Assembly: GCA_951812825.1 (NCBI GenBank)
Contig: OX638324.1
Location: 630,459 to 694,458 of the forward strand
Source of the DNA: an uncultured Dehalococcoidia bacterium
Lineage (GTDB): Bacteria; Chloroflexota; Dehalococcoidia; Lucifugimonadales; GCA-2712585
Direction: 5' to 3'
DNA length: 64,000 nt
Of the stretch, positions 1 through 64,000 are shown in pieces. The stretch's first letter is position 1. Each line of letters opens with the position of its first letter. The notes under the pieces are model-generated. The model made no database searches. It saw only the letters and a program-made list of their open reading frames with translations, and was not told the DNA's origin. The position numbers and the translations under genes are program-made.

Positions 1-363
1 GAACCGGATAAACTCGCCGTCAACGTCATGGGCGACTACGCCTTCGGCATGGTCGGCCTCGACGTGGAAACCGCCGTCCGGGAGCGCATCCCCATCCTCA
101 CCATCATCCTCAACAACTCCGCTATGGGCATCTACGATTCCGACCGCTTCCCCACTGCCAACGAACGCTACGGCACCAAGTTCCTCACCGGCAACTACGC
201 CCAGGTGGCCGAAGCCCTCGGTGGCTACAACGAGCTCGTGAAGACCCCAAATGAAATCATACCCGCCATCATCCGCGCCCAGCAGGTCATAGCGGAAGGC
301 CGGCCCGCCCTGCTGGAGATAATCACCCGGGAAGAGCGTGCCTTCTCCTACAAAGACCGGTAG
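1..363 (+). CDS. Thiamine-pyrophosphate-dependent enzyme, C-terminal part (acetolactate synthase-like)
   Basis: The reading frame is open from the left edge, so the gene begins outside the window and only the last 120 residues are seen. The TPP-binding domain is recognisable: a GDYAFGM segment (equivalent of the GDG motif), then ETAVRERIPI and the NN of ILNNSAMGIY that co-ordinate Mg and diphosphate. This is typical of the acetolactate synthase, benzoylformate decarboxylase and oxalyl-CoA decarboxylase superfamily. The substrate cannot be told from this fragment. It is followed 33 nt later by an amidohydrolase on the same strand, so the two may be co-transcribed. Confidence 0.85.
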   Translation, partial: EPDKLAVNVMGDYAFGMVGLDVETAVRERIPILTIILNNSAMGIYDSDRFPTANERYGTKFLTGNYAQVAEALGGYNELVKTPNEIIPAIIRAQQVIAEGRPALLEIITREERAFSYKDR

Positions 364-396
364 CCTCCCGCAGCCACCAGTAACGAAAGGCCGTTT

Positions 397-1779
397 ATGT
401 CAACCAAAGTCATCGCAAACACCACCATTGTCACCTGCGACCCGGGCCGCACCGTCCTTCATAACGCCGCCATCGCCATAAGGGACAATCGCATCGCCAC
501 CCTCGGCGCCACCCCCCAGATTCGCGCCCTCTACCCCGGCGCCGAACTCATAGACGGACACGGCAAGGCCGTCTTTCCCGGCCTCATCAACTGCCACGCC
601 CACCTCACCGCCAATCTCTTCCGCGGCATCTCAGAGGACTTCGGCTTCCCCTCCAGCTTCGCCTTCCCCGAAGACGTCCGCGACATGATCTCCGACGAGG
701 AAACCACCATCATGGCTGCCCTCGGCGCCATCGAAGCCTCCCGCACCGGCTCCACCACCACCGTCGAAATCGCCGGCGGCATCCACCGTTACGCCCACAT
801 GCTCGACAAGACGGGAATGCGTTGGGTCCTCGCCGAGACCACTGCCGACGGCGTAGTTCCCCCAACCTTCCGCGCTGGCGAACCCGTCCACGCCTACTCC
901 TTCCAACTGCGGGACAAAAGCCTCGAACAGGCAACCCGCCTCTTCGAGAAATGGCATCACGGTACCGAAACCGACCGCATCACCTGCATGGGTTCCACCG
1001 GCCTGGTGGAAACCACCTCCCCCAACCTGCTCAGAGCCGTTCACGAACTCGCAGAAAAATTCGACAGCCGCTACACCATCCACCTCAACCAGAGCCGCCT
1101 GGAGGTGGAGTCCCTGTTGCTCATGCGCGGCGTCCGCCCCACCGAGAGCCTCTTCCACAACGACTACCTAGGCCCCCGCCTGTTAGGGGCCCACGTCCGC
1201 TTTCTGAGCCCCTCCGAAATCTCACTCCTCGGCGCCACCCGCTCCAACATCTCCCACCAGCCGGCCATGGCTGCCCGACGCGCCGTCATCCCCCCAATTC
1301 CCGCCCTCCGCAACGCAGGCTGCACCATCGGCATGGGCACCGACAACAACACCCAGGACATGGTCGAAGTAATGCGCACCGGCCTCTTCACCGAGCGCAT
1401 CATTCGCGACGACGGCATGAACCCTCAGCCCGAAGACATCCTCACAATGACCACCATGGGCAGCGCCTCAGCTTTAGGCATGGCCGACGACATAGGCTCC
1501 CTAGAAGTGGGCAAGAAGGCCGACCTCTTCATCATCAACACCCAGCGGTCCACCCTCGTCCCCACCAACCGCATCGTCTCAGCCTTCATACACAACGGCC
1601 AGCCAGGCGACATCGAGTCCGTCATGGTAGACGGCGAGTTCGTCCTGAAAGACGGAAAATTCCTGAACCTCGACGAAGACACCATCATCCGGGAAGCCGA
1701 CAACATCGGCAAAACCGTCTGGCGTCGCCTCCTGGAAAAATACCCTAACGTCCCCTTCCCCATTACCCTCGCCCCCTAA
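397..1779 (+). CDS. Amidohydrolase family protein (chlorohydrolase / cytosine deaminase-like)
   Basis: A 460-residue metal-dependent hydrolase of the AtzA/TrzN/SAH-deaminase group. The family beta-sandwich start is followed by FPGLINCHAHL, with the HxH metal ligands at about residues 67 and 69. Further ligands are a His in YTIHLNQS, a His in ISHQPAM and the Asp of GMGTDNN at about 316. The C-terminal GSLEVGKKADLFII strand is typical. The ATG follows an AAAGG box. Family members deaminate or dechlorinate N-heterocycles or deaminate nucleosides; the actual substrate is not predictable here. The length is normal for the family. Confidence 0.85.
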   Translation: MSTKVIANTTIVTCDPGRTVLHNAAIAIRDNRIATLGATPQIRALYPGAELIDGHGKAVFPGLINCHAHLTANLFRGISEDFGFPSSFAFPEDVRDMISDEETTIMAALGAIEASRTGSTTTVEIAGGIHRYAHMLDKTGMRWVLAETTADGVVPPTFRAGEPVHAYSFQLRDKSLEQATRLFEKWHHGTETDRITCMGSTGLVETTSPNLLRAVHELAEKFDSRYTIHLNQSRLEVESLLLMRGVRPTESLFHNDYLGPRLLGAHVRFLSPSEISLLGATRSNISHQPAMAARRAVIPPIPALRNAGCTIGMGTDNNTQDMVEVMRTGLFTERIIRDDGMNPQPEDILTMTTMGSASALGMADDIGSLEVGKKADLFIINTQRSTLVPTNRIVSAFIHNGQPGDIESVMVDGEFVLKDGKFLNLDEDTIIREADNIGKTVWRRLLEKYPNVPFPITLAP

Positions 1780-1798
1780 CCCCCGTCCAACTAACAAC

Positions 1799-1836
1799 AT
1801 GCCATTCTGAGGAGGCCCCGCGACGAAGAATCTCGC
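1799..1836. repeat. Interspersed repeat A, copy 1
   Basis: Copy of a dispersed element of about 38 bp with core TCATTCTGAGGAGG followed by GCGACGAAGAATCTCGC. Further copies lie near 18388, 21644, 22944 and 46436, with shorter or diverged versions near 16823, 35144, 52278 and 62825. It occupies the gap between the amidohydrolase and the convergent arsM. Confidence 0.85.
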
Positions 1837-1882
1837 TCCCTTCCATTCCCAACTCCCCTCTCCCAACGCTGTCCCCCCCTAA

Positions 1883-1904
1883 CTTGCCGTCACGCAGTGA
1901 CCCC
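1883..1904. repeat. Interspersed repeat E, copy 1
   Basis: 22-bp segment with core GTCACGCAGTG, repeated with two mismatches at 19941-19962. This copy overlaps the last codons and the stop codon of arsM, so the annotated C-terminal tail of that protein is repeat-encoded. Confidence 0.6.
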
Positions 1905-2609
1905 CCTCCGCGCCGAAACCGCCGCGCTGAACCAGAACTCCCCCTCCTTCGCCGGCGCCTCCACCTCGTACCCAACCTCCTCAAACCCCGCCGCGCGAAG
2001 CTTCCCCAGATACTCCTCCACTGGCAGCGACCCGGATATGCAGCCCGCGTACAACGCCAGGTCCTCCATCTCCTCCGCCGTCGCCGCCCTCTCCAACAAG
2101 ATATCCGACACCATCAGCCGTCCACCCGGTCGCAGCACCCGAAACGCCTCCCGGAATACTGCGTCCTTGTCCGGCGCCAAGTTAACCACGCAGTTAGATA
2201 TCACCACGTCCACGCTTTCGTCATCCAGGGGCAGCGCCTCAATATCACCCTGTCGGAAGCTCACGTTGTCAATCCTCAGCTTGGCCTGATTCCGCCTAGC
2301 CTGCTCCAGCATCGCCGGAGTGAAATCCACCCCGATAACGTGACCCTCAGGCCCCACAGCCCTCGATGCCAGAAAACAGTCCAGCCCTGCGCCACTCCCC
2401 AAGTCCACCACAACCTGCCCCGGAGCCAGACTCGCCAACGCTACCGGATTGCCGCACCCAAATGAAGCCACCCCGTCCGGCAACCCCTCAAGCGCGTCCG
2501 GCGAGTAGATCTCCACGGCAACCCCGTCGTCACAGCAGGACGAAGCCTCCTTAATCCTCTCGGCATAGACCCGGGAAACCCGCTCCTTCAACTCCTTGGA
2601 TGAGACCAT
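1890..2609 (-). CDS. arsM: Arsenite methyltransferase
   Basis: SAM-dependent methyltransferase of about 239 residues. Motif I is VVVDLGSGAGLDC. The ArsM cysteine set is visible: a CC pair near residues 25-26, FGCGNP near 52, ISNCVVNL near 140 and YAGCISG near 190. The last three match the As(III)-binding cysteines of characterised ArsM enzymes, which methylate arsenite with SAM to mono- to trimethylated forms. The codon before the chosen ATG is GTG, so initiation could be 3 nt earlier; AAGGGAG lies upstream. The last residues (RRGVTA) come from an intergenic repeat. There is no arsR or arsenic transporter nearby. Confidence 0.88.
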   Translation of the reverse strand: MVSSKELKERVSRVYAERIKEASSCCDDGVAVEIYSPDALEGLPDGVASFGCGNPVALASLAPGQVVVDLGSGAGLDCFLASRAVGPEGHVIGVDFTPAMLEQARRNQAKLRIDNVSFRQGDIEALPLDDESVDVVISNCVVNLAPDKDAVFREAFRVLRPGGRLMVSDILLERAATAEEMEDLALYAGCISGSLPVEEYLGKLRAAGFEEVGYEVEAPAKEGEFWFSAAVSARRGVTA

Positions 2610-2684
2610 CACAGCGCTCCCTTAATCGCATTCTCTTATTCGACAATTGCTAGCAGAGAAGCTCTCTCCAAAGCGCAACGTGCG

Positions 2685-3569
2685 TTACGAGCTCAGAAGC
2701 TTCTCAACCTCTTCCCGCAGCTCCCGAGCATTCTCCGGCGACGGCGGATAGAGAGGCGGACGCGTCGGTCCCATTGGCCGACCCACCACCTTCATCGCCT
2801 CCTTCACCAACACCGGCATCGGCTCCTTCGCCACCACGTTCATCACTGGAATCACAGACATCTGCCGTTCCAACGCCCTCTCGTTATCTCCCCGATTCCA
2901 ACTCTCGTAGAGGTCCACAAAAATCTCCGGCATCGGCGTTGCGAACGCCAGAATCCCCCCCGTGCCTCCTGAGGCCAGTGCGGGCAGCAAGCCGTCGTCC
3001 AAACCTTGCAACAGCCCCGCGGTGGGAGCCATATCACGGCCCATATTGATAACCTCCCGAATGCTCCCCGTAGCGTCCTTCACCCCAACAACATTCGGGA
3101 AACGATGGGTGTACTCCCCAATCGCCACCGGCCCCATGTTCACCGCAACCCTTCCCGGCGCGTTGTAGATCACCAGCGGCAGAGTGCAGCGCCCGCTCAG
3201 ATTCTCCATAAGCTGGCCGAACTGCGGCGGCGAAAGCTTGTAGAACGGCGGCGGTGTCAGCATCAACGCCGAAGCCCCCAGATCCTCGATGCTGTCGGCA
3301 AATGCTGCAATCTCGTCCTCTCGCGGAACGAAGCACCCCACCACTAGTGGCACCCGCCCTCGGATGACTTGAACGGCCACTCGAACCATCTGCAGCCGCT
3401 CCTCGCTGGTAAGGCTGAGCGATTCTCCCGTCCCTCCCAAAATGCAGATGCCGTGGACCCCCTTGGAAATCTGGTACTCCAACTCCTGCGCCAGCGTCTC
3501 CTCGTCTAGCTTATAGCTGTCCGTAAACGGGGTTAGCATCGATGTGATTATGCCTCTCAGTGGCTCCAT
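2685..3569 (-). CDS. Dihydrodipicolinate synthase / N-acetylneuraminate lyase family aldolase
   Basis: 294-residue class I aldolase of the DapA/NanA family. It has the GGTGES phosphate/carboxylate loop near residue 45, the YNAPGR segment with the conserved Tyr, and the Schiff-base Lys in VVGVKDATG. The DapA-specific YNVP is changed to YNAP. The catabolic neighbourhood argues for a keto-acid aldolase or decarboxylating dehydratase rather than lysine synthesis. The ATG has GGAGACGGAG just upstream. It is the last gene of an apparent operon behind the BtpA-family gene (74 nt gap) and the thiolase. Confidence 0.85.
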   Translation of the reverse strand: MEPLRGIITSMLTPFTDSYKLDEETLAQELEYQISKGVHGICILGGTGESLSLTSEERLQMVRVAVQVIRGRVPLVVGCFVPREDEIAAFADSIEDLGASALMLTPPPFYKLSPPQFGQLMENLSGRCTLPLVIYNAPGRVAVNMGPVAIGEYTHRFPNVVGVKDATGSIREVINMGRDMAPTAGLLQGLDDGLLPALASGGTGGILAFATPMPEIFVDLYESWNRGDNERALERQMSVIPVMNVVAKEPMPVLVKEAMKVVGRPMGPTRPPLYPPSPENARELREEVEKLLSS

Positions 3570-3643
3570 TCTCCGTCTCCTTTTCCACCCGAACTACCGA
3601 AATTATATCCGCCCATTAACCAACAAACAACGACGCCCCCCAC

Positions 3644-4453
3644 TTACCCTACGCCGGTCCGCGCTGTCTCCATCAGCTTCCGAACAGCCTCCTGGTCTAC
3701 CGGATTGTCCGTAACCCCGCCCACCTTGAACCCCGTCCCGACTATGTCCCCGTCCGCCCAACGCAGCGTTTCCGCCACCGTCTCGTAGGTCACGCCGCTG
3801 CCCGCCAGCACGGGCGTCGACCCCGCAGACTTCTTGGCCCGCCGAATATCCTCCAGTCTGGTCTCCGAACCCGTTGCCTTGCCCGAAACGATGACAGCAT
3901 CCGCTCTCCCTCGCAATATCGTCTCCGTCACCTCGTCCGCCAGGTCTACCGAACCAACACCCGTCGAATGCTTCACGTCCACGTCGGCAAAGACTTTCAC
4001 GTCTACCCCCAACTCTCGACGGTATCGCTGAATCTCGTAGGCGTTCCCCTGAATTAATCCCTCTCCCGACACCCGAATCCCGGTGTAGACATTCACCCGA
4101 ATGAACTCCGCGCCCACTGCCGCGGCTACCGCCAGCGCCCCAATCCCGTCGCTCCGCAGCACGTTGATCCCCAAAGGACGCGAAGTCATCTCCCTGACTT
4201 CCAACGCCAGCCTCGTGAGGCAGGATATCGTATGGGCAGGCACTCGACCCGGATAGTAGGGAGCGTCCCCATAATTCTCCAGAATCACCCCATCCACACC
4301 TCCCCGAATCAACGCGTCCAGATCCTCAAGCATCCGCTCCCTGGTTGTAGCAAGGGGTTCCCCCCTCGGAGAGCCGGGCAATGGCCGCAAATGCAGCATC
4401 CCGATGATGGGATTGGAAGCCCCGAATAGCCGGTTTAGCTCGTCTATCGTCAC
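3644..4453 (-). CDS. BtpA/SgcQ family protein
   Basis: 269-residue TIM-barrel protein of the BtpA family. N-terminal GMLHLRPLPGSP, GVDGVILENYGDAPY and GINVLRSD are hallmark segments, as are FADVDVKHS and GSGVTYETV. Cyanobacterial BtpA stabilises photosystem I; homologues in heterotrophs lie with sugar or acid catabolism genes and have unknown reactions. A GTG start 10 nt after the thiolase stop implies one transcript with it. No photosynthesis gene is in the window, so the photosystem role should not be transferred. Confidence 0.8.
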   Translation of the reverse strand: MTIDELNRLFGASNPIIGMLHLRPLPGSPRGEPLATTRERMLEDLDALIRGGVDGVILENYGDAPYYPGRVPAHTISCLTRLALEVREMTSRPLGINVLRSDGIGALAVAAAVGAEFIRVNVYTGIRVSGEGLIQGNAYEIQRYRRELGVDVKVFADVDVKHSTGVGSVDLADEVTETILRGRADAVIVSGKATGSETRLEDIRRAKKSAGSTPVLAGSGVTYETVAETLRWADGDIVGTGFKVGGVTDNPVDQEAVRKLMETARTGVG

Positions 4454-4463
4454 AACAGCCGAC

Positions 4464-5642
4464 TCAGTTGGCTTCGACCACCATTGCGATCCCCATGCCG
4501 CCGCCGATGCAGAGCGTTGCCAGGCCGTGACGCGAGTCTCGTCGCCCCATCTCGTGCAGCAGCGTCGTCAGAATACGCGCCCCACTCGCCCCGATGGGAT
4601 GCCCCAGGGCAATCGCCCCGCCGTTGACGTTCGTCCGGTCCCAGTCCAGGTCAATCTCCCGCCCCACGGAAAGCACTTGCGCCGCGAACGCCTCGTTGAT
4701 TTCCACCAGGTCCATGTCATCCAATTCGAGCCCAGCCCTGTCCAACGCCTTGTTGACCGCACCCGCAGGCGCAATCCCCATCATCCGAGGTTCCAGCGCC
4801 GCCGCCGCGCAGCTGCGGATGGTCGCCATCGGCTCCAGTCCATTCCGCTCCGCCCAGGACTTTGAAGTCACCACCACCGCCGACGCCCCGTCGTTAATAC
4901 CCGCCGCATTTCCAGCCGTTACAATCCCGCCCCTTCGGAACGGCGCGGGAAGCTGTCCCAGCCGCTCCATCGTCACCTCCGGGCGCGGATGCTCATCTGC
5001 ATCAACAACCACATCCCCCCGCCGGCCCGGGACCGTCACCGGAACTATCTCGTCATCAAAGAGCCCCAACTCCACCGCCCGTTTCGTCCGCGCTTGGCTC
5101 TCCATCGAGTAGAGGTCCACGTCCTCCCGATTGATCCCATAGATGTCCGAAAGCTCCTCCGCCGTTACCCCCATGTGGCAGTCAATCATGCAGTCGTGAA
5201 GGCCATCGTTGATCATAGAATCAAGAAGTTCTCCGTGCCCCATCCGATAGCCGTACCGCCCTCGCGGGATGATGTAGGGCGCACGGCTCATGCTCTCCAT
5301 CCCACCCGCCACGACAACCTCCGCCTCCCCCAACCGGATGGATTGCGCCGCCAGTGCCACCGACTTCAGCCCGGACCCGCAGACCTTGTTGATGGTCATT
5401 GCGGGCACCTGAACGGGCAGCCCAGCCTTCACCAGGCTCTGCCGCGCCGGGTTCATCCCCTGCCCTGCCATGAGCACATTCCCCATAATCACCTCGCCCA
5501 CCTGCCTTGGCTCCACACCTGCTCGCCGGATCGCCTCCCCAACAGCCACCGCTCCCAAATCCACTGCGGATACCTCGGAAAATCCCCCGCCAAACCTCCC
5601 AATTGGCGTCCTTACCGCACTGACTATGACAGCCTCTTCCAT
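4464..5642 (-). CDS. Acetyl-CoA acetyltransferase (thiolase)
   Basis: 392-residue thiolase. It begins MEEAVIVSAVRTPIGRFGGG. The nucleophilic Cys is in NKVCGSGLK at about residue 88, with NEAFAAQ, the His of LGHPIGASGARI, and the second Cys in ATLCIGGGMG near the C-terminus. It condenses two acetyl-CoA or cleaves 3-ketoacyl-CoA. The frame is open a further 58 codons upstream, but GGAGGAGGGAG lies directly before this ATG and the extra residues do not look like thiolase. It is the first gene of the thiolase, BtpA, DapA-like operon. A TATACT-like -10 lies near 5674-5679. Confidence 0.92.
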   Translation of the reverse strand: MEEAVIVSAVRTPIGRFGGGFSEVSAVDLGAVAVGEAIRRAGVEPRQVGEVIMGNVLMAGQGMNPARQSLVKAGLPVQVPAMTINKVCGSGLKSVALAAQSIRLGEAEVVVAGGMESMSRAPYIIPRGRYGYRMGHGELLDSMINDGLHDCMIDCHMGVTAEELSDIYGINREDVDLYSMESQARTKRAVELGLFDDEIVPVTVPGRRGDVVVDADEHPRPEVTMERLGQLPAPFRRGGIVTAGNAAGINDGASAVVVTSKSWAERNGLEPMATIRSCAAAALEPRMMGIAPAGAVNKALDRAGLELDDMDLVEINEAFAAQVLSVGREIDLDWDRTNVNGGAIALGHPIGASGARILTTLLHEMGRRDSRHGLATLCIGGGMGIAMVVEAN

Positions 5643-5730
5643 GACTCCCTCCTCCGTTCTTCGGTCAACCTCAAGTATAACCCCTGACACCCTTTCTGAA
5701 TACTTTCGCCCGGTAGTAGAATGCTCAGCA

Positions 5731-5744
5731 GGGACAGCTGTCCC
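5731..5744. promoter_or_regulatory. 14-bp perfect palindrome in divergent intergenic region
   Basis: GGGACAGCTGTCCC lies between the divergent thiolase operon and the VOC gene, about 90 nt before the first and 32 nt before the second. It could be an operator, or part of a dispersed repeat. No further evidence is visible. Confidence 0.3.
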
Positions 5745-5775
5745 CTTCCGAATCATGACATGGGGTGAATGACGA

Positions 5776-6174
5776 ATGATTACAGGCGTGGTAGGCGTAA
5801 TCCTCTGGACTTCCAACCTGGACGCAATGCGGACTTTCTACCGGGACACCCTTCGCTTGCCCTTGCACTCCGACCACGGCGATTTCGTTGCTTTCCGATT
5901 CGGCGACATGCGCTTAAGCCTCGGACTCCACGGCGCTGTGGAAGGCCCCGCAAAAGATCCCTACCGCATAATGATCAACCTCGGCGCGGACGACATCCAT
6001 GCCGAACATCGCCGCCTGACGGAAGAAGGAGTTGAGTTTGTACGTCCCCCGGAGCAGGAATCCTGGGGCGGCTGGGTGGCCACCTTAAAAGACCCCGACG
6101 CCAACCTGGTCCAGCTTCTCCAACTCCTACCTCAAATTAGCCCTAAAACATCTCCATCGGGTCAAACCTCGTAA
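5776..6174 (+). CDS. VOC (glyoxalase/bleomycin resistance) superfamily protein
   Basis: 132 residues with the beta-alpha-beta-beta-beta module of vicinal oxygen chelate proteins. It starts GVVGVILWTSNLDAMRTFYR and ends with a second module containing GGWVATLKDPDANLVQLLQ, whose Asp-Pro-Asp-Ala-Asn turn is typical. VOC proteins use a metal to bind bidentate substrates (glyoxalase I, dioxygenases, fosfomycin resistance). The specific activity is unknown. Its 3' end overlaps the 3' end of the convergent PIN toxin gene by 32 bp. Confidence 0.8.
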   Translation: MITGVVGVILWTSNLDAMRTFYRDTLRLPLHSDHGDFVAFRFGDMRLSLGLHGAVEGPAKDPYRIMINLGADDIHAEHRRLTEEGVEFVRPPEQESWGGWVATLKDPDANLVQLLQLLPQISPKTSPSGQTS

Positions 6175-6553
6175 CTCCGCGTATTACGTCAAATCCCCTG
6201 TCCGCGCTGACCACCCCTTCCAAACCATGCAACTGCACCACCGCAGCATGAACCGCATCTCTCGCATCAAGCTGGGAATATTCACGAAGCAGCCCAATGG
6301 CTGCGCCTATCTCAGCAGCTCCAATGGGAATCACCGACCTCAGGGACCAAATCAAGCCCGAGACTAACGAGTATCCCACAGCAGCCCGGTCCCGTCTTCG
6401 CATGAAGTGAAGAATCTCTTGAAGCGTCTCGGAGTCCGTCAACAAGTCATGGTCGCCTCCATCAACAATTTCCATGAGTCTTCGACACGGCTCCCTGTAG
6501 GGATGCATCGATCCCACGGCGTAGATGGCTACGTTTGCGTCAATCAGCTTCAA
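6143..6553 (-). CDS. PIN-domain ribonuclease, VapC-type toxin
   Basis: 136-residue PIN domain. The acidic quartet is visible: Asp in KLIDANVAIY at about residue 4, Glu in DSETLQEIL, Asp in LDARDAVHAA and Asp in VSADRGFD. VapC toxins cleave tRNA or rRNA. The start overlaps the end of the upstream antitoxin gene by 4 nt (ATGA), the usual arrangement of a type II toxin-antitoxin operon with the antitoxin first. Calling it a toxin, rather than another PIN RNase, relies on that pairing. Confidence 0.8.
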   Translation of the reverse strand: MKLIDANVAIYAVGSMHPYREPCRRLMEIVDGGDHDLLTDSETLQEILHFMRRRDRAAVGYSLVSGLIWSLRSVIPIGAAEIGAAIGLLREYSQLDARDAVHAAVVQLHGLEGVVSADRGFDVIRGVTRFDPMEMF

Positions 6554-6849
6554 AGCTGCTCATCACCATTCATACCCTTCATTGTTGCCCTGTACCGCTC
6601 TTCCGCTATCTCTTCCTTGAATTCCTCCCAGGTAGTCTCCGCCCAATTCGGCCCAAAGTCCACCGGTTCCATCTCAAGCACTCGCTTCAACGCCCCTCTC
6701 CCTTTATCTACTTCCTTTGTCATGTAAACTATTGTCACGGCCTCCCTGACCAGATGGCCCACGGAGGTCTTTTCTTCCTTAGCCTTTTGTTGCAGATACG
6801 TGAATTTTTCTTTATCGAATAGCACTTCCACCCGCTTTTTCAGTGCCAT
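6550..6849 (-). CDS. Ribbon-helix-helix antitoxin, VapB/CopG-like
   Basis: 99 residues. The N-terminal part (MALKKRVEVLFDKEKFTYLQ then KEEKTSVGHLVREAV) fits a ribbon-helix-helix DNA-binding fold: a short basic beta strand, then two helices. The remainder is charged and would bind the toxin. It overlaps the PIN toxin gene by 4 nt. A palindrome with CGTAT repeats lies 15-36 nt before the start and is a natural autoregulatory operator. Confidence 0.75.
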   Translation of the reverse strand: MALKKRVEVLFDKEKFTYLQQKAKEEKTSVGHLVREAVTIVYMTKEVDKGRGALKRVLEMEPVDFGPNWAETTWEEFKEEIAEERYRATMKGMNGDEQL

Positions 6850-6863
6850 GATCCCCTCTCTTC

Positions 6864-6885
6864 CGTATATATACGTATCCGTATT
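6864..6885. promoter_or_regulatory. Candidate toxin-antitoxin operator
   Basis: A perfect 12-bp palindrome CGTATATATACG (6864-6875) is followed by TATCCGTATT, giving CGTAT half-sites in close spacing. It sits just upstream of the RHH antitoxin start, where type II antitoxins bind. The AT-rich stretch could also contain the promoter -10. Confidence 0.45.
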
Positions 6886-6957
6886 GCTCCGTAAGTTATC
6901 ACATTATCACCCCCTCCACAAGCCCCAAGGGTGCCACTTCCCAATTCTGCTCTGGAA

Positions 6958-7986
6958 TCACAGTATCAGCATCGCATCTCCAAAGCTGTAAAACCGGTAC
7001 CCATTCTTTATCGCTTCTTCGTAAGCTTCCATCAGCAGCTCTTTCCCCACGAACGCCGCCGTCATCATCAGCGTCGTCGACCGAGGAAGGTGGAAGTTCG
7101 TTATCATCACATCCACCATCCGGAACGAATACCCCGGCAGTATCAGCAACTTCGCCCACCCGGAGTCCGGCGCCAACTCCGAAGCCCCCTTCCCCCTAGA
7201 CCAGATCCCCGTCTGCTCCAGCGTCCGCACCGACGTTGTCCCCACCACCACCACCCGTCCTCCGCCCCGTCGACAAGCGTTGATCTTCTCTGCCGCCGCC
7301 TCATCCAACCGGCAGAACTCTTTGTGAATCTGATGCCGTCTCGGATCTTCTTCCGTCACGGGCCGGAATGTGTCTAACCCTACGTGTAGCGTCAGCTTCG
7401 CCATCCCCACCCCCTGTGACGCCAACCCCTCCATTAGCTCCCTGGTAAAGTGCAGACCCGCAGTGGGCGCCGCCGCACTCCCCGGATCCTTCGCATACAC
7501 CGTCTGGTACCGCTCCGGCTCCTCCAGCGTCTCCCGTATGTACGGCGGCAGTGGCGTCTCTCCCCACTCCTCCATGCCCACCTCCGTCGAGAGCCCCAAT
7601 GTCAGCGTCCCGTCCTCCCCCCTCTCCCACACCTCCACCTCCACGCCCACACCCTCCACCTCGTACCGCTCCCCCGGCCGCATCCGCCGTCCCGGTCGTC
7701 CCACCCCCTGCCACACTCCCTCCGACAATCGCCGCAGCAGCAGAAACTCCACCCTTCCTCCCGTCTCCTTCCGCCGCGCCCTCACCCTGCCTTGTATGAC
7801 CCGTGTGTCGTTCACCACCAGCAGGTCCCCTGCCCTCAGGAACTCCCCCAACCTGCGAAAAACCGAATGCTCTATCCTCCCGGTAGCCCTGTTCACCACC
7901 ATCAACCGGCTCGCGTCCCGTGGCTCAACCGGCCGCTGCGCGATCATCCCCTCAGGCAGGTGATAGTCGAAATCCGATGTCTTCAT
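6958..7986 (-). CDS. queA: S-adenosylmethionine:tRNA ribosyltransferase-isomerase
   Basis: 342 residues, the usual QueA length. It transfers and isomerises the ribose of SAM onto 7-aminomethyl-7-deazaguanine in tRNA to give epoxyqueuosine. Family signatures are DFDYHLPEGMIAQRPVEPRD at the N-terminus, GDLLVVNDTRVIQGR, AAPTAGLHFT and the C-terminal NFHLPRSTTLMM. The frame extends 21 codons upstream, but the canonical start MKTSDFDYHLP is at 7986. No other queuosine gene is in the window. A divergent hydantoinase starts 83 nt away. Confidence 0.95.
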   Translation of the reverse strand: MKTSDFDYHLPEGMIAQRPVEPRDASRLMVVNRATGRIEHSVFRRLGEFLRAGDLLVVNDTRVIQGRVRARRKETGGRVEFLLLRRLSEGVWQGVGRPGRRMRPGERYEVEGVGVEVEVWERGEDGTLTLGLSTEVGMEEWGETPLPPYIRETLEEPERYQTVYAKDPGSAAAPTAGLHFTRELMEGLASQGVGMAKLTLHVGLDTFRPVTEEDPRRHQIHKEFCRLDEAAAEKINACRRGGGRVVVVGTTSVRTLEQTGIWSRGKGASELAPDSGWAKLLILPGYSFRMVDVMITNFHLPRSTTLMMTAAFVGKELLMEAYEEAIKNGYRFYSFGDAMLIL

Positions 7987-8013
7987 GGGCCATGAATTAT
8001 AGCACCGCCCAGC

Positions 8014-8042
8014 TTGCCCCTCCTTTGACCCCGTGCTAGCAT
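8014..8042 (+). promoter_or_regulatory. Putative promoter of hydantoinase gene
   Basis: TTGCCC and TAGCAT separated by 17 nt, ending 27 nt before the start codon at 8070. The match to the sigma-70 consensus is moderate. Confidence 0.35.
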
Positions 8043-8069
8043 AGGGCAACCATATTTGGAGGACGGCAC

Positions 8070-9578
8070 ATGACCACCAAACGCGCAGATCTCCTCATTC
8101 GAGGCGGCCTTCTGGTCTCCGGCGACGGCATCTCCCGCTCCGATCTCCTGGTCAACGACGGCAAGGTAACGGAACTGGCGTCTGACCTCTCAGACCGCGA
8201 AGTCAGTCGCACCATCGACGCCTCCGGAAAGTACATTCTCCCTGGCGGCATAGACTCTCACTCCCACCCGATCTTTGGCGATAAGATGGACACCTACTCC
8301 ATGTGCGCCGCCTACGGAGGCGTCACCACCGTTGCCGCCTTCATCGGCTCCGAGACCCACCGCCACGAGCACTTCAACAATCAGTGGGGCATCCGAAAGT
8401 ACAACCCGGACATCGTCAAGGGCTTCATCGAATTCGCCGAGCAGACTTCCTACACCGACTTCACCTGCCACGGCCTGATTACCATGCGCGACAAGGATGA
8501 ACTCCACAAGGTCATCCCGGAACTCGTCAAGCTCGGCGCGTGCTCTTTCAAGCTTTTCATGACTTGGAACCCCTTCGTCCTCCCCACCGAAAACGACTAC
8601 TCCAACCTCATGGCCCTCCCCGACGATCAGGTGATGATGGTGATGCACCACGCAGCCCACAACGGCGGCATGGTCATGGTCCACGCAGAAAACGGCACCT
8701 GCAAGGCATACCTCGAAGACCACTTCAAGGGCCAGGGCCTCACCTCCCCCGAGTACTACCACAAGGCCGCTCCCTCTATTGTCGAGGCTGAGGCGGTCAA
8801 CCGGGCGGCCACCATGGCCCTGGTCACCGGCTCTCCCCTCTACCCCGTCCACCTCAGCTCCGCCGAAGTGGTGCCGGTGCTCGACCACTACAAGCAGAAG
8901 GGACTCCCGCTCTACGGCGAGACCTGCCCCCACTACCTGACGCTAACCGACGACATGATGATTGAGCATGGCTACAAGTACAAGGTGGCGCCGCCCCTGC
9001 GTAACGACCCGGATGTCGACGCAATGTGGCAGGGCGTCGCCAGCGGCAGCCTCAGTACCATCGCCAGCGATTTCACCGGCTACACCAAGAATCTCAAGAT
9101 TACCGGCAGCCTCTCCGGCAGCGTTATAGGCGACGCTCCCGAGCCCGACTCCGACGAAATCGACATCTTCAACGTCGCCGCCGGCCTCAGTACCCTGGAG
9201 TTCATGATGCCCGTCGTCTGGACCCACGGCGTCAACACCGGCAAAATCACCCTCCCCCGTTTCGTCCAGCTTTTCTGCGAAAACCCTGCCAAGATTTTCG
9301 GCATCTGGCCCAAGAAGGGCGCCCTCCAAGTCGGCTCCGACGCCGATGTCGTCCTCTGGGACCCCGCTCGAATGGAGACCGTTGGCAAGGAGCACGGAAT
9401 CAGCGACCTCAACACCTTCGAGGGCATGGAGCTCGTCGGCTTCCCGGTCATGACCATGGTCCGCGGCGAAGTCGTCATCAACGACGGCAAGGTTGTGGGC
9501 AAACAGGGCCGCGCCAAGTTCGCCCCAAGAGACCCCAACGCCGCCGCCTACGCCCCCCACGGCCCCACCGCCGACTAA
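8070..9578 (+). CDS. Dihydropyrimidinase / D-hydantoinase
   Basis: 502-residue cyclic amidohydrolase. The HxH metal site is in GGIDSHSHP (about His64 and His66). The carboxylated Lys is in CSFKLFMTW (about residue 161). Other ligands are His in YPVHLSSAE and Asp in ASDFTGY. Together they mark the binuclear hydantoinase/dihydropyrimidinase family, which opens hydantoin or dihydropyrimidine rings to N-carbamoyl amino acids. GGAGG lies 11 nt before the ATG. No carbamoylase partner is adjacent. The substrate range cannot be given from sequence. Confidence 0.9.
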   Translation: MTTKRADLLIRGGLLVSGDGISRSDLLVNDGKVTELASDLSDREVSRTIDASGKYILPGGIDSHSHPIFGDKMDTYSMCAAYGGVTTVAAFIGSETHRHEHFNNQWGIRKYNPDIVKGFIEFAEQTSYTDFTCHGLITMRDKDELHKVIPELVKLGACSFKLFMTWNPFVLPTENDYSNLMALPDDQVMMVMHHAAHNGGMVMVHAENGTCKAYLEDHFKGQGLTSPEYYHKAAPSIVEAEAVNRAATMALVTGSPLYPVHLSSAEVVPVLDHYKQKGLPLYGETCPHYLTLTDDMMIEHGYKYKVAPPLRNDPDVDAMWQGVASGSLSTIASDFTGYTKNLKITGSLSGSVIGDAPEPDSDEIDIFNVAAGLSTLEFMMPVVWTHGVNTGKITLPRFVQLFCENPAKIFGIWPKKGALQVGSDADVVLWDPARMETVGKEHGISDLNTFEGMELVGFPVMTMVRGEVVINDGKVVGKQGRAKFAPRDPNAAAYAPHGPTAD

Positions 9579-9613
9579 CTGATCCCCCAATGCGTAACCG
9601 TCATCCCCACTTA

Positions 9614-9653
9614 TCCCTTCCCCCTAGACGGGGAAAGGTTGGGATTGGGGTGA
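9614..9653. repeat. Interspersed repeat C, copy 1
   Basis: Element made of CCTTCCCC, a short loop and GGGGAAAGGTTGGGATTGGGGTGA, able to form a hairpin. Related copies lie at 15112, 18461, 18511 and 61360. It fills the gap between the hydantoinase and the DUF402 gene. Confidence 0.75.
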
Positions 9654-9759
9654 AGCATGCTCCCCATTGGTATCTTCCGCTCCCACCGGGGCATAGTCCC
9701 CCATCCCTTACACCCGCAATCATCGTCAAAGGTCTCCACGTCTCCTCTCTGCACTCTAA

Positions 9760-10284
9760 ATGAACCTCGATCACCCACGCCCAATCCAAATGCTCTCCAC
9801 CAAATACGACGGCTCTCTCCGCGAATCCTACACGGGCCTCCTGCTTGACCAAATCGGTTCCCTCATTCGCCTACAGGTTCCATCAGCAACCCCCATCTTC
9901 CGAGGAATCGACCGTCATGAAGTATCCGCCAACGACGCCATCGAAATCTACTTCACGGACCGCTGGTACAACGTCTTGCACTTCCTGGAACACGGAGTAA
10001 ACAACTACCTCTGGTACGCAAATATCTCCACGCCCGCAACCTTCGACGGAACAACCCTTCAGTGGATAGACTTGGACATTGACGTCGGCTGCCGCCTCGA
10101 CGGCTCTATCCAGTCCCTTGACTTCGACGAATTCCAAGAAAACCGCATGTCGATGAGCTACCCCGATGACCTCATAGAACAAGCCCTTGCCGCCCACAAT
10201 GAAGTAATCCAACTCGCCAAATCCGGGGCCTCCCCCTTCAACCGCCCAGCCCAACTTCGTCACTGGATAAACCACCTTGAATGA
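9760..10284 (+). CDS. DUF402 domain protein
   Basis: 174 residues. The centre (DRWYNVLHFLEHG, then LWYANISTPATFDG and LQWIDLDIDV) matches the DUF402 fold, a small barrel found in FomD-like and Ntdp-type nucleoside di/triphosphate phosphatases with two acidic metal-binding clusters. The first ~50 residues carry no recognised motif. The start is the first ATG after a stretch of intergenic repeat and has no clear ribosome binding site. It overlaps or abuts the following acetyltransferase gene. A phosphatase role is inference. Confidence 0.65.
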   Translation: MNLDHPRPIQMLSTKYDGSLRESYTGLLLDQIGSLIRLQVPSATPIFRGIDRHEVSANDAIEIYFTDRWYNVLHFLEHGVNNYLWYANISTPATFDGTTLQWIDLDIDVGCRLDGSIQSLDFDEFQENRMSMSYPDDLIEQALAAHNEVIQLAKSGASPFNRPAQLRHWINHLE

Positions 10285-10297
10285 TGGAAATCGCGAA

Positions 10298-10727
10298 ATG
10301 CCAGAACTACAAATCCGCCCCTACCACGAATCCGACGAAACCGCCGTAGTCGCCCTCTGGCGTAAGTGCGGTCTCGTCGTCCCCTGGAACGACCCCGGCA
10401 AAGACATCCGTCGCAAACTCACCGTCCAGCGAGACATGTTCCTGGTCGGGCTTGGTCGACAACAAGGTCGTAGCAGCAGTCATGGCCGGCTACGAAGGCC
10501 ATCGCGGCTGGATCAACTACCTCGCCGTCGACCCATCCTGCCAGAAGAAAGGCTACGGCCGACTCATGATGGACGCTGCGGAAGCCCGGCTGAGAAAGTT
10601 GGGCTGCCCCAAAATCAACCTCCAAATCAGGACCTCAAACACCCACGTCATCGACTTCTACAAAGCCCTCGGCTACACCGTGGACGACGTAGTCAGCATG
10701 GGCAAACGCCTCTACCCGGACACGTAG
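10298..10727 (+). pseudogene. GNAT acetyltransferase (YpeA-like), frameshifted
   Basis: Two frames together make one GNAT protein of about 142 residues. The first (MPELQIRPYHESDETAVVAL to DMFLVGL) is in frame with the ATG at 10298. The second resumes as VDNKVVAAVMAGYEGHRGW and holds the acetyl-CoA loop LAVDPSCQKKGYGRLMM and the C-terminal FYKALGYTVDD. Removing one G near 10454-10456 (CTTGGTCGAC to CTTGTCGAC) restores a single frame. It is either a true +1 frameshift or an assembly error. Its last 68 bp are duplicated at 12548-12615. Confidence 0.75.
10660..10727 (+). repeat. Direct repeat, acetyltransferase 3' end (copy 1)
   Basis: 68 bp encoding KALGYTVDDVVSMGKRL and the stop codon. It is repeated at 12548-12615 with six substitutions, five of them transitions and most synonymous. 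Copy 1 is in its native context. Confidence 0.85.
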
Positions 10728-10748
10728 AGTACCTTCAAGGATCCTTCC

Positions 10749-11468
10749 ATGACAGACCTCCATAACAGCCACGCACTGAAGAACATCAAGACAGTCTCCC
10801 TTGATGTCGACAACACACTATGGGACTTCGAATCCGCCATGACAAACGCTCTGGCCCTCACCCTGCAGCGCATTAGTCAGACCGTTCCCATCGAATCCGC
10901 CCTGCAATTGACAGTGGGCAAAATGGCCCATATCAGGGATGAGGTTTCTCAGCAAATGGGCGGCGATGCCACCGGACTCGAAAGAATCCGCCACGCTGCC
11001 TTCGTCAAAACCCTCGAAACCATCGGACACCCAGACCGAGAATTTGCAACCGAGTTGTACCAGATCTACATGGAAGCTCGATTCGCCACAGTAAGGCCCT
11101 TTCCAGAAGTGCCAGCCGCCCTGACTCAATTGGCAGACCGATTCCAACTCGGTGTAATCTCCAACGGCAATACCCGCCCGGACAGGTTTGGCTTGCCCAG
11201 CGTCTTCGATTTCGTCGTTTTCGCCACCGACTGCGGTGTTTTCAAGCCCGACCCTCGCATCTTCAAGTTCGCCCTCCACAAAATCAATCGCAATCCGGAA
11301 GAAGTCCTCCACGTCGGAGATTCCCTCGAAAACGACGTCTCGGGTGCAAACAACTCCGGCCTCCGCAGCGCCTGGCTAAACAGACACAACACAACCAACA
11401 CCACCTCAATCACCCCAGACCTTGAAGTAACGGATCTGGAAGAACTGGCAAGAATGCTCGTGTCTTAA
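10749..11468 (+). CDS. HAD-superfamily hydrolase
   Basis: 239 residues. Motif I is SLDVDNTLWDF with the nucleophile Asp at about residue 19 and the acid/base Asp at about 21. Motif II is the Asn of VISNGNTRP, and motif III/IV are the Lys of VFKPDPRIF and LHVGDSLENDVSGA. A helical cap between motifs I and II marks subfamily IA (phosphoglycolate phosphatase, pyrophosphatase and haloacid dehalogenase types). A phosphomonoesterase is the safest reading. It starts 21 nt after the acetyltransferase stop. Confidence 0.85.
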   Translation: MTDLHNSHALKNIKTVSLDVDNTLWDFESAMTNALALTLQRISQTVPIESALQLTVGKMAHIRDEVSQQMGGDATGLERIRHAAFVKTLETIGHPDREFATELYQIYMEARFATVRPFPEVPAALTQLADRFQLGVISNGNTRPDRFGLPSVFDFVVFATDCGVFKPDPRIFKFALHKINRNPEEVLHVGDSLENDVSGANNSGLRSAWLNRHNTTNTTSITPDLEVTDLEELARMLVS

Positions 11469-11560
11469 CGACGTAGAGACTGAATTCTCACAACGGCCAA
11501 GCGTCGAACCTGGAATTCCGAGTACAATTCTCAAATGACCAATATCGCAGGAGACCTCTG

Positions 11561-12253
11561 TTGAGGGCAATGGATCCAGACACAGTCTCGGCCCGCTGGG
11601 ACAAGCTATACCGCAGCGGCCGATACGATAACGACCCTCCCATTCCCTTCGTAAAGCGCATACTCCACAACCTCGAAGAATTCTCCTTGCTGAAAAGCAC
11701 GGGACTCTACATCGGTTGCGGAAACGGCCGAAACTACCTACCCCTTATAAACTCCGGCCTCCATATCTATGGCGTCGACATTTCGGCCGAGTCCCTGAGG
11801 CAATTAACAACAAAGGAACCAGCCGTCGCAGAATTGCTAGTCCATGCCGACTTTCGGAAGTTCCAACATCAGCGAAAATTTGACTACATCATCGCCATTC
11901 AGGTCTTTCAGCATGGCTACAGTGCAGACATTGATAGATATTTCGCCAACGTCAGGTCCATGCTCATGCCAGGAGGCCTCTTTTTCCTTCGCGTCAACGC
12001 CGCGTCGACCCAGATCTACCGATCACACACAATTGCTGAGCAGAACGAATTCGGCGGGATAACGGTAATCTACGACGCTGGCTCCAAGCAGGGAATGCCC
12101 GTCCACTTCTATAGTCGGGAAGAAATACTCAACCTCACCCGCGGCGGTTTTGAAGTCGTGAATCAGCTCCGGGAAGTAGTCACTCATAGGACTCCGCCAG
12201 AAACGGGATTCTGGTCACAATGGGAAGGGATCTGGCGCCGCTGTATCAGGTGA
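11561..12253 (+). CDS. Class I SAM-dependent methyltransferase
   Basis: 230 residues. Motif I is GLYIGCGNGRNYLPL, followed by an acidic end of strand 2 (YGVDIS), and FDYIIAIQVFQH as the post-II region. This is a Methyltransf_11/25-like Rossmann fold. The start is taken as TTG because AGGAGA lies 7 nt before it; an ATG three codons later has poor spacing. The substrate is unknown. It lies in a region of lower GC with an IS remnant immediately after it. Confidence 0.75.
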   Translation: MRAMDPDTVSARWDKLYRSGRYDNDPPIPFVKRILHNLEEFSLLKSTGLYIGCGNGRNYLPLINSGLHIYGVDISAESLRQLTTKEPAVAELLVHADFRKFQHQRKFDYIIAIQVFQHGYSADIDRYFANVRSMLMPGGLFFLRVNAASTQIYRSHTIAEQNEFGGITVIYDAGSKQGMPVHFYSREEILNLTRGGFEVVNQLREVVTHRTPPETGFWSQWEGIWRRCIR

Positions 12254-12360
12254 ACCCCCTCCCCCTGATCTCGTTCAGATAGATATGAGACGAATGGAGT
12301 TGTAAGGGAAATAGAAAGGGACCATCCTTTGGGTGAGATAGACCGAAGGAGGCCCCTTTC

Positions 12361-12547
12361 ATGAGGGTAGTAGGACTACCCAAATCATTCTATCAGCTTT
12401 CGAAGAAGGTCCCACCGGATCTGGACGGGAAAGCGCAAGATCGGATGAGGTGGGTGAGTGGCTGGAATAGATTGAGGCAACGGGGAGTGACGGCAACGGA
12501 AGCAGCAGAGGCACTGGGACTGTCACGCTGTAGCCTGTACCGGTGGG
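12361..12547 (+). mobile_element. Insertion-sequence remnant: N-terminus of an HTH transposase
   Basis: About 62 codons from an ATG with AAGGAGG eleven nt upstream. The frame ends in a helix-turn-helix (GVTATEAAEALGLSRCSLYRW), the arrangement at the start of IS481/IS3-type and related transposases, which continue with an integrase catalytic core. That core is absent: at about 12548 the frame passes directly into the 3' end of an acetyltransferase gene. The upstream 12290-12360 may be the IS leader; no terminal inverted repeat could be identified with confidence. Confidence 0.6.
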
Positions 12548-12615
12548 ACAAAGCCCTCGGCTACACTGTGGACGACGTGGTCAGCATGGGCAAACGTCTC
12601 AACCCGGATATGTAG
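12548..12615 (+). repeat. Direct repeat, acetyltransferase 3' end fused to transposase fragment (copy 2)
   Basis: Second copy of the 68-bp segment at 10660-10727. It is joined in frame to the transposase fragment, so the ORF 12361-12615 encodes an 84-residue chimera ending DKALGYTVDDVVSMGKRL plus four residues. Microhomology ACAAAGCC lies at the junction. The next methyltransferase starts 9 nt after its stop. Confidence 0.8.
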
Positions 12616-12623
12616 GGTCGCTT

Positions 12624-13247
12624 ATGGCAGAAGATCCTAGAAAAATAGTCGAGGAAGGCTATGACCTTGTAGCCGCTGCATATTCACGCCTCGAGAGGGA
12701 AAACCAGTGGCCTCGTATGAGATGGCTTAGCAAGGTGTTGTCAAGACTGGCGCCAGGGAGCTCGGTCCTCGATTTGGGATGTGGATCTGGCGACCCGGCA
12801 GACATTGAGATTGCCCGGCTTCATCATGTCATCGGCGTGGACTTATCAAAAGCCCAAATTGGCTTGGCACGCCAAAACATTCCTAAAGGTCGATTCATAC
12901 ACGAAGACCTCAGTTCGCTAGACTTCCCCGATGAATCCTTTGATGCTGTAGTGTCCTTTTATACATTGGAGCACCTCCCCAGAGAACAGCACGGGCCAAT
13001 ATTACAACAAATCCACAGTTGGCTCAGACCGGAAGGTCTCTTGCTGTTTAGCTACGAAAAGGGTGACAGGAACGACGTTACAGTTGAGTGGCTAGGTGCC
13101 CCAATGTTCTTCAGCATGTACGACCCTAAGACCATAATGAGGCTGGTAAAGGACGCAGGTTTCGATATCATCGAAGCAGATGTAGAGAGTCAACTTGAGC
13201 AAAATCGTGAAGTGAGTTATCTTTGGATTCTAGCTCGTAGGAAGTGA
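12624..13247 (+). CDS. Class I SAM-dependent methyltransferase (Methyltransf_11 type)
   Basis: 207 residues from MAEDPRKIVEEGYD. Motif I is SVLDLGCGSGDPA, then IGVDLSKAQI (acidic residue binding the SAM ribose), and SFDAVVSFYTLEHL as motif IV. The frame is open upstream into the IS chimera, but those codons are out of frame with it and not methyltransferase-like. The ATG at 12624 has only a weak ribosome-binding site (TAGGGTC). Codon use is less C-ended than in flanking catabolic genes, consistent with transfer. The substrate is unknown. Confidence 0.8.
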   Translation: MAEDPRKIVEEGYDLVAAAYSRLERENQWPRMRWLSKVLSRLAPGSSVLDLGCGSGDPADIEIARLHHVIGVDLSKAQIGLARQNIPKGRFIHEDLSSLDFPDESFDAVVSFYTLEHLPREQHGPILQQIHSWLRPEGLLLFSYEKGDRNDVTVEWLGAPMFFSMYDPKTIMRLVKDAGFDIIEADVESQLEQNREVSYLWILARRK

Positions 13248-13259
13248 TTCACTGCAGCA

Positions 13260-14150
13260 ATGTCATCCAGCCATCGAAACAGCTTTCTCAAAGGCCACGC
13301 GCTGGGTAATGACTACATAGTCATGGATCCCGCTAACTTGGACTTTCAACTCACCCCAAATGCAATACGATTAATCTGTGATCGAACTAGAGGCGTTGGA
13401 AGCGATGGAATAGTTGGCATTGAAAGTTCGGACAAAGCCGACTTCGGCATATCCATCTTTAACGCTGATGGCAGTGAAGCAGAAATTTCGGGAAATGGCT
13501 TGCGCATCTTCGGTCTTTATGTGCTCAAGGCTGGCCAAACAGCGCAAAAAGAATTCAACGTTGAGACCCAGGCAGGGATCCACCGCGTGCGTCTGGAGGT
13601 CGCCGAAAATGGAGAAGTCCTAAAGTCCTCGGCAAGTATGGGTAGGGCTAGCTTCAAGCCCGAAGACCTTCCGTGCACACTCGGTGTGTCTGAACTAATC
13701 AAGCAGCCTATAGAAGCCCGGAGCCGCCGATTCTACTTCACCGGTGTGAGCGTTGGAAATCCCCACTGCGTTGTTTTCAGTCGGCCGGGTCAGGATTGGA
13801 CGCGAGACGATCTGCTCGCACTTGGTCCTGCAATCGAAAATCACCTCCTGTTTCCGAATCGAGTGAACGTACAGCTGGCTTCGGTCGTGGGCAATTACGC
13901 CATCAAGATAATGATCTGGGAGAGGGGGTCAGGCGAGACTTCAGCATCGGGGTCATCGTCCTGTGCTGCGGCAAGCGCAGCGGTACGACTCGGTATGGTT
14001 AGAAGTCCGGTTCTCGTAAAGGCACCAGGCGGAAACGTATATGTAGAAGTGGATAGAGAATTCAATCTGATGCTCAACGGGCCCGTATCTCCGGTATGTG
14101 AAGGATTCCTTAGTCCATTCTTCGTCAAGACTGTGAGTAGTGGTGAATAG
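13260..14150 (+). CDS. dapF: Diaminopimelate epimerase homologue with Ser in place of both catalytic Cys
   Basis: 296 residues, two-domain DapF fold. FLKGHALGNDYIVMD, GVGSDGIV, FNADGSEAE, SVGNPHCVVF, NRVNVQ and WERGSGET are all present and in order. DapF epimerises LL- to meso-diaminopimelate with two cysteines as acid and base. Here the first (normally E-x-C-G-N-G) reads EISGNG and the second (normally A-C-G) reads SASGSSSC, both TCG serine codons. The enzyme may therefore be inactive, act on another substrate, or use a variant chemistry. No other lysine gene is nearby. Composition is lower in GC than its neighbours. Confidence 0.8.
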   Translation: MSSSHRNSFLKGHALGNDYIVMDPANLDFQLTPNAIRLICDRTRGVGSDGIVGIESSDKADFGISIFNADGSEAEISGNGLRIFGLYVLKAGQTAQKEFNVETQAGIHRVRLEVAENGEVLKSSASMGRASFKPEDLPCTLGVSELIKQPIEARSRRFYFTGVSVGNPHCVVFSRPGQDWTRDDLLALGPAIENHLLFPNRVNVQLASVVGNYAIKIMIWERGSGETSASGSSSCAAASAAVRLGMVRSPVLVKAPGGNVYVEVDREFNLMLNGPVSPVCEGFLSPFFVKTVSSGE

Positions 14151-14235
14151 CAGACAACGGCTACTGCACGACACTCAGTATTGAGAATGCCTTCAGGGCT
14201 AACAGCCCCCCTCGCCATCCCCTCCCTCAACGCGC

Positions 14236-14241
14236 TATAAT
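14236..14241 (+). promoter_or_regulatory. Putative -10 box before NHL protein gene
   Basis: A perfect TATAAT 30 nt before the ATG at 14272, in otherwise GC-rich DNA. No convincing -35 hexamer is seen at 16-18 nt. Confidence 0.35.
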
Positions 14242-14271
14242 GCCTCCACCCCCACATTCAGGAGGCGCCCC

Positions 14272-15099
14272 ATGCCCAACCGCACCATCTTCGGCACCAC
14301 CGACCGCTGGGAAGTCAACTACCCCTTCGGCAATCTCCCCCAGGGCTGGTCCTACGGCAACGTCAGCCACGTCGCCACCGACTCCCAAAACCGCGTCTAC
14401 GTCTACCAGCGCAAAGACCCCCCCATGCTCATCTTCGACACAAACGGCAACCTCCTCAACACCTGGGGCGACGGCCTGCTCATGGACGCCCACGGCATCT
14501 TCATCGACAACAACGACGACGTTTTCCTCATCGACCGCAACGCCCACGAGGTCTTCAAGTTCTCCAACGACGGCAAAATTCTCCTCCGCATGGGCAACCG
14601 CGAACGCGCCTCCCTCCAGGCCCCCTTCAACTCCCCCGCCGATGTCTGCATCTCCGGCAACGGCGATATCTATGTCGCCGACGGCTACGGCAACTCCATC
14701 GTCCACCGCTTCTCCGCCGAAGGCAAGCACCTGGGCTCCTGGGGCGAACGCGGCAGCGGCCCCGGCCAGTTCACCACCCCCCACGGCATCTGGGCCGACA
14801 AGAATGACAAGATCTACGTCTGCGACCGCGAAAATAACCGCGTCCAGATCTTCAGCCCCGAGGGCGACTACTTCACCGAGTGGGGCGACCTCTACCACCC
14901 CATGGACATCTTCATCGACTCCAAAGACCGCGTCTTCGTCACCGACCAGACCCCCCGCTTTTCGGTCTTCGACCTCAACGGCAAACTCATAGACCGAAGC
15001 ATGTCTCCCGACGTCGGCCACGGTGCCTGCATCGACAACCTCGGCAACCTCTACATGTCCGGCAACGTCCGCAGCGTCGCCAAATTCACCAAGCAATAA
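14272..15099 (+). CDS. NHL-repeat beta-propeller protein
   Basis: 275 residues made of repeated units of roughly 40-50 residues: HVATDSQNRVYVYQR, HGIFIDNNDDVFLIDR, DVCISGNGDIYVADGYGN, HGIWADKNDKIYVCDRENNR and DIFIDSKDRVFVTDQ. These are NHL blades, giving a six-bladed propeller as in peptidyl-alpha-hydroxyglycine alpha-amidating lyase. There is no signal peptide, so it is cytoplasmic as annotated. Such proteins are common near amidohydrolases in Chloroflexota and their role is unknown. GGAGG lies 8 nt before the start. Confidence 0.8.
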   Translation: MPNRTIFGTTDRWEVNYPFGNLPQGWSYGNVSHVATDSQNRVYVYQRKDPPMLIFDTNGNLLNTWGDGLLMDAHGIFIDNNDDVFLIDRNAHEVFKFSNDGKILLRMGNRERASLQAPFNSPADVCISGNGDIYVADGYGNSIVHRFSAEGKHLGSWGERGSGPGQFTTPHGIWADKNDKIYVCDRENNRVQIFSPEGDYFTEWGDLYHPMDIFIDSKDRVFVTDQTPRFSVFDLNGKLIDRSMSPDVGHGACIDNLGNLYMSGNVRSVAKFTKQ

Positions 15100-15111
15100 C
15101 CTCCCTCTTCT

Positions 15112-15150
15112 TCCTTCCCCCTCCATGGGGGAAGGTTAGGATGGGGGTGA
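15112..15150. repeat. Interspersed repeat C, copy 2
   Basis: CCTTCCCCCTCCATGGGGGAAGG hairpin followed by TTAGGATGGGGGTGA, in the gap between the NHL gene and the amidase. Same family as 9614 and 18511. Confidence 0.8.
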
Positions 15151-15186
15151 CTCCCTCTTCCCAAATCCCACCGGAGCGTGAACCAC

Positions 15187-16587
15187 ATGACCACCCAGGA
15201 CCTGACCTCCCTGACCCTCACCGAAGCCTCGAACCTCATTAAGGCTCAAAAACTCTCCCCCGTCGAACTCACCCAGGCGTGCCTCGACCGCATCGACGCC
15301 GTCGATGGCAAGCTCAACTCCTTCCTCACTCTCTGCCGGAACGAGGCCCTAGCCGCTGCCCACTACGCCGAAAGGGAAATCTCCAACGGCCGGCATGTCG
15401 GCGACTTCCACGGCATCCCCTACGCCGTCAAAGACATCTACAACACCGCCGGCATCCGCACCACCAACGGCTCCAAGGTCTTCAAGGACAACGTCCCCGA
15501 AGCCGATTGCACCGCCGTCGCGAATCTCAACAACTCCGGCGGCGTCCTCGTCGGCAAGAATCACTGCCTCGAGTTCGCCTGCGGCAACCACCACGAAATC
15601 CACGGCGAAGTCCACAACCCCTGGAACCTCGACCACTCCCCCGGCGGCTCCTCCAGCGGCTCCGGCGCCGCCGTCGCCGCCTGCCTCATCTTCGGCTCCA
15701 TGGGCTCCTGCACCGGCGGCTCCATCCGCGGCCCCGCCTCAAACTGCAGCATTGTCGGCCACAAGCCCACCTACGGCCTCGTCAGCCGCCACGGCGTCTT
15801 TGCCCTCAGCTGGTCCCTCGACCACGCAGGCCCCATGACCCGCACCGTCGAGGACTGCGCCATCATGCTCCAGGCCGTCGCAGGCTACGACCCCAAGGAC
15901 CCCTCCTCCGTCGCCAACCCCGGCGTCGACTACCGCGCAGCCCTCACCGGCAACATCCGCGGCCTCCGAATCGGCATCCCCAAGGAACTCAACGAAGGCT
16001 GTGACGACGCAATAGCGTCCCTCATCCAGGACGCTATCGCCGTCCTCATGGACCTCGGCGCGGACATTCGCGAGGTATCCCTCCCCGTCTCCGGGGCCCA
16101 CGCCACCTTGGCCGGCAGCGTCATCACTTGGAGCGAGGAAGCCCAGGTCCATGCCCCCTGGTTCGACCAGATCCAGGACTACACGGAAGGCGCCCGCCAG
16201 AAGGTCCTCACCGGCGCCGTTGTCACAGGCATGCAGTACCACAAGGCCCAGCAGATCCGACGCATGGTCATAGACGAAATGAACACCGTCCTCAAGCAGG
16301 TCGACCTACTCGTCGGCCCCGTTGCCACATCCGCTCCCGGCCCCCTGCCCACCGGCCCGGCTCCAGGAACGAAGGCCGCCGATTCAGTCGCGGCGGAGCG
16401 CAGCTTCTCCCGTCCCTACAACATGACCGGCACCCCCGCCGTCAGCGTCCCCTGCGGCTTCACCCCGGAGGGTCTGCCCATCGGCCTCCAGATCGCCGGG
16501 CGTTTCCTGGACGACGCTACCGTCCTCCGTGCCGCCCATGCTTATGAGCAGGCAACCCCGTGGCACACCATGCACCCCGACCTCTAA
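15187..16587 (+). CDS. Amidase signature family hydrolase
   Basis: 466 residues with the Ser-cisSer-Lys triad: Lys in YAVKDIYNTAGI (about 82), the GGSSSGSG loop (about 153-160) and the nucleophile in GGSIRGPAS (about 179). Members include GatA, AtzE/AtzF and other amide or urea-derivative hydrolases. The gene is isolated from gatB/gatC, so a catabolic amidase is more likely than the tRNA amidotransferase. A GTG at 15178 is in frame, but a GGAG box fits the ATG at 15187 better. It is followed by a 61-residue ORF that may be its partner. Confidence 0.88.
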   Translation: MTTQDLTSLTLTEASNLIKAQKLSPVELTQACLDRIDAVDGKLNSFLTLCRNEALAAAHYAEREISNGRHVGDFHGIPYAVKDIYNTAGIRTTNGSKVFKDNVPEADCTAVANLNNSGGVLVGKNHCLEFACGNHHEIHGEVHNPWNLDHSPGGSSSGSGAAVAACLIFGSMGSCTGGSIRGPASNCSIVGHKPTYGLVSRHGVFALSWSLDHAGPMTRTVEDCAIMLQAVAGYDPKDPSSVANPGVDYRAALTGNIRGLRIGIPKELNEGCDDAIASLIQDAIAVLMDLGADIREVSLPVSGAHATLAGSVITWSEEAQVHAPWFDQIQDYTEGARQKVLTGAVVTGMQYHKAQQIRRMVIDEMNTVLKQVDLLVGPVATSAPGPLPTGPAPGTKAADSVAAERSFSRPYNMTGTPAVSVPCGFTPEGLPIGLQIAGRFLDDATVLRAAHAYEQATPWHTMHPDL

Positions 16588-16624
16588 TCCCCCACGATCT
16601 AATGAGACGAAAGGAGGCCCTCTC

Positions 16625-16810
16625 ATGGCAGTCACTCAACGAACAATCAGGCAGAGATTCAACGAAGCAGGAATAAACGCCCACGAAAAGCAGGTGGAGT
16701 CCACCACCGAAATCTACAACGTCATTGAAGAGAAATTCGCCAACCTCCCAGCCGACGACCTCACCACCATCGAACCCGCCTTCATCCAACCCACCCGCCT
16801 GGACCCCTAA
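16625..16810 (+). CDS. Small protein after amidase, possible accessory subunit
   Basis: 61 residues, MAVTQRTIRQRFNEAGINAH to the C-terminus, with a strong AAAGGAGG before the ATG. It is 37 nt downstream of the amidase and is short, acidic and helical-looking. That position and size recall GatC and the AtzG-like chaperone subunits that accompany amidases, but sequence similarity is not evident by eye. A role as amidase partner is inference only. Confidence 0.55.
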   Translation: MAVTQRTIRQRFNEAGINAHEKQVESTTEIYNVIEEKFANLPADDLTTIEPAFIQPTRLDP

Positions 16811-16822
16811 CCCCCCAACCTC

Positions 16823-16863
16823 ATGTCACCCCGAGCGCAGCGTGACGCAGCCGAAGGGTCTCG
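16823..16863. repeat. Interspersed repeat A, diverged copy
   Basis: ATGTCACCCCGAGCGCAGCG...GCCGAAGGGTCTCGCC, a variant of the TCATTCTGAG/GAATCTCGC family, shared with 62825-62868. It lies between two convergent genes. Confidence 0.65.
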
Positions 16864-16911
16864 CCACCGGCTAACAGCCACCCTTACCCGCGGCCTCGGG
16901 ATTAGCAAGAA

Positions 16912-18255
16912 CTACCGCAACTCCTCCTGGTGCGTCCGACAGAAATCGCTGATTATGTCAATCGTCCGGTCGATCTCCTCATCCGAGTGCGCCCCAGAAA
17001 TGAACCCCCGCGGACTCCGCGTTACAAACACCCCGTTGTTCATCAGGTGGTTCTTCATCGCGTACCCCTTCGGATTGTCCCGGTTCAGCAGCGACATATT
17101 CGCAATGTCGCGATAGTTCTCCAAAGGCTTGCGGGTGAAATACATCCCCCAGATCGACCCGAAGTTGTAGCATCGGGCATCAATCTCCAGCTCATCCGCC
17201 ATCGCGTTGAGCTCGTCGGTGATCTTATCTCCCAGACGCCACAGCTTCTTGTGAATCTCCCCGTCCCGCAGCAGCTCAATAGTCTTCAGCGCTGCCGCCA
17301 CGCCTATCACCTGGCCGTTATACGTCCCCTGAAAGAACACCGGCCCTTCCGGCTGAAATAGCGACATTATCTCCTTGTTGCCCGTAAGCGCCGCTATCGG
17401 GAACCCGTTGGCCATCGCCTTTCCGAAAACTCCCAGGTCCGGCGTCACTCCCAGCATAGCACCCGCGCCGCCCAGGTGGGTCCGGAATCCCGTCACCACC
17501 TCGTCAAACAGCAGAATGATGCCGTGCTTGTCGCACAGTTCCCGCAGTAACTGAAGGAAGTCCAGCCGCATCACCGGGCAGCCACCGCTGTACCCCGGCT
17601 CCACCACAATTGCCGCCAGCTCGTCCTTCTCCCGCTCTACGATGCGTTCCACCGCCTCGTTGTCGTTGAAGGGCGCCACCACTACGTGTTCCACCGTCGA
17701 CTGAAGCATTCCAGGATAATTCGCCACCGGCGTGGGATTGTCCGCCGGGCCCGCATCCTCCAGGTTCGGGCGTATGCTGACAATTAGATAGTCGTGCCAG
17801 CCGTGATAGCCGCCCTCGAACTTCAGCACCTTGGTCTTCCCGGTATAGGCGCGAGCCACCCGAACGGCGTTATACATCGGGTCCGAACCGCCGCCCCCGC
17901 ACAGGATGCTCATCTCCCCGCAGGGAATGATCTCCGAAAGCAGCTTCGTCAGCTCCAGCTCCTTCGGATGCGGCGTCGCCGAAAGCACCCCCTCGTCCTC
18001 CATCACATCGAAGACCGCCTGACGCACCTGCGGATCGTTGTACCCCAACACCGCCGGGCCGAAGGACCCGTGGTAGTCGATAAACTCGTTGTCGTCCACG
18101 TCCCAGATCCGCGAACCCAGCGTCTTCTTGATGAACAACGGGTACGGCTCGTACCAGCGTCCGTCCCCGATCACCCCCGCCGGCGAGTACTTCCGCGCCT
18201 CCTCGAACATCTTCAGCGTGTTTTCCGTCTTGATAGTCAGTTCAACGTCTAGCAC
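16912..18255 (-). CDS. Class III aminotransferase, glutamate-1-semialdehyde aminomutase-like
   Basis: 447 residues of fold-type I PLP enzyme. GGGGSDPMYNAVRVAR and YHGWHD bind PLP, LLFDEVVTGFR carries the ring-stacking Asp, and the Schiff-base Lys is in FGKAMANGFP at about 279. Similarity is to HemL, but no haem gene is near and the gene sits among catabolic hydrolases, so an omega-aminotransferase or another aminomutase is equally possible. The GTG start is preceded by GGAGGAAGAG. A strongly predicted single gene, convergent with the amidase unit. Confidence 0.85.
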   Translation of the reverse strand: MLDVELTIKTENTLKMFEEARKYSPAGVIGDGRWYEPYPLFIKKTLGSRIWDVDDNEFIDYHGSFGPAVLGYNDPQVRQAVFDVMEDEGVLSATPHPKELELTKLLSEIIPCGEMSILCGGGGSDPMYNAVRVARAYTGKTKVLKFEGGYHGWHDYLIVSIRPNLEDAGPADNPTPVANYPGMLQSTVEHVVVAPFNDNEAVERIVEREKDELAAIVVEPGYSGGCPVMRLDFLQLLRELCDKHGIILLFDEVVTGFRTHLGGAGAMLGVTPDLGVFGKAMANGFPIAALTGNKEIMSLFQPEGPVFFQGTYNGQVIGVAAALKTIELLRDGEIHKKLWRLGDKITDELNAMADELEIDARCYNFGSIWGMYFTRKPLENYRDIANMSLLNRDNPKGYAMKNHLMNNGVFVTRSPRGFISGAHSDEEIDRTIDIISDFCRTHQEELR

Positions 18256-18340
18256 GATCTCTTCCTCCTACGCTTTGCTGCCTCAAACCTTTTAGATACT
18301 CTTCTCAATGAAGAGGCCACACTTGGCCCTTTCTTCCATT

Positions 18341-18363
18341 TTCCCCCGAAGGCGGGAATCCAT
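18341..18363. repeat. Interspersed repeat B, copy 1
   Basis: TTCCCCCGAAGGCGGGAATCCATC, an imperfect palindrome shared with 22867-22895 and, diverged, with 59083 and 62878. Confidence 0.7.
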
Positions 18364-18387
18364 CTTCGTCCTTCCCTCTACACCCAA

Positions 18388-18426
18388 ATGTCATTCTGAG
18401 GAGGCCCCGCGACGAAGAATCTCGCC
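18388..18426. repeat. Interspersed repeat A, copy 2
   Basis: Nearly identical to the copies at 1799 and 21644 over about 38 bp. Confidence 0.85.
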
Positions 18427-18460
18427 CCCGCAATTACACCCCCATCCCTCCCCGTTTCCT

Positions 18461-18550
18461 CCCTTCTCCCGACCTGGGAGAAGGTTAGGTTGAGGGTCTC
18501 CCCCGTTCCCCCTCTTCCCCCTCGATGGGGGAAGATTGAGATGGGGGTGA
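18461..18550. repeat. Interspersed repeat C, two copies in tandem
   Basis: Copy at 18461-18500 (CCCTTCTCCCGACCTGGGAGAAGG then TTAGGTTGAGGGT) and copy at 18511-18550 (CTTCCCCCTCGATGGGGGAAG then ATTGAGATGGGGGTGA). Each forms a hairpin with a 3' purine-rich tail. Confidence 0.8.
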
Positions 18551-18598
18551 TTTAGGTGTGGTTAACCTCCCTCGTCTTCCATCTTGTCCAAAAACCCC

Positions 18599-19777
18599 CT
18601 ACTGCCCCATCCTATAACGCTGGACAGCGTTGCCGCACACAATCTTGTGCTTCACGTCTTCGTCCAACTGCCCCATCGTCCGCTCGATGACCTCCCCGGA
18701 GTCCGGCCAAACCCCGTCCGGGTGGGGATAGTCCGAGCCCCACATCAGGTTGTTTACCCCAATGAACTCAGCCATGTAGCCCACCGTCGGATCGTCCTGG
18801 AACGTCGTAGCTCCCTGCCGGAACCAGTACTCGCTCGGCATCAGGCTCAAGGACGGATCGAACTTCACGTCAATCAGGTTGTCCTTGTACTGAACGTCCA
18901 GACGCTCCGTAACGAAGGGCACCCACCCCGCTCCGCACTCTCCCAGCACAAACTGAAAATCGGGGAACTTCTCGCACGTCCCGCTCATGATGATGCTCGC
19001 GAGCCATTCCGAACCCGCCAGCTGGCTCAACGTCAAATACGTGCCCTTCTGCGCCAGCTCGTTCTGCTCCGCCTCCGCCGGACTGAACGCATCCCCCGAC
19101 TTCCGTTCCTTTGGCGGCTGCGGCACCCGAATCCCGCCCCCGCCTATGTGGAACGAAAGCGGCAGTCCCGTCTCTTCCGCCGCCTCCCATAGTGGGTCCC
19201 AATACCCGTCCCGCATGTAGATCGGCCACGTGAACGATGTATACAAGTCCGCACCCCTCAGACCCAGCTTCGCCGCTCGACGCAGCTCCTCCGCCGCGGT
19301 AATTGGGTCGCTTATCGGAATGCACGCCAGCGCATACCAACGCCCGGGCCGGGTGTTGCAGAAGTCCACCACCCACTCGTTGTAGATGCGATAGGTCGTC
19401 GTCAGCAGGTCCACGTCCTTAATCCGCATCCCCGCATTCGTCATCCCGTAGAGCACCTCTGCATCGACCCCGTCCATCTCCATGTCTTTCATCCGCAACT
19501 CCGGCGTCGACGGATGCGGCCCCCCCTCGTAGTACCCTACGTCATACATCCTGTCAATCCGGTATCGCAGGTTCCGACGTGGCGCCGTGAAGGCGAAGCC
19601 CAGCCCGCCTGCCACGCCCAACTCCGTCCCTTCCGCAACCCATCGAGGCCCCTCCTCCGTGTCGATCACCCGCGGCACCTCATCCTTTAGATGCGACGGC
19701 GCGTTGTCCACAAACAGGTCCCCCGGCAGCCAACTGAGGTCGATGTGCGAGTCCCCGGATACTCGATTGTATTCCAT
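18599..19777 (-). CDS. Amidohydrolase 2 family (metal-dependent TIM-barrel hydrolase)
   Basis: 392 residues. N-terminal SGDSHIDLSW supplies the metal-binding His. LSFHIGGGG and VNNLMWGSDYPHPDGVWP, with the conserved Asp, are typical of the ACMSD/amidohydrolase-2 group, which includes decarboxylases and lactonases of aromatic or keto acids. GGGGGGAGCG precedes the ATG. It has its own promoter-like element upstream (19807-19835) and is related in plan to the gene at 35354. The substrate is unknown. Confidence 0.85.
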   Translation of the reverse strand: MEYNRVSGDSHIDLSWLPGDLFVDNAPSHLKDEVPRVIDTEEGPRWVAEGTELGVAGGLGFAFTAPRRNLRYRIDRMYDVGYYEGGPHPSTPELRMKDMEMDGVDAEVLYGMTNAGMRIKDVDLLTTTYRIYNEWVVDFCNTRPGRWYALACIPISDPITAAEELRRAAKLGLRGADLYTSFTWPIYMRDGYWDPLWEAAEETGLPLSFHIGGGGIRVPQPPKERKSGDAFSPAEAEQNELAQKGTYLTLSQLAGSEWLASIIMSGTCEKFPDFQFVLGECGAGWVPFVTERLDVQYKDNLIDVKFDPSLSLMPSEYWFRQGATTFQDDPTVGYMAEFIGVNNLMWGSDYPHPDGVWPDSGEVIERTMGQLDEDVKHKIVCGNAVQRYRMGQ

Positions 19778-19806
19778 TACGCTCCCCCCTAGACACTAAT
19801 GCCGTG

Positions 19807-19835
19807 ACTATACAAGAGATACTACGTTTGGGCAA
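19807..19835 (-). promoter_or_regulatory. Putative promoter of amidohydrolase gene
   Basis: On the - strand TTGCCC, 17 nt, TATAGT, about 30 nt before the start at 19777. A good spacing and a good -10. Confidence 0.5.
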
Positions 19836-19940
19836 CAATCCCCCATCCTCACCGTTCTTGTAGGGGCTCCTCCTCTCCCCCAAAACCCCGCCCCATCCCA
19901 ACCGTAGCGCCCAACCCCCTCCCACGCCCATCCCCCAAAA

Positions 19941-19962
19941 CTTGCTGTCACGCAGTGGCCCC
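19941..19962. repeat. Interspersed repeat E, copy 2
   Basis: CTTGCTGTCACGCAGTGGCCCC, partner of 1883-1904. Confidence 0.6.
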
Positions 19963-20335
19963 TCTTTGTGACATCCTGCCCATTGCCTCCAATCTGCCCA
20001 CCCTGCTACCCTACCTCCATGAACACACCCAACATACTATCTCACCCTCTCTTCGCCCTGATGCGCCCTCTATTCTTGATACTTCTTCTCACCATATCCC
20101 TACAATTTCCCCGAAATTTTTTTGGAAACAGAAAACCCGTCCAAAATTGCCGAATTCACGCCTGCAACACCTCAAAAACCACAGAGTCGTTCCCCAAAAC
20201 AACTCTGCCCCCACGCCTGATGATCATGAAACGAAGCATTCGTTTCCGGTTCGTTCCCCATTTGTATTAGCGACCCCTTCTCAACAATTGCCCCTCCCAT
20301 CTCCCCTCACCCAATCCCCCTCCACACCTCCCCGG

Positions 20336-20364
20336 TTGACCCTTCCTTGAGGGACGGATACAAT
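20336..20364 (+). promoter_or_regulatory. Putative promoter of amidohydrolase gene
   Basis: TTGACC, 17 nt, TACAAT on the + strand, 47 nt before the ATG at 20412, with GGAGG between. Confidence 0.55.
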
Positions 20365-20411
20365 CGCGCCATCCCCAACACTTATCTCCCATTTGGAGGC
20401 CCGATACCGAC

Positions 20412-21623
20412 ATGAACCTCATCATCCGCAACGTTAACCTCATCGACGGCTCCGGCGCAGACCCAATCCCCTCCGCCAGCGTCGTAGTCGAAAACGGCGT
20501 CATCTCCTGGATCGGCGAAGGCGACGTCTCCTCCATGAACCGCTCCCACTACGAGGAGATCAACGGCCAGGATCTCACCCTCATGCCCGGCACCCTCGAC
20601 TGTCACGAGCACTTCTGCGGCGATGGCGGCAAGGACGGCGTCCGCATCATGAGCCAGCAGGCCGACGACCGCGACGTCCTCTTCGAACGCGCCGTCAACA
20701 ACGCTCGCCGCGCCCTCATGGCCGGACAGACCTCCGCCCGCGACGTCGGCTCCCCCCACGGAATCAGCATCACCCTCGCCCGCGCCGTCGCCGCCGGCGC
20801 CATCCCCGGCCCACGCATCACCGCCTCCGGCCAGTGGATCCAGTTCCCCACCACCTGGCCCGGCGCAAACATGCGCACCGTCAATTCCGCCGACCAGATG
20901 CGCGAGACCATCACCGCCCAGATAGCCCAGGGCGCAGGCCTCATCAAGGTCGGCGCCACCGGCGAGCACGAAGACGGTTCCGGCTACGGCACCCTCGGCT
21001 ACGACGTCGCCAAGATCGTCGCCGACATGGCCCACGCCGCCGGTCTCAAGGCCGCCGCCCACTGCTGGTACGCCCGACCCGAAGACACCCCCGGCGTCTT
21101 CGAAGGCGCGCGACAGGCCGTCGCCGCCGGCATCGACTCCATAGAGCACGGCACCCACATCGACGAAGAAACAGCCAAGCTCATGGCCGAAATGGGCACC
21201 TACCACGTCCCCACCCAGTCCACCTGGGACTATCCCGTCCGCGCAGCCAAACGGTGGAACATGCCCAGGTCCGACCTTGAAAAATACGAGCATCAGCGGG
21301 ATTCCTCCATAGCCAGCCTTAAGCGCTGCATGAAGTACGGCGTCAAAATCGTCGCCGGCACCGACGCGGGCGGTGCCCCCGTCCGTCACGGTACCCTCGT
21401 CCGCGAAATGGAACTCCTCGTCCTCTCCGGCATGTCGCCCATGGACTCTATTCGTGCCGCCACCGGCCTCGCCGCCGAACTCACCGGCACCCTGGACCAC
21501 GTCGGCACCGTCGAAGTCGGCAAACTCGCCGACCTGATCCTCGTCGACGGCGACCCCCTCTACGACATGCAGGCCCTCCGCAACATCTGGGCCGTCTTCC
21601 AGGGTGGCCAACGCATCCGCTAA
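20412..21623 (+). CDS. Amidohydrolase family protein (imidazolonepropionase / Xaa-Pro dipeptidase-like)
   Basis: 403 residues. The HxH is in GTLDCHEHFCG at about 60-62. A putative carboxylated Lys is in GLIKVGATGEHE, with His in AAAHCWYAR, His in IEHGTHID and Asp in AGTDAGGAPVRHG. This ligand set fits the binuclear Xaa-Pro dipeptidase/prolidase-like amidohydrolases (Sgx9260, imidazolonepropionase-like). It probably hydrolyses an amide or cyclic amide. The downstream Gfo/Idh/MocA gene on the same strand may belong to the same pathway. Confidence 0.85.
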   Translation: MNLIIRNVNLIDGSGADPIPSASVVVENGVISWIGEGDVSSMNRSHYEEINGQDLTLMPGTLDCHEHFCGDGGKDGVRIMSQQADDRDVLFERAVNNARRALMAGQTSARDVGSPHGISITLARAVAAGAIPGPRITASGQWIQFPTTWPGANMRTVNSADQMRETITAQIAQGAGLIKVGATGEHEDGSGYGTLGYDVAKIVADMAHAAGLKAAAHCWYARPEDTPGVFEGARQAVAAGIDSIEHGTHIDEETAKLMAEMGTYHVPTQSTWDYPVRAAKRWNMPRSDLEKYEHQRDSSIASLKRCMKYGVKIVAGTDAGGAPVRHGTLVREMELLVLSGMSPMDSIRAATGLAAELTGTLDHVGTVEVGKLADLILVDGDPLYDMQALRNIWAVFQGGQRIR

Positions 21624-21643
21624 CCCCTTCCCCCTGAATCCAC

Positions 21644-21680
21644 ATGTCATTCTGAGGAGGCCCCGCGACGAAGAATCTCG
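21644..21680. repeat. Interspersed repeat A, copy 3
   Basis: ATGTCATTCTGAGGAGGCCC...GACGAAGAATCTCG between two + strand genes. Confidence 0.85.
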
Positions 21681-21748
21681 TCACCGTAGCAACCGCCCTC
21701 CCCTCCCCCACACCAACACCCCACAGAAAGGCCCCAACCACACCCACC

Positions 21749-22849
21749 ATGACCACAGACAAAATCAAAGTCGGCATCATCGGTGCCAATCCCAACGTCG
21801 GCTGGGCCGGACGCGCCCACTTCCCCGCCCTCCTCAACCTCCCGGAGTTCCAGATCGCCGCCCTCTGCACCAGCAGGCCCGAAAGCGCCAAAGCCGCCGC
21901 CGAATACTACGGCGTCCCGACCTACTTCCACGACTTCCGCGAAATGGTCCAACAGCCGGACCTAGACGTTATCTCCGTATCCGTCAGAGTCACCCTCCAC
22001 CTTGAAATGGTCCTCGCCGCCCTCGCCGCGGGCAAGCACGTCTTCTGCGAATGGCCCCTCGGCAGAAACCTCGCCGAAGCGGAAGAAATGGCCTCCGCCG
22101 CTCGCGGGAAAAATCTGAACACCATGGTCGGCCTGCAGGCCCAGGGCGATCCCGTCCTCAACCGCCTCAAGCAGCTCCTCCAGGAAGGCTACGTCGGACA
22201 AGTGTTGAGCTGCAACATGACCCTCTTCACCGAAGGCCGAATCCACCTCGAATCCGCCGACGTCTGGGAAGCCGAATACGCGAACGGCGCATCAGCCCTA
22301 ACCATCGGCGGCGGACACACCCTGGATGCCCTCGCCTTCTGCGTCGCAGACTTCGAAGAAATCTCCGCCCAGGTCTCGACGGAACTCAAGCATCGCTACG
22401 TCTCCGACACCCAGACCTACGTCCCCGTTACCTCCCCTGACCACATCATCATCGGCGGCAAACTCGCCAACGGCGCCGCCGTCTCCGCCACCGTCGCCTA
22501 CGTCCCCTGGCATACCAGCGGCTGGAAAATGGAAGTCTACGGCTCGAAAGGCACCCTCGTTTCCACCTCAGATAGCTACCCTCAAATTGTCAAGCCCCGC
22601 CTCTTCGGCGCCCGCAAGGACGATAGTGGACTGAAGGAACTCTCCATCCCCGACGAACTGACCCGGATTCCGCCGGAAGTCCCCCAGGGCCCCGGATTCA
22701 ACGTCGCCCAACTCTTCCGCCGCATGGGCGAAGGCGTCCGCTCCAACCAACCAGCTCAGCCCGACTTCGACCGTGGCCTCCAGATCCACCGCCTCATCCA
22801 CACCATCGAAGAGTCCTCCCGCACCGGCAAACGCCTCAAAGTCCAATAA
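21749..22849 (+). CDS. Gfo/Idh/MocA family oxidoreductase
   Basis: 366 residues: N-terminal Rossmann fold (KVGIIGANPNVGWAGRAHFP) and the C-terminal alpha/beta domain with GGGHTLDALAF. The usual EKP motif, whose Lys takes part in catalysis, reads CEWPLGRN. EWPLG is the form seen in Gal80-type members, some of which are regulators rather than enzymes. It probably binds NAD(P), but dehydrogenase activity should not be assumed. The start is the ATG at 21749 after a repeat-containing gap. Confidence 0.8.
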   Translation: MTTDKIKVGIIGANPNVGWAGRAHFPALLNLPEFQIAALCTSRPESAKAAAEYYGVPTYFHDFREMVQQPDLDVISVSVRVTLHLEMVLAALAAGKHVFCEWPLGRNLAEAEEMASAARGKNLNTMVGLQAQGDPVLNRLKQLLQEGYVGQVLSCNMTLFTEGRIHLESADVWEAEYANGASALTIGGGHTLDALAFCVADFEEISAQVSTELKHRYVSDTQTYVPVTSPDHIIIGGKLANGAAVSATVAYVPWHTSGWKMEVYGSKGTLVSTSDSYPQIVKPRLFGARKDDSGLKELSIPDELTRIPPEVPQGPGFNVAQLFRRMGEGVRSNQPAQPDFDRGLQIHRLIHTIEESSRTGKRLKVQ

Positions 22850-22866
22850 CCCCCAGCCAACAACTC

Positions 22867-22895
22867 CGTCATTCCCACGAAGGCGGGAATCCATC
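22867..22895. repeat. Interspersed repeat B, copy 2
   Basis: CGTCATTCCCACGAAGGCGG then GAATCCATC, imperfect inverted repeat around GAAGGCGG. Confidence 0.75.
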
Positions 22896-22943
22896 CTCTA
22901 CCCACATACAATACCAACCGCAATGCCTTCCCCCTCCACCCCC

Positions 22944-22980
22944 ATGTCATTCTGAGGAGGCGCCGCGACGAAGAATCTCA
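22944..22980. repeat. Interspersed repeat A, copy 4
   Basis: Differs from copy 3 by single bases (GGCGCC for GGCCCC). Confidence 0.85.
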
Positions 22981-23051
22981 CCCCCATCCACACCCAATCC
23001 CCCCACATCCCGTTCCATCGCGAATGGCCCCAGCCGAAACCCCACCCAACC

Positions 23052-23079
23052 TGTAGGGGCTGGTTTGAGACCAGCCCTC
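23052..23079. repeat. Repeat D, palindromic element
   Basis: TGTAGGGGCTGGTTTGAGAC then CAGCCCTC: a GGGCTGGT/ACCAGCCC inverted repeat. Partial relatives of its start are near 19859 and 35313. Confidence 0.5.
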
Positions 23080-23104
23080 TTCCCCCTCCTCCAACCCAAC
23101 CAAA

Positions 23105-23140
23105 CGCAAAAGCGCCCGGTCTCTAATGAGACCGGGCGCC
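23105..23140 (-). terminator. Rho-independent terminator of solute-binding protein 1
   Basis: On the - strand a perfect 12-bp stem (GCGCCCGGTCTC on +, with its complement 4 nt later) is followed by TTTT. It begins 40 nt after the stop codon at 23180. Confidence 0.85.
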
Positions 23141-23179
23141 TTTCATTTCCCTTTGCGAATCAGTTTGGGGAGGTAACCC

Positions 23180-25087
23180 CTACCTCAGCGTCGCGTACTC
23201 CCACTTGACCGTTGCGGACCGCAGCCCCAGGTACTCCTCAATTACTTCAGGGTCATACCCATAAGTCTGGAAGTACCAGAACAGCGGCACTGTCGCGTAG
23301 TTGTCATACAGGTAGTCGCCCAACGCCTCCATCTGCTGGATCCGCCTCACCTTGTCGATGGTAACCTCAAACTCCCTTATCATCCGGTCCAGGTCCGGGT
23401 GATCGAAGGTGTGTGAAGTGAAGTTCTGATCGATGTGTGCAGGTATCTTCAGGTTCAAGACCATCTGCAGCTCGTGTGATACCCGACCAAAGGGCATCAT
23501 TCCGGCTCCCACATCCAATCCGTACTCCTTCATCTGTCCCCAGAGATTGTCCGTCTGGTCCACTGAACCAATCTGAATGCCAACGGCCTTCCAGTAGTTG
23601 GCCACTGTTTCTGTCAGGTCCCCGACTTCAGGAATAACGCTGGAAGCGCCGAACTTGACCTCCATATTGAAGCCGTCGGGATAGCCCGCCTCCGCCAGAA
23701 GCCGCTTGGCCTCCTCGGGATCGTATGGATACGGCACGAAACTATCTTTGAAGCCATAGTCCGTGGGTGGGAATATGTGGGTAACGGGCATGAACGCCAT
23801 TTCGCCGCCGTAGAAGACCTGATTCATCTCTTCCCGGTTGATTGCGATGTTCAGGGCCTTCCTCACTCTCAAGTCTAGCAGTGGGTTATTATCGTTCAAC
23901 GTCACGCCAAACTTTTCCGTAGCTCCTTCGGGAAGCTGGTAGAACTGACCGCCCCAGTGCAATTCCACCATGTTGGAGGGCTGGGTGCTCCGAACTACCG
24001 CGAAGCCCCTGTCCCGAATCCTCTGAACTCCCTCCACCGTGTTGGAGATAATGGACATCTGCACTTCTTTGGTCAGCAGCACCGCCTCTCGGGTGGCCTG
24101 CTCCCGGATCAGCCGGAACTCCAACTCATCCATCTCCGCCGTCTGACGCCAGTGATTATCGACCTTCTCATACAGGAAATGGTCGTTAATCTCATGGCTC
24201 ACAAACCTGAAGGCGCCTGTGCCAACCGGATGGGCCGAATAACCCTCATCTCCTACTGCGTTCCAGTAGTCCTCGCTCTGCATCACGAATGTGAGCTCAG
24301 ACGCCCAGAAGTCCAGGATAGGCTCCGGTGCCGAAATGTTCATGTCAATTTCATAGGGGCCCTTCACGTCGAAGTGACTCTCGTCAGGAAGCCAACGCTG
24401 CCAGAACACCGCACCCGTCAGCGCTGCGTCCTCCTTGGTCACCTCGCGCCACGTATGGACCACATCATCGGCGTTGAATTCAACACCCTGCCAGCCGGGA
24501 GCGTCGTTGAACATCACGCCATCTTGCAGCTGGAAGGACCAGGTAGTGCCGTCCGAACTGATGGAGTATTCCTTCGCCAATTGCGGCTCGAACTCATAGG
24601 TCACCCGGTGATTCCCAATCAAGAAGTCGAACGCCGGGCGAATGTGAATAACGCCCCCAAATCCGGCCTTCCTCGGCAACGTATCCTGAATCACCATTGG
24701 CGGCATAGCTACCGCAACCCTCGAAACCACCGGCTCCGGCGCCATCGTAGGTGCCATCGTCGGAGTAGGAGCCGCCGTCGGCGCTGGAGTAGGCACTGCC
24801 GCGCGCACTATGCGCTCGATGTCTTCCTGAGACAGAGGCTCCGGTTGGTCACCCGCCGCTTCGGCCAGTGCAGCGCCAATGGAGGTGCTCACTTCCATCA
24901 TCGTCTGTTCTAGCCGCACGGCCACCTGGTCCGCTATTGCTGCAGCATCAACGGGCGCTGCCGATGGCGCAGATGCGGGCGTTTCCTCCTCATCATCCCC
25001 TCCACACGCAACAATCACCAGCAGTGCACATCCCAACATCGTCAACATTATCATTACTTTCCAGGTTTTCTGTCGCCAAGCATCCAT
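23180..25087 (-). CDS. ABC transporter substrate-binding lipoprotein, family 5 (peptide/nickel type), paralogue 1
   Basis: 635 residues. The lipoprotein signal ends LLVIVACGG with the lipidated Cys at about 28. An acidic stretch follows, then a predicted amphipathic helix of about 50 residues and a Pro/Thr/Ala linker. The SBP_bac_5 domain starts near residue 130 (VTYEFEPQLAKEYSISSDG, TWSFQLQDGVMF; later VRKALNIAINREEMN and LLAEAGYPDGFNM). It captures oligopeptides or similar solutes outside the membrane. It is the most diverged of five tandem paralogues and lacks the HMGPSRHHEYTVPVY C-terminus of the others. No permease is near. Confidence 0.9.
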   Translation of the reverse strand: MDAWRQKTWKVMIMLTMLGCALLVIVACGGDDEEETPASAPSAAPVDAAAIADQVAVRLEQTMMEVSTSIGAALAEAAGDQPEPLSQEDIERIVRAAVPTPAPTAAPTPTMAPTMAPEPVVSRVAVAMPPMVIQDTLPRKAGFGGVIHIRPAFDFLIGNHRVTYEFEPQLAKEYSISSDGTTWSFQLQDGVMFNDAPGWQGVEFNADDVVHTWREVTKEDAALTGAVFWQRWLPDESHFDVKGPYEIDMNISAPEPILDFWASELTFVMQSEDYWNAVGDEGYSAHPVGTGAFRFVSHEINDHFLYEKVDNHWRQTAEMDELEFRLIREQATREAVLLTKEVQMSIISNTVEGVQRIRDRGFAVVRSTQPSNMVELHWGGQFYQLPEGATEKFGVTLNDNNPLLDLRVRKALNIAINREEMNQVFYGGEMAFMPVTHIFPPTDYGFKDSFVPYPYDPEEAKRLLAEAGYPDGFNMEVKFGASSVIPEVGDLTETVANYWKAVGIQIGSVDQTDNLWGQMKEYGLDVGAGMMPFGRVSHELQMVLNLKIPAHIDQNFTSHTFDHPDLDRMIREFEVTIDKVRRIQQMEALGDYLYDNYATVPLFWYFQTYGYDPEVIEEYLGLRSATVKWEYATLR

Positions 25088-25146
25088 CGAAGTTACCCCC
25101 TGTCTTCAAAATCTAGGATGGGTTCCCGCCCGCAGGCGTTCACCGA

Positions 25147-25175
25147 ATCTTAAAGGAACGCAATTTGAGTGTCAA
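25147..25175 (-). promoter_or_regulatory. Promoter of solute-binding protein 1
   Basis: TTGACA, 17 nt, TAAGAT on the - strand, about 60 nt upstream of the start at 25087. Confidence 0.7.
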
Positions 25176-25327
25176 CTTCGATAATCGGCACGCCGAATTG
25201 CGCAAGACTTCACCAGGTCATGCCGAATCGCTCAGTCACTTCCATTCAACTTACGAAACTCGCAATCTCCCCCTCCCCATCAGTGGTTGAACGTCCACCA
25301 CCGTCTCGCACCCCTAGTTGCGACTCA

Positions 25328-25363
25328 ACAAAAACAATCGCCCTCCGGTTGGAGGGCGATTGT
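25328..25363 (-). terminator. Terminator of solute-binding protein 2
   Basis: A 13-bp stem ACAATCGCCCTCC with its complement, 4-nt loop, followed on the - strand by TTTTTG. It lies about 30 nt after the stop at 25394. Confidence 0.88.
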
Positions 25364-25393
25364 CCGCCAGTCGTCTAGCTATGCGAGTTGATC

Positions 25394-27364
25394 CTACTGA
25401 TACACGGGTACCGTGTACTCGTGATGCCTGGACGGGCCCATGTGCAGGTGCCGCCCCTCGTAGGACAGTACTACCTCAGGGTTGACCACAACCTGTCCAT
25501 ACACCCAGAACAGCGGGATTATCAGGTGGTTCTCGCGCGCCCATTCCGTAGCTTCTACCTCAATGGCGCGAAGCGTGTCCCAGTCGGAGACGGCCTCCAG
25601 CCGGTCGACGAAATCGTATATCTCGTCGTGCATCTGCCATTCCTGCCGCCATCTGACGTTGTTCCTGAAATGGTTCACAAGTCCGCCTGTGGTGGGCGGG
25701 CCAAACCGAGTCTGGTGCACGCCTCTGGCGTGCTCTCGGTTTCTGGCCTTTGATGTCATCTGCGCCGTGTTGATGGGAATGAGATTCACATCGATGCCGA
25801 CTTGTTCGAAGTATTGGGCTATGACCTCCGCCGTTTCACCAATTTCAGGGAGGCCTGTCAACGGTGGCGTAACGTGGAGTTCAATCTCGAAGCCGTTGGG
25901 ATAGCCGGCGTTAACAATCAGTTCCCGTGCCCTGTCCGGGTCGTAAGCGTAGGGAGTCCATTCGGGTTTGGAGTGAGGCCACCAGGGCGGGAAGGCCCAG
26001 TGAGTGGTCACGATGCCCTGGTTGCCAAAGAACGACTTGTTCAATTCATCTCGGTCAATGGCCAGGTTGAGCGCCTCTCGAACGTCCTTCACCCGTAGCG
26101 GGCTTTCCTCGTCTATCTCATAGCGCCCCGGAGGACACATCCTGTTCTCGTCTGGCTTCACCTCATTTCCAGGCGGGCAATTGCCGTAACCATCGGGACG
26201 GGTCGCAGAGAACATGCCGCCGATGAACATGAACGTATAGAATGCTGGCACTGTGCTGTTCTGCACCTGGAACCCTCTGGATATAGCCTGCTCGTGAAGG
26301 CTCCTGGCGATGCTCACGATGTCCGCCTCTTTGGTGTAAAGCATGGCGGTGCGGGTCGCCTCTTCCGTCACATAGAAGAACTGGAGCTCGTGGAACTCCG
26401 GAGTCTTCCTGTAATGGTCCTCCACCCTTTCCAGCGTCAGCCCCTGGTTTATGGCGAAGTCAACGTATGTGAAAGGGCCGGTGCCGATGGGATCAGCTAT
26501 GTAGGCATCCTCGCCAACGTCATTGTAATAGTCTTCGCTGGCCACTCCACGCCGATCGTCGGTGCTCCAGTAGCCCCAAGTCAGGTTGGGTGAGTTGAGC
26601 TTCCACACGAACTCGTAGTCGCTGATTTTCTCGAAGTGTTCGTCGTCAAACGTGGAGAACGGACCCACCGCCCCTGGGAAGCTCGCCTGCCACGGCGGGA
26701 AGTTGTTCACCATGTACGAAAACTGAACGTCGTCAACGGTAAACACGTAGTCCGTAGCCTGCTTGTTCTGGTAGAAAGGAACGCCCTCGTGCAGCTTAAA
26801 CTTCCAGTCCTGGGCATTGTTGCTTACCTCCCAGCTTTCAGCCAGGTAGCCTACCCACTGCTCAGAGAAACGATCAATGTGCAGCATACCCTCATAAATG
26901 TTGCAAAGGGGACCCTGGGCGCTCTGCCAGCCGGCCAGCTGCCACTTGGTAGTCGCCTGAACGCCCGGAGGCGCCATCGAAACCCTCAGCCGCGGCTGTA
27001 CCGGATCCGTAGTCGGCGGCATTGTGGGCGTTGCAGTGGGCGCAACCGTCACCTCAGGAATAAACCTCTGCCGCGTCGGTGTGGGCGCAACCGTCGCAGC
27101 CGGTGCGGGGGCCTGTGTAGGCTCAGGTGCTGGCGCTTGCGTCGCCGCTGGTGCTGGTGCTTGCGTCGCCGCTGGTGCTGGCGCTTGCGTCGCCGCTGGT
27201 GCTGGCGCCGCTGTGGCAGCCGGTGCGGGTGCTGCCGTCGCCGCCGGGGCCGCCGTTTCCTCCTCCTCATCCCCTCCGCACGCAACAATCACCAGCAAAA
27301 GCCCCCCAATCAGGGCCAGCATTGCCAATACATTCAAAGTTGCGGGTCGCCATCCTATAATCAT
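25394..27364 (-). CDS. ABC transporter substrate-binding lipoprotein, family 5, paralogue 2
   Basis: 656 residues from MIIGWRPATLNVLAML; the GGGGGTACTT box favours this ATG over one 17 codons upstream. Lipobox LLVIVACGG with Cys at about 29. A linker of about 70 residues is built of near-perfect APAPAATQ repeats, then TPTRQRFIPEVT. The SBP_bac_5 domain contains LAESWEVSNNAQDWKFKLHE, VREALNLAIDRDELN and ELIVNAGYPNGF. The C-terminus YEGRHLHMGPSRHHEYTVPV is shared with paralogues 3-5. It binds an external solute, possibly oligopeptide. It is its own transcription unit. Confidence 0.9.
   Translation of the reverse strand: MIIGWRPATLNVLAMLALIGGLLLVIVACGGDEEEETAAPAATAAPAPAATAAPAPAATQAPAPAATQAPAPAATQAPAPEPTQAPAPAATVAPTPTRQRFIPEVTVAPTATPTMPPTTDPVQPRLRVSMAPPGVQATTKWQLAGWQSAQGPLCNIYEGMLHIDRFSEQWVGYLAESWEVSNNAQDWKFKLHEGVPFYQNKQATDYVFTVDDVQFSYMVNNFPPWQASFPGAVGPFSTFDDEHFEKISDYEFVWKLNSPNLTWGYWSTDDRRGVASEDYYNDVGEDAYIADPIGTGPFTYVDFAINQGLTLERVEDHYRKTPEFHELQFFYVTEEATRTAMLYTKEADIVSIARSLHEQAISRGFQVQNSTVPAFYTFMFIGGMFSATRPDGYGNCPPGNEVKPDENRMCPPGRYEIDEESPLRVKDVREALNLAIDRDELNKSFFGNQGIVTTHWAFPPWWPHSKPEWTPYAYDPDRARELIVNAGYPNGFEIELHVTPPLTGLPEIGETAEVIAQYFEQVGIDVNLIPINTAQMTSKARNREHARGVHQTRFGPPTTGGLVNHFRNNVRWRQEWQMHDEIYDFVDRLEAVSDWDTLRAIEVEATEWARENHLIIPLFWVYGQVVVNPEVVLSYEGRHLHMGPSRHHEYTVPVYQ
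27127..27210. repeat. 24-bp tandem repeats in lipoprotein linker
   Basis: Three full copies (27127, 27151, 27175) of a 24-bp unit with core GCTTGCGTCGCCGCTG plus a partial fourth, encoding APAPAATQ on the - strand. Lower-similarity Ala/Pro codon repeats continue to about 27260. Confidence 0.85.
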
Positions 27365-27418
27365 AAGTACCCCCAATCTGTGTCTTTTGGGTAATGTACG
27401 CCTGGACGCGCTCATTGC

Positions 27419-27447
27419 ATATTATAGGAAGGGTAAATGTGTGTCAA
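27419..27447 (-). promoter_or_regulatory. Promoter of solute-binding protein 2
   Basis: TTGACA with TAATAT at 17 nt on the - strand, or an overlapping perfect TATAAT at 15 nt. About 55 nt before the start at 27364. Confidence 0.6.
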
Positions 27448-27602
27448 CATCCGAGAAATGTTATGCGACAAATTATCACGACCCCCAATAAACGTCCATT
27501 CACACGTCGAATTACCCCACTGATTGTCATTCTCGTAACCGTCTTGCATAACCCTGCTTAATCCCAAAAGAGTCTTCGCATCCAAAGGGTCAGTCCCAAC
27601 CG

Positions 27603-27640
27603 CAAAAGAAACAGCCGCCCCCGTATTGGGGGCGGCTGTT
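27603..27640 (-). terminator. Terminator of solute-binding protein 3
   Basis: Stem of about 13 bp (ACAGCCGCCCCC with its complement), 5-nt loop, followed on the - strand by TTTCTTTTG. It is 29 nt after the stop at 27669. Confidence 0.85.
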
Positions 27641-27668
27641 CATCGGTTTCTCTCTATCTGGGATCGAC

Positions 27669-29639
27669 CTACTTATACACGGGTACCGTGTACTCGTGAT
27701 GCCTGGATGGTCCCATGTGCAGGTGGCGCGACTCGTAGGACGCTACAATGTCGGGGTTAATTACAACCTGACCCACCAACCACCACAGAGGAATAATCAG
27801 ATGGTTGTCGCGAGCCCATTCGGCCGCTTCAATCTCAATGGCCCTTAGAGTATCCCAATCACTGGAAGACTCAAGCCTCTTGACGAAGTCATAGATCTCA
27901 TCATGCATCTGCCATTCCTGGCGCCAGTTGATGTTGTTCTTGAAGTGACGTACCAACTGACCTCCGGACGGAGGCCCGAACCGTGTCTGCATTACACCTC
28001 TGGTGTATTCGCGATTCCTTGGAATGGAAGTCTGCTCGGCCGAGTTGATAGGTCTCAAGGTCACATCCAGTCCAACCTGCTCGAAGTACTGAGCAATCAC
28101 CTCAGACATCTCACCGATTTCCGGTAGCCCCGTTACCGCTTCCGGCACATAGACCTCCATCGCGAACCCATCGGGATAGCCTGCCGCTGTAATCAGTTCA
28201 CGTGCGCGCGCCGGGTCGTAGGGGTAGGGCGCCCACTCAGCCTTCGCGTGAGGCCACCACGGCGGGAATGCCCAGTGGGAGGTCGGGACACCTTGTCCGT
28301 CAAAGAACACTTCGTTCATTTCGTCCCGGTTAATGGCAAGGTTCAGCGCCTCGCGGACTTCCTTGACCCGCATCGGACTCTCTTCGTCTATCTCATACCT
28401 GCCGGGAGGGCACATGTTGTTCTCGTCGGGTTTTATATCGTCACCGGGTGGACAGTTGTTATACCCGTCAGAACGAGTGGAGGAGAACATGCCGCCGATG
28501 AAAAGGAAGGTGTAGGAACTGGGTGTGGTGCTGTTTACAATCTGGTATCCCCTCTCCACCGCTTGTGGTAGGAGGGACCTGGCTATGCTGACGATATCGG
28601 CCTCATTGGTGTAAAGCATCGCAGTTCGAGTGGCCTCTTCAGGCACGTAGAAGAACTGGAGCTCATGGAACGCTGGCGTCTGTCGGTAGTGGTCTTCCAC
28701 CCTCTCGACAATCAGTCCCTGGTTTAGCCCAAACCAATTAAAGGTGAACGGACCGGCTCCAATGGGATCCTCAGAGTAGGCCTCGTCGCCAACTTCGTCC
28801 CAGTAAGTCTTGCTTATCACGCCACGCCGGTCGTCGGAGCTCCAGTAGCCCCAGGTCAAGTCCGGAGTGTCCAGCTTCCACGTGAACTCATAATCGCTTT
28901 TCACGTCAAAGTGCCTGTCTTCAATACCGGATTGAGCTGCTATGCCGGGTATGCCCTGCTGGTAGGGTGGGAAGTTGTTGACCCTGTAGGAGTGAATTAC
29001 ATCTTCTACTGTCACAGAGTACTGGGTAGGTTGCTTATTCTTGTAGAAGGGGATGCCCTCCTTCAGCTTGAACGTCCATTCCTGTGCGCCTGCACCAATT
29101 TCCCAGCTTTCGGCCAGGTAAGGAACGTAGCTCTCGTCATACCTGTCGAGGTGGATCAAAGTCTCGTATATCGTGTAAAGGGGACCCTGAGCGCTCTGCC
29201 AACCACCCAACTCCCAGTGAGTTCTGGCCTGAACGCCGGGCGGCGACATGGACACCCTTAGCCGTGGCTGCACAGGTTCCCTCATAGTATCAGCGGGGGC
29301 CATTGTGGGCGTCGGCGTAGCCGTGACGTCAGGTATAAACCTCTGCCTGGTCGGCGTCGCGGCCATCGTAGCCGCTGGAGCAGGCGCCGCAGTCGTCGGT
29401 GCAGGTGCCGCAGTTGCCGGTGCGGCTGTGGCCGCGGGAGCTGCTGTCGGGACCATCGTCGGCGCTGCTGTGGGGGCTGGCGCCGCTGTCGGGACCGCAG
29501 GCGCCGCTGTCGGGGCCGCAGTCGGTGCTGTCTCCTCATCGTCGTCGCCGCCACAGGCGACGATCACCATTGCCATTAGCGCGACTATCGATAGCAGACC
29601 CAACATCTGCCATCTCCTTAGCCACATTGGAGACTTCAT
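27669..29639 (-). CDS. ABC transporter substrate-binding lipoprotein, family 5, paralogue 3
   Basis: 656 residues from MKSPMWLRRWQMLGLL, preceded by GGAGGAGGTG; an ATG 21 codons upstream is less likely. Lipobox MVIVACGG, Cys at about 29, then DDDEE and an Ala/Pro/Thr linker ending TPTRQRFIPDVT. The domain shows WELGGWQSAQGPLYTIYETL, LAESWEIGAGAQEWTFKLKE and VREALNLAINRDEMNEVFF. It is very similar to paralogue 2 throughout, including the conserved HMGPSRHHEYTVPVY end. Its upstream leader and promoter resemble those of paralogues 4 and 5. Confidence 0.9.
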   Translation of the reverse strand: MKSPMWLRRWQMLGLLSIVALMAMVIVACGGDDDEETAPTAAPTAAPAVPTAAPAPTAAPTMVPTAAPAATAAPATAAPAPTTAAPAPAATMAATPTRQRFIPDVTATPTPTMAPADTMREPVQPRLRVSMSPPGVQARTHWELGGWQSAQGPLYTIYETLIHLDRYDESYVPYLAESWEIGAGAQEWTFKLKEGIPFYKNKQPTQYSVTVEDVIHSYRVNNFPPYQQGIPGIAAQSGIEDRHFDVKSDYEFTWKLDTPDLTWGYWSSDDRRGVISKTYWDEVGDEAYSEDPIGAGPFTFNWFGLNQGLIVERVEDHYRQTPAFHELQFFYVPEEATRTAMLYTNEADIVSIARSLLPQAVERGYQIVNSTTPSSYTFLFIGGMFSSTRSDGYNNCPPGDDIKPDENNMCPPGRYEIDEESPMRVKEVREALNLAINRDEMNEVFFDGQGVPTSHWAFPPWWPHAKAEWAPYPYDPARARELITAAGYPDGFAMEVYVPEAVTGLPEIGEMSEVIAQYFEQVGLDVTLRPINSAEQTSIPRNREYTRGVMQTRFGPPSGGQLVRHFKNNINWRQEWQMHDEIYDFVKRLESSSDWDTLRAIEIEAAEWARDNHLIIPLWWLVGQVVINPDIVASYESRHLHMGPSRHHEYTVPVYK

Positions 29640-29722
29640 GTATTCACCTCCTCCAGTTTTCCAAGATTTACACTGCCGACAAGCAGCCTTGCCCGCCCGC
29701 ATGAGAGCAGTGATTTTGCTGC

Positions 29723-29751
29723 ATCCTAGACTAGGCGAATCGCCTTGTCAA
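29723..29751 (-). promoter_or_regulatory. Promoter of solute-binding protein 3
   Basis: TTGACA, 17 nt ending CTAGTC, TAGGAT on the - strand, 84 nt before the start. The same CTAGTCTAGGATGC block recurs before paralogue 4. Confidence 0.75.
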
Positions 29752-29860
29752 TAGCCAGTACAAACCCGTCCCCGCACACCGTGTAAGGAGCCCTTAATCG
29801 CACCCAACCACCTCCCACAGGGCCGGTTCCTTGGCTTTCGCCGGCAACTTGTCCGCTCAA

Positions 29861-29895
29861 CGAAACAGCCGCCTCCCAACTGGAAGGCGGCTGTC
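29861..29895 (-). terminator. Terminator of solute-binding protein 4
   Basis: A 12-bp stem with one mismatch (ACAGCCGCCTCC and its partner), then TTTCG on the - strand, 26 nt after the stop at 29920. The T-run is weaker than in the other terminators. Confidence 0.7.
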
Positions 29896-29919
29896 TCTGT
29901 TTCCCGGGATCTTAAGCGT

Positions 29920-31899
29920 CTATCTATACACGGGCACCGTGAACTCGTGGTGCCGCGTCGGTCCCATGTGGATGTGCCTAGACTCGTAGGACTCCACCGT
30001 CTGCGGGTTGAACACCACCTGACCAGTCAGCCAGAACAGCGGAATCATCAATTGCTGCTCGTACGTCCAATTCACCGCTTCAACTTCAAGCTGCTGCAGG
30101 TGCTCCCAGCTGGTGGCCGCCTCCATCTTGTCGATGAATTCGTACACCTCAGGATGTCCCTGCCACTCTTGCCGCCAGTTCACGTTGTTTCGGAAGTCCC
30201 CAACAACGTCGCCGGGTACCGGCGCTCCCCAACGGGAGGGAATGATTCCCCTGGAGTGCTGACGCTCCCGCAGATATGGAGCAAGCTGCGCCCAGTCCAT
30301 TGGGTTAAGTTCCGCGCTGATGCCTATCGCATCAAAGTAGGACACTAGCGCCTCCATGATGTCTCCGATCTCCGGCAAGCTGGGAGATGCAGGAGGCAGG
30401 AGGATTTCCATATCGAATCCATCGGGATAGCCCGCCTCAATCACAAGTTCGCGTGCCCGGTCTGGGTCAAAATCATAAGGGACCCAGTTGTCCTGATGAA
30501 GGGGCCATGCTTGGGGATAATTGAACAGTGTCTGCTTTACAGCCGTGCCCTTGAAGAAGACGTCATTCAGCTCATCCCTGTCGATCGCCAGGTTAAGAGC
30601 TTCCCTTACCCGAATGTCGCGCATCGGGCTGTTTTCGTCAATCTGGTACCTTCCAGGCGGGCACTGGTAGTCCACAGCCTTTATCGGCTGCCCATCGTCA
30701 CCGGCGGGAGGACAATTCCCGTATCCGTCCTGCAGATTCGGGTCGAACATGCCGCCAATGAACATGAAGAAGCGGGCGCTGGGCGTCGTGCTGTAAGCAA
30801 TCTCGAAGCCCCTGCTTATCGCCTGCTCATGAAGCACCTGGGAGATCTCCGAAATGTCCGCTTCATTCGTGTAGAGCATCGCCGACCGCGTAACCTCTTC
30901 AGTTACGTAGAAGAACGCAAGCTCGTGGAACAGCGGTGTCTGTCGGTAATGGTCCTCCACCCGCTCCATCGAAATGCCCTGGTTAACCTCGAAGTCCAGG
31001 AAGGTAAACGGTCCGGTGCCTATCGGGTCCGCAACGTACCCGTCCCAACCAACGGCGTCGAAGTGTTCCTTGCTGATTACGCCACGCCTGTCGTCGGAGT
31101 TAATGTCCTGACCCCAGGTCCAACTGGGCTGGTCCAGCTTCCAGATGAACTCGTGGTCACTGATGATGTCAAAGTACTCCGGCGTGGGAAAGCTGAAGGG
31201 TGTCAACTGCCCGGAGTTGCCATCTTGCCAGGGCGTGAAGTTGTTAACGTCGTAAGAGTGAATTACGTCGGCCACTGTCATCGTCATTCCCGTTGGCTCA
31301 CCGCCTCTGTAGAATGGCACGTTTTGCTTCAAAACAAACCGCCAATTTCTTGCGTCAGTGCTGATTTCCCAGCTTTCCGCCAGGTATCCCTCCAACGCTT
31401 CCGTGTACCGGTCGTTGTGCAGGAGAGTGTCGAACATGCCCGTCATCGGACCCTGCGCGCTCTGAACAGACCCAATACCAAACTGAACGGTAGTCTGTGC
31501 AATCGGCGGCGCAATCGCCACCCTCAGCCTCGGCTGCACAGGCACCCCTTCCCTCATCGGCGGCTCTGTCGTAGGCGCAGGGGTGGCCGTTACCGCAGGT
31601 ATAAACCTCTGCCGCGTCGGCGTCGGCGCCATTGTAGGTGCCGGAGCCGCCGTGGGTGCCGGGGCTGCCGTCGGTGCCGGGGCTACCGTAGGCCTTGGGG
31701 CCTCTGTCGGCGCCATCGTGGGCATTGCCGTCGGTGCCGGCGCGGGCGCCGCAGTCGGTGCCGGAGCCGGCGCCGCCGCAGTGGCCGCTGGCGTTTCCTC
31801 ATCGTCATCGCCGCAAGCCACAATCACCATTGCCATCACCGCGACCAAAGACAGCAGTACCAACATCTGCCATCTTCTGATCCAGATTGGTGTCTTCAC
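29920..31899 (-). CDS. ABC transporter substrate-binding lipoprotein, family 5, paralogue 4
   Basis: 659 residues. The GTG start is preceded by GAGGAGGTCCAAAC. Lipobox MVIVACGD, Cys at about 29, Ala/Pro/Thr/Met linker, then TPTRQRFIPAVT. The domain has LAESWEISTDARNWRFVLKQ, VREALNLAIDRDELNDVFF and ELVIEAGYPDGFDM. An insertion, PPAGDDGQPIKAVDYQCPPG, lengthens the Cys-containing loop found in all four close paralogues (NCPP...CPPGRYEID). Two Cys in this loop could form a disulfide outside the membrane. The gene is a single transcription unit. Confidence 0.9.
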   Translation of the reverse strand: MKTPIWIRRWQMLVLLSLVAVMAMVIVACGDDDEETPAATAAAPAPAPTAAPAPAPTAMPTMAPTEAPRPTVAPAPTAAPAPTAAPAPTMAPTPTRQRFIPAVTATPAPTTEPPMREGVPVQPRLRVAIAPPIAQTTVQFGIGSVQSAQGPMTGMFDTLLHNDRYTEALEGYLAESWEISTDARNWRFVLKQNVPFYRGGEPTGMTMTVADVIHSYDVNNFTPWQDGNSGQLTPFSFPTPEYFDIISDHEFIWKLDQPSWTWGQDINSDDRRGVISKEHFDAVGWDGYVADPIGTGPFTFLDFEVNQGISMERVEDHYRQTPLFHELAFFYVTEEVTRSAMLYTNEADISEISQVLHEQAISRGFEIAYSTTPSARFFMFIGGMFDPNLQDGYGNCPPAGDDGQPIKAVDYQCPPGRYQIDENSPMRDIRVREALNLAIDRDELNDVFFKGTAVKQTLFNYPQAWPLHQDNWVPYDFDPDRARELVIEAGYPDGFDMEILLPPASPSLPEIGDIMEALVSYFDAIGISAELNPMDWAQLAPYLRERQHSRGIIPSRWGAPVPGDVVGDFRNNVNWRQEWQGHPEVYEFIDKMEAATSWEHLQQLEVEAVNWTYEQQLMIPLFWLTGQVVFNPQTVESYESRHIHMGPTRHHEFTVPVYR

Positions 31900-31982
31900 G
31901 TTTGGACCTCCTCAATTCTTGCAAAAGTTGCACTGCCGACAAGCAAGCATTTCCACCCGCTCCAAAGCAGCGATTTCGAAGC

Positions 31983-32011
31983 ATCCTAGACTAGCAGAGG
32001 CTTCCTGTCAA
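31983..32011 (-). promoter_or_regulatory. Promoter of solute-binding protein 4
   Basis: TTGACA, 17 nt ending CTAGTC, TAGGAT on the - strand, 84 nt before the GTG start. Confidence 0.75.
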
Positions 32012-32054
32012 TACGTGGTTCCTACTCTCTCACACCCGTTGCAAACGACACAAA

Positions 32055-32089
32055 GCAAAACGACCACCCTCGCAAGGAGGGCGGCCGTT
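32055..32089 (-). terminator. Terminator of solute-binding protein 5
   Basis: Stem of about 12 bp with one mismatch (AACGACCACCCTC and partner), followed on the - strand by TTTTGCTTTG, 30 nt after the stop at 32119. Confidence 0.78.
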
Positions 32090-32118
32090 CACTTGATCAA
32101 TTTCGTTCAGTGATCGAT

Positions 32119-34101
32119 CTACTTGTACACGGGCACCGTGAACTCGTGATGCCTGGTCGGTCCCATATGGATGTGCCGGGACACGTAGGATTCAACCGTC
32201 TCGGGATTGAACATTACCTGCCCCACCAGCCAGAACATCGGAATCATCAGGTGGTTGGGTCTTTCCCAGTTCACCGCATCTATCTCCAGCTCCCGCAGCT
32301 GGTCCCAATTGGTGGCGGCCTCCAGTATGTTGATGTGCTCATAGACCTCATCCCACATCTGCCACTCCTGCCGCCAGTCCACGTTGTTCTTGAAGTGGCC
32401 TACTACACTCCCGGGGGTGGGCGAACCCCACCGGGCGGGAATGATTCCCCGGGTGTGACGCCGGTTCCTGATAGTGGGCACCATTTGCGACCTGTCGATC
32501 ACCTGGAGATCTATGGTAATGCCGACATTATTGAAGTACTGGGTAAGAGCCTCCATCAGTTCACCCACCTCAGGCAGACCGGGCAGGGCGTTGGTGGTAA
32601 TTATCTGCATCTCGAACCCGTTGGGGTATCCCGCGTCTATGATCAGCTGCCTGGCCCGGTCGGGATCGTAGGGATAGGGGGCCCAGTCATCCGGATGATG
32701 GCCCCACCAGTGGGGGAAACTCCATTGGATCATGGGGATGGCCGTGTTCTTGAAGAAGACCTCGTTCATCTCGTCCCGGTTGATGGCCAGGTTGAGGGCC
32801 TCTCGCACGTCCTGGTTTCGCATGGGGCTCTCGGTGTCGATCTCATATCTTCCAGCCGGGCATCTCCCCCAAAAGGCGGGGGGATCTGGCTGGACGTCGG
32901 TGCCGGGCGGGCAATTCTTGAAGCCATCCGGCCTGGTCTCCTCAAACATGCCCCCAATGAACATGAAGAAACGTGCGCTCGGGGTGGTGCTGCTCGCTAC
33001 CTTGTACCCGCGGGAGATAGCCTGCTCGTGAAGAGCCAGCGACATCTCGGAGATGTCCGCTTCGTTTGTGTAGAGCATGGCAGTCCGGGTCGCCTCCTCA
33101 TTCACGTAGATGAACTCAAGCTCGTGGATTAGGGGCGTCTGCCGGTAGTGGTCCTTAACCCGCTCCATAGAGATGCCACGGTTGATCTCGAAATCAAGGA
33201 AGGTGAAGGGGCCGGCACCGATGGGGTCGGCTATGTATCCGTCCCAACCCACCTCCTCAAAGTAGTCCTTGCTGATCACGCCACGCCGCTCATCCGTTTG
33301 GTGCTGGCCCCAAATCAGGTTGGGCTTTAACAGCTTCCATTTGAACTCGTAGTCGCTGAGGATCTCGAAGTGATCTTCGTTCGGGAAGGCAAAGTCGGCA
33401 TATCGACTGGAGTTGCCGGCCTGCCATGGCTCGAAGTTGTTGACGTCGAAAGAGTGCAATATATCCGCCGACGTTACCGAATATTCGGTCGGTACGCCTC
33501 TCTGGTAGAAGGGCACGTTCTCCTTCAGTTTGAAGGTCCATTCCTTGGCATCGTCGCTGATGAGCCAACTTTCGGCCACGTACCCTTCCCATTCCTCGGT
33601 GAAGCGTTCGTTTGCAAGCAGCCCATCGTACATGCCTGTCAGAGGCCCCTGGGGGCTCTGCAATTGTCCCAGGTCGAACATGGTGGAGCTTTGGCTGATG
33701 GGTGGCGCAATCGCTACCCTTATGCGCGGCTGCACCGGCTCCCCCTCCTCCACCATGGCCGGCGGGGTTGTCGCTTCCGGTGCCGCTGTAACATCAGGTA
33801 TGAACCTCTGGCGCGTCGGCGTCGGAGCCGCTGTGGCCGCAGGCGCTGCCGTCGGCGCCGGCCTGGGCGCCGCTGTCGCCGGTGCGGCGGTGGCCGCGGG
33901 TGCTGCCGTCGGCGCCGGGGCTGCCGTCGGCGCCATCGTCGGAGCCGCTGTCGGGGCCGGCGATGGCGCCGACGGGGCGGCGGTGGCCTCAGGCGTTTCC
34001 TCATCATCGCCGCAAGCGACGATTACCATAGCCATCGCTCCGACCAACAACAGTGCAACCAGCGTCTGCCATCTCCTGATCCAAATCAGTGTCTTCATCA
34101 T
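32119..34101 (-). CDS. ABC transporter substrate-binding lipoprotein, family 5, paralogue 5
   Basis: 660 residues from MMKTLIWIRRWQTLVALL; GAGGAGGTCCA precedes the twin ATG. The frame runs 18 codons further upstream without a better start. Lipobox MVIVACGD, Cys at about 30, then an Ala/Pro/Thr linker ending TPTRQRFIPDVT. The domain contains LAESWEI-type WLISDDAKEWTFKLKE, VREALNLAINRDEMNEVFF and QLIIDAGYPNGFEM, and ends HMGPTRHHEFTVPVY. It is closest to paralogue 4 (both share DRYTE/ERFTE and WGxDxNSDERRG-like segments). It is the first of the five in transcription order. Confidence 0.9.
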   Translation of the reverse strand: MMKTLIWIRRWQTLVALLLVGAMAMVIVACGDDEETPEATAAPSAPSPAPTAAPTMAPTAAPAPTAAPAATAAPATAAPRPAPTAAPAATAAPTPTRQRFIPDVTAAPEATTPPAMVEEGEPVQPRIRVAIAPPISQSSTMFDLGQLQSPQGPLTGMYDGLLANERFTEEWEGYVAESWLISDDAKEWTFKLKENVPFYQRGVPTEYSVTSADILHSFDVNNFEPWQAGNSSRYADFAFPNEDHFEILSDYEFKWKLLKPNLIWGQHQTDERRGVISKDYFEEVGWDGYIADPIGAGPFTFLDFEINRGISMERVKDHYRQTPLIHELEFIYVNEEATRTAMLYTNEADISEMSLALHEQAISRGYKVASSTTPSARFFMFIGGMFEETRPDGFKNCPPGTDVQPDPPAFWGRCPAGRYEIDTESPMRNQDVREALNLAINRDEMNEVFFKNTAIPMIQWSFPHWWGHHPDDWAPYPYDPDRARQLIIDAGYPNGFEMQIITTNALPGLPEVGELMEALTQYFNNVGITIDLQVIDRSQMVPTIRNRRHTRGIIPARWGSPTPGSVVGHFKNNVDWRQEWQMWDEVYEHINILEAATNWDQLRELEIDAVNWERPNHLMIPMFWLVGQVMFNPETVESYVSRHIHMGPTRHHEFTVPVYK

Positions 34102-34180
34102 TGGACCTCCTCGGTCACTACAAAAGCTGCACTGCCGCCAAACAAGCACAGCCACCCGTTCGGAAGCGGTGTTACGATGA

Positions 34181-34209
34181 ATCCTAGACTGGCAATGTCA
34201 GTATGTCAA
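34181..34209 (-). promoter_or_regulatory. Promoter of solute-binding protein 5
   Basis: TTGACA, 17 nt ending CCAGTC, TAGGAT on the - strand, 80 nt before the start. Confidence 0.75.
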
Positions 34210-34254
34210 TAACTATTCCAAGCCCGTATCCTGTCCTCGGAACAACTGTATCAG

Positions 34255-35064
34255 TCAGTCAACCAGCCTCTTGCTCCGAGCCACCGCCCTACCGCCCTCC
34301 AAAAAAACTGTAGCCGCAGACTGAAGCGCAGCCCGCGGCGAAAATGCGAAGGCCCTAAACCCCTTCTCCAACGCCGTCGGCATATCCTCCACCGACGCTG
34401 GGATGAACACCGTCTTCCCCGCGCCAACGGACGCCTCTCGAATCTTCTCCGTCAGCGCGTCCACCTCATCCTGGGGCGGCCATCCCATCGAGTGCGCCAG
34501 ATCGCCCGGTCCGATGCCTATGAAGTCCAATGCCGTAAGAGCCAGAATCTCCTCCATTTCGTTCACCGCGCTGATGTCCTCTATCGTGCACCCGACGATG
34601 GTCTCCTCGTTTATGCGGTGTGTCCATCCGATCATCTGCGGATTAGAACCCTCCGGCGCGTTCACGTCCCGACCGAAATTCCCCGCTCGCCCGCCGTGAT
34701 ACACCGTTCGCTTGCCTTCAGGATGAAACTTCGCAGCGTCCAATGCCGCCCGCATCTCGGCCAGCGATCTTACCCGCGTAATCAGAATTCCCTGTGCGCC
34801 TGCGTTGAGCAAACGTAGAATCAATCGCGGATCGTAGGGCGTTCTGAAGATGGTCGTCATACCGCCCAGGTCCGCCGCCCGAATTATTTCTTCCAACAAT
34901 GCCGGGTCAAACAAATCATTCTCCAAAACCACGTCCAGGTAGTCGAACCCCAACACTCCCAGCATCTCAGCCATGGCGGGAGTAACTTCCGGTGCGCCCA
35001 CCGTTGCGCCGAACACCACCTGCCCAGCCTTCATCTTCCTCTTAGTCTCGTTTACACGGACCAC
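34255..35064 (-). CDS. HpcH/HpaI family aldolase
   Basis: 269 residues, class II pyruvate-type aldolase. Signatures are FGATVGAPEVTPAMAEML, GFDYLDVVLEND, the metal-binding Glu of GCTIEDISAVNEMEEIL and Asp of GIGPGDLAHSMG. These enzymes cleave 4-hydroxy-2-keto acids to pyruvate plus an aldehyde. The usual catalytic Arg may lie in IFRTPYDPRLI. The GTG start has GGGGGAGAATTAA upstream. It stands alone between the solute-binding cluster and an amidohydrolase on the same strand, so it probably serves catabolism of imported solutes (inference). Confidence 0.85.
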   Translation of the reverse strand: MVRVNETKRKMKAGQVVFGATVGAPEVTPAMAEMLGVLGFDYLDVVLENDLFDPALLEEIIRAADLGGMTTIFRTPYDPRLILRLLNAGAQGILITRVRSLAEMRAALDAAKFHPEGKRTVYHGGRAGNFGRDVNAPEGSNPQMIGWTHRINEETIVGCTIEDISAVNEMEEILALTALDFIGIGPGDLAHSMGWPPQDEVDALTEKIREASVGAGKTVFIPASVEDMPTALEKGFRAFAFSPRAALQSAATVFLEGGRAVARSKRLVD

Positions 35065-35143
35065 TTAATTCTCCCCCATTCCATCTTGCAATTGCCATTA
35101 AGGTAGCCAACCCCCTCCAACAAACCCCTTCTCCCTCACCCAC

Positions 35144-35174
35144 ATGCCATTCTGAACGAAGCGAAGAATCTCGC
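35144..35174. repeat. Interspersed repeat A, short variant
   Basis: ATGCCATTCTGAACGAAGCG then AAGAATCTCGC: the short form of the repeat, also at 52278. The surrounding 35065-35353 gap has no supported gene. Confidence 0.75.
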
Positions 35175-35353
35175 TTCCATCACCGGTCGCCTCACCCACG
35201 CTCTCTTGCTCCTGGGAACGAAGGCACATACCAGCGAAGAGCCTGCCCTCGCGAAGGCTGGGACGGAAACAAGGACCCACTCTTCATCTCTATCCTACTA
35301 CCACGTTCGTCCGTAGAGGCGTCCCGTGAGGGCCCCCGCTCCTCTTCTACACA

Positions 35354-36475
35354 TCACTCCAGGTCGTACAGCTTTTTCGCGTTGGTGCGCGTAACCTTCA
35401 GCGCAACCTCCTCCGAAACACCCTCAAAGTTCTTGTCCACAATTTCGTGGGAGTTCGGGAATGTGGATGCTCCGTGGGGATAGTCGCTGGCCCAGGCGAA
35501 GTTGTCCTCGCCGAAATAGTCCGTCAACATCAGTCCCACCGCGTCATCCATGAATGTACCGAAAATCTGCCGCTTTGCGTACTCGCTGGGTGCCATCTCC
35601 AGGTCCGTCACCGTCTTCCACCCCTGCTGGTGGTACCAGACGTCCGAACGGTAGACGTAGTGCGGCATCCAGCCGATGTCGTTCTCCGCAGAAACGATCC
35701 TCAAGTTTGGATGACGCGCCAGCACCCCCGAAAAGAGAATCTCCGAAATCGACCGCTTCACCTCGTCGATCATGCTCATCACGCCCAGATAGTGGTTGCT
35801 CTTAAACTTCCCCACCTTCTGAGTCTCGGGACCATGCCCCGAATTGACGTGCAGGCTGATGGGCATGTTCATCTCCGCGGCCGTCGCCCAGAACGGCTCA
35901 TACACCGCATCCCCGTAGCTCATCTCGTCGGGAGGTGAGGTCATGATGATGCCGCCACGCAGTCCTATCTCCGCGCATCGACGCAGCTCCTTCGCCCCTT
36001 CAGCGGGGTCCAGCAGCGGAATAAGCCCCAACCCGATGAACCGCTTCGGGTCGTAGCCGCAGAACTCTGCAAGCCAGTTGTTATAGCCTCGGAACAGCGC
36101 CGCCTGCAAAGCCGCATCCCTGGTGAAGGCCAACATCCGGAACCCCTGCGTAGTGTAGATTACCTCCGCCTCAATCCCGTCTAGCTCCATGTCGGGAATC
36201 CGCTCCGCCGGAAGGTACGCGCCGAGCCGGCAATCGTCCAGGGTCTCCCCATGGGTGGCCCGGTTCTCCTCCGCCGTTCGGCCCGCGTTGAAGGAACCCT
36301 CAATCCCCTTGGGCGCCATATTCTCAAAAAACATGTACTCCCCAGGCGGCAATCCGGGAGGGTTCACCACGTTCCGCGGCGCCCTCTCCCGGTACTCCGC
36401 GTCCACGTAGTCCAACCACATCGTCCTCGGCTCCACCACGTGAGAATCTGCCGAAATCAATTTATAGTCTGCCAT
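35354..36475 (-). CDS. Amidohydrolase 2 family (metal-dependent TIM-barrel hydrolase)
   Basis: 373 residues from MADYKLISADSHVVEPRTMW, preceded by GGAAGGAGACG; eight further upstream codons are open but unlikely. DSHVVEP carries the metal ligand; MPISLHVNSGHG, IVSAENDIGW and FAWASDYPHGAS (conserved Asp) follow. The family includes ACMSD-like decarboxylases and hydrolases. Domain plan and length resemble the gene at 18599, so they are probably distant paralogues. The substrate is not predictable. Confidence 0.85.
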   Translation of the reverse strand: MADYKLISADSHVVEPRTMWLDYVDAEYRERAPRNVVNPPGLPPGEYMFFENMAPKGIEGSFNAGRTAEENRATHGETLDDCRLGAYLPAERIPDMELDGIEAEVIYTTQGFRMLAFTRDAALQAALFRGYNNWLAEFCGYDPKRFIGLGLIPLLDPAEGAKELRRCAEIGLRGGIIMTSPPDEMSYGDAVYEPFWATAAEMNMPISLHVNSGHGPETQKVGKFKSNHYLGVMSMIDEVKRSISEILFSGVLARHPNLRIVSAENDIGWMPHYVYRSDVWYHQQGWKTVTDLEMAPSEYAKRQIFGTFMDDAVGLMLTDYFGEDNFAWASDYPHGASTFPNSHEIVDKNFEGVSEEVALKVTRTNAKKLYDLE

Positions 36476-36619
36476 TTTCGTCTCCTTCCACCCGATCATG
36501 CTTCATAACCGGCCTCATTCGCCGACCTTGATGCCATTCTAGCAGAATCTCCGCCACAATTCCCCAAACCGCGCGGGACTTCAACCGTACCCCTTATTCC
36601 TAAATTCCCGGCCCTTATA

Positions 36620-36625
36620 TATAAT
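36620..36625 (+). promoter_or_regulatory. Putative -10 box of tRNA-Ser genes
   Basis: TATAAT inside TTATATATAATC, 29 nt before the tRNA 5' end. A weak TTCCTA stands at the -35 position with 17-nt spacing. Confidence 0.4.
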
Positions 36626-36654
36626 CAAAGGAGAGCGTCAAGCTCCCACGGCCC

Positions 36655-36744
36655 GGAGAGGTGGCCGAGTGGACGAAGGCGCCGCTCTCGAAAAGCGGTA
36701 TACGTTTGCGCGTATCGCGGGTTCGAATCCCGCCCTCTCCGCCA
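36655..36744 (+). tRNA. tRNA-Ser (CGA)
   Basis: 90 nt including an encoded CCA. The acceptor GGAGAGG pairs with CCTCTCC. The anticodon loop CTCGAAA is flanked by CCGCT/AGCGG. A long class II variable arm (TATACG...CGTAT) and the T arm GCGGGTTCGAATCCCGC are present. It decodes UCG. Confidence 0.95.
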
Positions 36745-36905
36745 TCCATCCCATTCCCCTTCAGCAATATTGCATCCTTTATCACGTCAACCCCACAGCA
36801 ACGAAAATCCAGACGCGCCATCCTTCCGGTTGACACTAAATTCCCCATCCCCTCATACTTTACGGCCGATGCCTTCCCTTGGCATCGTAGGATCTTCCCC
36901 AATTT

Positions 36906-36997
36906 GGAGAGGTGCCAGAGTGGACGAATGGGCGCGCCTGGAGAGCGCGTAGGCTGGGCAACCGGCCTCGCGGGTTCGAATCCCGCCCTCTCCGCCA
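36906..36997 (+). tRNA. tRNA-Ser (GGA)
   Basis: 92 nt including an encoded CCA. The acceptor is GGAGAGG/CCTCTCC. The anticodon loop CTGGAGA has the stem GCGCG/CGCGT, a long variable arm, and the same T arm as the preceding tRNA-Ser. It reads UCC/UCU. The two serine tRNAs share acceptor and T stems and are 161 nt apart. Confidence 0.95.
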
Positions 36998-37031
36998 TCC
37001 ATCCCCTCGTCACATTCCATCCCTCTCCACG

Positions 37032-37060
37032 TTGTAGCGCCTATTTCCGTATGCTATGCT
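37032..37060 (+). promoter_or_regulatory. Putative promoter of the dprA operon
   Basis: TTGTAG, 17 nt, TATGCT, ending 12 nt before the dprA start codon, which would give a very short leader. Confidence 0.5.
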
Positions 37061-37072
37061 AACCTTAGCGCC

Positions 37073-38254
37073 ATGAGCGACCTTAAGTACTGGATTGCTT
37101 TTGACAAGGTGCGCCAGCTGGGCACCGTGAGATTTCGCCTGCTTGAAGGGTTTTTTGGTTCCCTCGAGGACGCCTGGTTCGCACCCATCCGACACCTCCG
37201 AACCGCCGGCCTGGACCAGCGTACCGTCAGGTTCGTTGAAGAAGGCCGCAAGACCATCGACCCCGACCACGAGCTCGAACAACTCGAAAAGGCCAGCGTC
37301 TCCACCTTCAACTGGAATCACTCCGGCTACCCCGATCTGCTCAAGCACATCCCTGACCCGCCGCCCGTGCTATACGTCAAGGGCAAAATCCAACCCGAAG
37401 ACCGCCGCTCCATCGCCATCGTTGGCACCCGAAGGGCCACCCCCTACGGACGCGAAGCCGCCCAGGCCCTTGCAACAGACCTGGCCCGCAGCGGCATCAC
37501 CGTCGTCAGCGGCCTCGCCCGTGGCATCGACACCGTCGCCCACAGAGCCACCCTTAACGCCAACGGCCGCACCCTGGCAGTTCTGGCCAGTGGCGTCGAC
37601 TACATCTACCCAAGGGAAAACAAGCAGCTGTCCCAGGAAATTGTCGAAACTGGCGGCGCCCTCATCAGCGAACATCCCCTCGGAGTACGCCCCAACCCTA
37701 GGCAGTTTCCCCGCCGCAACCGGCTCATGAGCGGCATGACCCTTGGCACCCTCGTCGTCGAGGCCGGTAAGGGCAGCGGCGCCATTTGGACCGTCCGACA
37801 CGCCCTTGAACAGGATAGGGACGTCTTCTGCATCCCGGGCAGCATCTTCTCTCCAGTCAGCTACGGCCCAAACCAACTCATCCAGGAAGGGGCCAAGCTG
37901 GTCATGGACTTTCAGGACGTCCTCCAGGAGATGAACCTGAACTCAATCTACAATCTCCCCATTCAAACCAGCCCTGCTCCCGGAAGAAGGGAGCCAGCGA
38001 CAGCGGCAGTAAGGGTACCCGCCGAGCAGATGCCGCTAAAACCCCCTAATCCTCAGCTCGAAGGGAACGAAAAAACCCTCCTCGACCAGATATCCTATGA
38101 GCCTGTTCATATCGATCAGATCTGCAGGGGCGCAGGCCTGCCCGCCCATGTGGTCAGCAGCACCCTCACCCTTATGGAACTGAACGGCCTGGTCAAGCAG
38201 GTCCCGGGTATGCAGTACGTCCTCACTAGAGAGGCCACTGGTATCTACCGTTAA
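37073..38254 (+). CDS. dprA: DNA-processing protein DprA
   Basis: 393 residues. DprA loads RecA on incoming single-stranded DNA during natural transformation. The Rossmann-like DNA-binding core is clear: IAIVGTRRATPYG, ITVVSGLARGIDTVAHRATL, VLASGVDYIYPRENKQL, SEHPLG, FPRRNRLMSGM and GSGAIWTVRHALEQDRDVFCIPG. A helical N-terminal domain precedes it and a winged-helix-like DML1 domain ends it (LLDQISYEPVHIDQICRGAG). It is first in a ten-gene same-strand block. No other competence gene is in the window. Confidence 0.95.
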   Translation: MSDLKYWIAFDKVRQLGTVRFRLLEGFFGSLEDAWFAPIRHLRTAGLDQRTVRFVEEGRKTIDPDHELEQLEKASVSTFNWNHSGYPDLLKHIPDPPPVLYVKGKIQPEDRRSIAIVGTRRATPYGREAAQALATDLARSGITVVSGLARGIDTVAHRATLNANGRTLAVLASGVDYIYPRENKQLSQEIVETGGALISEHPLGVRPNPRQFPRRNRLMSGMTLGTLVVEAGKGSGAIWTVRHALEQDRDVFCIPGSIFSPVSYGPNQLIQEGAKLVMDFQDVLQEMNLNSIYNLPIQTSPAPGRREPATAAVRVPAEQMPLKPPNPQLEGNEKTLLDQISYEPVHIDQICRGAGLPAHVVSSTLTLMELNGLVKQVPGMQYVLTREATGIYR

Positions 38255-38316
38255 AGGTTCGGACCCTACCCACTCTCAACCAAACAACTTAAGAATTCAG
38301 GAGGCTCAAGCCGTTC

Positions 38317-40602
38317 ATGGCTGGTAAAACTCCCAAAAGAGCCCGTTCCCGCAAGGGATCCAGTAAGCTCGTCGTCGTGGAATCTCCCACAAAGGCCAGG
38401 ACTATCGGAAAAATCCTTGGCAGCGACTTCAAGATAACTGCATCCATGGGCCACGTCCGAGACCTGCCCAAGGGCAAGCTTGGCATCGACGTGGATCACG
38501 AATTCGCCCCCACCTACTCCGTGCCCCGCGACAAGTCCTCTACCCTTAAGGAAATTCGCCAGCTTGGCAAAAGCGCTAGCTCCATATATCTGGCCACGGA
38601 CCCGGACCGGGAGGGCGAGGCAATCTCCTGGCATCTCGCCAAGGCCCTCAAGTGGGACCTCGATTCCCCCGACCTCCAACGCATCGTCTTTCATGAAATT
38701 ACCCCCGGAGCAATCAACGAGGCCTTCAAACACACCCGCCCCCTGGACCTGGACCTCGTCAACGCCCAACAGGCCCGACGTATCCTCGACAGGCTGGTAG
38801 GATACCAGCTCAGCCCCCTCCTCTGGTCCAAGGTCCAGCGAGGTCTCTCCGCCGGACGCGTTCAGTCTGTTGCCCTCCGCCAGATTGTCGACCGTGAAAA
38901 GGAAATACAGGCCTTCGAACCCAGGGAATACTGGACCATGGAGGCAAATCTGGCCAAGGAATCCCGCCCCTTCTCCGCCCTTCTGCACTCTGTGGAAGGC
39001 GAGCGCCGCAAGATACAGCTTTCCGACGAGTCCAGGGTGCGCGAGATTGAGTCCGACCTGCAGGGTGCCGCCTACACCGTAACGTCTGTCAATACCAAAG
39101 AACGCCGTCGCCGCCCCTCGCCCCCCTTCACCACCAGCACCCTCCAGCAGGAAGCTGGACGAAAGCTCCGCTTCACCGCCAAACGCACCATGCGTGTTGC
39201 CCAGCAGCTCTACGAAGGCGTCTCTTTGGGCAGGGAGGGATCCGCCGGCCTCATCACCTACATGAGGACCGACTCCACAAGCCTTGCTTCCTCTGCCATC
39301 GGCGAGGCCCGCATGTACATCTCCGAAAAATACGGCAAGAGTTATCTCCCCAAGGGCGCGCGCATCTACAAGACCCGTTCCAAGGGCGCGCAGGAGGCCC
39401 ACGAGGCCATCCGCCCCACCGCAATATTCCGCACACCCGAATCCCTCAAGAGTCGACTCAAGCCCGAGCAGCTTCGACTCTACACCCTCATCTGGCGGCG
39501 TACCCTTGCATCCCAGATGGCCGACACCATCTACGACGCCACGTCCGCCGATATCCGCGCCTCCTCGCCGAAATCCGACACGAACTACGTCTTCCGCGCC
39601 ACCGGCACGCGGACTAAATTCCTCGGCTTCGCCACCCTGTATAAGGAAGGCAAGGACGACGACCCCCAGGAAGACGGCAAACCTCTGCCCAAGCTTGAAA
39701 AGGATGACCTGCTCGATTTCAAGAAACTCGAGACCAAGCAGCACTTCACCCAGCCGCCGCCCCGCTACACCGAGGCAACCCTCGTCAAACTCCTCGAGGA
39801 GAAGGGTATCGGTCGCCCCAGCACCTACGCCCCCATCCTCTCCACCCTCACCGACCGCAACTACGTCACCAAGGAAAAGAACCGCCTCATCCCCACAGCC
39901 CTTGGCATCTCCGTCAGTGACCTGCTTACCCAGTTCTTCCCCGACGTTATGGACGTAGCCTTCACCGCCAACATGGAGGACTCCCTCGACGAAATCGCCC
40001 GCGGCGAACGCCAGTGGGTTCCCATGCTGGAGAACTTCTACACCCCCTTCAAGAAGACCCTCCAGGAAGCCAGGGACAAGATGCCCAAAGTAAAGGTGGA
40101 GGAACCCACCGATGAAAAGTGCGAAAAGTGCGAAAGTCCAATGGTCATCAAGACAGGCCGCTTCGGTCGCTTCATGGCCTGCTCCGGCTTCCCAGAATGC
40201 CGCAACACCAGGGAGATCGGCTCAAACGGCGCGGCCCCGTCACAGGAAGAACCCACCGACGAAACTTGCGACAAGTGCGACAGCCCTATGGTCATCAAAA
40301 CTGGCCGCTTCGGTCGCTTCATGGGCTGCTCCAACTATCCCAAGTGCCGCAACATCAAGCCCATGAAGACCGGCGCCCGCTGTCCCCGCTGCGATGGTGA
40401 CCTGCTGGAACGCCGCTCCCGCCGCGGCGTCTTCTACGGCTGTTCCGACTATCCCAAGTGCAAGTTTCTCGTCAACAAGCGGCCCCTTCCCGAACCCTGC
40501 CCTGAATGCGAGGGCCTAATGGTCGTCGATAGTAACAACGTCCACTCCTGCACAAGATGTGCATGGAAGGGCGAACCCGCAAAGACTGTCGCCAAGGTCT
40601 GA
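38317..40602 (+). CDS. topA: DNA topoisomerase I (type IA)
   Basis: 761 residues. The TOPRIM domain begins KLVVVESPTKARTI and has the acidic motif TDPDREGEA. The catalytic Tyr is in GLITYMRTDSTS at about residue 315. Four C-terminal Cys4 zinc ribbons follow the core (CEKCESPM..., CDKCDSPM..., CPRCDGDL..., CPECEGLM...). The first two are near duplicates, sharing VIKTGRFGRFM. It relaxes negative supercoils. AGGAGG lies about 12 nt before the ATG. It is 62 nt behind dprA, and the two genes are neighbours in many bacteria. Confidence 0.97.
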   Translation: MAGKTPKRARSRKGSSKLVVVESPTKARTIGKILGSDFKITASMGHVRDLPKGKLGIDVDHEFAPTYSVPRDKSSTLKEIRQLGKSASSIYLATDPDREGEAISWHLAKALKWDLDSPDLQRIVFHEITPGAINEAFKHTRPLDLDLVNAQQARRILDRLVGYQLSPLLWSKVQRGLSAGRVQSVALRQIVDREKEIQAFEPREYWTMEANLAKESRPFSALLHSVEGERRKIQLSDESRVREIESDLQGAAYTVTSVNTKERRRRPSPPFTTSTLQQEAGRKLRFTAKRTMRVAQQLYEGVSLGREGSAGLITYMRTDSTSLASSAIGEARMYISEKYGKSYLPKGARIYKTRSKGAQEAHEAIRPTAIFRTPESLKSRLKPEQLRLYTLIWRRTLASQMADTIYDATSADIRASSPKSDTNYVFRATGTRTKFLGFATLYKEGKDDDPQEDGKPLPKLEKDDLLDFKKLETKQHFTQPPPRYTEATLVKLLEEKGIGRPSTYAPILSTLTDRNYVTKEKNRLIPTALGISVSDLLTQFFPDVMDVAFTANMEDSLDEIARGERQWVPMLENFYTPFKKTLQEARDKMPKVKVEEPTDEKCEKCESPMVIKTGRFGRFMACSGFPECRNTREIGSNGAAPSQEEPTDETCDKCDSPMVIKTGRFGRFMGCSNYPKCRNIKPMKTGARCPRCDGDLLERRSRRGVFYGCSDYPKCKFLVNKRPLPEPCPECEGLMVVDSNNVHSCTRCAWKGEPAKTVAKV

Positions 40603-40608
40603 AGGACA

Positions 40609-41553
40609 ATGTCCCTACCCCAAGAACTCCTCCATAAGTACAAAGCCTTCCTCATCGGCACCAAAGGCCGGTCAGAAAACACCGCCCGAGTCTACCTGGA
40701 CGATCTCTCAACCTTCGACCGATTCCTGGAACTACAGAACGCCGACTACGCCCGGCTGGACCGCCGCTTTCTCCGTCAGTACCTCGCCTGGCTGGCAACC
40801 AGGGCCCGGGGCAAACGCGGCGGCTACGCCCGCGTCAGCGTCGCCCGCAAGCTGGTCTCCCTCCGCGCCTTCTACCGTTTCCTCCAGCAGCAAGGCGTGG
40901 TCAATGTCAACCCCGTCCCCAAGGGCAGCGCCTTCCGTGTCAAGACCGAAAAGCACCTCCCGGATTTCCTCACCGAAAATGAGACTGAACGAATCCTTGA
41001 AGCCCCCGACACGGACACCGAGATGGGCATCCGCGACCAGGCTATCCTGGAACTCCTCTACTCCTCCGGCGTCCGCCTATCCGAATTGGCTGCTCTGAAC
41101 ATGGAAGACCTCAATCTGGAAACCCGCGAAGCCAAAGTATGGGGCAAGGGATCCAAGGAGCGCATCGTCCTCCTCGGCGGCCCCGCCGTTCAGTCTCTCC
41201 ACCACTATCTGTCAGCCTCAAGGCCCCTGCTGTTGGACACCTTCACAAACGCCCTCTTCCTCAACAAGTACGGCGGTCGCCTCTCCACCCGAAGCATCCA
41301 GAAGATAGTCAAGAAAAGCGCCCGCCAGGCCACCATCAACCCCAAGACCCACACCCACAGCATGCGCCACACCTTCGCTACCCACATGCTGGAAGGCGGC
41401 GCCGACCTCCGCGTCGTCCAGGAACTCCTCGGCCATTCCAGCCCTGCCACCACCCAGATATACACCCACGTCACCCAGAGGCAGGCAAGAAAAGTATACA
41501 TGGCCAGCCATCCCAGGGCCAACGGAAGCCCCGAGCCGGTGGACGAGCAATGA
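40609..41553 (+). CDS. Tyrosine recombinase XerC/XerD
   Basis: 314 residues. The N-terminal SAM-like core-binding domain has YLDDLSTFDRFL. The catalytic domain has Arg in SSGVRLSELAAL, Lys in WGKGSKER, HSMRHTFATHML, LGHSSPATTQ and the nucleophilic Tyr in QIYTHV at about 285. This is the chromosome dimer resolution recombinase that acts at dif with FtsK. XerC or XerD cannot be decided by eye. The start is 6 nt after topA, and the stop overlaps the aroQ start (ATGA). Confidence 0.92.
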   Translation: MSLPQELLHKYKAFLIGTKGRSENTARVYLDDLSTFDRFLELQNADYARLDRRFLRQYLAWLATRARGKRGGYARVSVARKLVSLRAFYRFLQQQGVVNVNPVPKGSAFRVKTEKHLPDFLTENETERILEAPDTDTEMGIRDQAILELLYSSGVRLSELAALNMEDLNLETREAKVWGKGSKERIVLLGGPAVQSLHHYLSASRPLLLDTFTNALFLNKYGGRLSTRSIQKIVKKSARQATINPKTHTHSMRHTFATHMLEGGADLRVVQELLGHSSPATTQIYTHVTQRQARKVYMASHPRANGSPEPVDEQ

Positions 41554-41993
41554 CCACCTTACTCGTCGTAAACGGCCCCAACCTCAACATGCTCGGTCGC
41601 AGAGACCCTGAGCACTACGGCACGACCACCCTCGCCGACATCGAGGAACGGCTCAATATCCGCGCCTCCCAGCTTGGCGTTGACCTGGAATTCTGCCAGT
41701 CGGACAGCCAAGCCGACCTCGTCGGCTTCATCAATAACAACGCCGCCCGCGCCGACGGTATCATCATCAACCCCGCTGGCTTCACCACCATCGGCTACCC
41801 CCTCCTCGACGCCTGCATCGACTCCGGCGTCCCTGTGGTGGAAGTCCACCTCAGCAACATCTACGCCCGGGAGACCTGGCGCAGCCCCTCCATCTTCGCC
41901 CGCGCCGTCTCCGCCACCATCGCAGGCATGCGTTGGATGGGCTACCTCGCCGCCCTCGAATATCTTCACGCCCTTACACAACAGGAGGTTTGA
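41550..41993 (+). CDS. aroQ: 3-Dehydroquinate dehydratase, type II, with altered active-site His
   Basis: 147 residues, dodecameric flavodoxin-like DHQase: VNGPNLNMLGRRDPEHYG with the catalytic Tyr at about 23, FINNNAARADGIIINPAG, and VEVHLSNIYARETWR. It dehydrates 3-dehydroquinate in the shikimate pathway. The usual NxGxYTHTS substrate loop reads NPAGFTTIGYP, so the conserved His is replaced by Thr, and the following RH of the FRH segment is RS. The remaining catalytic Tyr, Arg and His are kept. It overlaps the recombinase by 4 nt and the next gene starts 1 nt after it. Confidence 0.9.
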   Translation: MTTLLVVNGPNLNMLGRRDPEHYGTTTLADIEERLNIRASQLGVDLEFCQSDSQADLVGFINNNAARADGIIINPAGFTTIGYPLLDACIDSGVPVVEVHLSNIYARETWRSPSIFARAVSATIAGMRWMGYLAALEYLHALTQQEV

Positions 41994-41994
41994 T

Positions 41995-43062
41995 TTGACA
42001 GCCCACCGTTTAAAGAGACTCCGCTCCGCCCTCACAGAAAAGGAACTCGACGCTATCCTCATCTCCACCCCGGAAAACCGCCAGTATCTCTCCGGCTTCG
42101 TCGGCACCGCCGGCTGGCTCTTCATCTCCCACGAACGCGCCATCCTCGCTACCGACTTCCGCTACACCGAGCAGGCAACCCATCAGGCACCCGACTTCGA
42201 AGTCCTCCAGGTTGCCGGCTGGAAATGGCTCGTCGAACAGATGGAGAAACTAGGCCCCGCCAGGGTCGGCTTCGAGTCCCAGCACGTCACCATGGCCGCC
42301 TACCGCCGCATCGTCGCCGCCATCAAGGACATGCCCGACGAAAAGCGTCCCACCTTCGTAGCCACCAGCAACCTCATCGAAAACATCCGCGCCGTCAAGG
42401 ACGCCCACGAACTCGAACTCCTTCAGAATGTCATCGACATCTCGGACAAGGCCATGGAGACCGTCACCCCCAACCTCCAGGCTGGCCAGACTGAGCGTGA
42501 AATTGCCTGGCTTCTGGAAAAAGCCATGCGGGAATTCGGCGCCGACAGCCTCAGCTTCGATACCATCGTCGCCGGCGGGCCCAACGGCGCCATGCCCCAC
42601 CACCGCGCCGGAGACCGCCCCGTCCGGGAGGGCGAACCCATAGTCATTGACATGGGCGCGAAGCTCGACGGCTACTGCAGCGACATCACGCGCACCGTCT
42701 GCATCGGTCAGCCCGACGACCAGTTCCGCAAGATCTACAACCTCGTCCTCGGCGCCCAGCTTTCCGCCATCTCAACCCTCAAGCCCAGCCTCAACGGCGA
42801 AGAGGCCGACAACCTCGCACGCACCGTCCTCGACGATGCCGGATATAAGAAGAACTTCGGCCACAGCCTCGGCCACGGCATCGGATTGGCTGTCCACGAG
42901 TTCCCCCGCGTCGGCCCTACCTCCCCCGACATCCTGGAGGAGTCCATGGTATTCAGCGTTGAGCCGGGCATCTACCTCAGCGGCTGGGGCGGCGTCCGAA
43001 TCGAAGACCTTGTCGTCCTGGAGGAATCGGGCGCACGACCTCTCAGCAAGGCCAGAAAATAG
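41995..43062 (+). CDS. Xaa-Pro aminopeptidase (M24 family)
   Basis: 355 residues from a TTG with AGGAGG seven nt upstream. N-terminal creatinase-like domain (AILISTPENRQYLSGFVG), then the pita-bread catalytic domain. Metal ligands are two Asp in DMGAKLDGYCSDITRTV, His in FGHSLGHGIGL, Glu in FSVEPGIYL and Glu in GVRIEDLVVL. It removes residues before proline, and the gene is commonly the neighbour of efp. The in-frame upstream extension lies inside aroQ and is rejected. Confidence 0.93.
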   Translation: MTAHRLKRLRSALTEKELDAILISTPENRQYLSGFVGTAGWLFISHERAILATDFRYTEQATHQAPDFEVLQVAGWKWLVEQMEKLGPARVGFESQHVTMAAYRRIVAAIKDMPDEKRPTFVATSNLIENIRAVKDAHELELLQNVIDISDKAMETVTPNLQAGQTEREIAWLLEKAMREFGADSLSFDTIVAGGPNGAMPHHRAGDRPVREGEPIVIDMGAKLDGYCSDITRTVCIGQPDDQFRKIYNLVLGAQLSAISTLKPSLNGEEADNLARTVLDDAGYKKNFGHSLGHGIGLAVHEFPRVGPTSPDILEESMVFSVEPGIYLSGWGGVRIEDLVVLEESGARPLSKARK

Positions 43063-43102
43063 ATCACCTACACTTCCCTAACCCTCAACAGGAGACCCCT
43101 CA

Positions 43103-43672
43103 ATGGCAACCCTGAACTTTGGAGACCTCCGAAAAGGCCTCGCCATCGAAATAGACGGCCAGCCCTTCGAGGTAGTCGATTACACCCGCCACAAAATGCA
43201 GCAGCGCGCCCCCGTGACCCGCGTAAAGGTCAAGAACCTCCTCAGCGGCAGCGTCACCGAAAAGACCTTCCAGGCCTACGAGACCTCCTTCACTCCCGCC
43301 GACGTCTCCAGCGCCGAGGCCCAGTACCTCTTCTACGACGGCGAATTCTATACCTTCATGGACATGGACACTTACGACCAGCACCACTTAACCCAGGATC
43401 AGCTGGGCGACAGTCTCAACTACCTGAAAGAAGAGATAACACTGGAAATCTCCTTCTACAAGGGCGCCATTATCGGCGTCAAGCTCCCCACCTTTGTCGA
43501 TCTCGAAGTCACCTACAGCCCCCCCGGCCTCCGCGGCGACACCGCCCAGGGTGGCACTAAGCCCGCCACCCTGGAAACCGGCCACACCTTGAACGTCCCC
43601 CTCTTCGTCAACGAAGGGCAGACCATCAAGGTCGACACCCGCAACGGCCAATACGTTGAACGCGTGACTTAG
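43103..43672 (+). CDS. efp: Elongation factor P with non-canonical tip
   Basis: 189 residues, three beta-barrel domains, full length. EF-P rescues ribosomes stalled at polyproline. The N-terminal KOW-like domain begins LRKGLAIEIDGQPFEVVDY and the C-terminal part ends GQTIKVDTRNGQYVERV as usual. Aligned without gaps to E. coli EF-P, the tip KPGKGQAF becomes KMQQRAPV. Residue 34, normally Lys or Arg and modified in most bacteria, is therefore Gln. No modification enzyme (epmA, earP, ymfI) is in the window. AGGAG lies upstream; xseA begins immediately after the stop. Confidence 0.95.
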   Translation: MATLNFGDLRKGLAIEIDGQPFEVVDYTRHKMQQRAPVTRVKVKNLLSGSVTEKTFQAYETSFTPADVSSAEAQYLFYDGEFYTFMDMDTYDQHHLTQDQLGDSLNYLKEEITLEISFYKGAIIGVKLPTFVDLEVTYSPPGLRGDTAQGGTKPATLETGHTLNVPLFVNEGQTIKVDTRNGQYVERVT

Positions 43673-44911
43673 TTGCAAGTCTTTACCGTCTCCCAGATTG
43701 CCCAGCATCTCAAGGGTCTGCTCGCCCAGGACCCCGTCCTTCAGGATGCGTGGGTTACAGGAGAAGTCTCTAATCTGCGCGTTTCCCAAGCCGGCCACGC
43801 CTACTTCACCCTGAAGGACCCCGACAGCCAGCTTAACTGCGTTATGTTCAGAAGGGGCGCCGGCATAAACCTCCTGGCCGACGGCGCTGCCGTAACCACC
43901 CACGGAAACATGTCCCTCTACGAAGTCCGTGGCACCCTCGATTTCATCACCGACATCGTAGTCTCCGAAGGCGTAGGCCCCCTCTCCCTCGAGTTCGAAC
44001 GCCTCAAACAGTCCCTCGAACGAGAAGGCCTCTTCGATCCCTCCCGCAAGCGCTCCCTCCCCGAATTCCCCAAGCACATCGGCCTCGTCACCTCCCCTGC
44101 CGGCGCCGTCCTCCACGACGTCGTCCAGGTCCTCTCCCGCCGTTATCCCCTGGCCGAAATCCTCCTCTCCCCCACCCCCGTCCAGGGCCCCGACGCCGCC
44201 CCAGCCATCGTCGACGCCCTGACCAAGCTCTTCCTCGATGGACGCTCCGAAGTCATCATCGTAGCCCGCGGCGGAGGCTCCATGGAAGAGCTCTGGCCCT
44301 TCAACGAAGAGGCCGTCGCCCGCGCCATTTACGCCAGTCCCGTCCCCATCATCAGCGCCGTCGGCCACGAGACAGACTTCACCATCGCCGATTTCGTCGC
44401 CGACCTCCGCGCCCCCACCCCCTCCGCCGCAGCAGAGCTCGTCGCCCCCCACAAGTCGGCGCTGAAGCAGGAAGTCGACGCCAGCCTGCAGCGACTTCAC
44501 GCCGCTATCACTGACCAGAACGCCCAGCGACGCTACTCCCTCTCTCGCGTCGTCTCCAACCTCGACTACCGCATCCCAGACTTCCCCACCCTCCGCCGCC
44601 GCGTCGACGATCTCTCCCAGCGTTCTGGCACCGCCACTGCCTCATTCCTGACCCTCCGCACTCGGGAGGCCGCCTCCTTCATGGCCCGCCTCCAAACCCT
44701 CAATCCCACCGCCACCCTCTCGCGTGGCTACGCCGTAGTCCACAAACAAACCGACGGTCAGCCCATCTACACCCGTGATGCCGTCAAGACCGGCGACAGC
44801 CTCAACGTAACCATCAGCGACGGTTCATTCCCCGCAACCGTCCAAGGCCCTCAACCGGCCAGAAGGCGACGCAAGAAGTCTATCCCCAAAGCCTCCGCCC
44901 GCCTCTTTTAG
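43673..44911 (+). CDS. xseA: Exodeoxyribonuclease VII large subunit
   Basis: 412 residues with a TTG start directly abutting the efp stop. N-terminal OB fold (VTGEVSNLRVSQAGHAYFTLKD), the catalytic core with RGGGSMEELWPFNEE and SAVGHETDFTIADFVAD, and the C-terminal NPTATLSRGYAVV signature. It forms the catalytic chain of ExoVII, which degrades single-stranded DNA in both directions, with the small subunit encoded 10 nt downstream. Confidence 0.95.
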   Translation: MQVFTVSQIAQHLKGLLAQDPVLQDAWVTGEVSNLRVSQAGHAYFTLKDPDSQLNCVMFRRGAGINLLADGAAVTTHGNMSLYEVRGTLDFITDIVVSEGVGPLSLEFERLKQSLEREGLFDPSRKRSLPEFPKHIGLVTSPAGAVLHDVVQVLSRRYPLAEILLSPTPVQGPDAAPAIVDALTKLFLDGRSEVIIVARGGGSMEELWPFNEEAVARAIYASPVPIISAVGHETDFTIADFVADLRAPTPSAAAELVAPHKSALKQEVDASLQRLHAAITDQNAQRRYSLSRVVSNLDYRIPDFPTLRRRVDDLSQRSGTATASFLTLRTREAASFMARLQTLNPTATLSRGYAVVHKQTDGQPIYTRDAVKTGDSLNVTISDGSFPATVQGPQPARRRRKKSIPKASARLF

Positions 44912-44921
44912 AAGAATTGCC

Positions 44922-45170
44922 ATGCCCAATGACGAACAACAGATAACCTTCGAAGAAGCCTTCCGGCGCCTGGAGGAGCTGGTCCAAACCCTGGAGGAGG
45001 GAAAGCTCTCTCTGGAAGAAACAGGCCGCCTCTACGAAGAAGGTATGAATCTCGCCAAACTCTGCAACCGGATGCTCAACGCCACCGAACTCCGCATAAC
45101 CGAGTTACGTGACTCCTTCACGGAGGAGATGTCCGAAACCGAGCCGGAGAACGATGAACAGCTTCCTTAG
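44922..45170 (+). CDS. xseB: Exodeoxyribonuclease VII small subunit
   Basis: 82 residues, the standard XseB coiled-coil protein: FEEAFRRLEELVQTLEEGKL, SLEETGRLYEEGMNLAKLCN. It stabilises the large subunit encoded just upstream. Its last 17 nt overlap the PHP-domain gene that follows. Confidence 0.93.
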   Translation: MPNDEQQITFEEAFRRLEELVQTLEEGKLSLEETGRLYEEGMNLAKLCNRMLNATELRITELRDSFTEEMSETEPENDEQLP

Positions 45171-45819
45171 AGCAGACCTCCACGTTCACACCTGCTACTC
45201 CCACGATTCCACCGCCCCCCTCCAGTCCATAGTCAATCGCTGCATCAAGACCGGCATCAACTGCCTCGCCATCACCGACCACAACACCGCCGAGGGGGCA
45301 TTGCTCCTGAAGGATGAGTCTCCCATTCACATCATCGTCGGGGAAGAGGTTAAATCCTCGGAAGGTGACATCATCGGCCTCTTCCTCAAAGAGACCATCC
45401 CCCAGGACCTTACCCCCCAGCAGACCGTCCGGGAAATCAAGTCCCAGGGCGGCCTTGTCATGGTGCCCCACCCCTTCGACCGCGTTCGTCCTTCCGCCCT
45501 TGGCCTCGAAGCCTTCCACTCCATAGCCCACGACGTGGACATAGTAGAGACTTTCAACGCCCGCAACTTCTTCCACGCCGACGACGCCCAAGCCGACGAA
45601 ATCGCCCGCAAATTCCGCATCGTCCCCGCAGCCGCCAGCGACGGCCACGCCTCCGTCGAACTGGGTCGCACCTACAACCTCATCCCCCCCTCCATCAACA
45701 CCCCCCAGGACTTCCTGCGAAGTCTCTCCCAGGCCAAACTCGTCACCAGGCGCACCCACATGCTCCACCGAATGGCCCCCACCATCGCCAAGGCCCGCAA
45801 ATTCCTCTCCCGCCGGTGA
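45154..45819 (+). CDS. PHP-domain metal-dependent phosphoesterase
   Basis: 221 residues from MNSFLRADLHVHTCYSHDS. Metal ligands are visible in DLHVHT, ITDHNT, VPHPFDR and SDGHASVELG. Members of this PHP group include nucleoside-phosphate and histidinol-phosphate phosphatases and 5'-3' exonucleases. The ATG lies inside xseB; the longer upstream frame is rejected because it has no PHP features. It is likely translationally coupled. Confidence 0.85.
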   Translation: MNSFLRADLHVHTCYSHDSTAPLQSIVNRCIKTGINCLAITDHNTAEGALLLKDESPIHIIVGEEVKSSEGDIIGLFLKETIPQDLTPQQTVREIKSQGGLVMVPHPFDRVRPSALGLEAFHSIAHDVDIVETFNARNFFHADDAQADEIARKFRIVPAAASDGHASVELGRTYNLIPPSINTPQDFLRSLSQAKLVTRRTHMLHRMAPTIAKARKFLSRR

Positions 45820-45823
45820 TCCG

Positions 45824-46447
45824 ATGTCGCCACCCCTCAACATCGGCATCCTCGCCTCCCACACCGGCACCACCCTCCAGTCAATCATCGACGCCTGCGA
45901 AAACGGCATACTCAACGCCCGCTGCCGCGTAGTCATCAGCAACAACTCCACCTCCCTGGCCCTCGAAAGAGCCCGACGCCACTCCATCCCCGCCTTCCAT
46001 CTGAGCTCCAGCACCCATCCAACCGCCGAAGCCCTCGACTCCGCCATCAAGCAAACCCTCCTGGACCACCAAGTCGACCTCGTCGTCCTTGCGGGATACA
46101 TGAAGCTCCTGGGCCCCAAGACCCTCCGTCGCTTTCACAATCGCGTCGTCAACACCCACCCCGCCCTGCTCCCGGAATTCGGTGGCCGGGGAATGTACGG
46201 CGACAACGTCCACCGCGCCGTGCTGAAAGCCGGACTCGGCACCACCGGCGTCACCGTTCATCTCGTCGACGAAATCTACGACCACGGCCCAATCCTCGCC
46301 CAGACCCAGGTCCCAATCCTCCCCAACGACACCCTCGAAACCCTCCGTGACCGCGTCCAGACCACCGAGCGCCGCTTCTACGTAGAAACCCTCCACAAAA
46401 TCGCCACCAACCAAATCCCCCTCCCCCCATCCCACATGTCATCCTGA
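45824..46447 (+). CDS. purN: Phosphoribosylglycinamide formyltransferase
   Basis: 207 residues, GART: NIGILASHTGTTLQSII, VVISNNS with the catalytic Asn, LAGYMKLLGP, NTHPALLPEFGGRGMYG with the catalytic His, and HLVDEIYDHGPILAQ with the catalytic Asp. It transfers formyl from 10-formyl-THF to GAR in purine synthesis. The C-terminal residues HMSS and the stop are encoded by the repeat A copy at 46436, so the native end was probably slightly different. It is the last gene of the dprA-purN block. Confidence 0.93.
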   Translation: MSPPLNIGILASHTGTTLQSIIDACENGILNARCRVVISNNSTSLALERARRHSIPAFHLSSSTHPTAEALDSAIKQTLLDHQVDLVVLAGYMKLLGPKTLRRFHNRVVNTHPALLPEFGGRGMYGDNVHRAVLKAGLGTTGVTVHLVDEIYDHGPILAQTQVPILPNDTLETLRDRVQTTERRFYVETLHKIATNQIPLPPSHMSS

Positions 46448-46473
46448 GGAGGCCCCGCGACGAAGGATCTCGC
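46436..46473. repeat. Interspersed repeat A, copy 5, overlapping the purN 3' end
   Basis: ATGTCATCCTGAGGAGGCCC...GACGAAGGATCTCGC. The TGA inside the repeat is the purN stop codon. A C/T and G/A pair of compensating changes (ATCC/GGAT instead of ATTC/GAAT) preserves pairing of the outer stem. Confidence 0.85.
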
Positions 46474-46675
46474 CCCCGGCTGACGCCAATCACTCCCACC
46501 AGAGTAGATCAGTTCCCCACCTTTGTCCCTGCGAACGAAGGCCCGTGCCCGCGGCGGAGGGCACAGGAAACATTACTCCACCTACCCACAGCCCCAACCG
46601 GAACGCCCCCACACCCCCGGCATCCTCACGAACGCAGAGGCCCACTCTTCCTCCTCGAACCTACGCCCAACCCCT

Positions 46676-46706
46676 CAAAAAAAGACCCGCTCCAACGAGC
46701 GGGTCT
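46676..46706 (-). terminator. Terminator after clpP
   Basis: GACCCGCTC stem with its complement, 4-nt loop, followed on the - strand by seven T, 30 nt after the clpP stop. It may also slow + strand transcripts from purN. Confidence 0.88.
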
Positions 46707-46734
46707 CTTGAATCCGATTGGCTTTACGTCGGTG

Positions 46735-47364
46735 CTAGCTGTCGCCGTCGCCCTCTTCTCCCTCATCCTCCGCCTTCCCCAGAATCTCGTCGATGATCCC
46801 ATAATCCAGCGCCTGCTCCGGCGTCAGGTAATAGTCCCGGTCCGTATCCTGCGCAATCTTGTCGTAAGGCTGCCCCGTGTTGTCCGAAAGGATAGTCCGC
46901 AGCTTGTCCTGCAACCGCAGAATCTCCCGCGCCGCAATCTCCACGTCGCTGGCCTGCCCCTGCGCACCTCCCATCGGCTGGTGCATGTGGATTGTCGAAT
47001 TCGGCAGCGCATACCTCTTCCCCCTCGTCCCGGCAGTCAGAAGCACCGTCCCCATGCTCGCCGTCATCCCCACGCTTATGGTCGAAACGTCGCACCGTAT
47101 CAACTGCATCGTATCGTGGATCGCAAGCCCCGCGGAAATCACCCCGCCCGGACTGTGAATGTACAGGTGAATGTCCTTGTCCGGGTCTTCCCGCTCAAGA
47201 AACAGCAGCTGCGCGATAATCAAATTCGCCGTCTGGTCCATGATCGGCGTACCCAGAAATACAATTCGCTCTCTCAGCAGCAGCGAATAGATGTCAAAAG
47301 CCCGCTCGCCCCTCGGCCCGGTCTCCACAACCATGGGTATAATATTGCTTGGGTTGAAAGTCAC
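46735..47364 (-). CDS. clpP: ATP-dependent Clp protease proteolytic subunit
   Basis: 209 residues from a GTG ([14 protein letters not shown]) with AAGGAGG eight nt upstream. The catalytic triad is Ser in GMTASMGT (about 103), His in STIHMHQP (about 128) and Asp in DTDRDYYL (about 177). It forms the tetradecameric protease chamber fed by ClpX or ClpA/C. The ribosome-binding site lies within the last codons of tig, so the two genes are coupled. ORF extensions upstream of the GTG would overlap tig and are rejected. No clpX follows. Confidence 0.95.
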
Positions 47365-47365
47365 T

Positions 47366-48712
47366 CTATTCTCCTCCTTGTTCCTCATCCGTCGTTGTTT
47401 CGGCTTCAGCTGGAGATTCCTTTTCTTCCTCTTTGCCCTGCACAATCAATGCAAGACGCTCCAGCGTCTTCTTGGTCTTCATATTCGACGCGATCGAATT
47501 CCTGAACTCCTCCGACGACACAGCCTCCCTCACTGAAGGGTCTCCCGTTCCGCCGGAATCCACCACCAGCTGGTCAATCGCTTCGTCCAACTCCTCGTCG
47601 CTCACCTCAATCCCTTCTTCCTCCGCCAGCTTCCTCAGTACAAAGGACCGCACCATCCCCTCCCGCGTATCGGGCTTCATCTCCTCCCGGATCTCCTCCT
47701 CCGTCTTCCCGATCTGATTCAGGTAATCGTCCATATCCATCCGCTGCGCCTGCAGGGCCTGCGTTCTCTCGTGCCACATGTGGTCCAACTGCCGCTCCAG
47801 CAGCACGTCGGCAAACTCCACCGTAGACCCTTCAATCACCTGCTCCATCGCCTTGTCGTACAACTCCTGGTCCGCCTCCCGCTCCGCGGTGGATACCAGG
47901 TTTTCCATCACCGATTCTCCCAGCGCCTCCAGCGTGTCGAAGCCCGGCCCTATCCCCTTGGCAAACTCGTCGTCCAGGTCGGGCAGCGCCCTCCGCTTCA
48001 CCTCGCTGATAACCACGTGGAAGCGGCATTCCTTACCGTCATACTCTTCGTTTCCGAAGTCATCGGGCACCTGCAGTGTGAACGTCTTGTCGTCGCCCTT
48101 CTTGGATCCCTCAAGCATCACCGAGAAGCCGGGCAGCGGCAGCTTGTTCTCCATGGAAGGAATAAACTCAATTCCCTTGTTGTCAACTATATTCCGCCCT
48201 TCCACCGTTCCCGTAACGTCAATCGTCAGCTGGTCGCCAAATTGCACCGGCTCGTCAACGGGCTCCCAGGGCGCAGTCTCCGTTCGCAGACGCTCCAACA
48301 CGTCGTCCACCTGATCATCTCCCACGTCAACGGCCTGACGCTCAATCCGCAGAATCCTGTAGTCGCCTAACTGCACATTCGGCTCTAGAGGCACGGTTGC
48401 CTTAATCTGAAGGGGTTCAACGCTGGTAATGTCCAAATTCGGCGGAATATACGGCTCCAGGCTCTCCTCCTTCACCGCACGGTCAACCAGGCCCGTCACC
48501 GCCCGCTCCAGCGCTTCGTTCAGGAGTTGATCACGCCCGACAACCTGCTCGAGAATCCGTCTGGGCGCCTTGCCCTTACGAAATCCGGGAATCCTGACCC
48601 TGTTGACCAGACGCCTGTAGGCCCAGTCCAGATACGGGTCAACGTCCTGCTCGTCGCATTCAATATTGAGAACCACCTCCGTCGGGAGGTCCGCCTCGCG
48701 TGTTATCTTCAA
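47366..48712 (-). CDS. tig: Trigger factor
   Basis: 448 residues. The ribosome-binding signature is [16 protein letters not shown] near residues 40-55. The FKBP-type prolyl isomerase domain spans about 160-250 ([15 protein letters not shown] to [14 protein letters not shown]), then the helical chaperone arms, ending in an acidic tail. It binds nascent chains at the exit tunnel. It is followed by clpP with the stop TAG one base before the clpP GTG. Confidence 0.95.
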
Positions 48713-48741
48713 CTAATTCACTTCCCCAAAACCCTGCATGA

Positions 48742-48770
48742 ATTATATCACAGGGCGTATTTTCTGGAAC
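48742..48770 (-). promoter_or_regulatory. Putative promoter of tig-clpP
   Basis: On the - strand a perfect extended -10, TGATATAAT, 30 nt before the tig start. A weak TTGTTC lies 19 nt upstream, as expected for an extended -10 promoter. Confidence 0.55.
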
Positions 48771-48797
48771 AATCCGAACGCACCCAATTGGGTCATT

Positions 48798-50600
48798 CTA
48801 CTGCGCAAGCCTGATCCCCAACTCCGACAGGTGGCCTTCCTCAACGGGCGATGGCGCTCCAAATAGCAAGTCCGATGCGCTCTGAGTCTTCGGAAACGCA
48901 ATAACGTCTCGGATGTTGTCCACGTCCGCCAGCAGCATAATCAGCCGGTCGATCCCCATGGCGATCCCCCCATGAGGTGGCGCACCATACTCCAGCGCGT
49001 CCAAAAGCTGGCCGAACTGCTGCTGCATCCCCTCGTCCGAATGCCCCATCAGACGCAGGATCTTCTCCTGGTCCTCCCTGCGATGGTTGCGAATGCTGCC
49101 TCCCCCCACCTCGTATCCGTTGCACACCATGTCGTACTGCTGCGCCACCGCCGCCCCCGGCTCCGAGTCCAACAAGCTCGCGTCCTCTTCAACTGGCGCC
49201 GAAAACGGATTATGGGGCGCGTCCCACCGTTCCTCTTCCGGCCGCCACTCCAGCAGCGGAAAATTCACAATCCACGCAAACGCCATCTCATCAGCGTCCG
49301 CCAATTCCAGCCGCTCTCCCATCAGTTCTCTAAGGTGGCTCAGGCTGTTATTCACCACCTCTTCCGGCCCTGCCACCACCAACAGCAGGCCCCCCCGCGA
49401 AGCCCCCATCGCCTCCGCCATCCCGCGCACTTCCTCCAACGTCAGATGTCGGGCGGCGGCGGACCGCACCTGCTCCATCGTCAGGCTCTCCAGCCCCCCT
49501 TCGCCCTCTCCTAGCGCCACCGTCACCAGCCCCCGCGCGCCCCTGCTCCGTGCCTCCTCCGTCAGCTGGTCAAGCTGTCGGCGAGAGTATCCCGCGCACC
49601 CCGGCGCCGCCAACCCCTTCACCACACCTCCACCCGACACCACCGACCGAAACACCTGGAACCCGCTCTCCCCCGCCATCTCCGTCACGTCCGCCAGCTC
49701 TAACCCAAACCGCAAGTCCGGCTTGTCGCTGCCATATCTGCTCATTGCGTCCCGGTAGTCCAGCCTGGGAAACGGCCTGGAGACCCGCTTCTCCGGCGTG
49801 ATAGTCTCAACAATCTCGACGTACAACTCCTCTATAAGGGACAAAATATCGTCCTGGGTGACGAAGCTCATCTCCAGGTCCAGCTGCGTGAACTCCGGCT
49901 GGCGGTCGGCCCGCAGGTCCTCGTCCCTGAAGCATCGCGCCATCTGAAAGTACCTCTCGAACCCCGAAACCATCAGCAGCTGCTTCAACTGCTGGGGAGA
50001 CTGCGGCAACGCATAGAAGCTTCCGTGATGCAGCCGGCTTGGCACCAGGTAGTCTCTCGCTCCCTCCGGCGTGCTCTTGATAAGTATCGGCGTCTCGATC
50101 TCCAGAAAGCCCCGCTCATCTAAGAAATCCCGGATGAACTTCACCACCCTGTGTCTCAGCACCAGGTTCCCATGCATCCCCTCCCTTCTCAAATCCAGGT
50201 ATCGATGACTCAGACGTAGCGCCTCGTCCACCTCCTGCTCTTCGTTGATGTAGAAGGGCGGCGTCTTCGAAGGATTCAACACCTCCGTCCCGCTGGCGTG
50301 CACCTCCACGGCTCCCGTGGCAAGCTGGGGATTCTCCGTACCCTCTGGCCGCTTCTCCACCGTCCCCGTAATGCTGACCACCCACTCTGACCGCACCTCC
50401 TCGGCGACCGCGTGGGCCTCCGGAGCCGTGGCCGGATTCACCACAACCTGGGCGATGCCGGACCTGTCGCGTAGGTCTATGAAAATCAGCCCACCGTGGT
50501 CGCGCCGCCGATGCACCCAACCGGAAAGGGTCACCTCGCTGCCCACCCTCCCAAGTCTAAGCTCGCCGCAATTAGTTCTTTCGCCCACACCCGCCTCCAT
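48798..50600 (-). CDS. aspS: Aspartyl-tRNA synthetase
   Basis: 600 residues, bacterial type. Anticodon-binding OB fold ([22 protein letters not shown]), class II motifs ([37 protein letters not shown]; the C-terminal [12 protein letters not shown]) and the GAD insertion domain with [15 protein letters not shown]. It charges tRNA-Asp. Whether it also charges tRNA-Asn cannot be judged here. Transcribed from its own promoter, 85 nt upstream of tig. Confidence 0.96.
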
Positions 50601-50650
50601 TCCTGCAATTATCTCTGCAACACAAACGCCCCCATCGGGCGCAACTATCT

Positions 50651-50679
50651 ATTCTAGACTACCCAAACAGCCCTATCAA
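50651..50679 (-). promoter_or_regulatory. Putative promoter of aspS
   Basis: TTGATA, 17 nt ending TAGTC, TAGAAT on the - strand, 50 nt before the aspS start. The TAGTC before the -10 recurs in the solute-binding protein promoters. Confidence 0.6.
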
Positions 50680-50860
50680 CGAATGTACATCACTTCCCCA
50701 CCCGGTTCCACGCCATAGCGCGTCAAGAAGCAATTCAACATCCTCACCATACCCCGTCACTCGTATTCACCCAGACGACCCCAGTGCCATTCTGGCCATA
50801 GCCCCACCTGCCACCTTGGTGTTAAACTGGTGCACAAATCATCCTGGAGGAGGTCCCCAC

Positions 50861-51307
50861 GTGTCCCTTTCCATTGGCGAAAAAGCCCCGGATTTCACCC
50901 TCAGCGCCACCGATGGCCAGGAAGTTTCCCTAAGCAGCTACAAGGACAAGCAAAACGTCCTCCTCGTCTTCTACTGTCGAAACAACACCCCCGGTTGAAA
51001 CCGTCAGCTCCAGGCCCTGCGGGACGACAGGGCCGAATTCGACGCAGCCAGCGCGGCGATCCTCGCCGTTAACCCCGCCTCGGTGAAATCGCACCAGAAC
51101 TACAAAACTAAGTTCGACCTTCCCTTCCCTCTCTTGTCCGACGCCGACCGCTCCGTGTCCAACGCCTACGATGCCGTCAAGCCCAACGGCAAGAGCATCC
51201 AGCGCTCCGTCCTCATCATCGACCGTGACGGCGTCATCCGATACCTCAAGAGCGGAATGCCCAAGGATAGCGAGCTTCTCGAAGTCCTCAACAGCCTGGA
51301 TTCTTAG
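50861..51307 (+). CDS. Peroxiredoxin (BCP/AhpC-TSA type), probable selenoprotein with in-frame TGA
   Basis: Reading through one TGA (50996-50998) gives 148 residues of an intact bacterioferritin-comigratory-type peroxiredoxin: GEKAPDFTLSATDGQEVSLS, then VLLVFYCRNNTPG-U-NRQLQ, ALRDDRAEF, LAVNPASVKSH, FDLPFPLLSDADRSV and SVLIIDRDGVIRYL. The TGA is residue 46, exactly where TPGC carries the peroxidatic Cys in BCP. The family resolving Cys five residues later is absent. The GTG start has GGAGGAGG 9 nt upstream. A SECIS-like hairpin follows the TGA. Without Sec insertion only a 45-residue fragment would be made. selA/B/C/D are not in the window. Confidence 0.85.
51013..51034 (+). promoter_or_regulatory. 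Putative bacterial SECIS element
   Basis: Perfect 7-bp stem GGCCCTG/CAGGGCC closing an 8-nt loop CGGGACGA. The stem starts 14 nt and the loop 21 nt after the TGA, with G as the second loop base. This fits the general description of bacterial SECIS elements (stem-loop directly downstream, loop roughly 16-37 nt from UGA, G among the first loop bases). Confidence 0.7.
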
Positions 51308-51364
51308 ACCCCCTCGTCATTTTGCTATGAAAACAGCCCCCATCGGTGTCGTCACCCCTCTGGT

Positions 51365-51388
51365 AAGGGCGGTTCGCGAACCGCCCTT
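51365..51388 (+). terminator. Perfect 24-bp palindrome after the peroxiredoxin gene
   Basis: AAGGGCGGTTCGCGAACCGCCCTT, 57 nt after the stop. It would form a strong hairpin. The following TCTCCCG lacks a T-run, so it may be an attenuating hairpin or a palindromic repeat rather than a classical terminator. Confidence 0.5.
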
Positions 51389-51431
51389 CTCCCGTCGCAG
51401 CCAATACTCCTCTCCCGTAGGACAGTAACCC

Positions 51432-52253
51432 TTGATCCCCATAGGCCACATAGGAATTCAGCGTAAGACCATACCCTACGTCACCTACGGCCTTATCTCC
51501 GTGAACGTCCTGGTTTTCCTCTACGAACTCTACCTTGGCGGCTCTCTCTTCTTCACCGACAACATAGACGTCACCGTTTTCTTCCTCCAATGGGGACTCA
51601 TTCCCAGCGAACTGACCGGCGGCCCCGAAATCACCGAATGGCGTTTCCTGGTCAGGGAGGGACGCAACATCGGCATCCTCAACGCCGACGTCGCCTCCCC
51701 CATCTCCACCTGGGGCACCGCCTTCACCTCCATGTTCCTCCACGGCGGTTGGCTGCACCTCCTTGGCAACATGCTCTACCTCTGGGTCTTCGGTGGCAAC
51801 ATCGAAGACCGGTTCGGCCACCTGATCTTCCTCCTCTTCTACCTCGGCACTGGCCTCGCCGCCGTTTGGACCCATACTGCCCTCAACATGGAGTCCCAGA
51901 TACCTCTGGTGGGAGCCAGCGGAGCCATCGCCGGCGTCACCGGCGCATACATCGTCCTCTTCCCCTTCAGCCGCATACGAACCCTAATATTCTTCCTCTT
52001 CATCATGGCCGTCGATATGCCGGCAATCCTGGTATTGGGCTTCTGGTTCATCCTCCAGCTCTTCCAGGGATTGGGCCAGTTCGGCGCGTGGGACGCCGGC
52101 GTTGCCTACTGGGCACACGTCGGAGGCTTCGTCGCCGGAATCCTCTGCGGCTTAATCTACAAGCTCATCCACCGCGAACCCCTCATGCCGGAACGAACTA
52201 GACCGTGGGGCCGTCGCAACCCCTGGGACAACTTCCCTCCCGACTACCGCTAG
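51432..52253 (+). CDS. Rhomboid-family intramembrane serine protease
   Basis: 273 residues from a TTG. Multiple hydrophobic segments (for example about 17-35, 108-122, 131-150, 167-180, 184-208, 224-245). The nucleophile is in LVGASGAIAG (Ser about 163) and the His in AYWAHVGGFVAG (about 229). The upstream HGGWLHLLGNMLYL with conserved His and Asn is also typical. It cleaves transmembrane substrates in the membrane plane. The substrate is unknown. The start lies 43 nt after the palindrome at 51365. Confidence 0.9.
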   Translation: MIPIGHIGIQRKTIPYVTYGLISVNVLVFLYELYLGGSLFFTDNIDVTVFFLQWGLIPSELTGGPEITEWRFLVREGRNIGILNADVASPISTWGTAFTSMFLHGGWLHLLGNMLYLWVFGGNIEDRFGHLIFLLFYLGTGLAAVWTHTALNMESQIPLVGASGAIAGVTGAYIVLFPFSRIRTLIFFLFIMAVDMPAILVLGFWFILQLFQGLGQFGAWDAGVAYWAHVGGFVAGILCGLIYKLIHREPLMPERTRPWGRRNPWDNFPPDYR

Positions 52254-52277
52254 CCTCCTGGCCACATTTGCATTCAA

Positions 52278-52307
52278 TTTCATTCTGAGCGAAGCGAAGA
52301 ATCTCGC
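52278..52307. repeat. Interspersed repeat A, short variant
   Basis: TTTCATTCTGAGCGAAGCGA then AGAATCTCGC, the short form also seen at 35144, in the gap between the rhomboid gene and the rex promoter. Confidence 0.75.
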
Positions 52308-52351
52308 ATCCCCTCACTGCCCTATCCTTTGCGCGCCCTAACCCCTCATAA

Positions 52352-52380
52352 TTGACACCCTAACTGGCCCATACTAGAAT
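52352..52380 (+). promoter_or_regulatory. Promoter of rex
   Basis: TTGACA, 17 nt, TAGAAT on the + strand, giving a leader of about 80 nt before the TTG at 52469. No clear Rex operator (TTGTGA/TCACAA type) is seen in the leader. Confidence 0.65.
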
Positions 52381-52468
52381 CGCCCTACCCCGACATTCCG
52401 TTTTACCCTCATTTCTCCCTTGAGATCGCCCAGGAGGAACCGAAAGCCCGCTCCCGCAAGGAAATTCA

Positions 52469-53134
52469 TTGGCCCTCCAACCTGACAATACCCCATCCCA
52501 ACCCTCCAGGGTTCCGGACGTCGTCATCGACCGCCTGCCCCAGTACGTTCGCATCCTGCACGCCCTCATGGACTCCGGCGTCGAGGTGGTCAGTTCTCAT
52601 CAGTTGGGCCGGCGCCTTCAGGTAACCCCCGCCCAGATACGAAAAGACCTCAGCTACCTCGGACGCTTCGGCAAGCAGGGCAGGGGCTACGACGTTCGCT
52701 ACCTCGCCTCCGAACTCAAGCAGATACTCGGCCTCAACCGCCGATGGAACGTCTGCCTCATAGGCGTGGGTCGCCTCGGCAGAGCCATCCTCAGCTACCC
52801 AGGCTTCGCCCCGGAAGGCTTCGAAATCGTCGCCGCTTTCGACACAGACGACCGCGTCGTGGGTGCCACTTTAGGCGAACTGAAGGTCCAGCCAATGGAC
52901 GAGTTGGGCGAAACCGTTGAGCGTCTGAACATCAGCATCGGCGTCATTGCTGTGCCAAGCTCCGTGGCTCAGGAGGTGATGAAACTGCTCACCGAATGCG
53001 GCGTTGAAGCCATCCTCAACTACGCTCCCGTCTACCCCCACGTGCCGGAGCGAGTTCGCGTCCGCAACGTGGACCCCGTCCTCTCTCTCCAGTCGATGAC
53101 CTACTACCTCAGCCATCGAAACAACCACGGTTAA
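52469..53134 (+). CDS. rex: Redox-sensing transcriptional repressor Rex
   Basis: 221 residues. The winged-helix domain (VPDVVIDRLPQYVRILHAL, VSSHQLGRRLQVTPAQIRKD, SYLGRFGKQGRGYDV) is followed by a Rossmann domain, VCLIGVGRLGRAIL, that binds NADH/NAD. Rex represses fermentative and respiratory genes until NADH rises. The TTG start is preceded by AAGGAAATTCA. Its stop codon overlaps the stop of the convergent atpC, so rex faces the ATP synthase operon. Confidence 0.93.
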   Translation: MALQPDNTPSQPSRVPDVVIDRLPQYVRILHALMDSGVEVVSSHQLGRRLQVTPAQIRKDLSYLGRFGKQGRGYDVRYLASELKQILGLNRRWNVCLIGVGRLGRAILSYPGFAPEGFEIVAAFDTDDRVVGATLGELKVQPMDELGETVERLNISIGVIAVPSSVAQEVMKLLTECGVEAILNYAPVYPHVPERVRVRNVDPVLSLQSMTYYLSHRNNHG

Positions 53135-53574
53135 CCGACCCTGGGCGAATCTCCCCGCTGCGCCCTCGCCCGCCGTCTCCGTCGCGCCACCGCCAGCCGC
53201 ACCGTCGCCCTCCTGAGCTGCGCTAGCGCCTGCTCCAGGTCCACGTCGGCAGACCGCATGGCAATCCGCTCACGTGCCTGTTCCATCGCCTCTTGCGCCC
53301 GCTCCTCGTCGATCTCCTCCGACCGCTCCGCAGCGTCCGCCAGGATGCTGATGCGATTCTCCATCACCTCCAGAAACCCTCCCGTCACCGCAAGGAACGT
53401 CTCCTCCCCGTCCTTTCGCACCATCAACTCCCCGGGCTGCAGCATGCTCATCAATGCCGCATGATGCGGCAGAATCCCCAGGTCCCCCTCTGTTCCGGGG
53501 GCCACCAGCACCTCCACTTCGTCAGAGTAGACGACCCTCTCGGCGGTGATTATCTCCAATCGCATCGTTGGCAT
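53131..53574 (-). CDS. atpC: ATP synthase epsilon subunit
   Basis: 147 residues. N-terminal beta-sandwich (MRLEIITAERVVYSDEVEVL, GDLGILPHHAALMSMLQPGE) and a C-terminal two-helix region (RAQEAMEQARERIAMR). It is part of the central stalk and an intrinsic inhibitor of F1. Five nt after atpD. The tail-to-tail overlap with rex is 4 bp. Confidence 0.95.
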   Translation of the reverse strand: MPTMRLEIITAERVVYSDEVEVLVAPGTEGDLGILPHHAALMSMLQPGELMVRKDGEETFLAVTGGFLEVMENRISILADAAERSEEIDEERAQEAMEQARERIAMRSADVDLEQALAQLRRATVRLAVARRRRRARAQRGDSPRVG

Positions 53575-53579
53575 GTCGA

Positions 53580-55004
<1,425 letters not shown>

Positions 55005-55026
55005 TCAATTACTAGCCGCGGTCGCC

Positions 55027-55890
55027 TTAGCCCTCCAGGCTGACGGCGCCGCCTACAATGTCTAGAAGTTCCGCGGTAATGCTGTCTTGCCGCACCTTGT
55101 TCAGCTCCAGAGTCAGGTCTCCCACCATCTCGTTGGCGTTGTCCGTCGCGTTCCTCATTGCAACCATCCGCGCCGACTGCTCGCTGGCACTCAATTCCAG
55201 CATGGAGTGATAGACCTCCATCTCCACAAATCGCGGCAGCAGCAGATCCAGCACAGCCAGCGGATCCGGCTCGTAGATGTACCCCACCCGCGATTCCGCC
55301 GGCAAGTCCGACGGTTCGATAGGCAGCAGACGGGTGATCTTCGGTCTCTGCGAAGTCAGCGTCACGAACTCCGGATACGCCAGGTACACCTCGTCAATCG
55401 ATCCCTCGTTATAGTCGCTTAATATAATCTGCGCGATGGGGAGAATCTCCGCCATCGGCGGCCGGTCCCCCAGGTTCACGAACACTGCCTGCACGTCCTG
55501 CCCCGTCCTCACCACAAAGTCCCTTCCCTTCCTGCCAACCGCCACAATGCGTACCGGCGTCGGTCGCTTCTCAACGATGAACTGCGCCACCGCCCTGTTC
55601 AAGTTCCCGTGCAGCCCTCCGCACAATCCCCGGTCCGGCGTCAGATGCAGCAGCGTAATCCGATTCACCGGCCTCTGCGTCAGCAGCGGATGGATCTCCT
55701 CCGTGTCCTGCCTCTGCGCCTTCAGGTCGGAAATCACCTGCTGAATCTTCTCCGCGTAGGGGCGTCCCGCCAGCACCGCGTTCTGGGCGCGCCTCATCTT
55801 GGAGGCCGCAATCATCTCCATTGCGTGCGTCACCTTGGCGGTGTTCTCTATGCTGCGAATTCGCCTCCGCAGCTGTCTCAAACTTGGCAT
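55027..55890 (-). CDS. atpG: ATP synthase gamma subunit
   Basis: 287 residues. The N-terminal helix LRQLRRRIRSIENTAKVTHA and the C-terminal RMVAMRNATDNANEMVGDL and LNKVRQDSITAELLDIVGGA are the family's conserved coiled-coil ends. It is the rotating central shaft. It sits between atpA and atpD in the standard order. Confidence 0.95.
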   Translation of the reverse strand: MPSLRQLRRRIRSIENTAKVTHAMEMIAASKMRRAQNAVLAGRPYAEKIQQVISDLKAQRQDTEEIHPLLTQRPVNRITLLHLTPDRGLCGGLHGNLNRAVAQFIVEKRPTPVRIVAVGRKGRDFVVRTGQDVQAVFVNLGDRPPMAEILPIAQIILSDYNEGSIDEVYLAYPEFVTLTSQRPKITRLLPIEPSDLPAESRVGYIYEPDPLAVLDLLLPRFVEMEVYHSMLELSASEQSARMVAMRNATDNANEMVGDLTLELNKVRQDSITAELLDIVGGAVSLEG

Positions 55891-55921
55891 TTCAGTCTCT
55901 CGCCGGCTTCCTCATTGACCT

Positions 55922-57436
55922 CTATGACGCTGCGAACGTCGCCTTGAACTCCTCCAGCCCCTTCTTCAGCACCTCTTCTAGCTCCTCCGTAATGTCTCCG
56001 GCCTCCATAATCTGGCCCTCCAGCTCCGGCGCCGCCGTCTCAACGTAGCGACGCAGCTGTTCCTCGAAGGCTCTGCATTGGGGTATGGGCACTTCGTCCA
56101 GGTAGCCGTTGTTCAGCGCATAGAAGATGATCGCCTGCCTCCCCATGGAGAGCGGCTCGTACTGGGGCTGCTTCAGAATCTCGATGCTCCGCTGCCCCCT
56201 CTCCAACTGCGCCCGCGTTTCCGCATCCAGGTCCGCCGTGCCGAACTGCGCAAATGTCGCCAGCTCGCTGTACTGCGCCAGGTCCAGGCGCAGCCTGCCC
56301 GCCACGCTTCGGATGGCCCGCGTCTGCGCGGCTCCGCCCACCCTCGACACCGAGAGACCCACATTCACCGCCGGGCGTATCCCGGCGTTGAACGCCTCAG
56401 GCTCCAGATAGATCTGCCCGTCCGTAATCGAAATTACGTTGGTAGGTACATACGCCGAAACGTCCCCCGCCTGCGTCTCGATGACGGGCAAAGCCGTCAG
56501 CGATCCGCCCCCGAATTCGTCCGCCAGCTTCGCCGCCCGCTCCAGCAACCGGCTGTGCAGATAGAAAACGTCTCCCGGATAAGCCTCACGCCCGGGCGGC
56601 CTCCGCAGCAGCAGCGACATCTGGCGGTACGCCCACGCGTGCTTCGTCAGGTCGTCGTAGATGATCAGCGCCTCCCGCCCCGTCTCCATGAACTCCTCGC
56701 CGATGGCGCAGCCGGCGTAGGGTGCAATGTACTGGAGCGGCGCCGGGTCCGATGCGTTGGCCGCCACGACAACCGTGTGCTCCATCGCCCCGTGCTCCTC
56801 CAGCGTCGACACCACCTGGGCCACCTTTCCCTGCTTCTGCCCGATGGCCACGTAGATACACAACAAGTTCTGGCCCTTCTGGTTGATAATCGTATCCAGG
56901 GCAATCGCCGACTTCCCCGTCGACCGGTCGCCAATAATCAGCTCCCGCTGCCCACGGCCTATGGGAATCATCGAATCGATAGCCTTGATGCCCGTCTGCA
57001 CCGGCGTATCCACCGACTGCCGAATGACCACGTTGGGTGCAATCCGTTCGATGGGTCGGACCTTCGTCGTCCGAATGGGCCCTTTCCCATCCAGCGGCCG
57101 CCCCAGCGCGTCCACCACCCTCCCCACAAGCTCGTCACCCACCGGCACCTCGATGATCCGTCCCGTAGAGCGGACTGTGTCCCCCTCCTTTACCGCGTCG
57201 TCACCCCCCATCACGGCGGCGCCCACCGTGTCCTCCTCCAGGTTCAGCGCCAGGCCCAGCACCCCGCCTGGAAACTCCAAAAGCTCGCTGTACTGCGCGC
57301 CCTGAAGCCCCTGAATCCGGGCGATTCCGTCCCCCGCTTCCACCACCGTGCCCACGTCAACCATTCGGAGTTCCCCTTGGAACTCCTCAATCTGGCGTCT
57401 GATTACCGAAACAATGTCTGAACCGCGCGTGGTCAT
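55922..57436 (-). CDS. atpA: ATP synthase alpha subunit
   Basis: 504 residues. Walker [10 protein letters not shown] near 170, [40 protein letters not shown], and the Arg-finger segment [14 protein letters not shown]. It forms non-catalytic nucleotide sites and donates the arginine finger to beta. GGAGGCTTAT precedes the ATG. Confidence 0.97.
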
Positions 57437-57505
57437 CTATAAGCCTCCTGCCGCGTCATTGCCTTCACGCAACGGCGCGGGTTACGTATCTTCCTTATCT
57501 TTAAT

Positions 57506-58078
57506 CTACGCCGACCCCGAAATCGAGGCCCCTTCCAGCTCACCCCTCAGACCCTCCAGCTTGGTCCGCGTGCTGCCGTCCAGCAGCTTGTCTCCAATTC
57601 GCAGTACAAGCCCGCCGATTATGGCCGGGTCCACGTGGGCCTCCAATTCAACCTTCTTGCTCGTCATCTCCTCCACGAAGCGGGAAATCCTGTTGCGCTC
57701 TTGCCTCCGCAGTGGTATCGCCGAATAGACCGCCACCCGCTCAACGCCTTTTCGGGCGTCCAGCAGCCCCTGGAACTCCGACTCCACCTTGTAGGCCATG
57801 TCCGAAAGTCCCTGGGACACCATCACGCAGAGCATATTCCGCGCCAGCGGGTTCACCCGTTTTCCCAGCGCCTCGTGAATCACTTCCACCTTCTTGTCGA
57901 AGGGCACCTTCGCATGCTTCAAAAAGACCCTGAATTCCTCGCCGGAAAGGGCTTCGCTGATGCGACGCAAATCTGCCGCCCAGGCGTCCAGAGTCTTATC
58001 CACCTGCCGCGGTTCCGTAGCCGTGGCCATCTCATAGATGGCCTGAGCGTACCTCTTTGCCCTGAGACTGCTCGCCAT
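57506..58078 (-). CDS. atpH: ATP synthase delta subunit
   Basis: 190 residues, slightly longer than the usual ~175-180. The N-terminal helical domain starts LRAKRYAQAIYEMA; the C-terminal domain contains VDPAIIGGLVLRIGDKLLDG and STRTKLEGLRGEL, the OSCP signature region. It links the peripheral stalk to F1. Five nt after atpF. Confidence 0.93.
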   Translation of the reverse strand: MASSLRAKRYAQAIYEMATATEPRQVDKTLDAWAADLRRISEALSGEEFRVFLKHAKVPFDKKVEVIHEALGKRVNPLARNMLCVMVSQGLSDMAYKVESEFQGLLDARKGVERVAVYSAIPLRRQERNRISRFVEEMTSKKVELEAHVDPAIIGGLVLRIGDKLLDGSTRTKLEGLRGELEGASISGSA

Positions 58079-58083
58079 ACTGC

Positions 58084-58590
58084 CTATCCCTGGCCCTTCC
58101 CGACTTCCTGGCCTTCTTCGAGCACCTGCACAATCAACTCCCGGTGTGCGCTCGCGTCCAGCGACTGTCCGATTACCCGTTCAGCCGCTTGAATCGCCAG
58201 AATGGCAAAGTGCCGCTTCACCTCTTCCACGGCGCTGTCCCGTTCCTGCTGAATCTCCTCCCGAGCGCGCGCCACGAAGGCTTCCGCCTCCGCTCGCGCC
58301 TTGACCATCTCGTCTTCCCTATACTTGTCAGCCAGCGCTCGGGCCTGCTCCAGCAGCTGCTGCCCCTGCCTGCGGGCCTCTTGCAGCTGCTCCTGGGTCC
58401 GGGCCTCCGACTCCGCCGCCTCCTGCCTTGCCTGCTCCGCCGCCTCCAGGCTCTCCCGAATCCGCTCCGACCTCTCGTCCAGCATCTTCAGGATTGGCTT
58501 ATAGGCAAAGAAATACAGGATCACCAGCAGGATGGCGAAGTTAACCAGAAAGACAAGTAGGCTCGGTAAGTTAAAACCTAACTCTTCCAA
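58084..58590 (-). CDS. atpF: ATP synthase b subunit
   Basis: 168 residues from a TTG. One N-terminal membrane helix (LLVFLVNFAILLVILYFFAY, about 11-30), then PILKMLDERSERIRESLEAA, beginning a long charged right-handed coiled coil rich in Glu, Gln, Arg and Ala. It is the peripheral stalk. Only one b-type gene is present, so a homodimer is expected. Confidence 0.93.
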   Translation of the reverse strand: MEELGFNLPSLLVFLVNFAILLVILYFFAYKPILKMLDERSERIRESLEAAEQARQEAAESEARTQEQLQEARRQGQQLLEQARALADKYREDEMVKARAEAEAFVARAREEIQQERDSAVEEVKRHFAILAIQAAERVIGQSLDASAHRELIVQVLEEGQEVGKGQG

Positions 58591-58629
58591 GGGTTACCTC
58601 TTTTCCCATCCAACCTTCGTCAGCCCGGT

Positions 58630-58914
<285 letters not shown>

Positions 58915-58935
58915 TCACGCAGTAATATTTGTTGT

Positions 58936-59034
58936 CTAATCCTGACGGCTGGCGTAGATTGCAAAAACGCCGGCCAGCGTCCCCAACGTAGCCGCTAGGG
59001 TCACTACCACAAATAACAGTATCAATATTTCCAT
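58936..59034 (-). CDS. Unrecognised 32-residue single-span membrane peptide in the atp operon
   Basis: The ATG is preceded by a very strong GGAGGAGAGAG and the frame encodes MEILILLFVVVTLAATLGTL followed by AGVFAIYASRQD, then TAG. Twenty-odd hydrophobic residues form one membrane span with a short charged tail. It lies between atpB and atpE, 30 nt before atpE, in the same transcript. No known family is recognised; position suggests an F0 accessory peptide or a translational-coupling leader for atpE. Confidence comes from the ribosome-binding site and clean frame. Confidence 0.6.
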   Translation of the reverse strand: MEILILLFVVVTLAATLGTLAGVFAIYASRQD

Positions 59035-59082
59035 CTCTCTCCTCCGTTCACAACTTTACCTCCCTTCACCCTAAACCCGCAC

Positions 59083-59112
59083 CGTCATTCCCGCGAAGGC
59101 AGGAACCCACTC
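59083..59112. repeat. Interspersed repeat B, inside the atp operon
   Basis: CGTCATTCCCGCGAAGGCAG then GAACCCACTC, between atpB and the 32-residue ORF. It is a member of the family at 22867. An intra-operon repeat in mRNA could form a hairpin and affect relative expression of a and c subunits. Confidence 0.65.
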
Positions 59113-59173
59113 ACTACCCACGCCTGACCCTCCATTTCTGCCGCTCGACATTGTCACTCTTGGAATCCTTTTC

Positions 59174-60373
59174 TTATTCATCATGATGAGCTATCGCCAA
59201 TGTGGCAAAGGTCAGCGTCAACCCCGCGAAAATCATTGCCTGTATTAACCCCACCAGTAACTCCAGCCCATAGAAGGGTATGCTGAATACGAACGGCACC
59301 AGAAACGCTGAAACCAGTATCAGCAGCTTTCCCGCAAGCATATTCCCGAACAGCCTGAAGGTGAAACTCACCACCCGGATGAATTCACTTAAACCCTCCA
59401 GAATGCCTACAAACAGGTCAATTGGCCCATTCAACAGCCGGCCTGGTCCTTTGATAAGTGTCTTCACTCTGATGAATTTTGCCAGATACCCGAAGCCAAG
59501 CCTTCTCAATCCCCATATCTCCACGAACAGGAACGCCACCACCGCCAGCGCCAGCGGCATGTTCACGTCCGTGCCGGCGGGCCGAAGCAGGTCAATGCGT
59601 GGCGTCTTCCCCTTCTCAGCGTGCTCCACCACAAGCATTCCGCCGGACTTCACCGCGTCAAACTTCACTATCTTCCCAACCGCGCTCTCGGAAACACACG
59701 GCGCCGGTGTGCATCCCTTCGAAAGCTCATCACCGATCTCCGACTCCTGCTCCAGGTGGAAGACCGCGCCGTCCTTTAACGTAAACTCGCTGTCACCCAC
59801 ACTGACGATGGTCCCGTGAAGGTGCATCGCCTTCCCTTCCTCTGCCTTCGCGATATATTCCGCGTTCGCCTCCTCCGAAGAATTGAATCCCAACGAAGGA
59901 TAAATCGGCAACAAACCCATCCAGGCATTAAAAAGCACAAACAGAAATATAGTCGCGATAATCGGAAAAAAGGCCCGCGCGATTCCCTTGCCGGAAACCC
60001 CCTCCACAAAGTTCAGCAGCCCCTCCACAATCACCTCGCCGAAACTCTGCAGCCGTCCTGGCACCAGCTTCCTGCGGGAAGCGGCCAGCACCAGTATCAC
60101 TATCAGGAGAATCGTGGTGAGCCAAGAAGACAACATCGAGTTGGTGATGGCAAAGCCCATGAACCCCAGGTTTCCGCCCCTGGCCGCAATCTCCCGTTCC
60201 TCCGCGGGGAACACTGCCGAAGCAGGCAGATGCACTTCCGGCTCTTTCACTATCGTGCTGGTGCCGAAAAGCTCCGACCCCACCGCCCCAACCACAAACC
60301 CGAATATCAGCAGAGCCAGGAGGCTCAACCCGGCCCCAATGATTAGCGGCTTAGCTAAGGCTGACTTGGGCAT
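59174..60373 (-). CDS. atpB: ATP synthase a subunit with a large extracytoplasmic insertion
   Basis: 399 residues against about 240-280 usually. The core is intact: LQSFGEVIVEGLLNFVEG, LFNAWMGLLPIYPSLGF, NMPLALAVVAFLFVEIWG, SFTFRLFGNMLAGKLL with the essential Arg at about 340, and the C-terminal GLIQAMIFAGLTLTFATLAI. Residues about 161-262 form a soluble insert (HGTIVSVGDSEFTLKDGAVF, then Cys221 and Cys226) looking like a small beta-rich domain. By E. coli topology the loop faces outside. The ATG overlaps the TAA of the upstream gene (TAATG). Confidence 0.93.
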   Translation of the reverse strand: MPKSALAKPLIIGAGLSLLALLIFGFVVGAVGSELFGTSTIVKEPEVHLPASAVFPAEEREIAARGGNLGFMGFAITNSMLSSWLTTILLIVILVLAASRRKLVPGRLQSFGEVIVEGLLNFVEGVSGKGIARAFFPIIATIFLFVLFNAWMGLLPIYPSLGFNSSEEANAEYIAKAEEGKAMHLHGTIVSVGDSEFTLKDGAVFHLEQESEIGDELSKGCTPAPCVSESAVGKIVKFDAVKSGGMLVVEHAEKGKTPRIDLLRPAGTDVNMPLALAVVAFLFVEIWGLRRLGFGYLAKFIRVKTLIKGPGRLLNGPIDLFVGILEGLSEFIRVVSFTFRLFGNMLAGKLLILVSAFLVPFVFSIPFYGLELLVGLIQAMIFAGLTLTFATLAIAHHDE

Positions 60374-60615
60374 TAACGCCCCTTACGCTCCCCGTTTGCA
60401 CTGTTCTGAGACGAATCCTGTAGAAATGGGGCCATCAACTTATACATGCCGTAAAAAGCCGTTACCACTCCCAACAATGTCCCGCCGAGCAAAAATACGG
60501 GCGAGGTTTCAAACTTCCTGTCCAGCCACAATCCGGCAAGCACTCCTATAACGATGCACACCGCTACGTACCATCCCAATCCCACCATCTGCATAGCCAG
60601 GCGCCAACCGGACAT
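60373..60615 (-). CDS. AtpZ/AtpI-family F0 assembly protein
   Basis: 80 residues with two membrane spans: MVGLGWYVAVCIVIGVLAGL then WLDRKFETSPVFLLGGTLLG followed by VVTAFYGMYKL. The GxxAGLWLDRKFxTxP pattern is that of AtpI/AtpZ-type proteins which lie at the start of ATP synthase operons and assist c-ring assembly or divalent cation supply. It overlaps atpB by one base. Confidence 0.85.
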   Translation of the reverse strand: MSGWRLAMQMVGLGWYVAVCIVIGVLAGLWLDRKFETSPVFLLGGTLLGVVTAFYGMYKLMAPFLQDSSQNSANGERKGR

Positions 60616-60638
60616 TCGCTACCTTCAAAACTTGGTGA

Positions 60639-60667
60639 ACTTTATCACTAGCACTTTTTAAAGTCAA
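60639..60667 (-). promoter_or_regulatory. Putative promoter of the ATP synthase operon
   Basis: TTGACT, 17 nt, TAAAGT on the - strand, 24 nt before the first gene (60615). Confidence 0.6.
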
Positions 60668-60713
60668 CAAGAGCACGCTGGCCAAGGCCGTCTCAGGATG
60701 CCAAAAAAATCCC

Positions 60714-61286
60714 CTATTCCTTCGGCTGCTCCTTCGACTCGCCCTTGCCGATGTCTTCCAAATCCAGGGTGTTGATGAAGTCCGTAAAGGCAGACATCCT
60801 CTGCAACTCCTCTTCCCTAACCTTCGTGGGCTTGTCCTCGTCCACCGAAGTCATGTCCTCCTTGGAAATCGGACGGCCCGTATCCGCATCTAGCTGAATG
60901 CCCGCCTTGTCCAAAACGTTGTCTTCTGCGTATATGGGCACCTGCGCCCTCACCGCCAGCGCAATCGCGTCGCTCGGACGCGAGTCCACCTCCACCTTCT
61001 TCCCGTCCATCGACACGCCTATCTTGGCGAAGAACGTATCGTTCTTCAAATCGTTTATTCGGATGTAACTGATCTCTGCGCCCAGGTTGTCGATGACCGA
61101 TTGCAGCAGGTCGTGGGTCAGTGGCCGCGGGACCGATATCCCCTGTAGCTTGACCGCGATGGCGTCAGCCTCCGCCGGGCCTATCCAGATGGGTAGGTGC
61201 CTGTCCGATTCCATCTCCTTCAGAATGACCACCCGCTGGTAGTTCATCAGGCTGACCCTAATGCTATCTACGGTCATCTCCTGCAT
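60714..61286 (-). CDS. Bifunctional nuclease (BFN/DUF151) domain protein
   Basis: 190 residues. The BFN domain is clear: VDSIRVSLMNYQRVVILKEM, LPIWIGPAEADAIAVKLQGI, RPLTHDLLQSVIDNLGAEIS, VDSRPSDAIALAVRAQVPIY. A charged tail carries KPTKVREEELQRM. Members were described as nucleases in plants; bacterial roles are unclear. ATG 61286 is chosen over a GTG at 61292 because AGGAGGT spaces better. It stands alone, about 100 nt upstream of the atp operon. Confidence 0.88.
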   Translation of the reverse strand: MQEMTVDSIRVSLMNYQRVVILKEMESDRHLPIWIGPAEADAIAVKLQGISVPRPLTHDLLQSVIDNLGAEISYIRINDLKNDTFFAKIGVSMDGKKVEVDSRPSDAIALAVRAQVPIYAEDNVLDKAGIQLDADTGRPISKEDMTSVDEDKPTKVREEELQRMSAFTDFINTLDLEDIGKGESKEQPKE

Positions 61287-61317
61287 AAACACCTACCTCC
61301 TGCCTCGACTATTGCTA

Positions 61318-61347
61318 ATTCTAGTTTTCAGCTTCAAGAAGTGTCAA
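61318..61347 (-). promoter_or_regulatory. Promoter of the BFN-domain gene
   Basis: TTGACA, 18 nt, TAGAAT on the - strand, about 32 nt before the ATG. Confidence 0.65.
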
Positions 61348-61359
61348 GCTAGTCCACTC

Positions 61360-61399
61360 CTCCTCTCCCAGCGTGGGAGAGGACTGAGGTGAGGGTGAT
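61360..61399. repeat. Interspersed repeat C, copy 5
   Basis: CTCCTCTCCCAGCGTGGGAG then AGGACTGAGGTGAGGGTGA, hairpin with a purine-rich tail, 5 nt from the 3' end of the SCO1664-like gene. Confidence 0.75.
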
Positions 61400-61403
61400 T
61401 CCC

Positions 61404-62150
61404 CTAGAACCTTCGCATCTCTGGGAACGCCCCCGCCTTCGCCAGCCACCCGGTCCGCTGTGCCAGAGCTTCCATCTCCTCAGGCTGCAGCAGCTCTGCC
61501 AGCTCCTTCACCAGACCCTGCGGAGACAAAACCGCCTCCAGAAAACCCTCCATCGCCTCCAACGTCTCCGGCTCCAACTCCTCCCCCCAAAAGTCCCATA
61601 TCACCGTCCGCAGCGTAAACGCCGCGTTGAACGTCAACCCGTGATCGATTCCCCACACCCGTCCATCCAGCCCCTTGATGCAATGCACCGCCTTCCGGTC
61701 GGCGTTATTCGCAATGATGTCGAAGCAGGCAATCCGCTTCAACTCACCGCGGTTGGACTCCCGAAGCTCCCGATACGTGACTCCCGGTTCGTGCTCCACG
61801 AACCGCTGCATAGAGCCTACGCCGTAGGGGCCTTCTCGGATTACCGTCTCAGGTACGAACTCCCACCCCAGAATCTGGCTGAAAAGGTAAGCGGCGCACT
61901 CCCGCTTGTACAAAGTCCCCGATTCGAAGTCCCACAGTGGAATCTCGCCCTTCATAGGCTTGTAGATCGCCCGCATCTCCTGTCCGTCCTCGTCCCGCAG
62001 CTTCGCCAGAAAAGTATAGTTGGAACCCACCGGCGTCAGAATGCAGGAGGCCACCTCCCCCTCCCTCAGCAACCGCGACTGGTTCGCCTCGTCATCGAGG
62101 GTCAGGGACGGTTCTTCCGCCTGTTCAGGGGTGCAGCGCTTGGTGGCCAT
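61404..62150 (-). CDS. SCO1664-family protein (PI3/PI4-kinase-like fold)
   Basis: 248 residues from MATKRCTPEQAEEPSLTLDD. Kinase-like elements are visible: AIYKPMKGEIPLWDF with the ATP-contacting Lys, LYKRECAAYLFSQILGW, and IACFDIIANNADRKAVHC, a DxxxxNxDR catalytic-loop look-alike, with GIDHGLTFN as the metal-binding segment. In Actinobacteria and Chloroflexota it is paired with DUF3090, as here, with a 26-nt overlap. Function is unknown; the 11 codons upstream of the chosen ATG are also open. Confidence 0.8.
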   Translation of the reverse strand: MATKRCTPEQAEEPSLTLDDEANQSRLLREGEVASCILTPVGSNYTFLAKLRDEDGQEMRAIYKPMKGEIPLWDFESGTLYKRECAAYLFSQILGWEFVPETVIREGPYGVGSMQRFVEHEPGVTYRELRESNRGELKRIACFDIIANNADRKAVHCIKGLDGRVWGIDHGLTFNAAFTLRTVIWDFWGEELEPETLEAMEGFLEAVLSPQGLVKELAELLQPEEMEALAQRTGWLAKAGAFPEMRRF

Positions 62151-62649
62151 TGGAGCGAACGCACATGTGCCCTTCCGGGTCAATTGCTAGGCCGCAGAGC
62201 ACGCAGCGGGGTCTGCCGGCGGCGCAGACCTCCAACGCCTCCTTAGATAGCTTCAACGCCATATCCTGCGGTACCCAGAAGCAAAGGTCCGGCGTATCCT
62301 CCCCCACAGCCTCTCCGTCGTGGACAAGGAATAGGAACGAGTTAATGTCGGCATCGTGACCCATGGAAAGACTGCCAACCTTGAATTCCAGCCTCACGTA
62401 CCCGCCGTCATACGTAGGCTCGGGCTCCCGCCCTCTATCCTTCCTCCTCCCGCGCCTCGTGCCCTCCTGGTCGATCTCTTCTATATATACCGCCAGCTGC
62501 TGAAGCTGCTCCTTCTCCAGCCAGAGTTGGGCGAAAGCCGCCCCCGATTCCACCAAAAGGCGGAACGTCCTCTTCCCCGGCTCACCCAGCGCCTCTGCGC
62601 TTATCTGAGTTACTGTGCCAAAGTTGTTGTTCGCTTCAAAGGGCGGCAT
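62125..62649 (-). CDS. DUF3090 family protein
   Basis: 174 residues, beginning NNFGTVTQISAEALGEPGKR and TFRLLVESGAAFAQLWLEKE, with CFWVPQDMALKLSKEALEVC and a C-terminal zinc-binding candidate CVLCGLAIDPEGHMC. This is the DUF3090 pattern, found beside SCO1664-family genes and often a histidine-phosphatase-type gene; the third partner is not in the window. The biochemical role is unknown. ATG at 62649 is the first possible start. Confidence 0.85.
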   Translation of the reverse strand: MPPFEANNNFGTVTQISAEALGEPGKRTFRLLVESGAAFAQLWLEKEQLQQLAVYIEEIDQEGTRRGRRKDRGREPEPTYDGGYVRLEFKVGSLSMGHDADINSFLFLVHDGEAVGEDTPDLCFWVPQDMALKLSKEALEVCAAGRPRCVLCGLAIDPEGHMCVRSNGHQALHP

Positions 62650-62824
62650 TCCCTACTTCCCCTCTATATCTTCCACCCGGAAACCCGGGACCGAAGCCCC
62701 TCGTCCTGGGCGCAGCGCCGGCATCTGACGCTTTTCTCGCCTATCTTAAATGCTAGCCCCAACCCTGACAAGAACTAATCTCCCTCTCCCTTCTTCAACC
62801 TTCACCCTCTTCACCCTCCACTCC

Positions 62825-62905
62825 CATCTCACCCTGAGCGCAGCCCACCGCAGCCGAAGGGTCTCGCCGCCTCCCTTGTTCCTGTGAAGGCAGGAACCCA
62901 CTCTG
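62825..62905. repeat. Repeats A (diverged) and B in tandem
   Basis: 62825-62868 matches the diverged repeat A at 16823 (CACCCTGAGCGCAGC...GCCGAAGGGTCTCGCC). 62878-62905 is a repeat B relative (CCTGTGAAGGCAGGAACCCACTC). They fill the gap between the DUF3090 gene and the small lipoprotein. Confidence 0.6.
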
Positions 62906-62924
62906 AACCCACGTCCAACACCTC

Positions 62925-63158
62925 CTACGTGGTGGCTGTGGGAGCAGGGTCACTCATGGCCGAATTATCACTCACTCCTAAGGCAAAGAGATCCAGACCG
63001 CTCACGTCACGGGGATCACAGTTGCCATGGGAACAGGGCGGGATAGCCGCCAATGATTTGGTTTGTTCTTCACTGCTGTTGCTGCATCCCGCTTGAAGAA
63101 GCACGACCACTACTATGATGACAAGTCCGACCTTGGGAACGAAGACCTTAAGTCTCAT
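62925..63158 (-). CDS. Small lipoprotein of unknown function
   Basis: 77 residues from MRLKVFVPKVGLVIIVVVVL, with lipobox LLQAGCSNSS (Cys about 24) followed by a short Ser/Pro/Asp-rich mature part of about 50 residues containing CSHGNCDPRD. Seven further upstream codons are open. The gene starts 7 nt after the PD40 protein's stop on the same strand, so they are probably co-transcribed. The mature chain resembles no known domain. Confidence 0.55.
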   Translation of the reverse strand: MRLKVFVPKVGLVIIVVVVLLQAGCSNSSEEQTKSLAAIPPCSHGNCDPRDVSGLDLFALGVSDNSAMSDPAPTATT

Positions 63159-63165
63159 AGTACCT

Positions 63166-64000
63166 TCATCTACCTTCATCCCTGAATTTCAGGTATTCTT
63201 CCCTCGAGACTTTCTCCTGTGAACTCCCCCAAAGCAATATCTGCATGTCGGACCCGTCAGGCGCCATGGTCGATAGGTCGTGTACAACGCCGTAATTGTA
63301 GTGGTGCGCTACGGCTATCCTGGACCCGTCGGGTGACCAGGAGGCCCAAGTTCCAGTCCCAATCTCCCGCAGGTCCGTTCCGTCCACGTTTACAAGGTAT
63401 ATGGTTCCTTTGGCTTCTTGAACTGCGGACGAGTCACCGAGACCTCTACGTTTACTCCAAGAGAAGAGAATCTCCTTGCCGTCGGGAGACCAATCCACTA
63501 CACCATAGTAACCCCGGCTCGTGTCCTCTATTTTGGTGACCTTCCCTAGGTCTGAGCCATCGGCATCGATGATGTTTAGGGTTAAGCCCCTGTACGAACC
63601 AACGTCGTCGTAATTCTCGAGTTGTAGAAACGCCAATCTCTGGCCATCCGGCGACCAGCTAGGAGCGTCAACTATCGTGTGGCGGTCGTCGTAGTCCCTC
63701 CCATCAAGCAATGTCGTCAGTCCATGAACGTTCAAGCCGTCATCCAATTCCAATGCCCATATCGACCGTTGGTGTCGCGGGTTTTCTTCCACAAAGGCAA
63801 GCTTTCTTCCGTCGGGAGACCACGCTAGTGGTGTGATGATATCGAGCCCGTATGTGGGACCAAAGTAGTCACTTATGTAATGGATGAACTGTGCCTCGGA
63901 TTCCCCGTCGGCATCTGCAATGTATATTCGATCTCCAATTCTGGATGGGACATGTACATAAGCTATGTAGGAACCGTCCGGTGACCAAGTAGGGGCGAAG
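63166..64000 (-). CDS. PD40/TolB-like beta-propeller protein, C-terminal part
   Basis: The frame is open to the right edge, so the N-terminus is outside; 277 residues are seen. Repeats of WSPDG type are clear: TWSPDGSYIAYV, LAWSPDGRKLAFV, APSWSPDGQRLAFLQ, VDWSPDGKEILFSWS and ASWSPDGSRIAVAHH, typical of WD40-like PD40 propellers (TolB, DPP6 N-terminal). Intervening YIADADGESEA and NIIDADGSDLGKVT are usual blade outer strands. Possibly exported, but the signal region is not visible. Confidence 0.85.
   Translation of the reverse strand, partial: FAPTWSPDGSYIAYVHVPSRIGDRIYIADADGESEAQFIHYISDYFGPTYGLDIITPLAWSPDGRKLAFVEENPRHQRSIWALELDDGLNVHGLTTLLDGRDYDDRHTIVDAPSWSPDGQRLAFLQLENYDDVGSYRGLTLNIIDADGSDLGKVTKIEDTSRGYYGVVDWSPDGKEILFSWSKRRGLGDSSAVQEAKGTIYLVNVDGTDLREIGTGTWASWSPDGSRIAVAHHYNYGVVHDLSTMAPDGSDMQILLWGSSQEKVSREEYLKFRDEGR

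Follow-up and report, generated by a model that had tools for sequence, protein, structure and literature searches.

The window analysed here is a stretch of 64,000 nucleotides (G000:C1:630459-694458) from a single-contig genome of 2,472,204 bases (2.47 Mb). On its forward strand, positions 50861 to 51307 hold a gene for 148 amino acids plus stop, which starts with GTG, terminates with TAG and contains exactly one internal stop, a TGA at 50996-50998. A Shine-Dalgarno-like GGAGGAGG, read from the sequence, lies on the same strand at 50846-50853, 7 nt upstream of the GTG. The read-through protein matches the Pfam AhpC-TSA domain over residues 5 to 128 (1e-35), and its AlphaFold2 model has a mean pLDDT of 96.3, with the putative selenocysteine (Sec) 46, the residue encoded by the TGA, near the start of a helix formed by residues 44 to 55. 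Sec46 occupies the peroxidatic position of a TPGU motif. The sole other Cys of the protein, Cys39, is encoded on the same strand at 50975-50977 and sits at the canonical Pro of the PxxxTxx(C/U) motif.

The initial annotation, made from the letters alone, had described a full peroxiredoxin in one frame with a single in-frame TGA, the replacement by that TGA of the peroxidatic Cys of TPGC (residue 46), a 7-bp stem with an 8-nt loop starting 14 nt after the TGA, and two oddities of the active site, FYC for FYP (Cys39) and the loss of the usual resolving Cys. Each of these observations held when the frame, the homologues and the RNA were examined, as described below.

The gene stands alone. As judged by reading of the frames, an aspS-like gene lies upstream on the opposite strand, and a frame for a rhomboid-like membrane protein starts at 51432. 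Between the latter and the peroxiredoxin gene, an inverted repeat (AAGGGCGGTTCGCGAACCGCCCTT, 51365-51388) resembles a terminator without a T run. No shared neighbour could be established in the neighbourhoods of the orthologues, which were listed as open frames, and a DNA search of plasmid records found no relative.

Selenocysteine machinery and the SECIS hairpin

A search for selA, selB, selD and tRNA-Sec had been proposed with the initial annotation, and all four are present on the same contig as the window, each above its cut-off: SelA at 2188473-2189807 (550 bits), SelB at 1942814-1944667 (349.7 bits), SelD at 1058509-1059423 (375 bits), which has a TGA of its own in the motif NCAGUAS, and tRNA-Sec at 1743062-1743154 (75.7 bits with Rfam), with the anticodon TCA according to ARAGORN. 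The host genome therefore holds the complete set expected for a bacterial selenoprotein. Among 60 related genomes, 50 carry selA. As to the genomes with a Sec-peroxiredoxin, selA was found in 7 of 10, and the three in which the search did not find it (G435, G436 and G442, at least two of them incomplete) each have a tRNA-Sec match; a tRNA-Sec match above the cut-off was obtained in all four such genomes searched. Two of the three Cys-form genomes tested gave no tRNA-Sec.

Downstream of the TGA, a stem-loop, GGCCCUG-[CGGGACGA]-CAGGGCC (loop in brackets), occupies 51013-51034 on the forward strand and starts 14 nt after the UGA, with 51013-51019 pairing with 51028-51034 in a 7-bp stem closed by an 8-nt loop. 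The bacterial SECIS model, as given in the portion of PMC13188914 drawn on here, has a loop of 3 to 9 nt, a stem of 4 to 16 bp, a G at loop position 1 or 2, a UGA-to-loop distance of 16 to 37 nt and an MFE of at most -7.5. The hairpin fits this model throughout, since its G is at loop position 2, its loop starts 21 nt past the UGA and its energy is -15.5 kcal/mol, so that the SECIS check suggested with the initial annotation came out positive. The folding energy alone is unexceptional (z -1.3).

Alignment of eight distinct Sec genes showed 85.7% of the hairpin cells to be paired, with three pairs changed on both sides, a number reached in 5 of 500 shuffles, and shifting the arms along the alignment reduced every measure. 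For eleven Cys homologues, the figure in these columns was 40%, not above that of the shuffles. The codon after ALRDD overlaps the 3' arm of the SECIS and, accordingly, encodes Arg or Lys in every one of the eight Sec genes; Trp, Leu or Tyr predominate there in the Cys homologues. Judged from these alignments, the eight Sec genes preserve the paired core of the SECIS, with substitutions that compensate each other, and the Cys genes lack it. Two further TGA-bearing matches of the class search (L139 and L141) belong to another thiol-oxidoreductase family (UxxC) and were excluded from the SECIS set.

Conservation of the UGA codon among homologues

Seven other genomes of the class, all distinct (G001, G013, G049, G031, G012, L055 and L074), have a TGA at the same codon, which excludes chance as the origin of the codon; among the closest relatives, those with named records are MAGs of Dehalococcoidia (Chloroflexota). 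At this position, Cys is found in about 70 homologues from other groups, including Gemmatimonadota, Vampirovibrio relatives, Patescibacteria and most Acidobacteriota. Thus, the alternation of TGA and Cys anticipated in the initial annotation was observed, and the codon shows the pattern of a bacterial selenoprotein, with a Cys opposite it in homologues and a retained TGA in several of them. A tree of 84 rows, built by a quick method with many weak forks and with the Sec/Cys column left out, needs six changes of the Sec label, three of them forced by supported branches. Three Bryobacteraceae/Acidobacteriota genomes (L094, L095 and L097), each with selA, form a separate Sec group, and since they lie apart from the Dehalococcoidia Sec forms on the tree, Sec may have arisen in these peroxiredoxins more than once. 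These three Sec forms read TPGUTKQAC, with a Cys kept at the resolving position.

The initial annotation had also named decayed frames in close relatives as an observation that would speak against it, and on this point the same-genus draft G002, described below, is a caveat. G001 (record OY282371.1, 67% identity), the nearest relative with an intact copy, keeps both the frame and the TGA. Compared with G001, dS and dN are 0.86 and 0.29 before the TGA and 0.98 and 0.24 after it, that is, a dN/dS of about 0.34 upstream and about 0.25 downstream. Purifying selection is thus equal on both sides of the TGA, and the downstream half is constrained like the upstream half, as expected for in-frame translation as one protein. 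The gene copy of G002, a same-genus draft in 250 contigs, is broken by an out-of-frame internal deletion (L034, C165:4460-4663 and upstream), which brings residues near 23 and 85 together, with loss of the active-site segment and its Sec codon; this copy represents either a real gene loss or pseudogene or a short-read misassembly.

Could the TGA in the window be a nonsense mutation of the codon for the active-site Cys, followed by decay of the downstream half? The disrupted copy in G002 fits such a pseudogene, but the recurrence of the TGA in the seven other genomes, the dN/dS past it being no higher than upstream, the Sec machinery in the genome and the hairpin conserved with compensatory changes argue strongly against it, and we consider it very improbable. 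A sequencing or assembly error at 50996-50998 is more improbable still, as the same TGA appears in independent assemblies, including the single-chromosome records OY282371.1 (L053) and OX638292.1 (L074). An equally slight chance is given to decoding of the UGA as Trp or Cys instead of Sec: we found nothing in its favor, the genome encodes SelA, SelB, SelD and tRNA-Sec, Cys, the residue with which Sec usually alternates, aligns at this codon, and SelA, SelB and the neighboring genes of the window are ordinary frames under table 11. Overall, the comparative evidence indicates that 50861-51307 is very probably a functional gene that encodes a BCP/PrxQ-AhpE-like peroxiredoxin with Sec as the peroxidatic residue, its translation and activity being predicted from the sequence.

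Active site and proposed catalytic cycle

The active site, T43-P-G-U46 in the AhpC-TSA domain, is that of a TxxU Sec-peroxiredoxin. The canonical Pro of PxxxTxxU is replaced by Cys39; Sec forms have C, T, V or P at this site, so Cys39 marks a variant rather than an exclusion from the TxxU Sec-peroxiredoxins. The Pro is absent in 9 of 17 Sec forms versus 3 of 96 Cys forms. The +5 resolving Cys of atypical 2-Cys PrxQ/BCP enzymes is also missing, with Gln51 in its place. This Cys occurs in 60 of 70 Cys forms and in 5 of 14 Sec forms, being lost in the other 9, although an independent-pairs comparison of Sec with this loss had three usable pairs only. Two Sec forms, L028 and L074, retain the +5 Cys (TPGUTRQLC), and their Sec/Cys pair may represent a stage between the Cys enzymes and those that work with a single Sec. 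In L025, L026 and L049, the matched protein has no Cys besides the Sec, and therefore a one-Sec cycle must suffice in these relatives. By TM-score, the best fold match of the AlphaFold2 model is the 1-Cys AhpE of Mycobacterium tuberculosis (TM 0.94).

Thr43 and Arg115 are both conserved in six aligned Sec proteins and, from general knowledge of peroxiredoxins, are presumably the residues that activate the Sec46 selenolate. In the cycle we propose, SelB and Sec-tRNA(UCA) would bind the SECIS hairpin just 3' of UGA 46, resulting in the insertion of Sec; with activation by Thr43 and Arg115, the selenolate would then attack the peroxide and yield a selenenic acid. Since the usual +5 resolving Cys is missing, an external thiol (thioredoxin or a low-molecular-weight thiol) would most likely reduce this selenenic acid directly, in a one-Sec cycle like that of 1-Cys AhpE.

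In an alternative, two-residue mechanism, Cys39 instead of an external thiol would resolve the selenenic acid by forming an intramolecular Se-S bond. The protein has no Cys besides Cys39. Of 17 Sec forms, 3 have Cys at this site, as against none of 96 Cys forms, and two of the three (those of the window and of L024/L053) form a supported clade (97). Nevertheless, the close Sec relatives L025, L026, L055, L028 and L074 have Thr or Pro at the site and the counts come from related, non-independent sequences, so that we regard resolution by Cys39 as unlikely. More broadly, the Sec-peroxiredoxins of this class might have relaxed the Pro and lost the +5 Cys, with the branch of the window using the Cys at the Pro site to resolve Sec within the active site (C-x6-U), a scheme to which we give only a small chance. 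A C-x6-U peroxidase cycle is not described in the parts of the Sec-peroxiredoxin literature cited here (PMC1088965, PMC2398784, PMC1794560, PMC13188914). Reduction by an external thiol in a one-Sec cycle remains the reading we prefer.

Wider group and relation to known peroxiredoxins

Four other peroxiredoxin/thioredoxin-fold genes of the same genome, at G000:C1:1726842-1727285 (L002), 2131799-2132158 (L003), 2203934-2204278 (L004) and 2202767-2202943 (L005), have one in-frame TGA each at the active-site Cys, in the motifs TGGU, WUGC and, in two neighboring lipoprotein-like genes, WUPxC; all four score under the cut-offs of the NCBIfam models. Across the 60 related genomes, one in-frame TGA was counted by eye in about 70 of about 117 peroxiredoxin/thioredoxin-fold matches, and the wider group thus seems rich in such genes. 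The locus in the window is a clean, well-supported case of a selenoprotein gene that gene calling under table 11 would split or label a pseudogene, and it falls below the cut-off of every NCBIfam model that could have rescued it. The departure of the Sec forms from the peroxiredoxin active-site consensus also bears on what Sec lets a peroxidase dispense with.

Several known systems can be compared with the protein. PrxU of Eubacterium acidaminophilum (NF040737) likewise has Sec at the peroxidatic position; however, its model spans 233 positions against the 148 residues of our protein, which scores 50.5 bits, far under the equivalog cut-off of 270, and therefore belongs to a subfamily other than PrxU. 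The best-scoring NCBIfam models are those of E. coli BCP/PrxQ, NF006960 (79.2 bits, below the equivalog cut-off of 140) and NF053650 (66.9 bits, cut-off 260). These enzymes share the TPG-C/U motif and a similar length, whereas our protein has Sec for Cys and lacks the +5 resolving Cys. M. tuberculosis AhpE (4x0x and 1xxu), one-Cys by its deposited title, is the closest in fold, with 32 to 34% identity and a Cys in place of the Sec.

The selenoprotein interpretation of the initial annotation was right, but the rarity that it implied was not: in the parts of the surveys consulted, TxxU Sec-peroxiredoxins, COG1225 (BCP-type) included, have counted as a selenoprotein family since 2005 at the latest (PMC1088965, PMC1794560, PMC13188914) and are among the commonest bacterial selenoproteins, with 43 in the Sargasso Sea (COG1225), 253 in GOS and 12 in the genomes of 2006 (PMC1088965, PMC2398784, PMC1794560, PMC13188914). 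Members from the host class are not named in those parts of the same four sources. With this family (PF00578, COG1225), our protein shares the peroxiredoxin fold, the TxxU motif, a bacterial SECIS just 3' of the UGA and widespread Cys homologues, and it differs in having Cys39 for the canonical Pro. The gene is an additional, well-supported member of an already known kind of Sec-peroxiredoxin, with an unusual active site and no new phenomenon.
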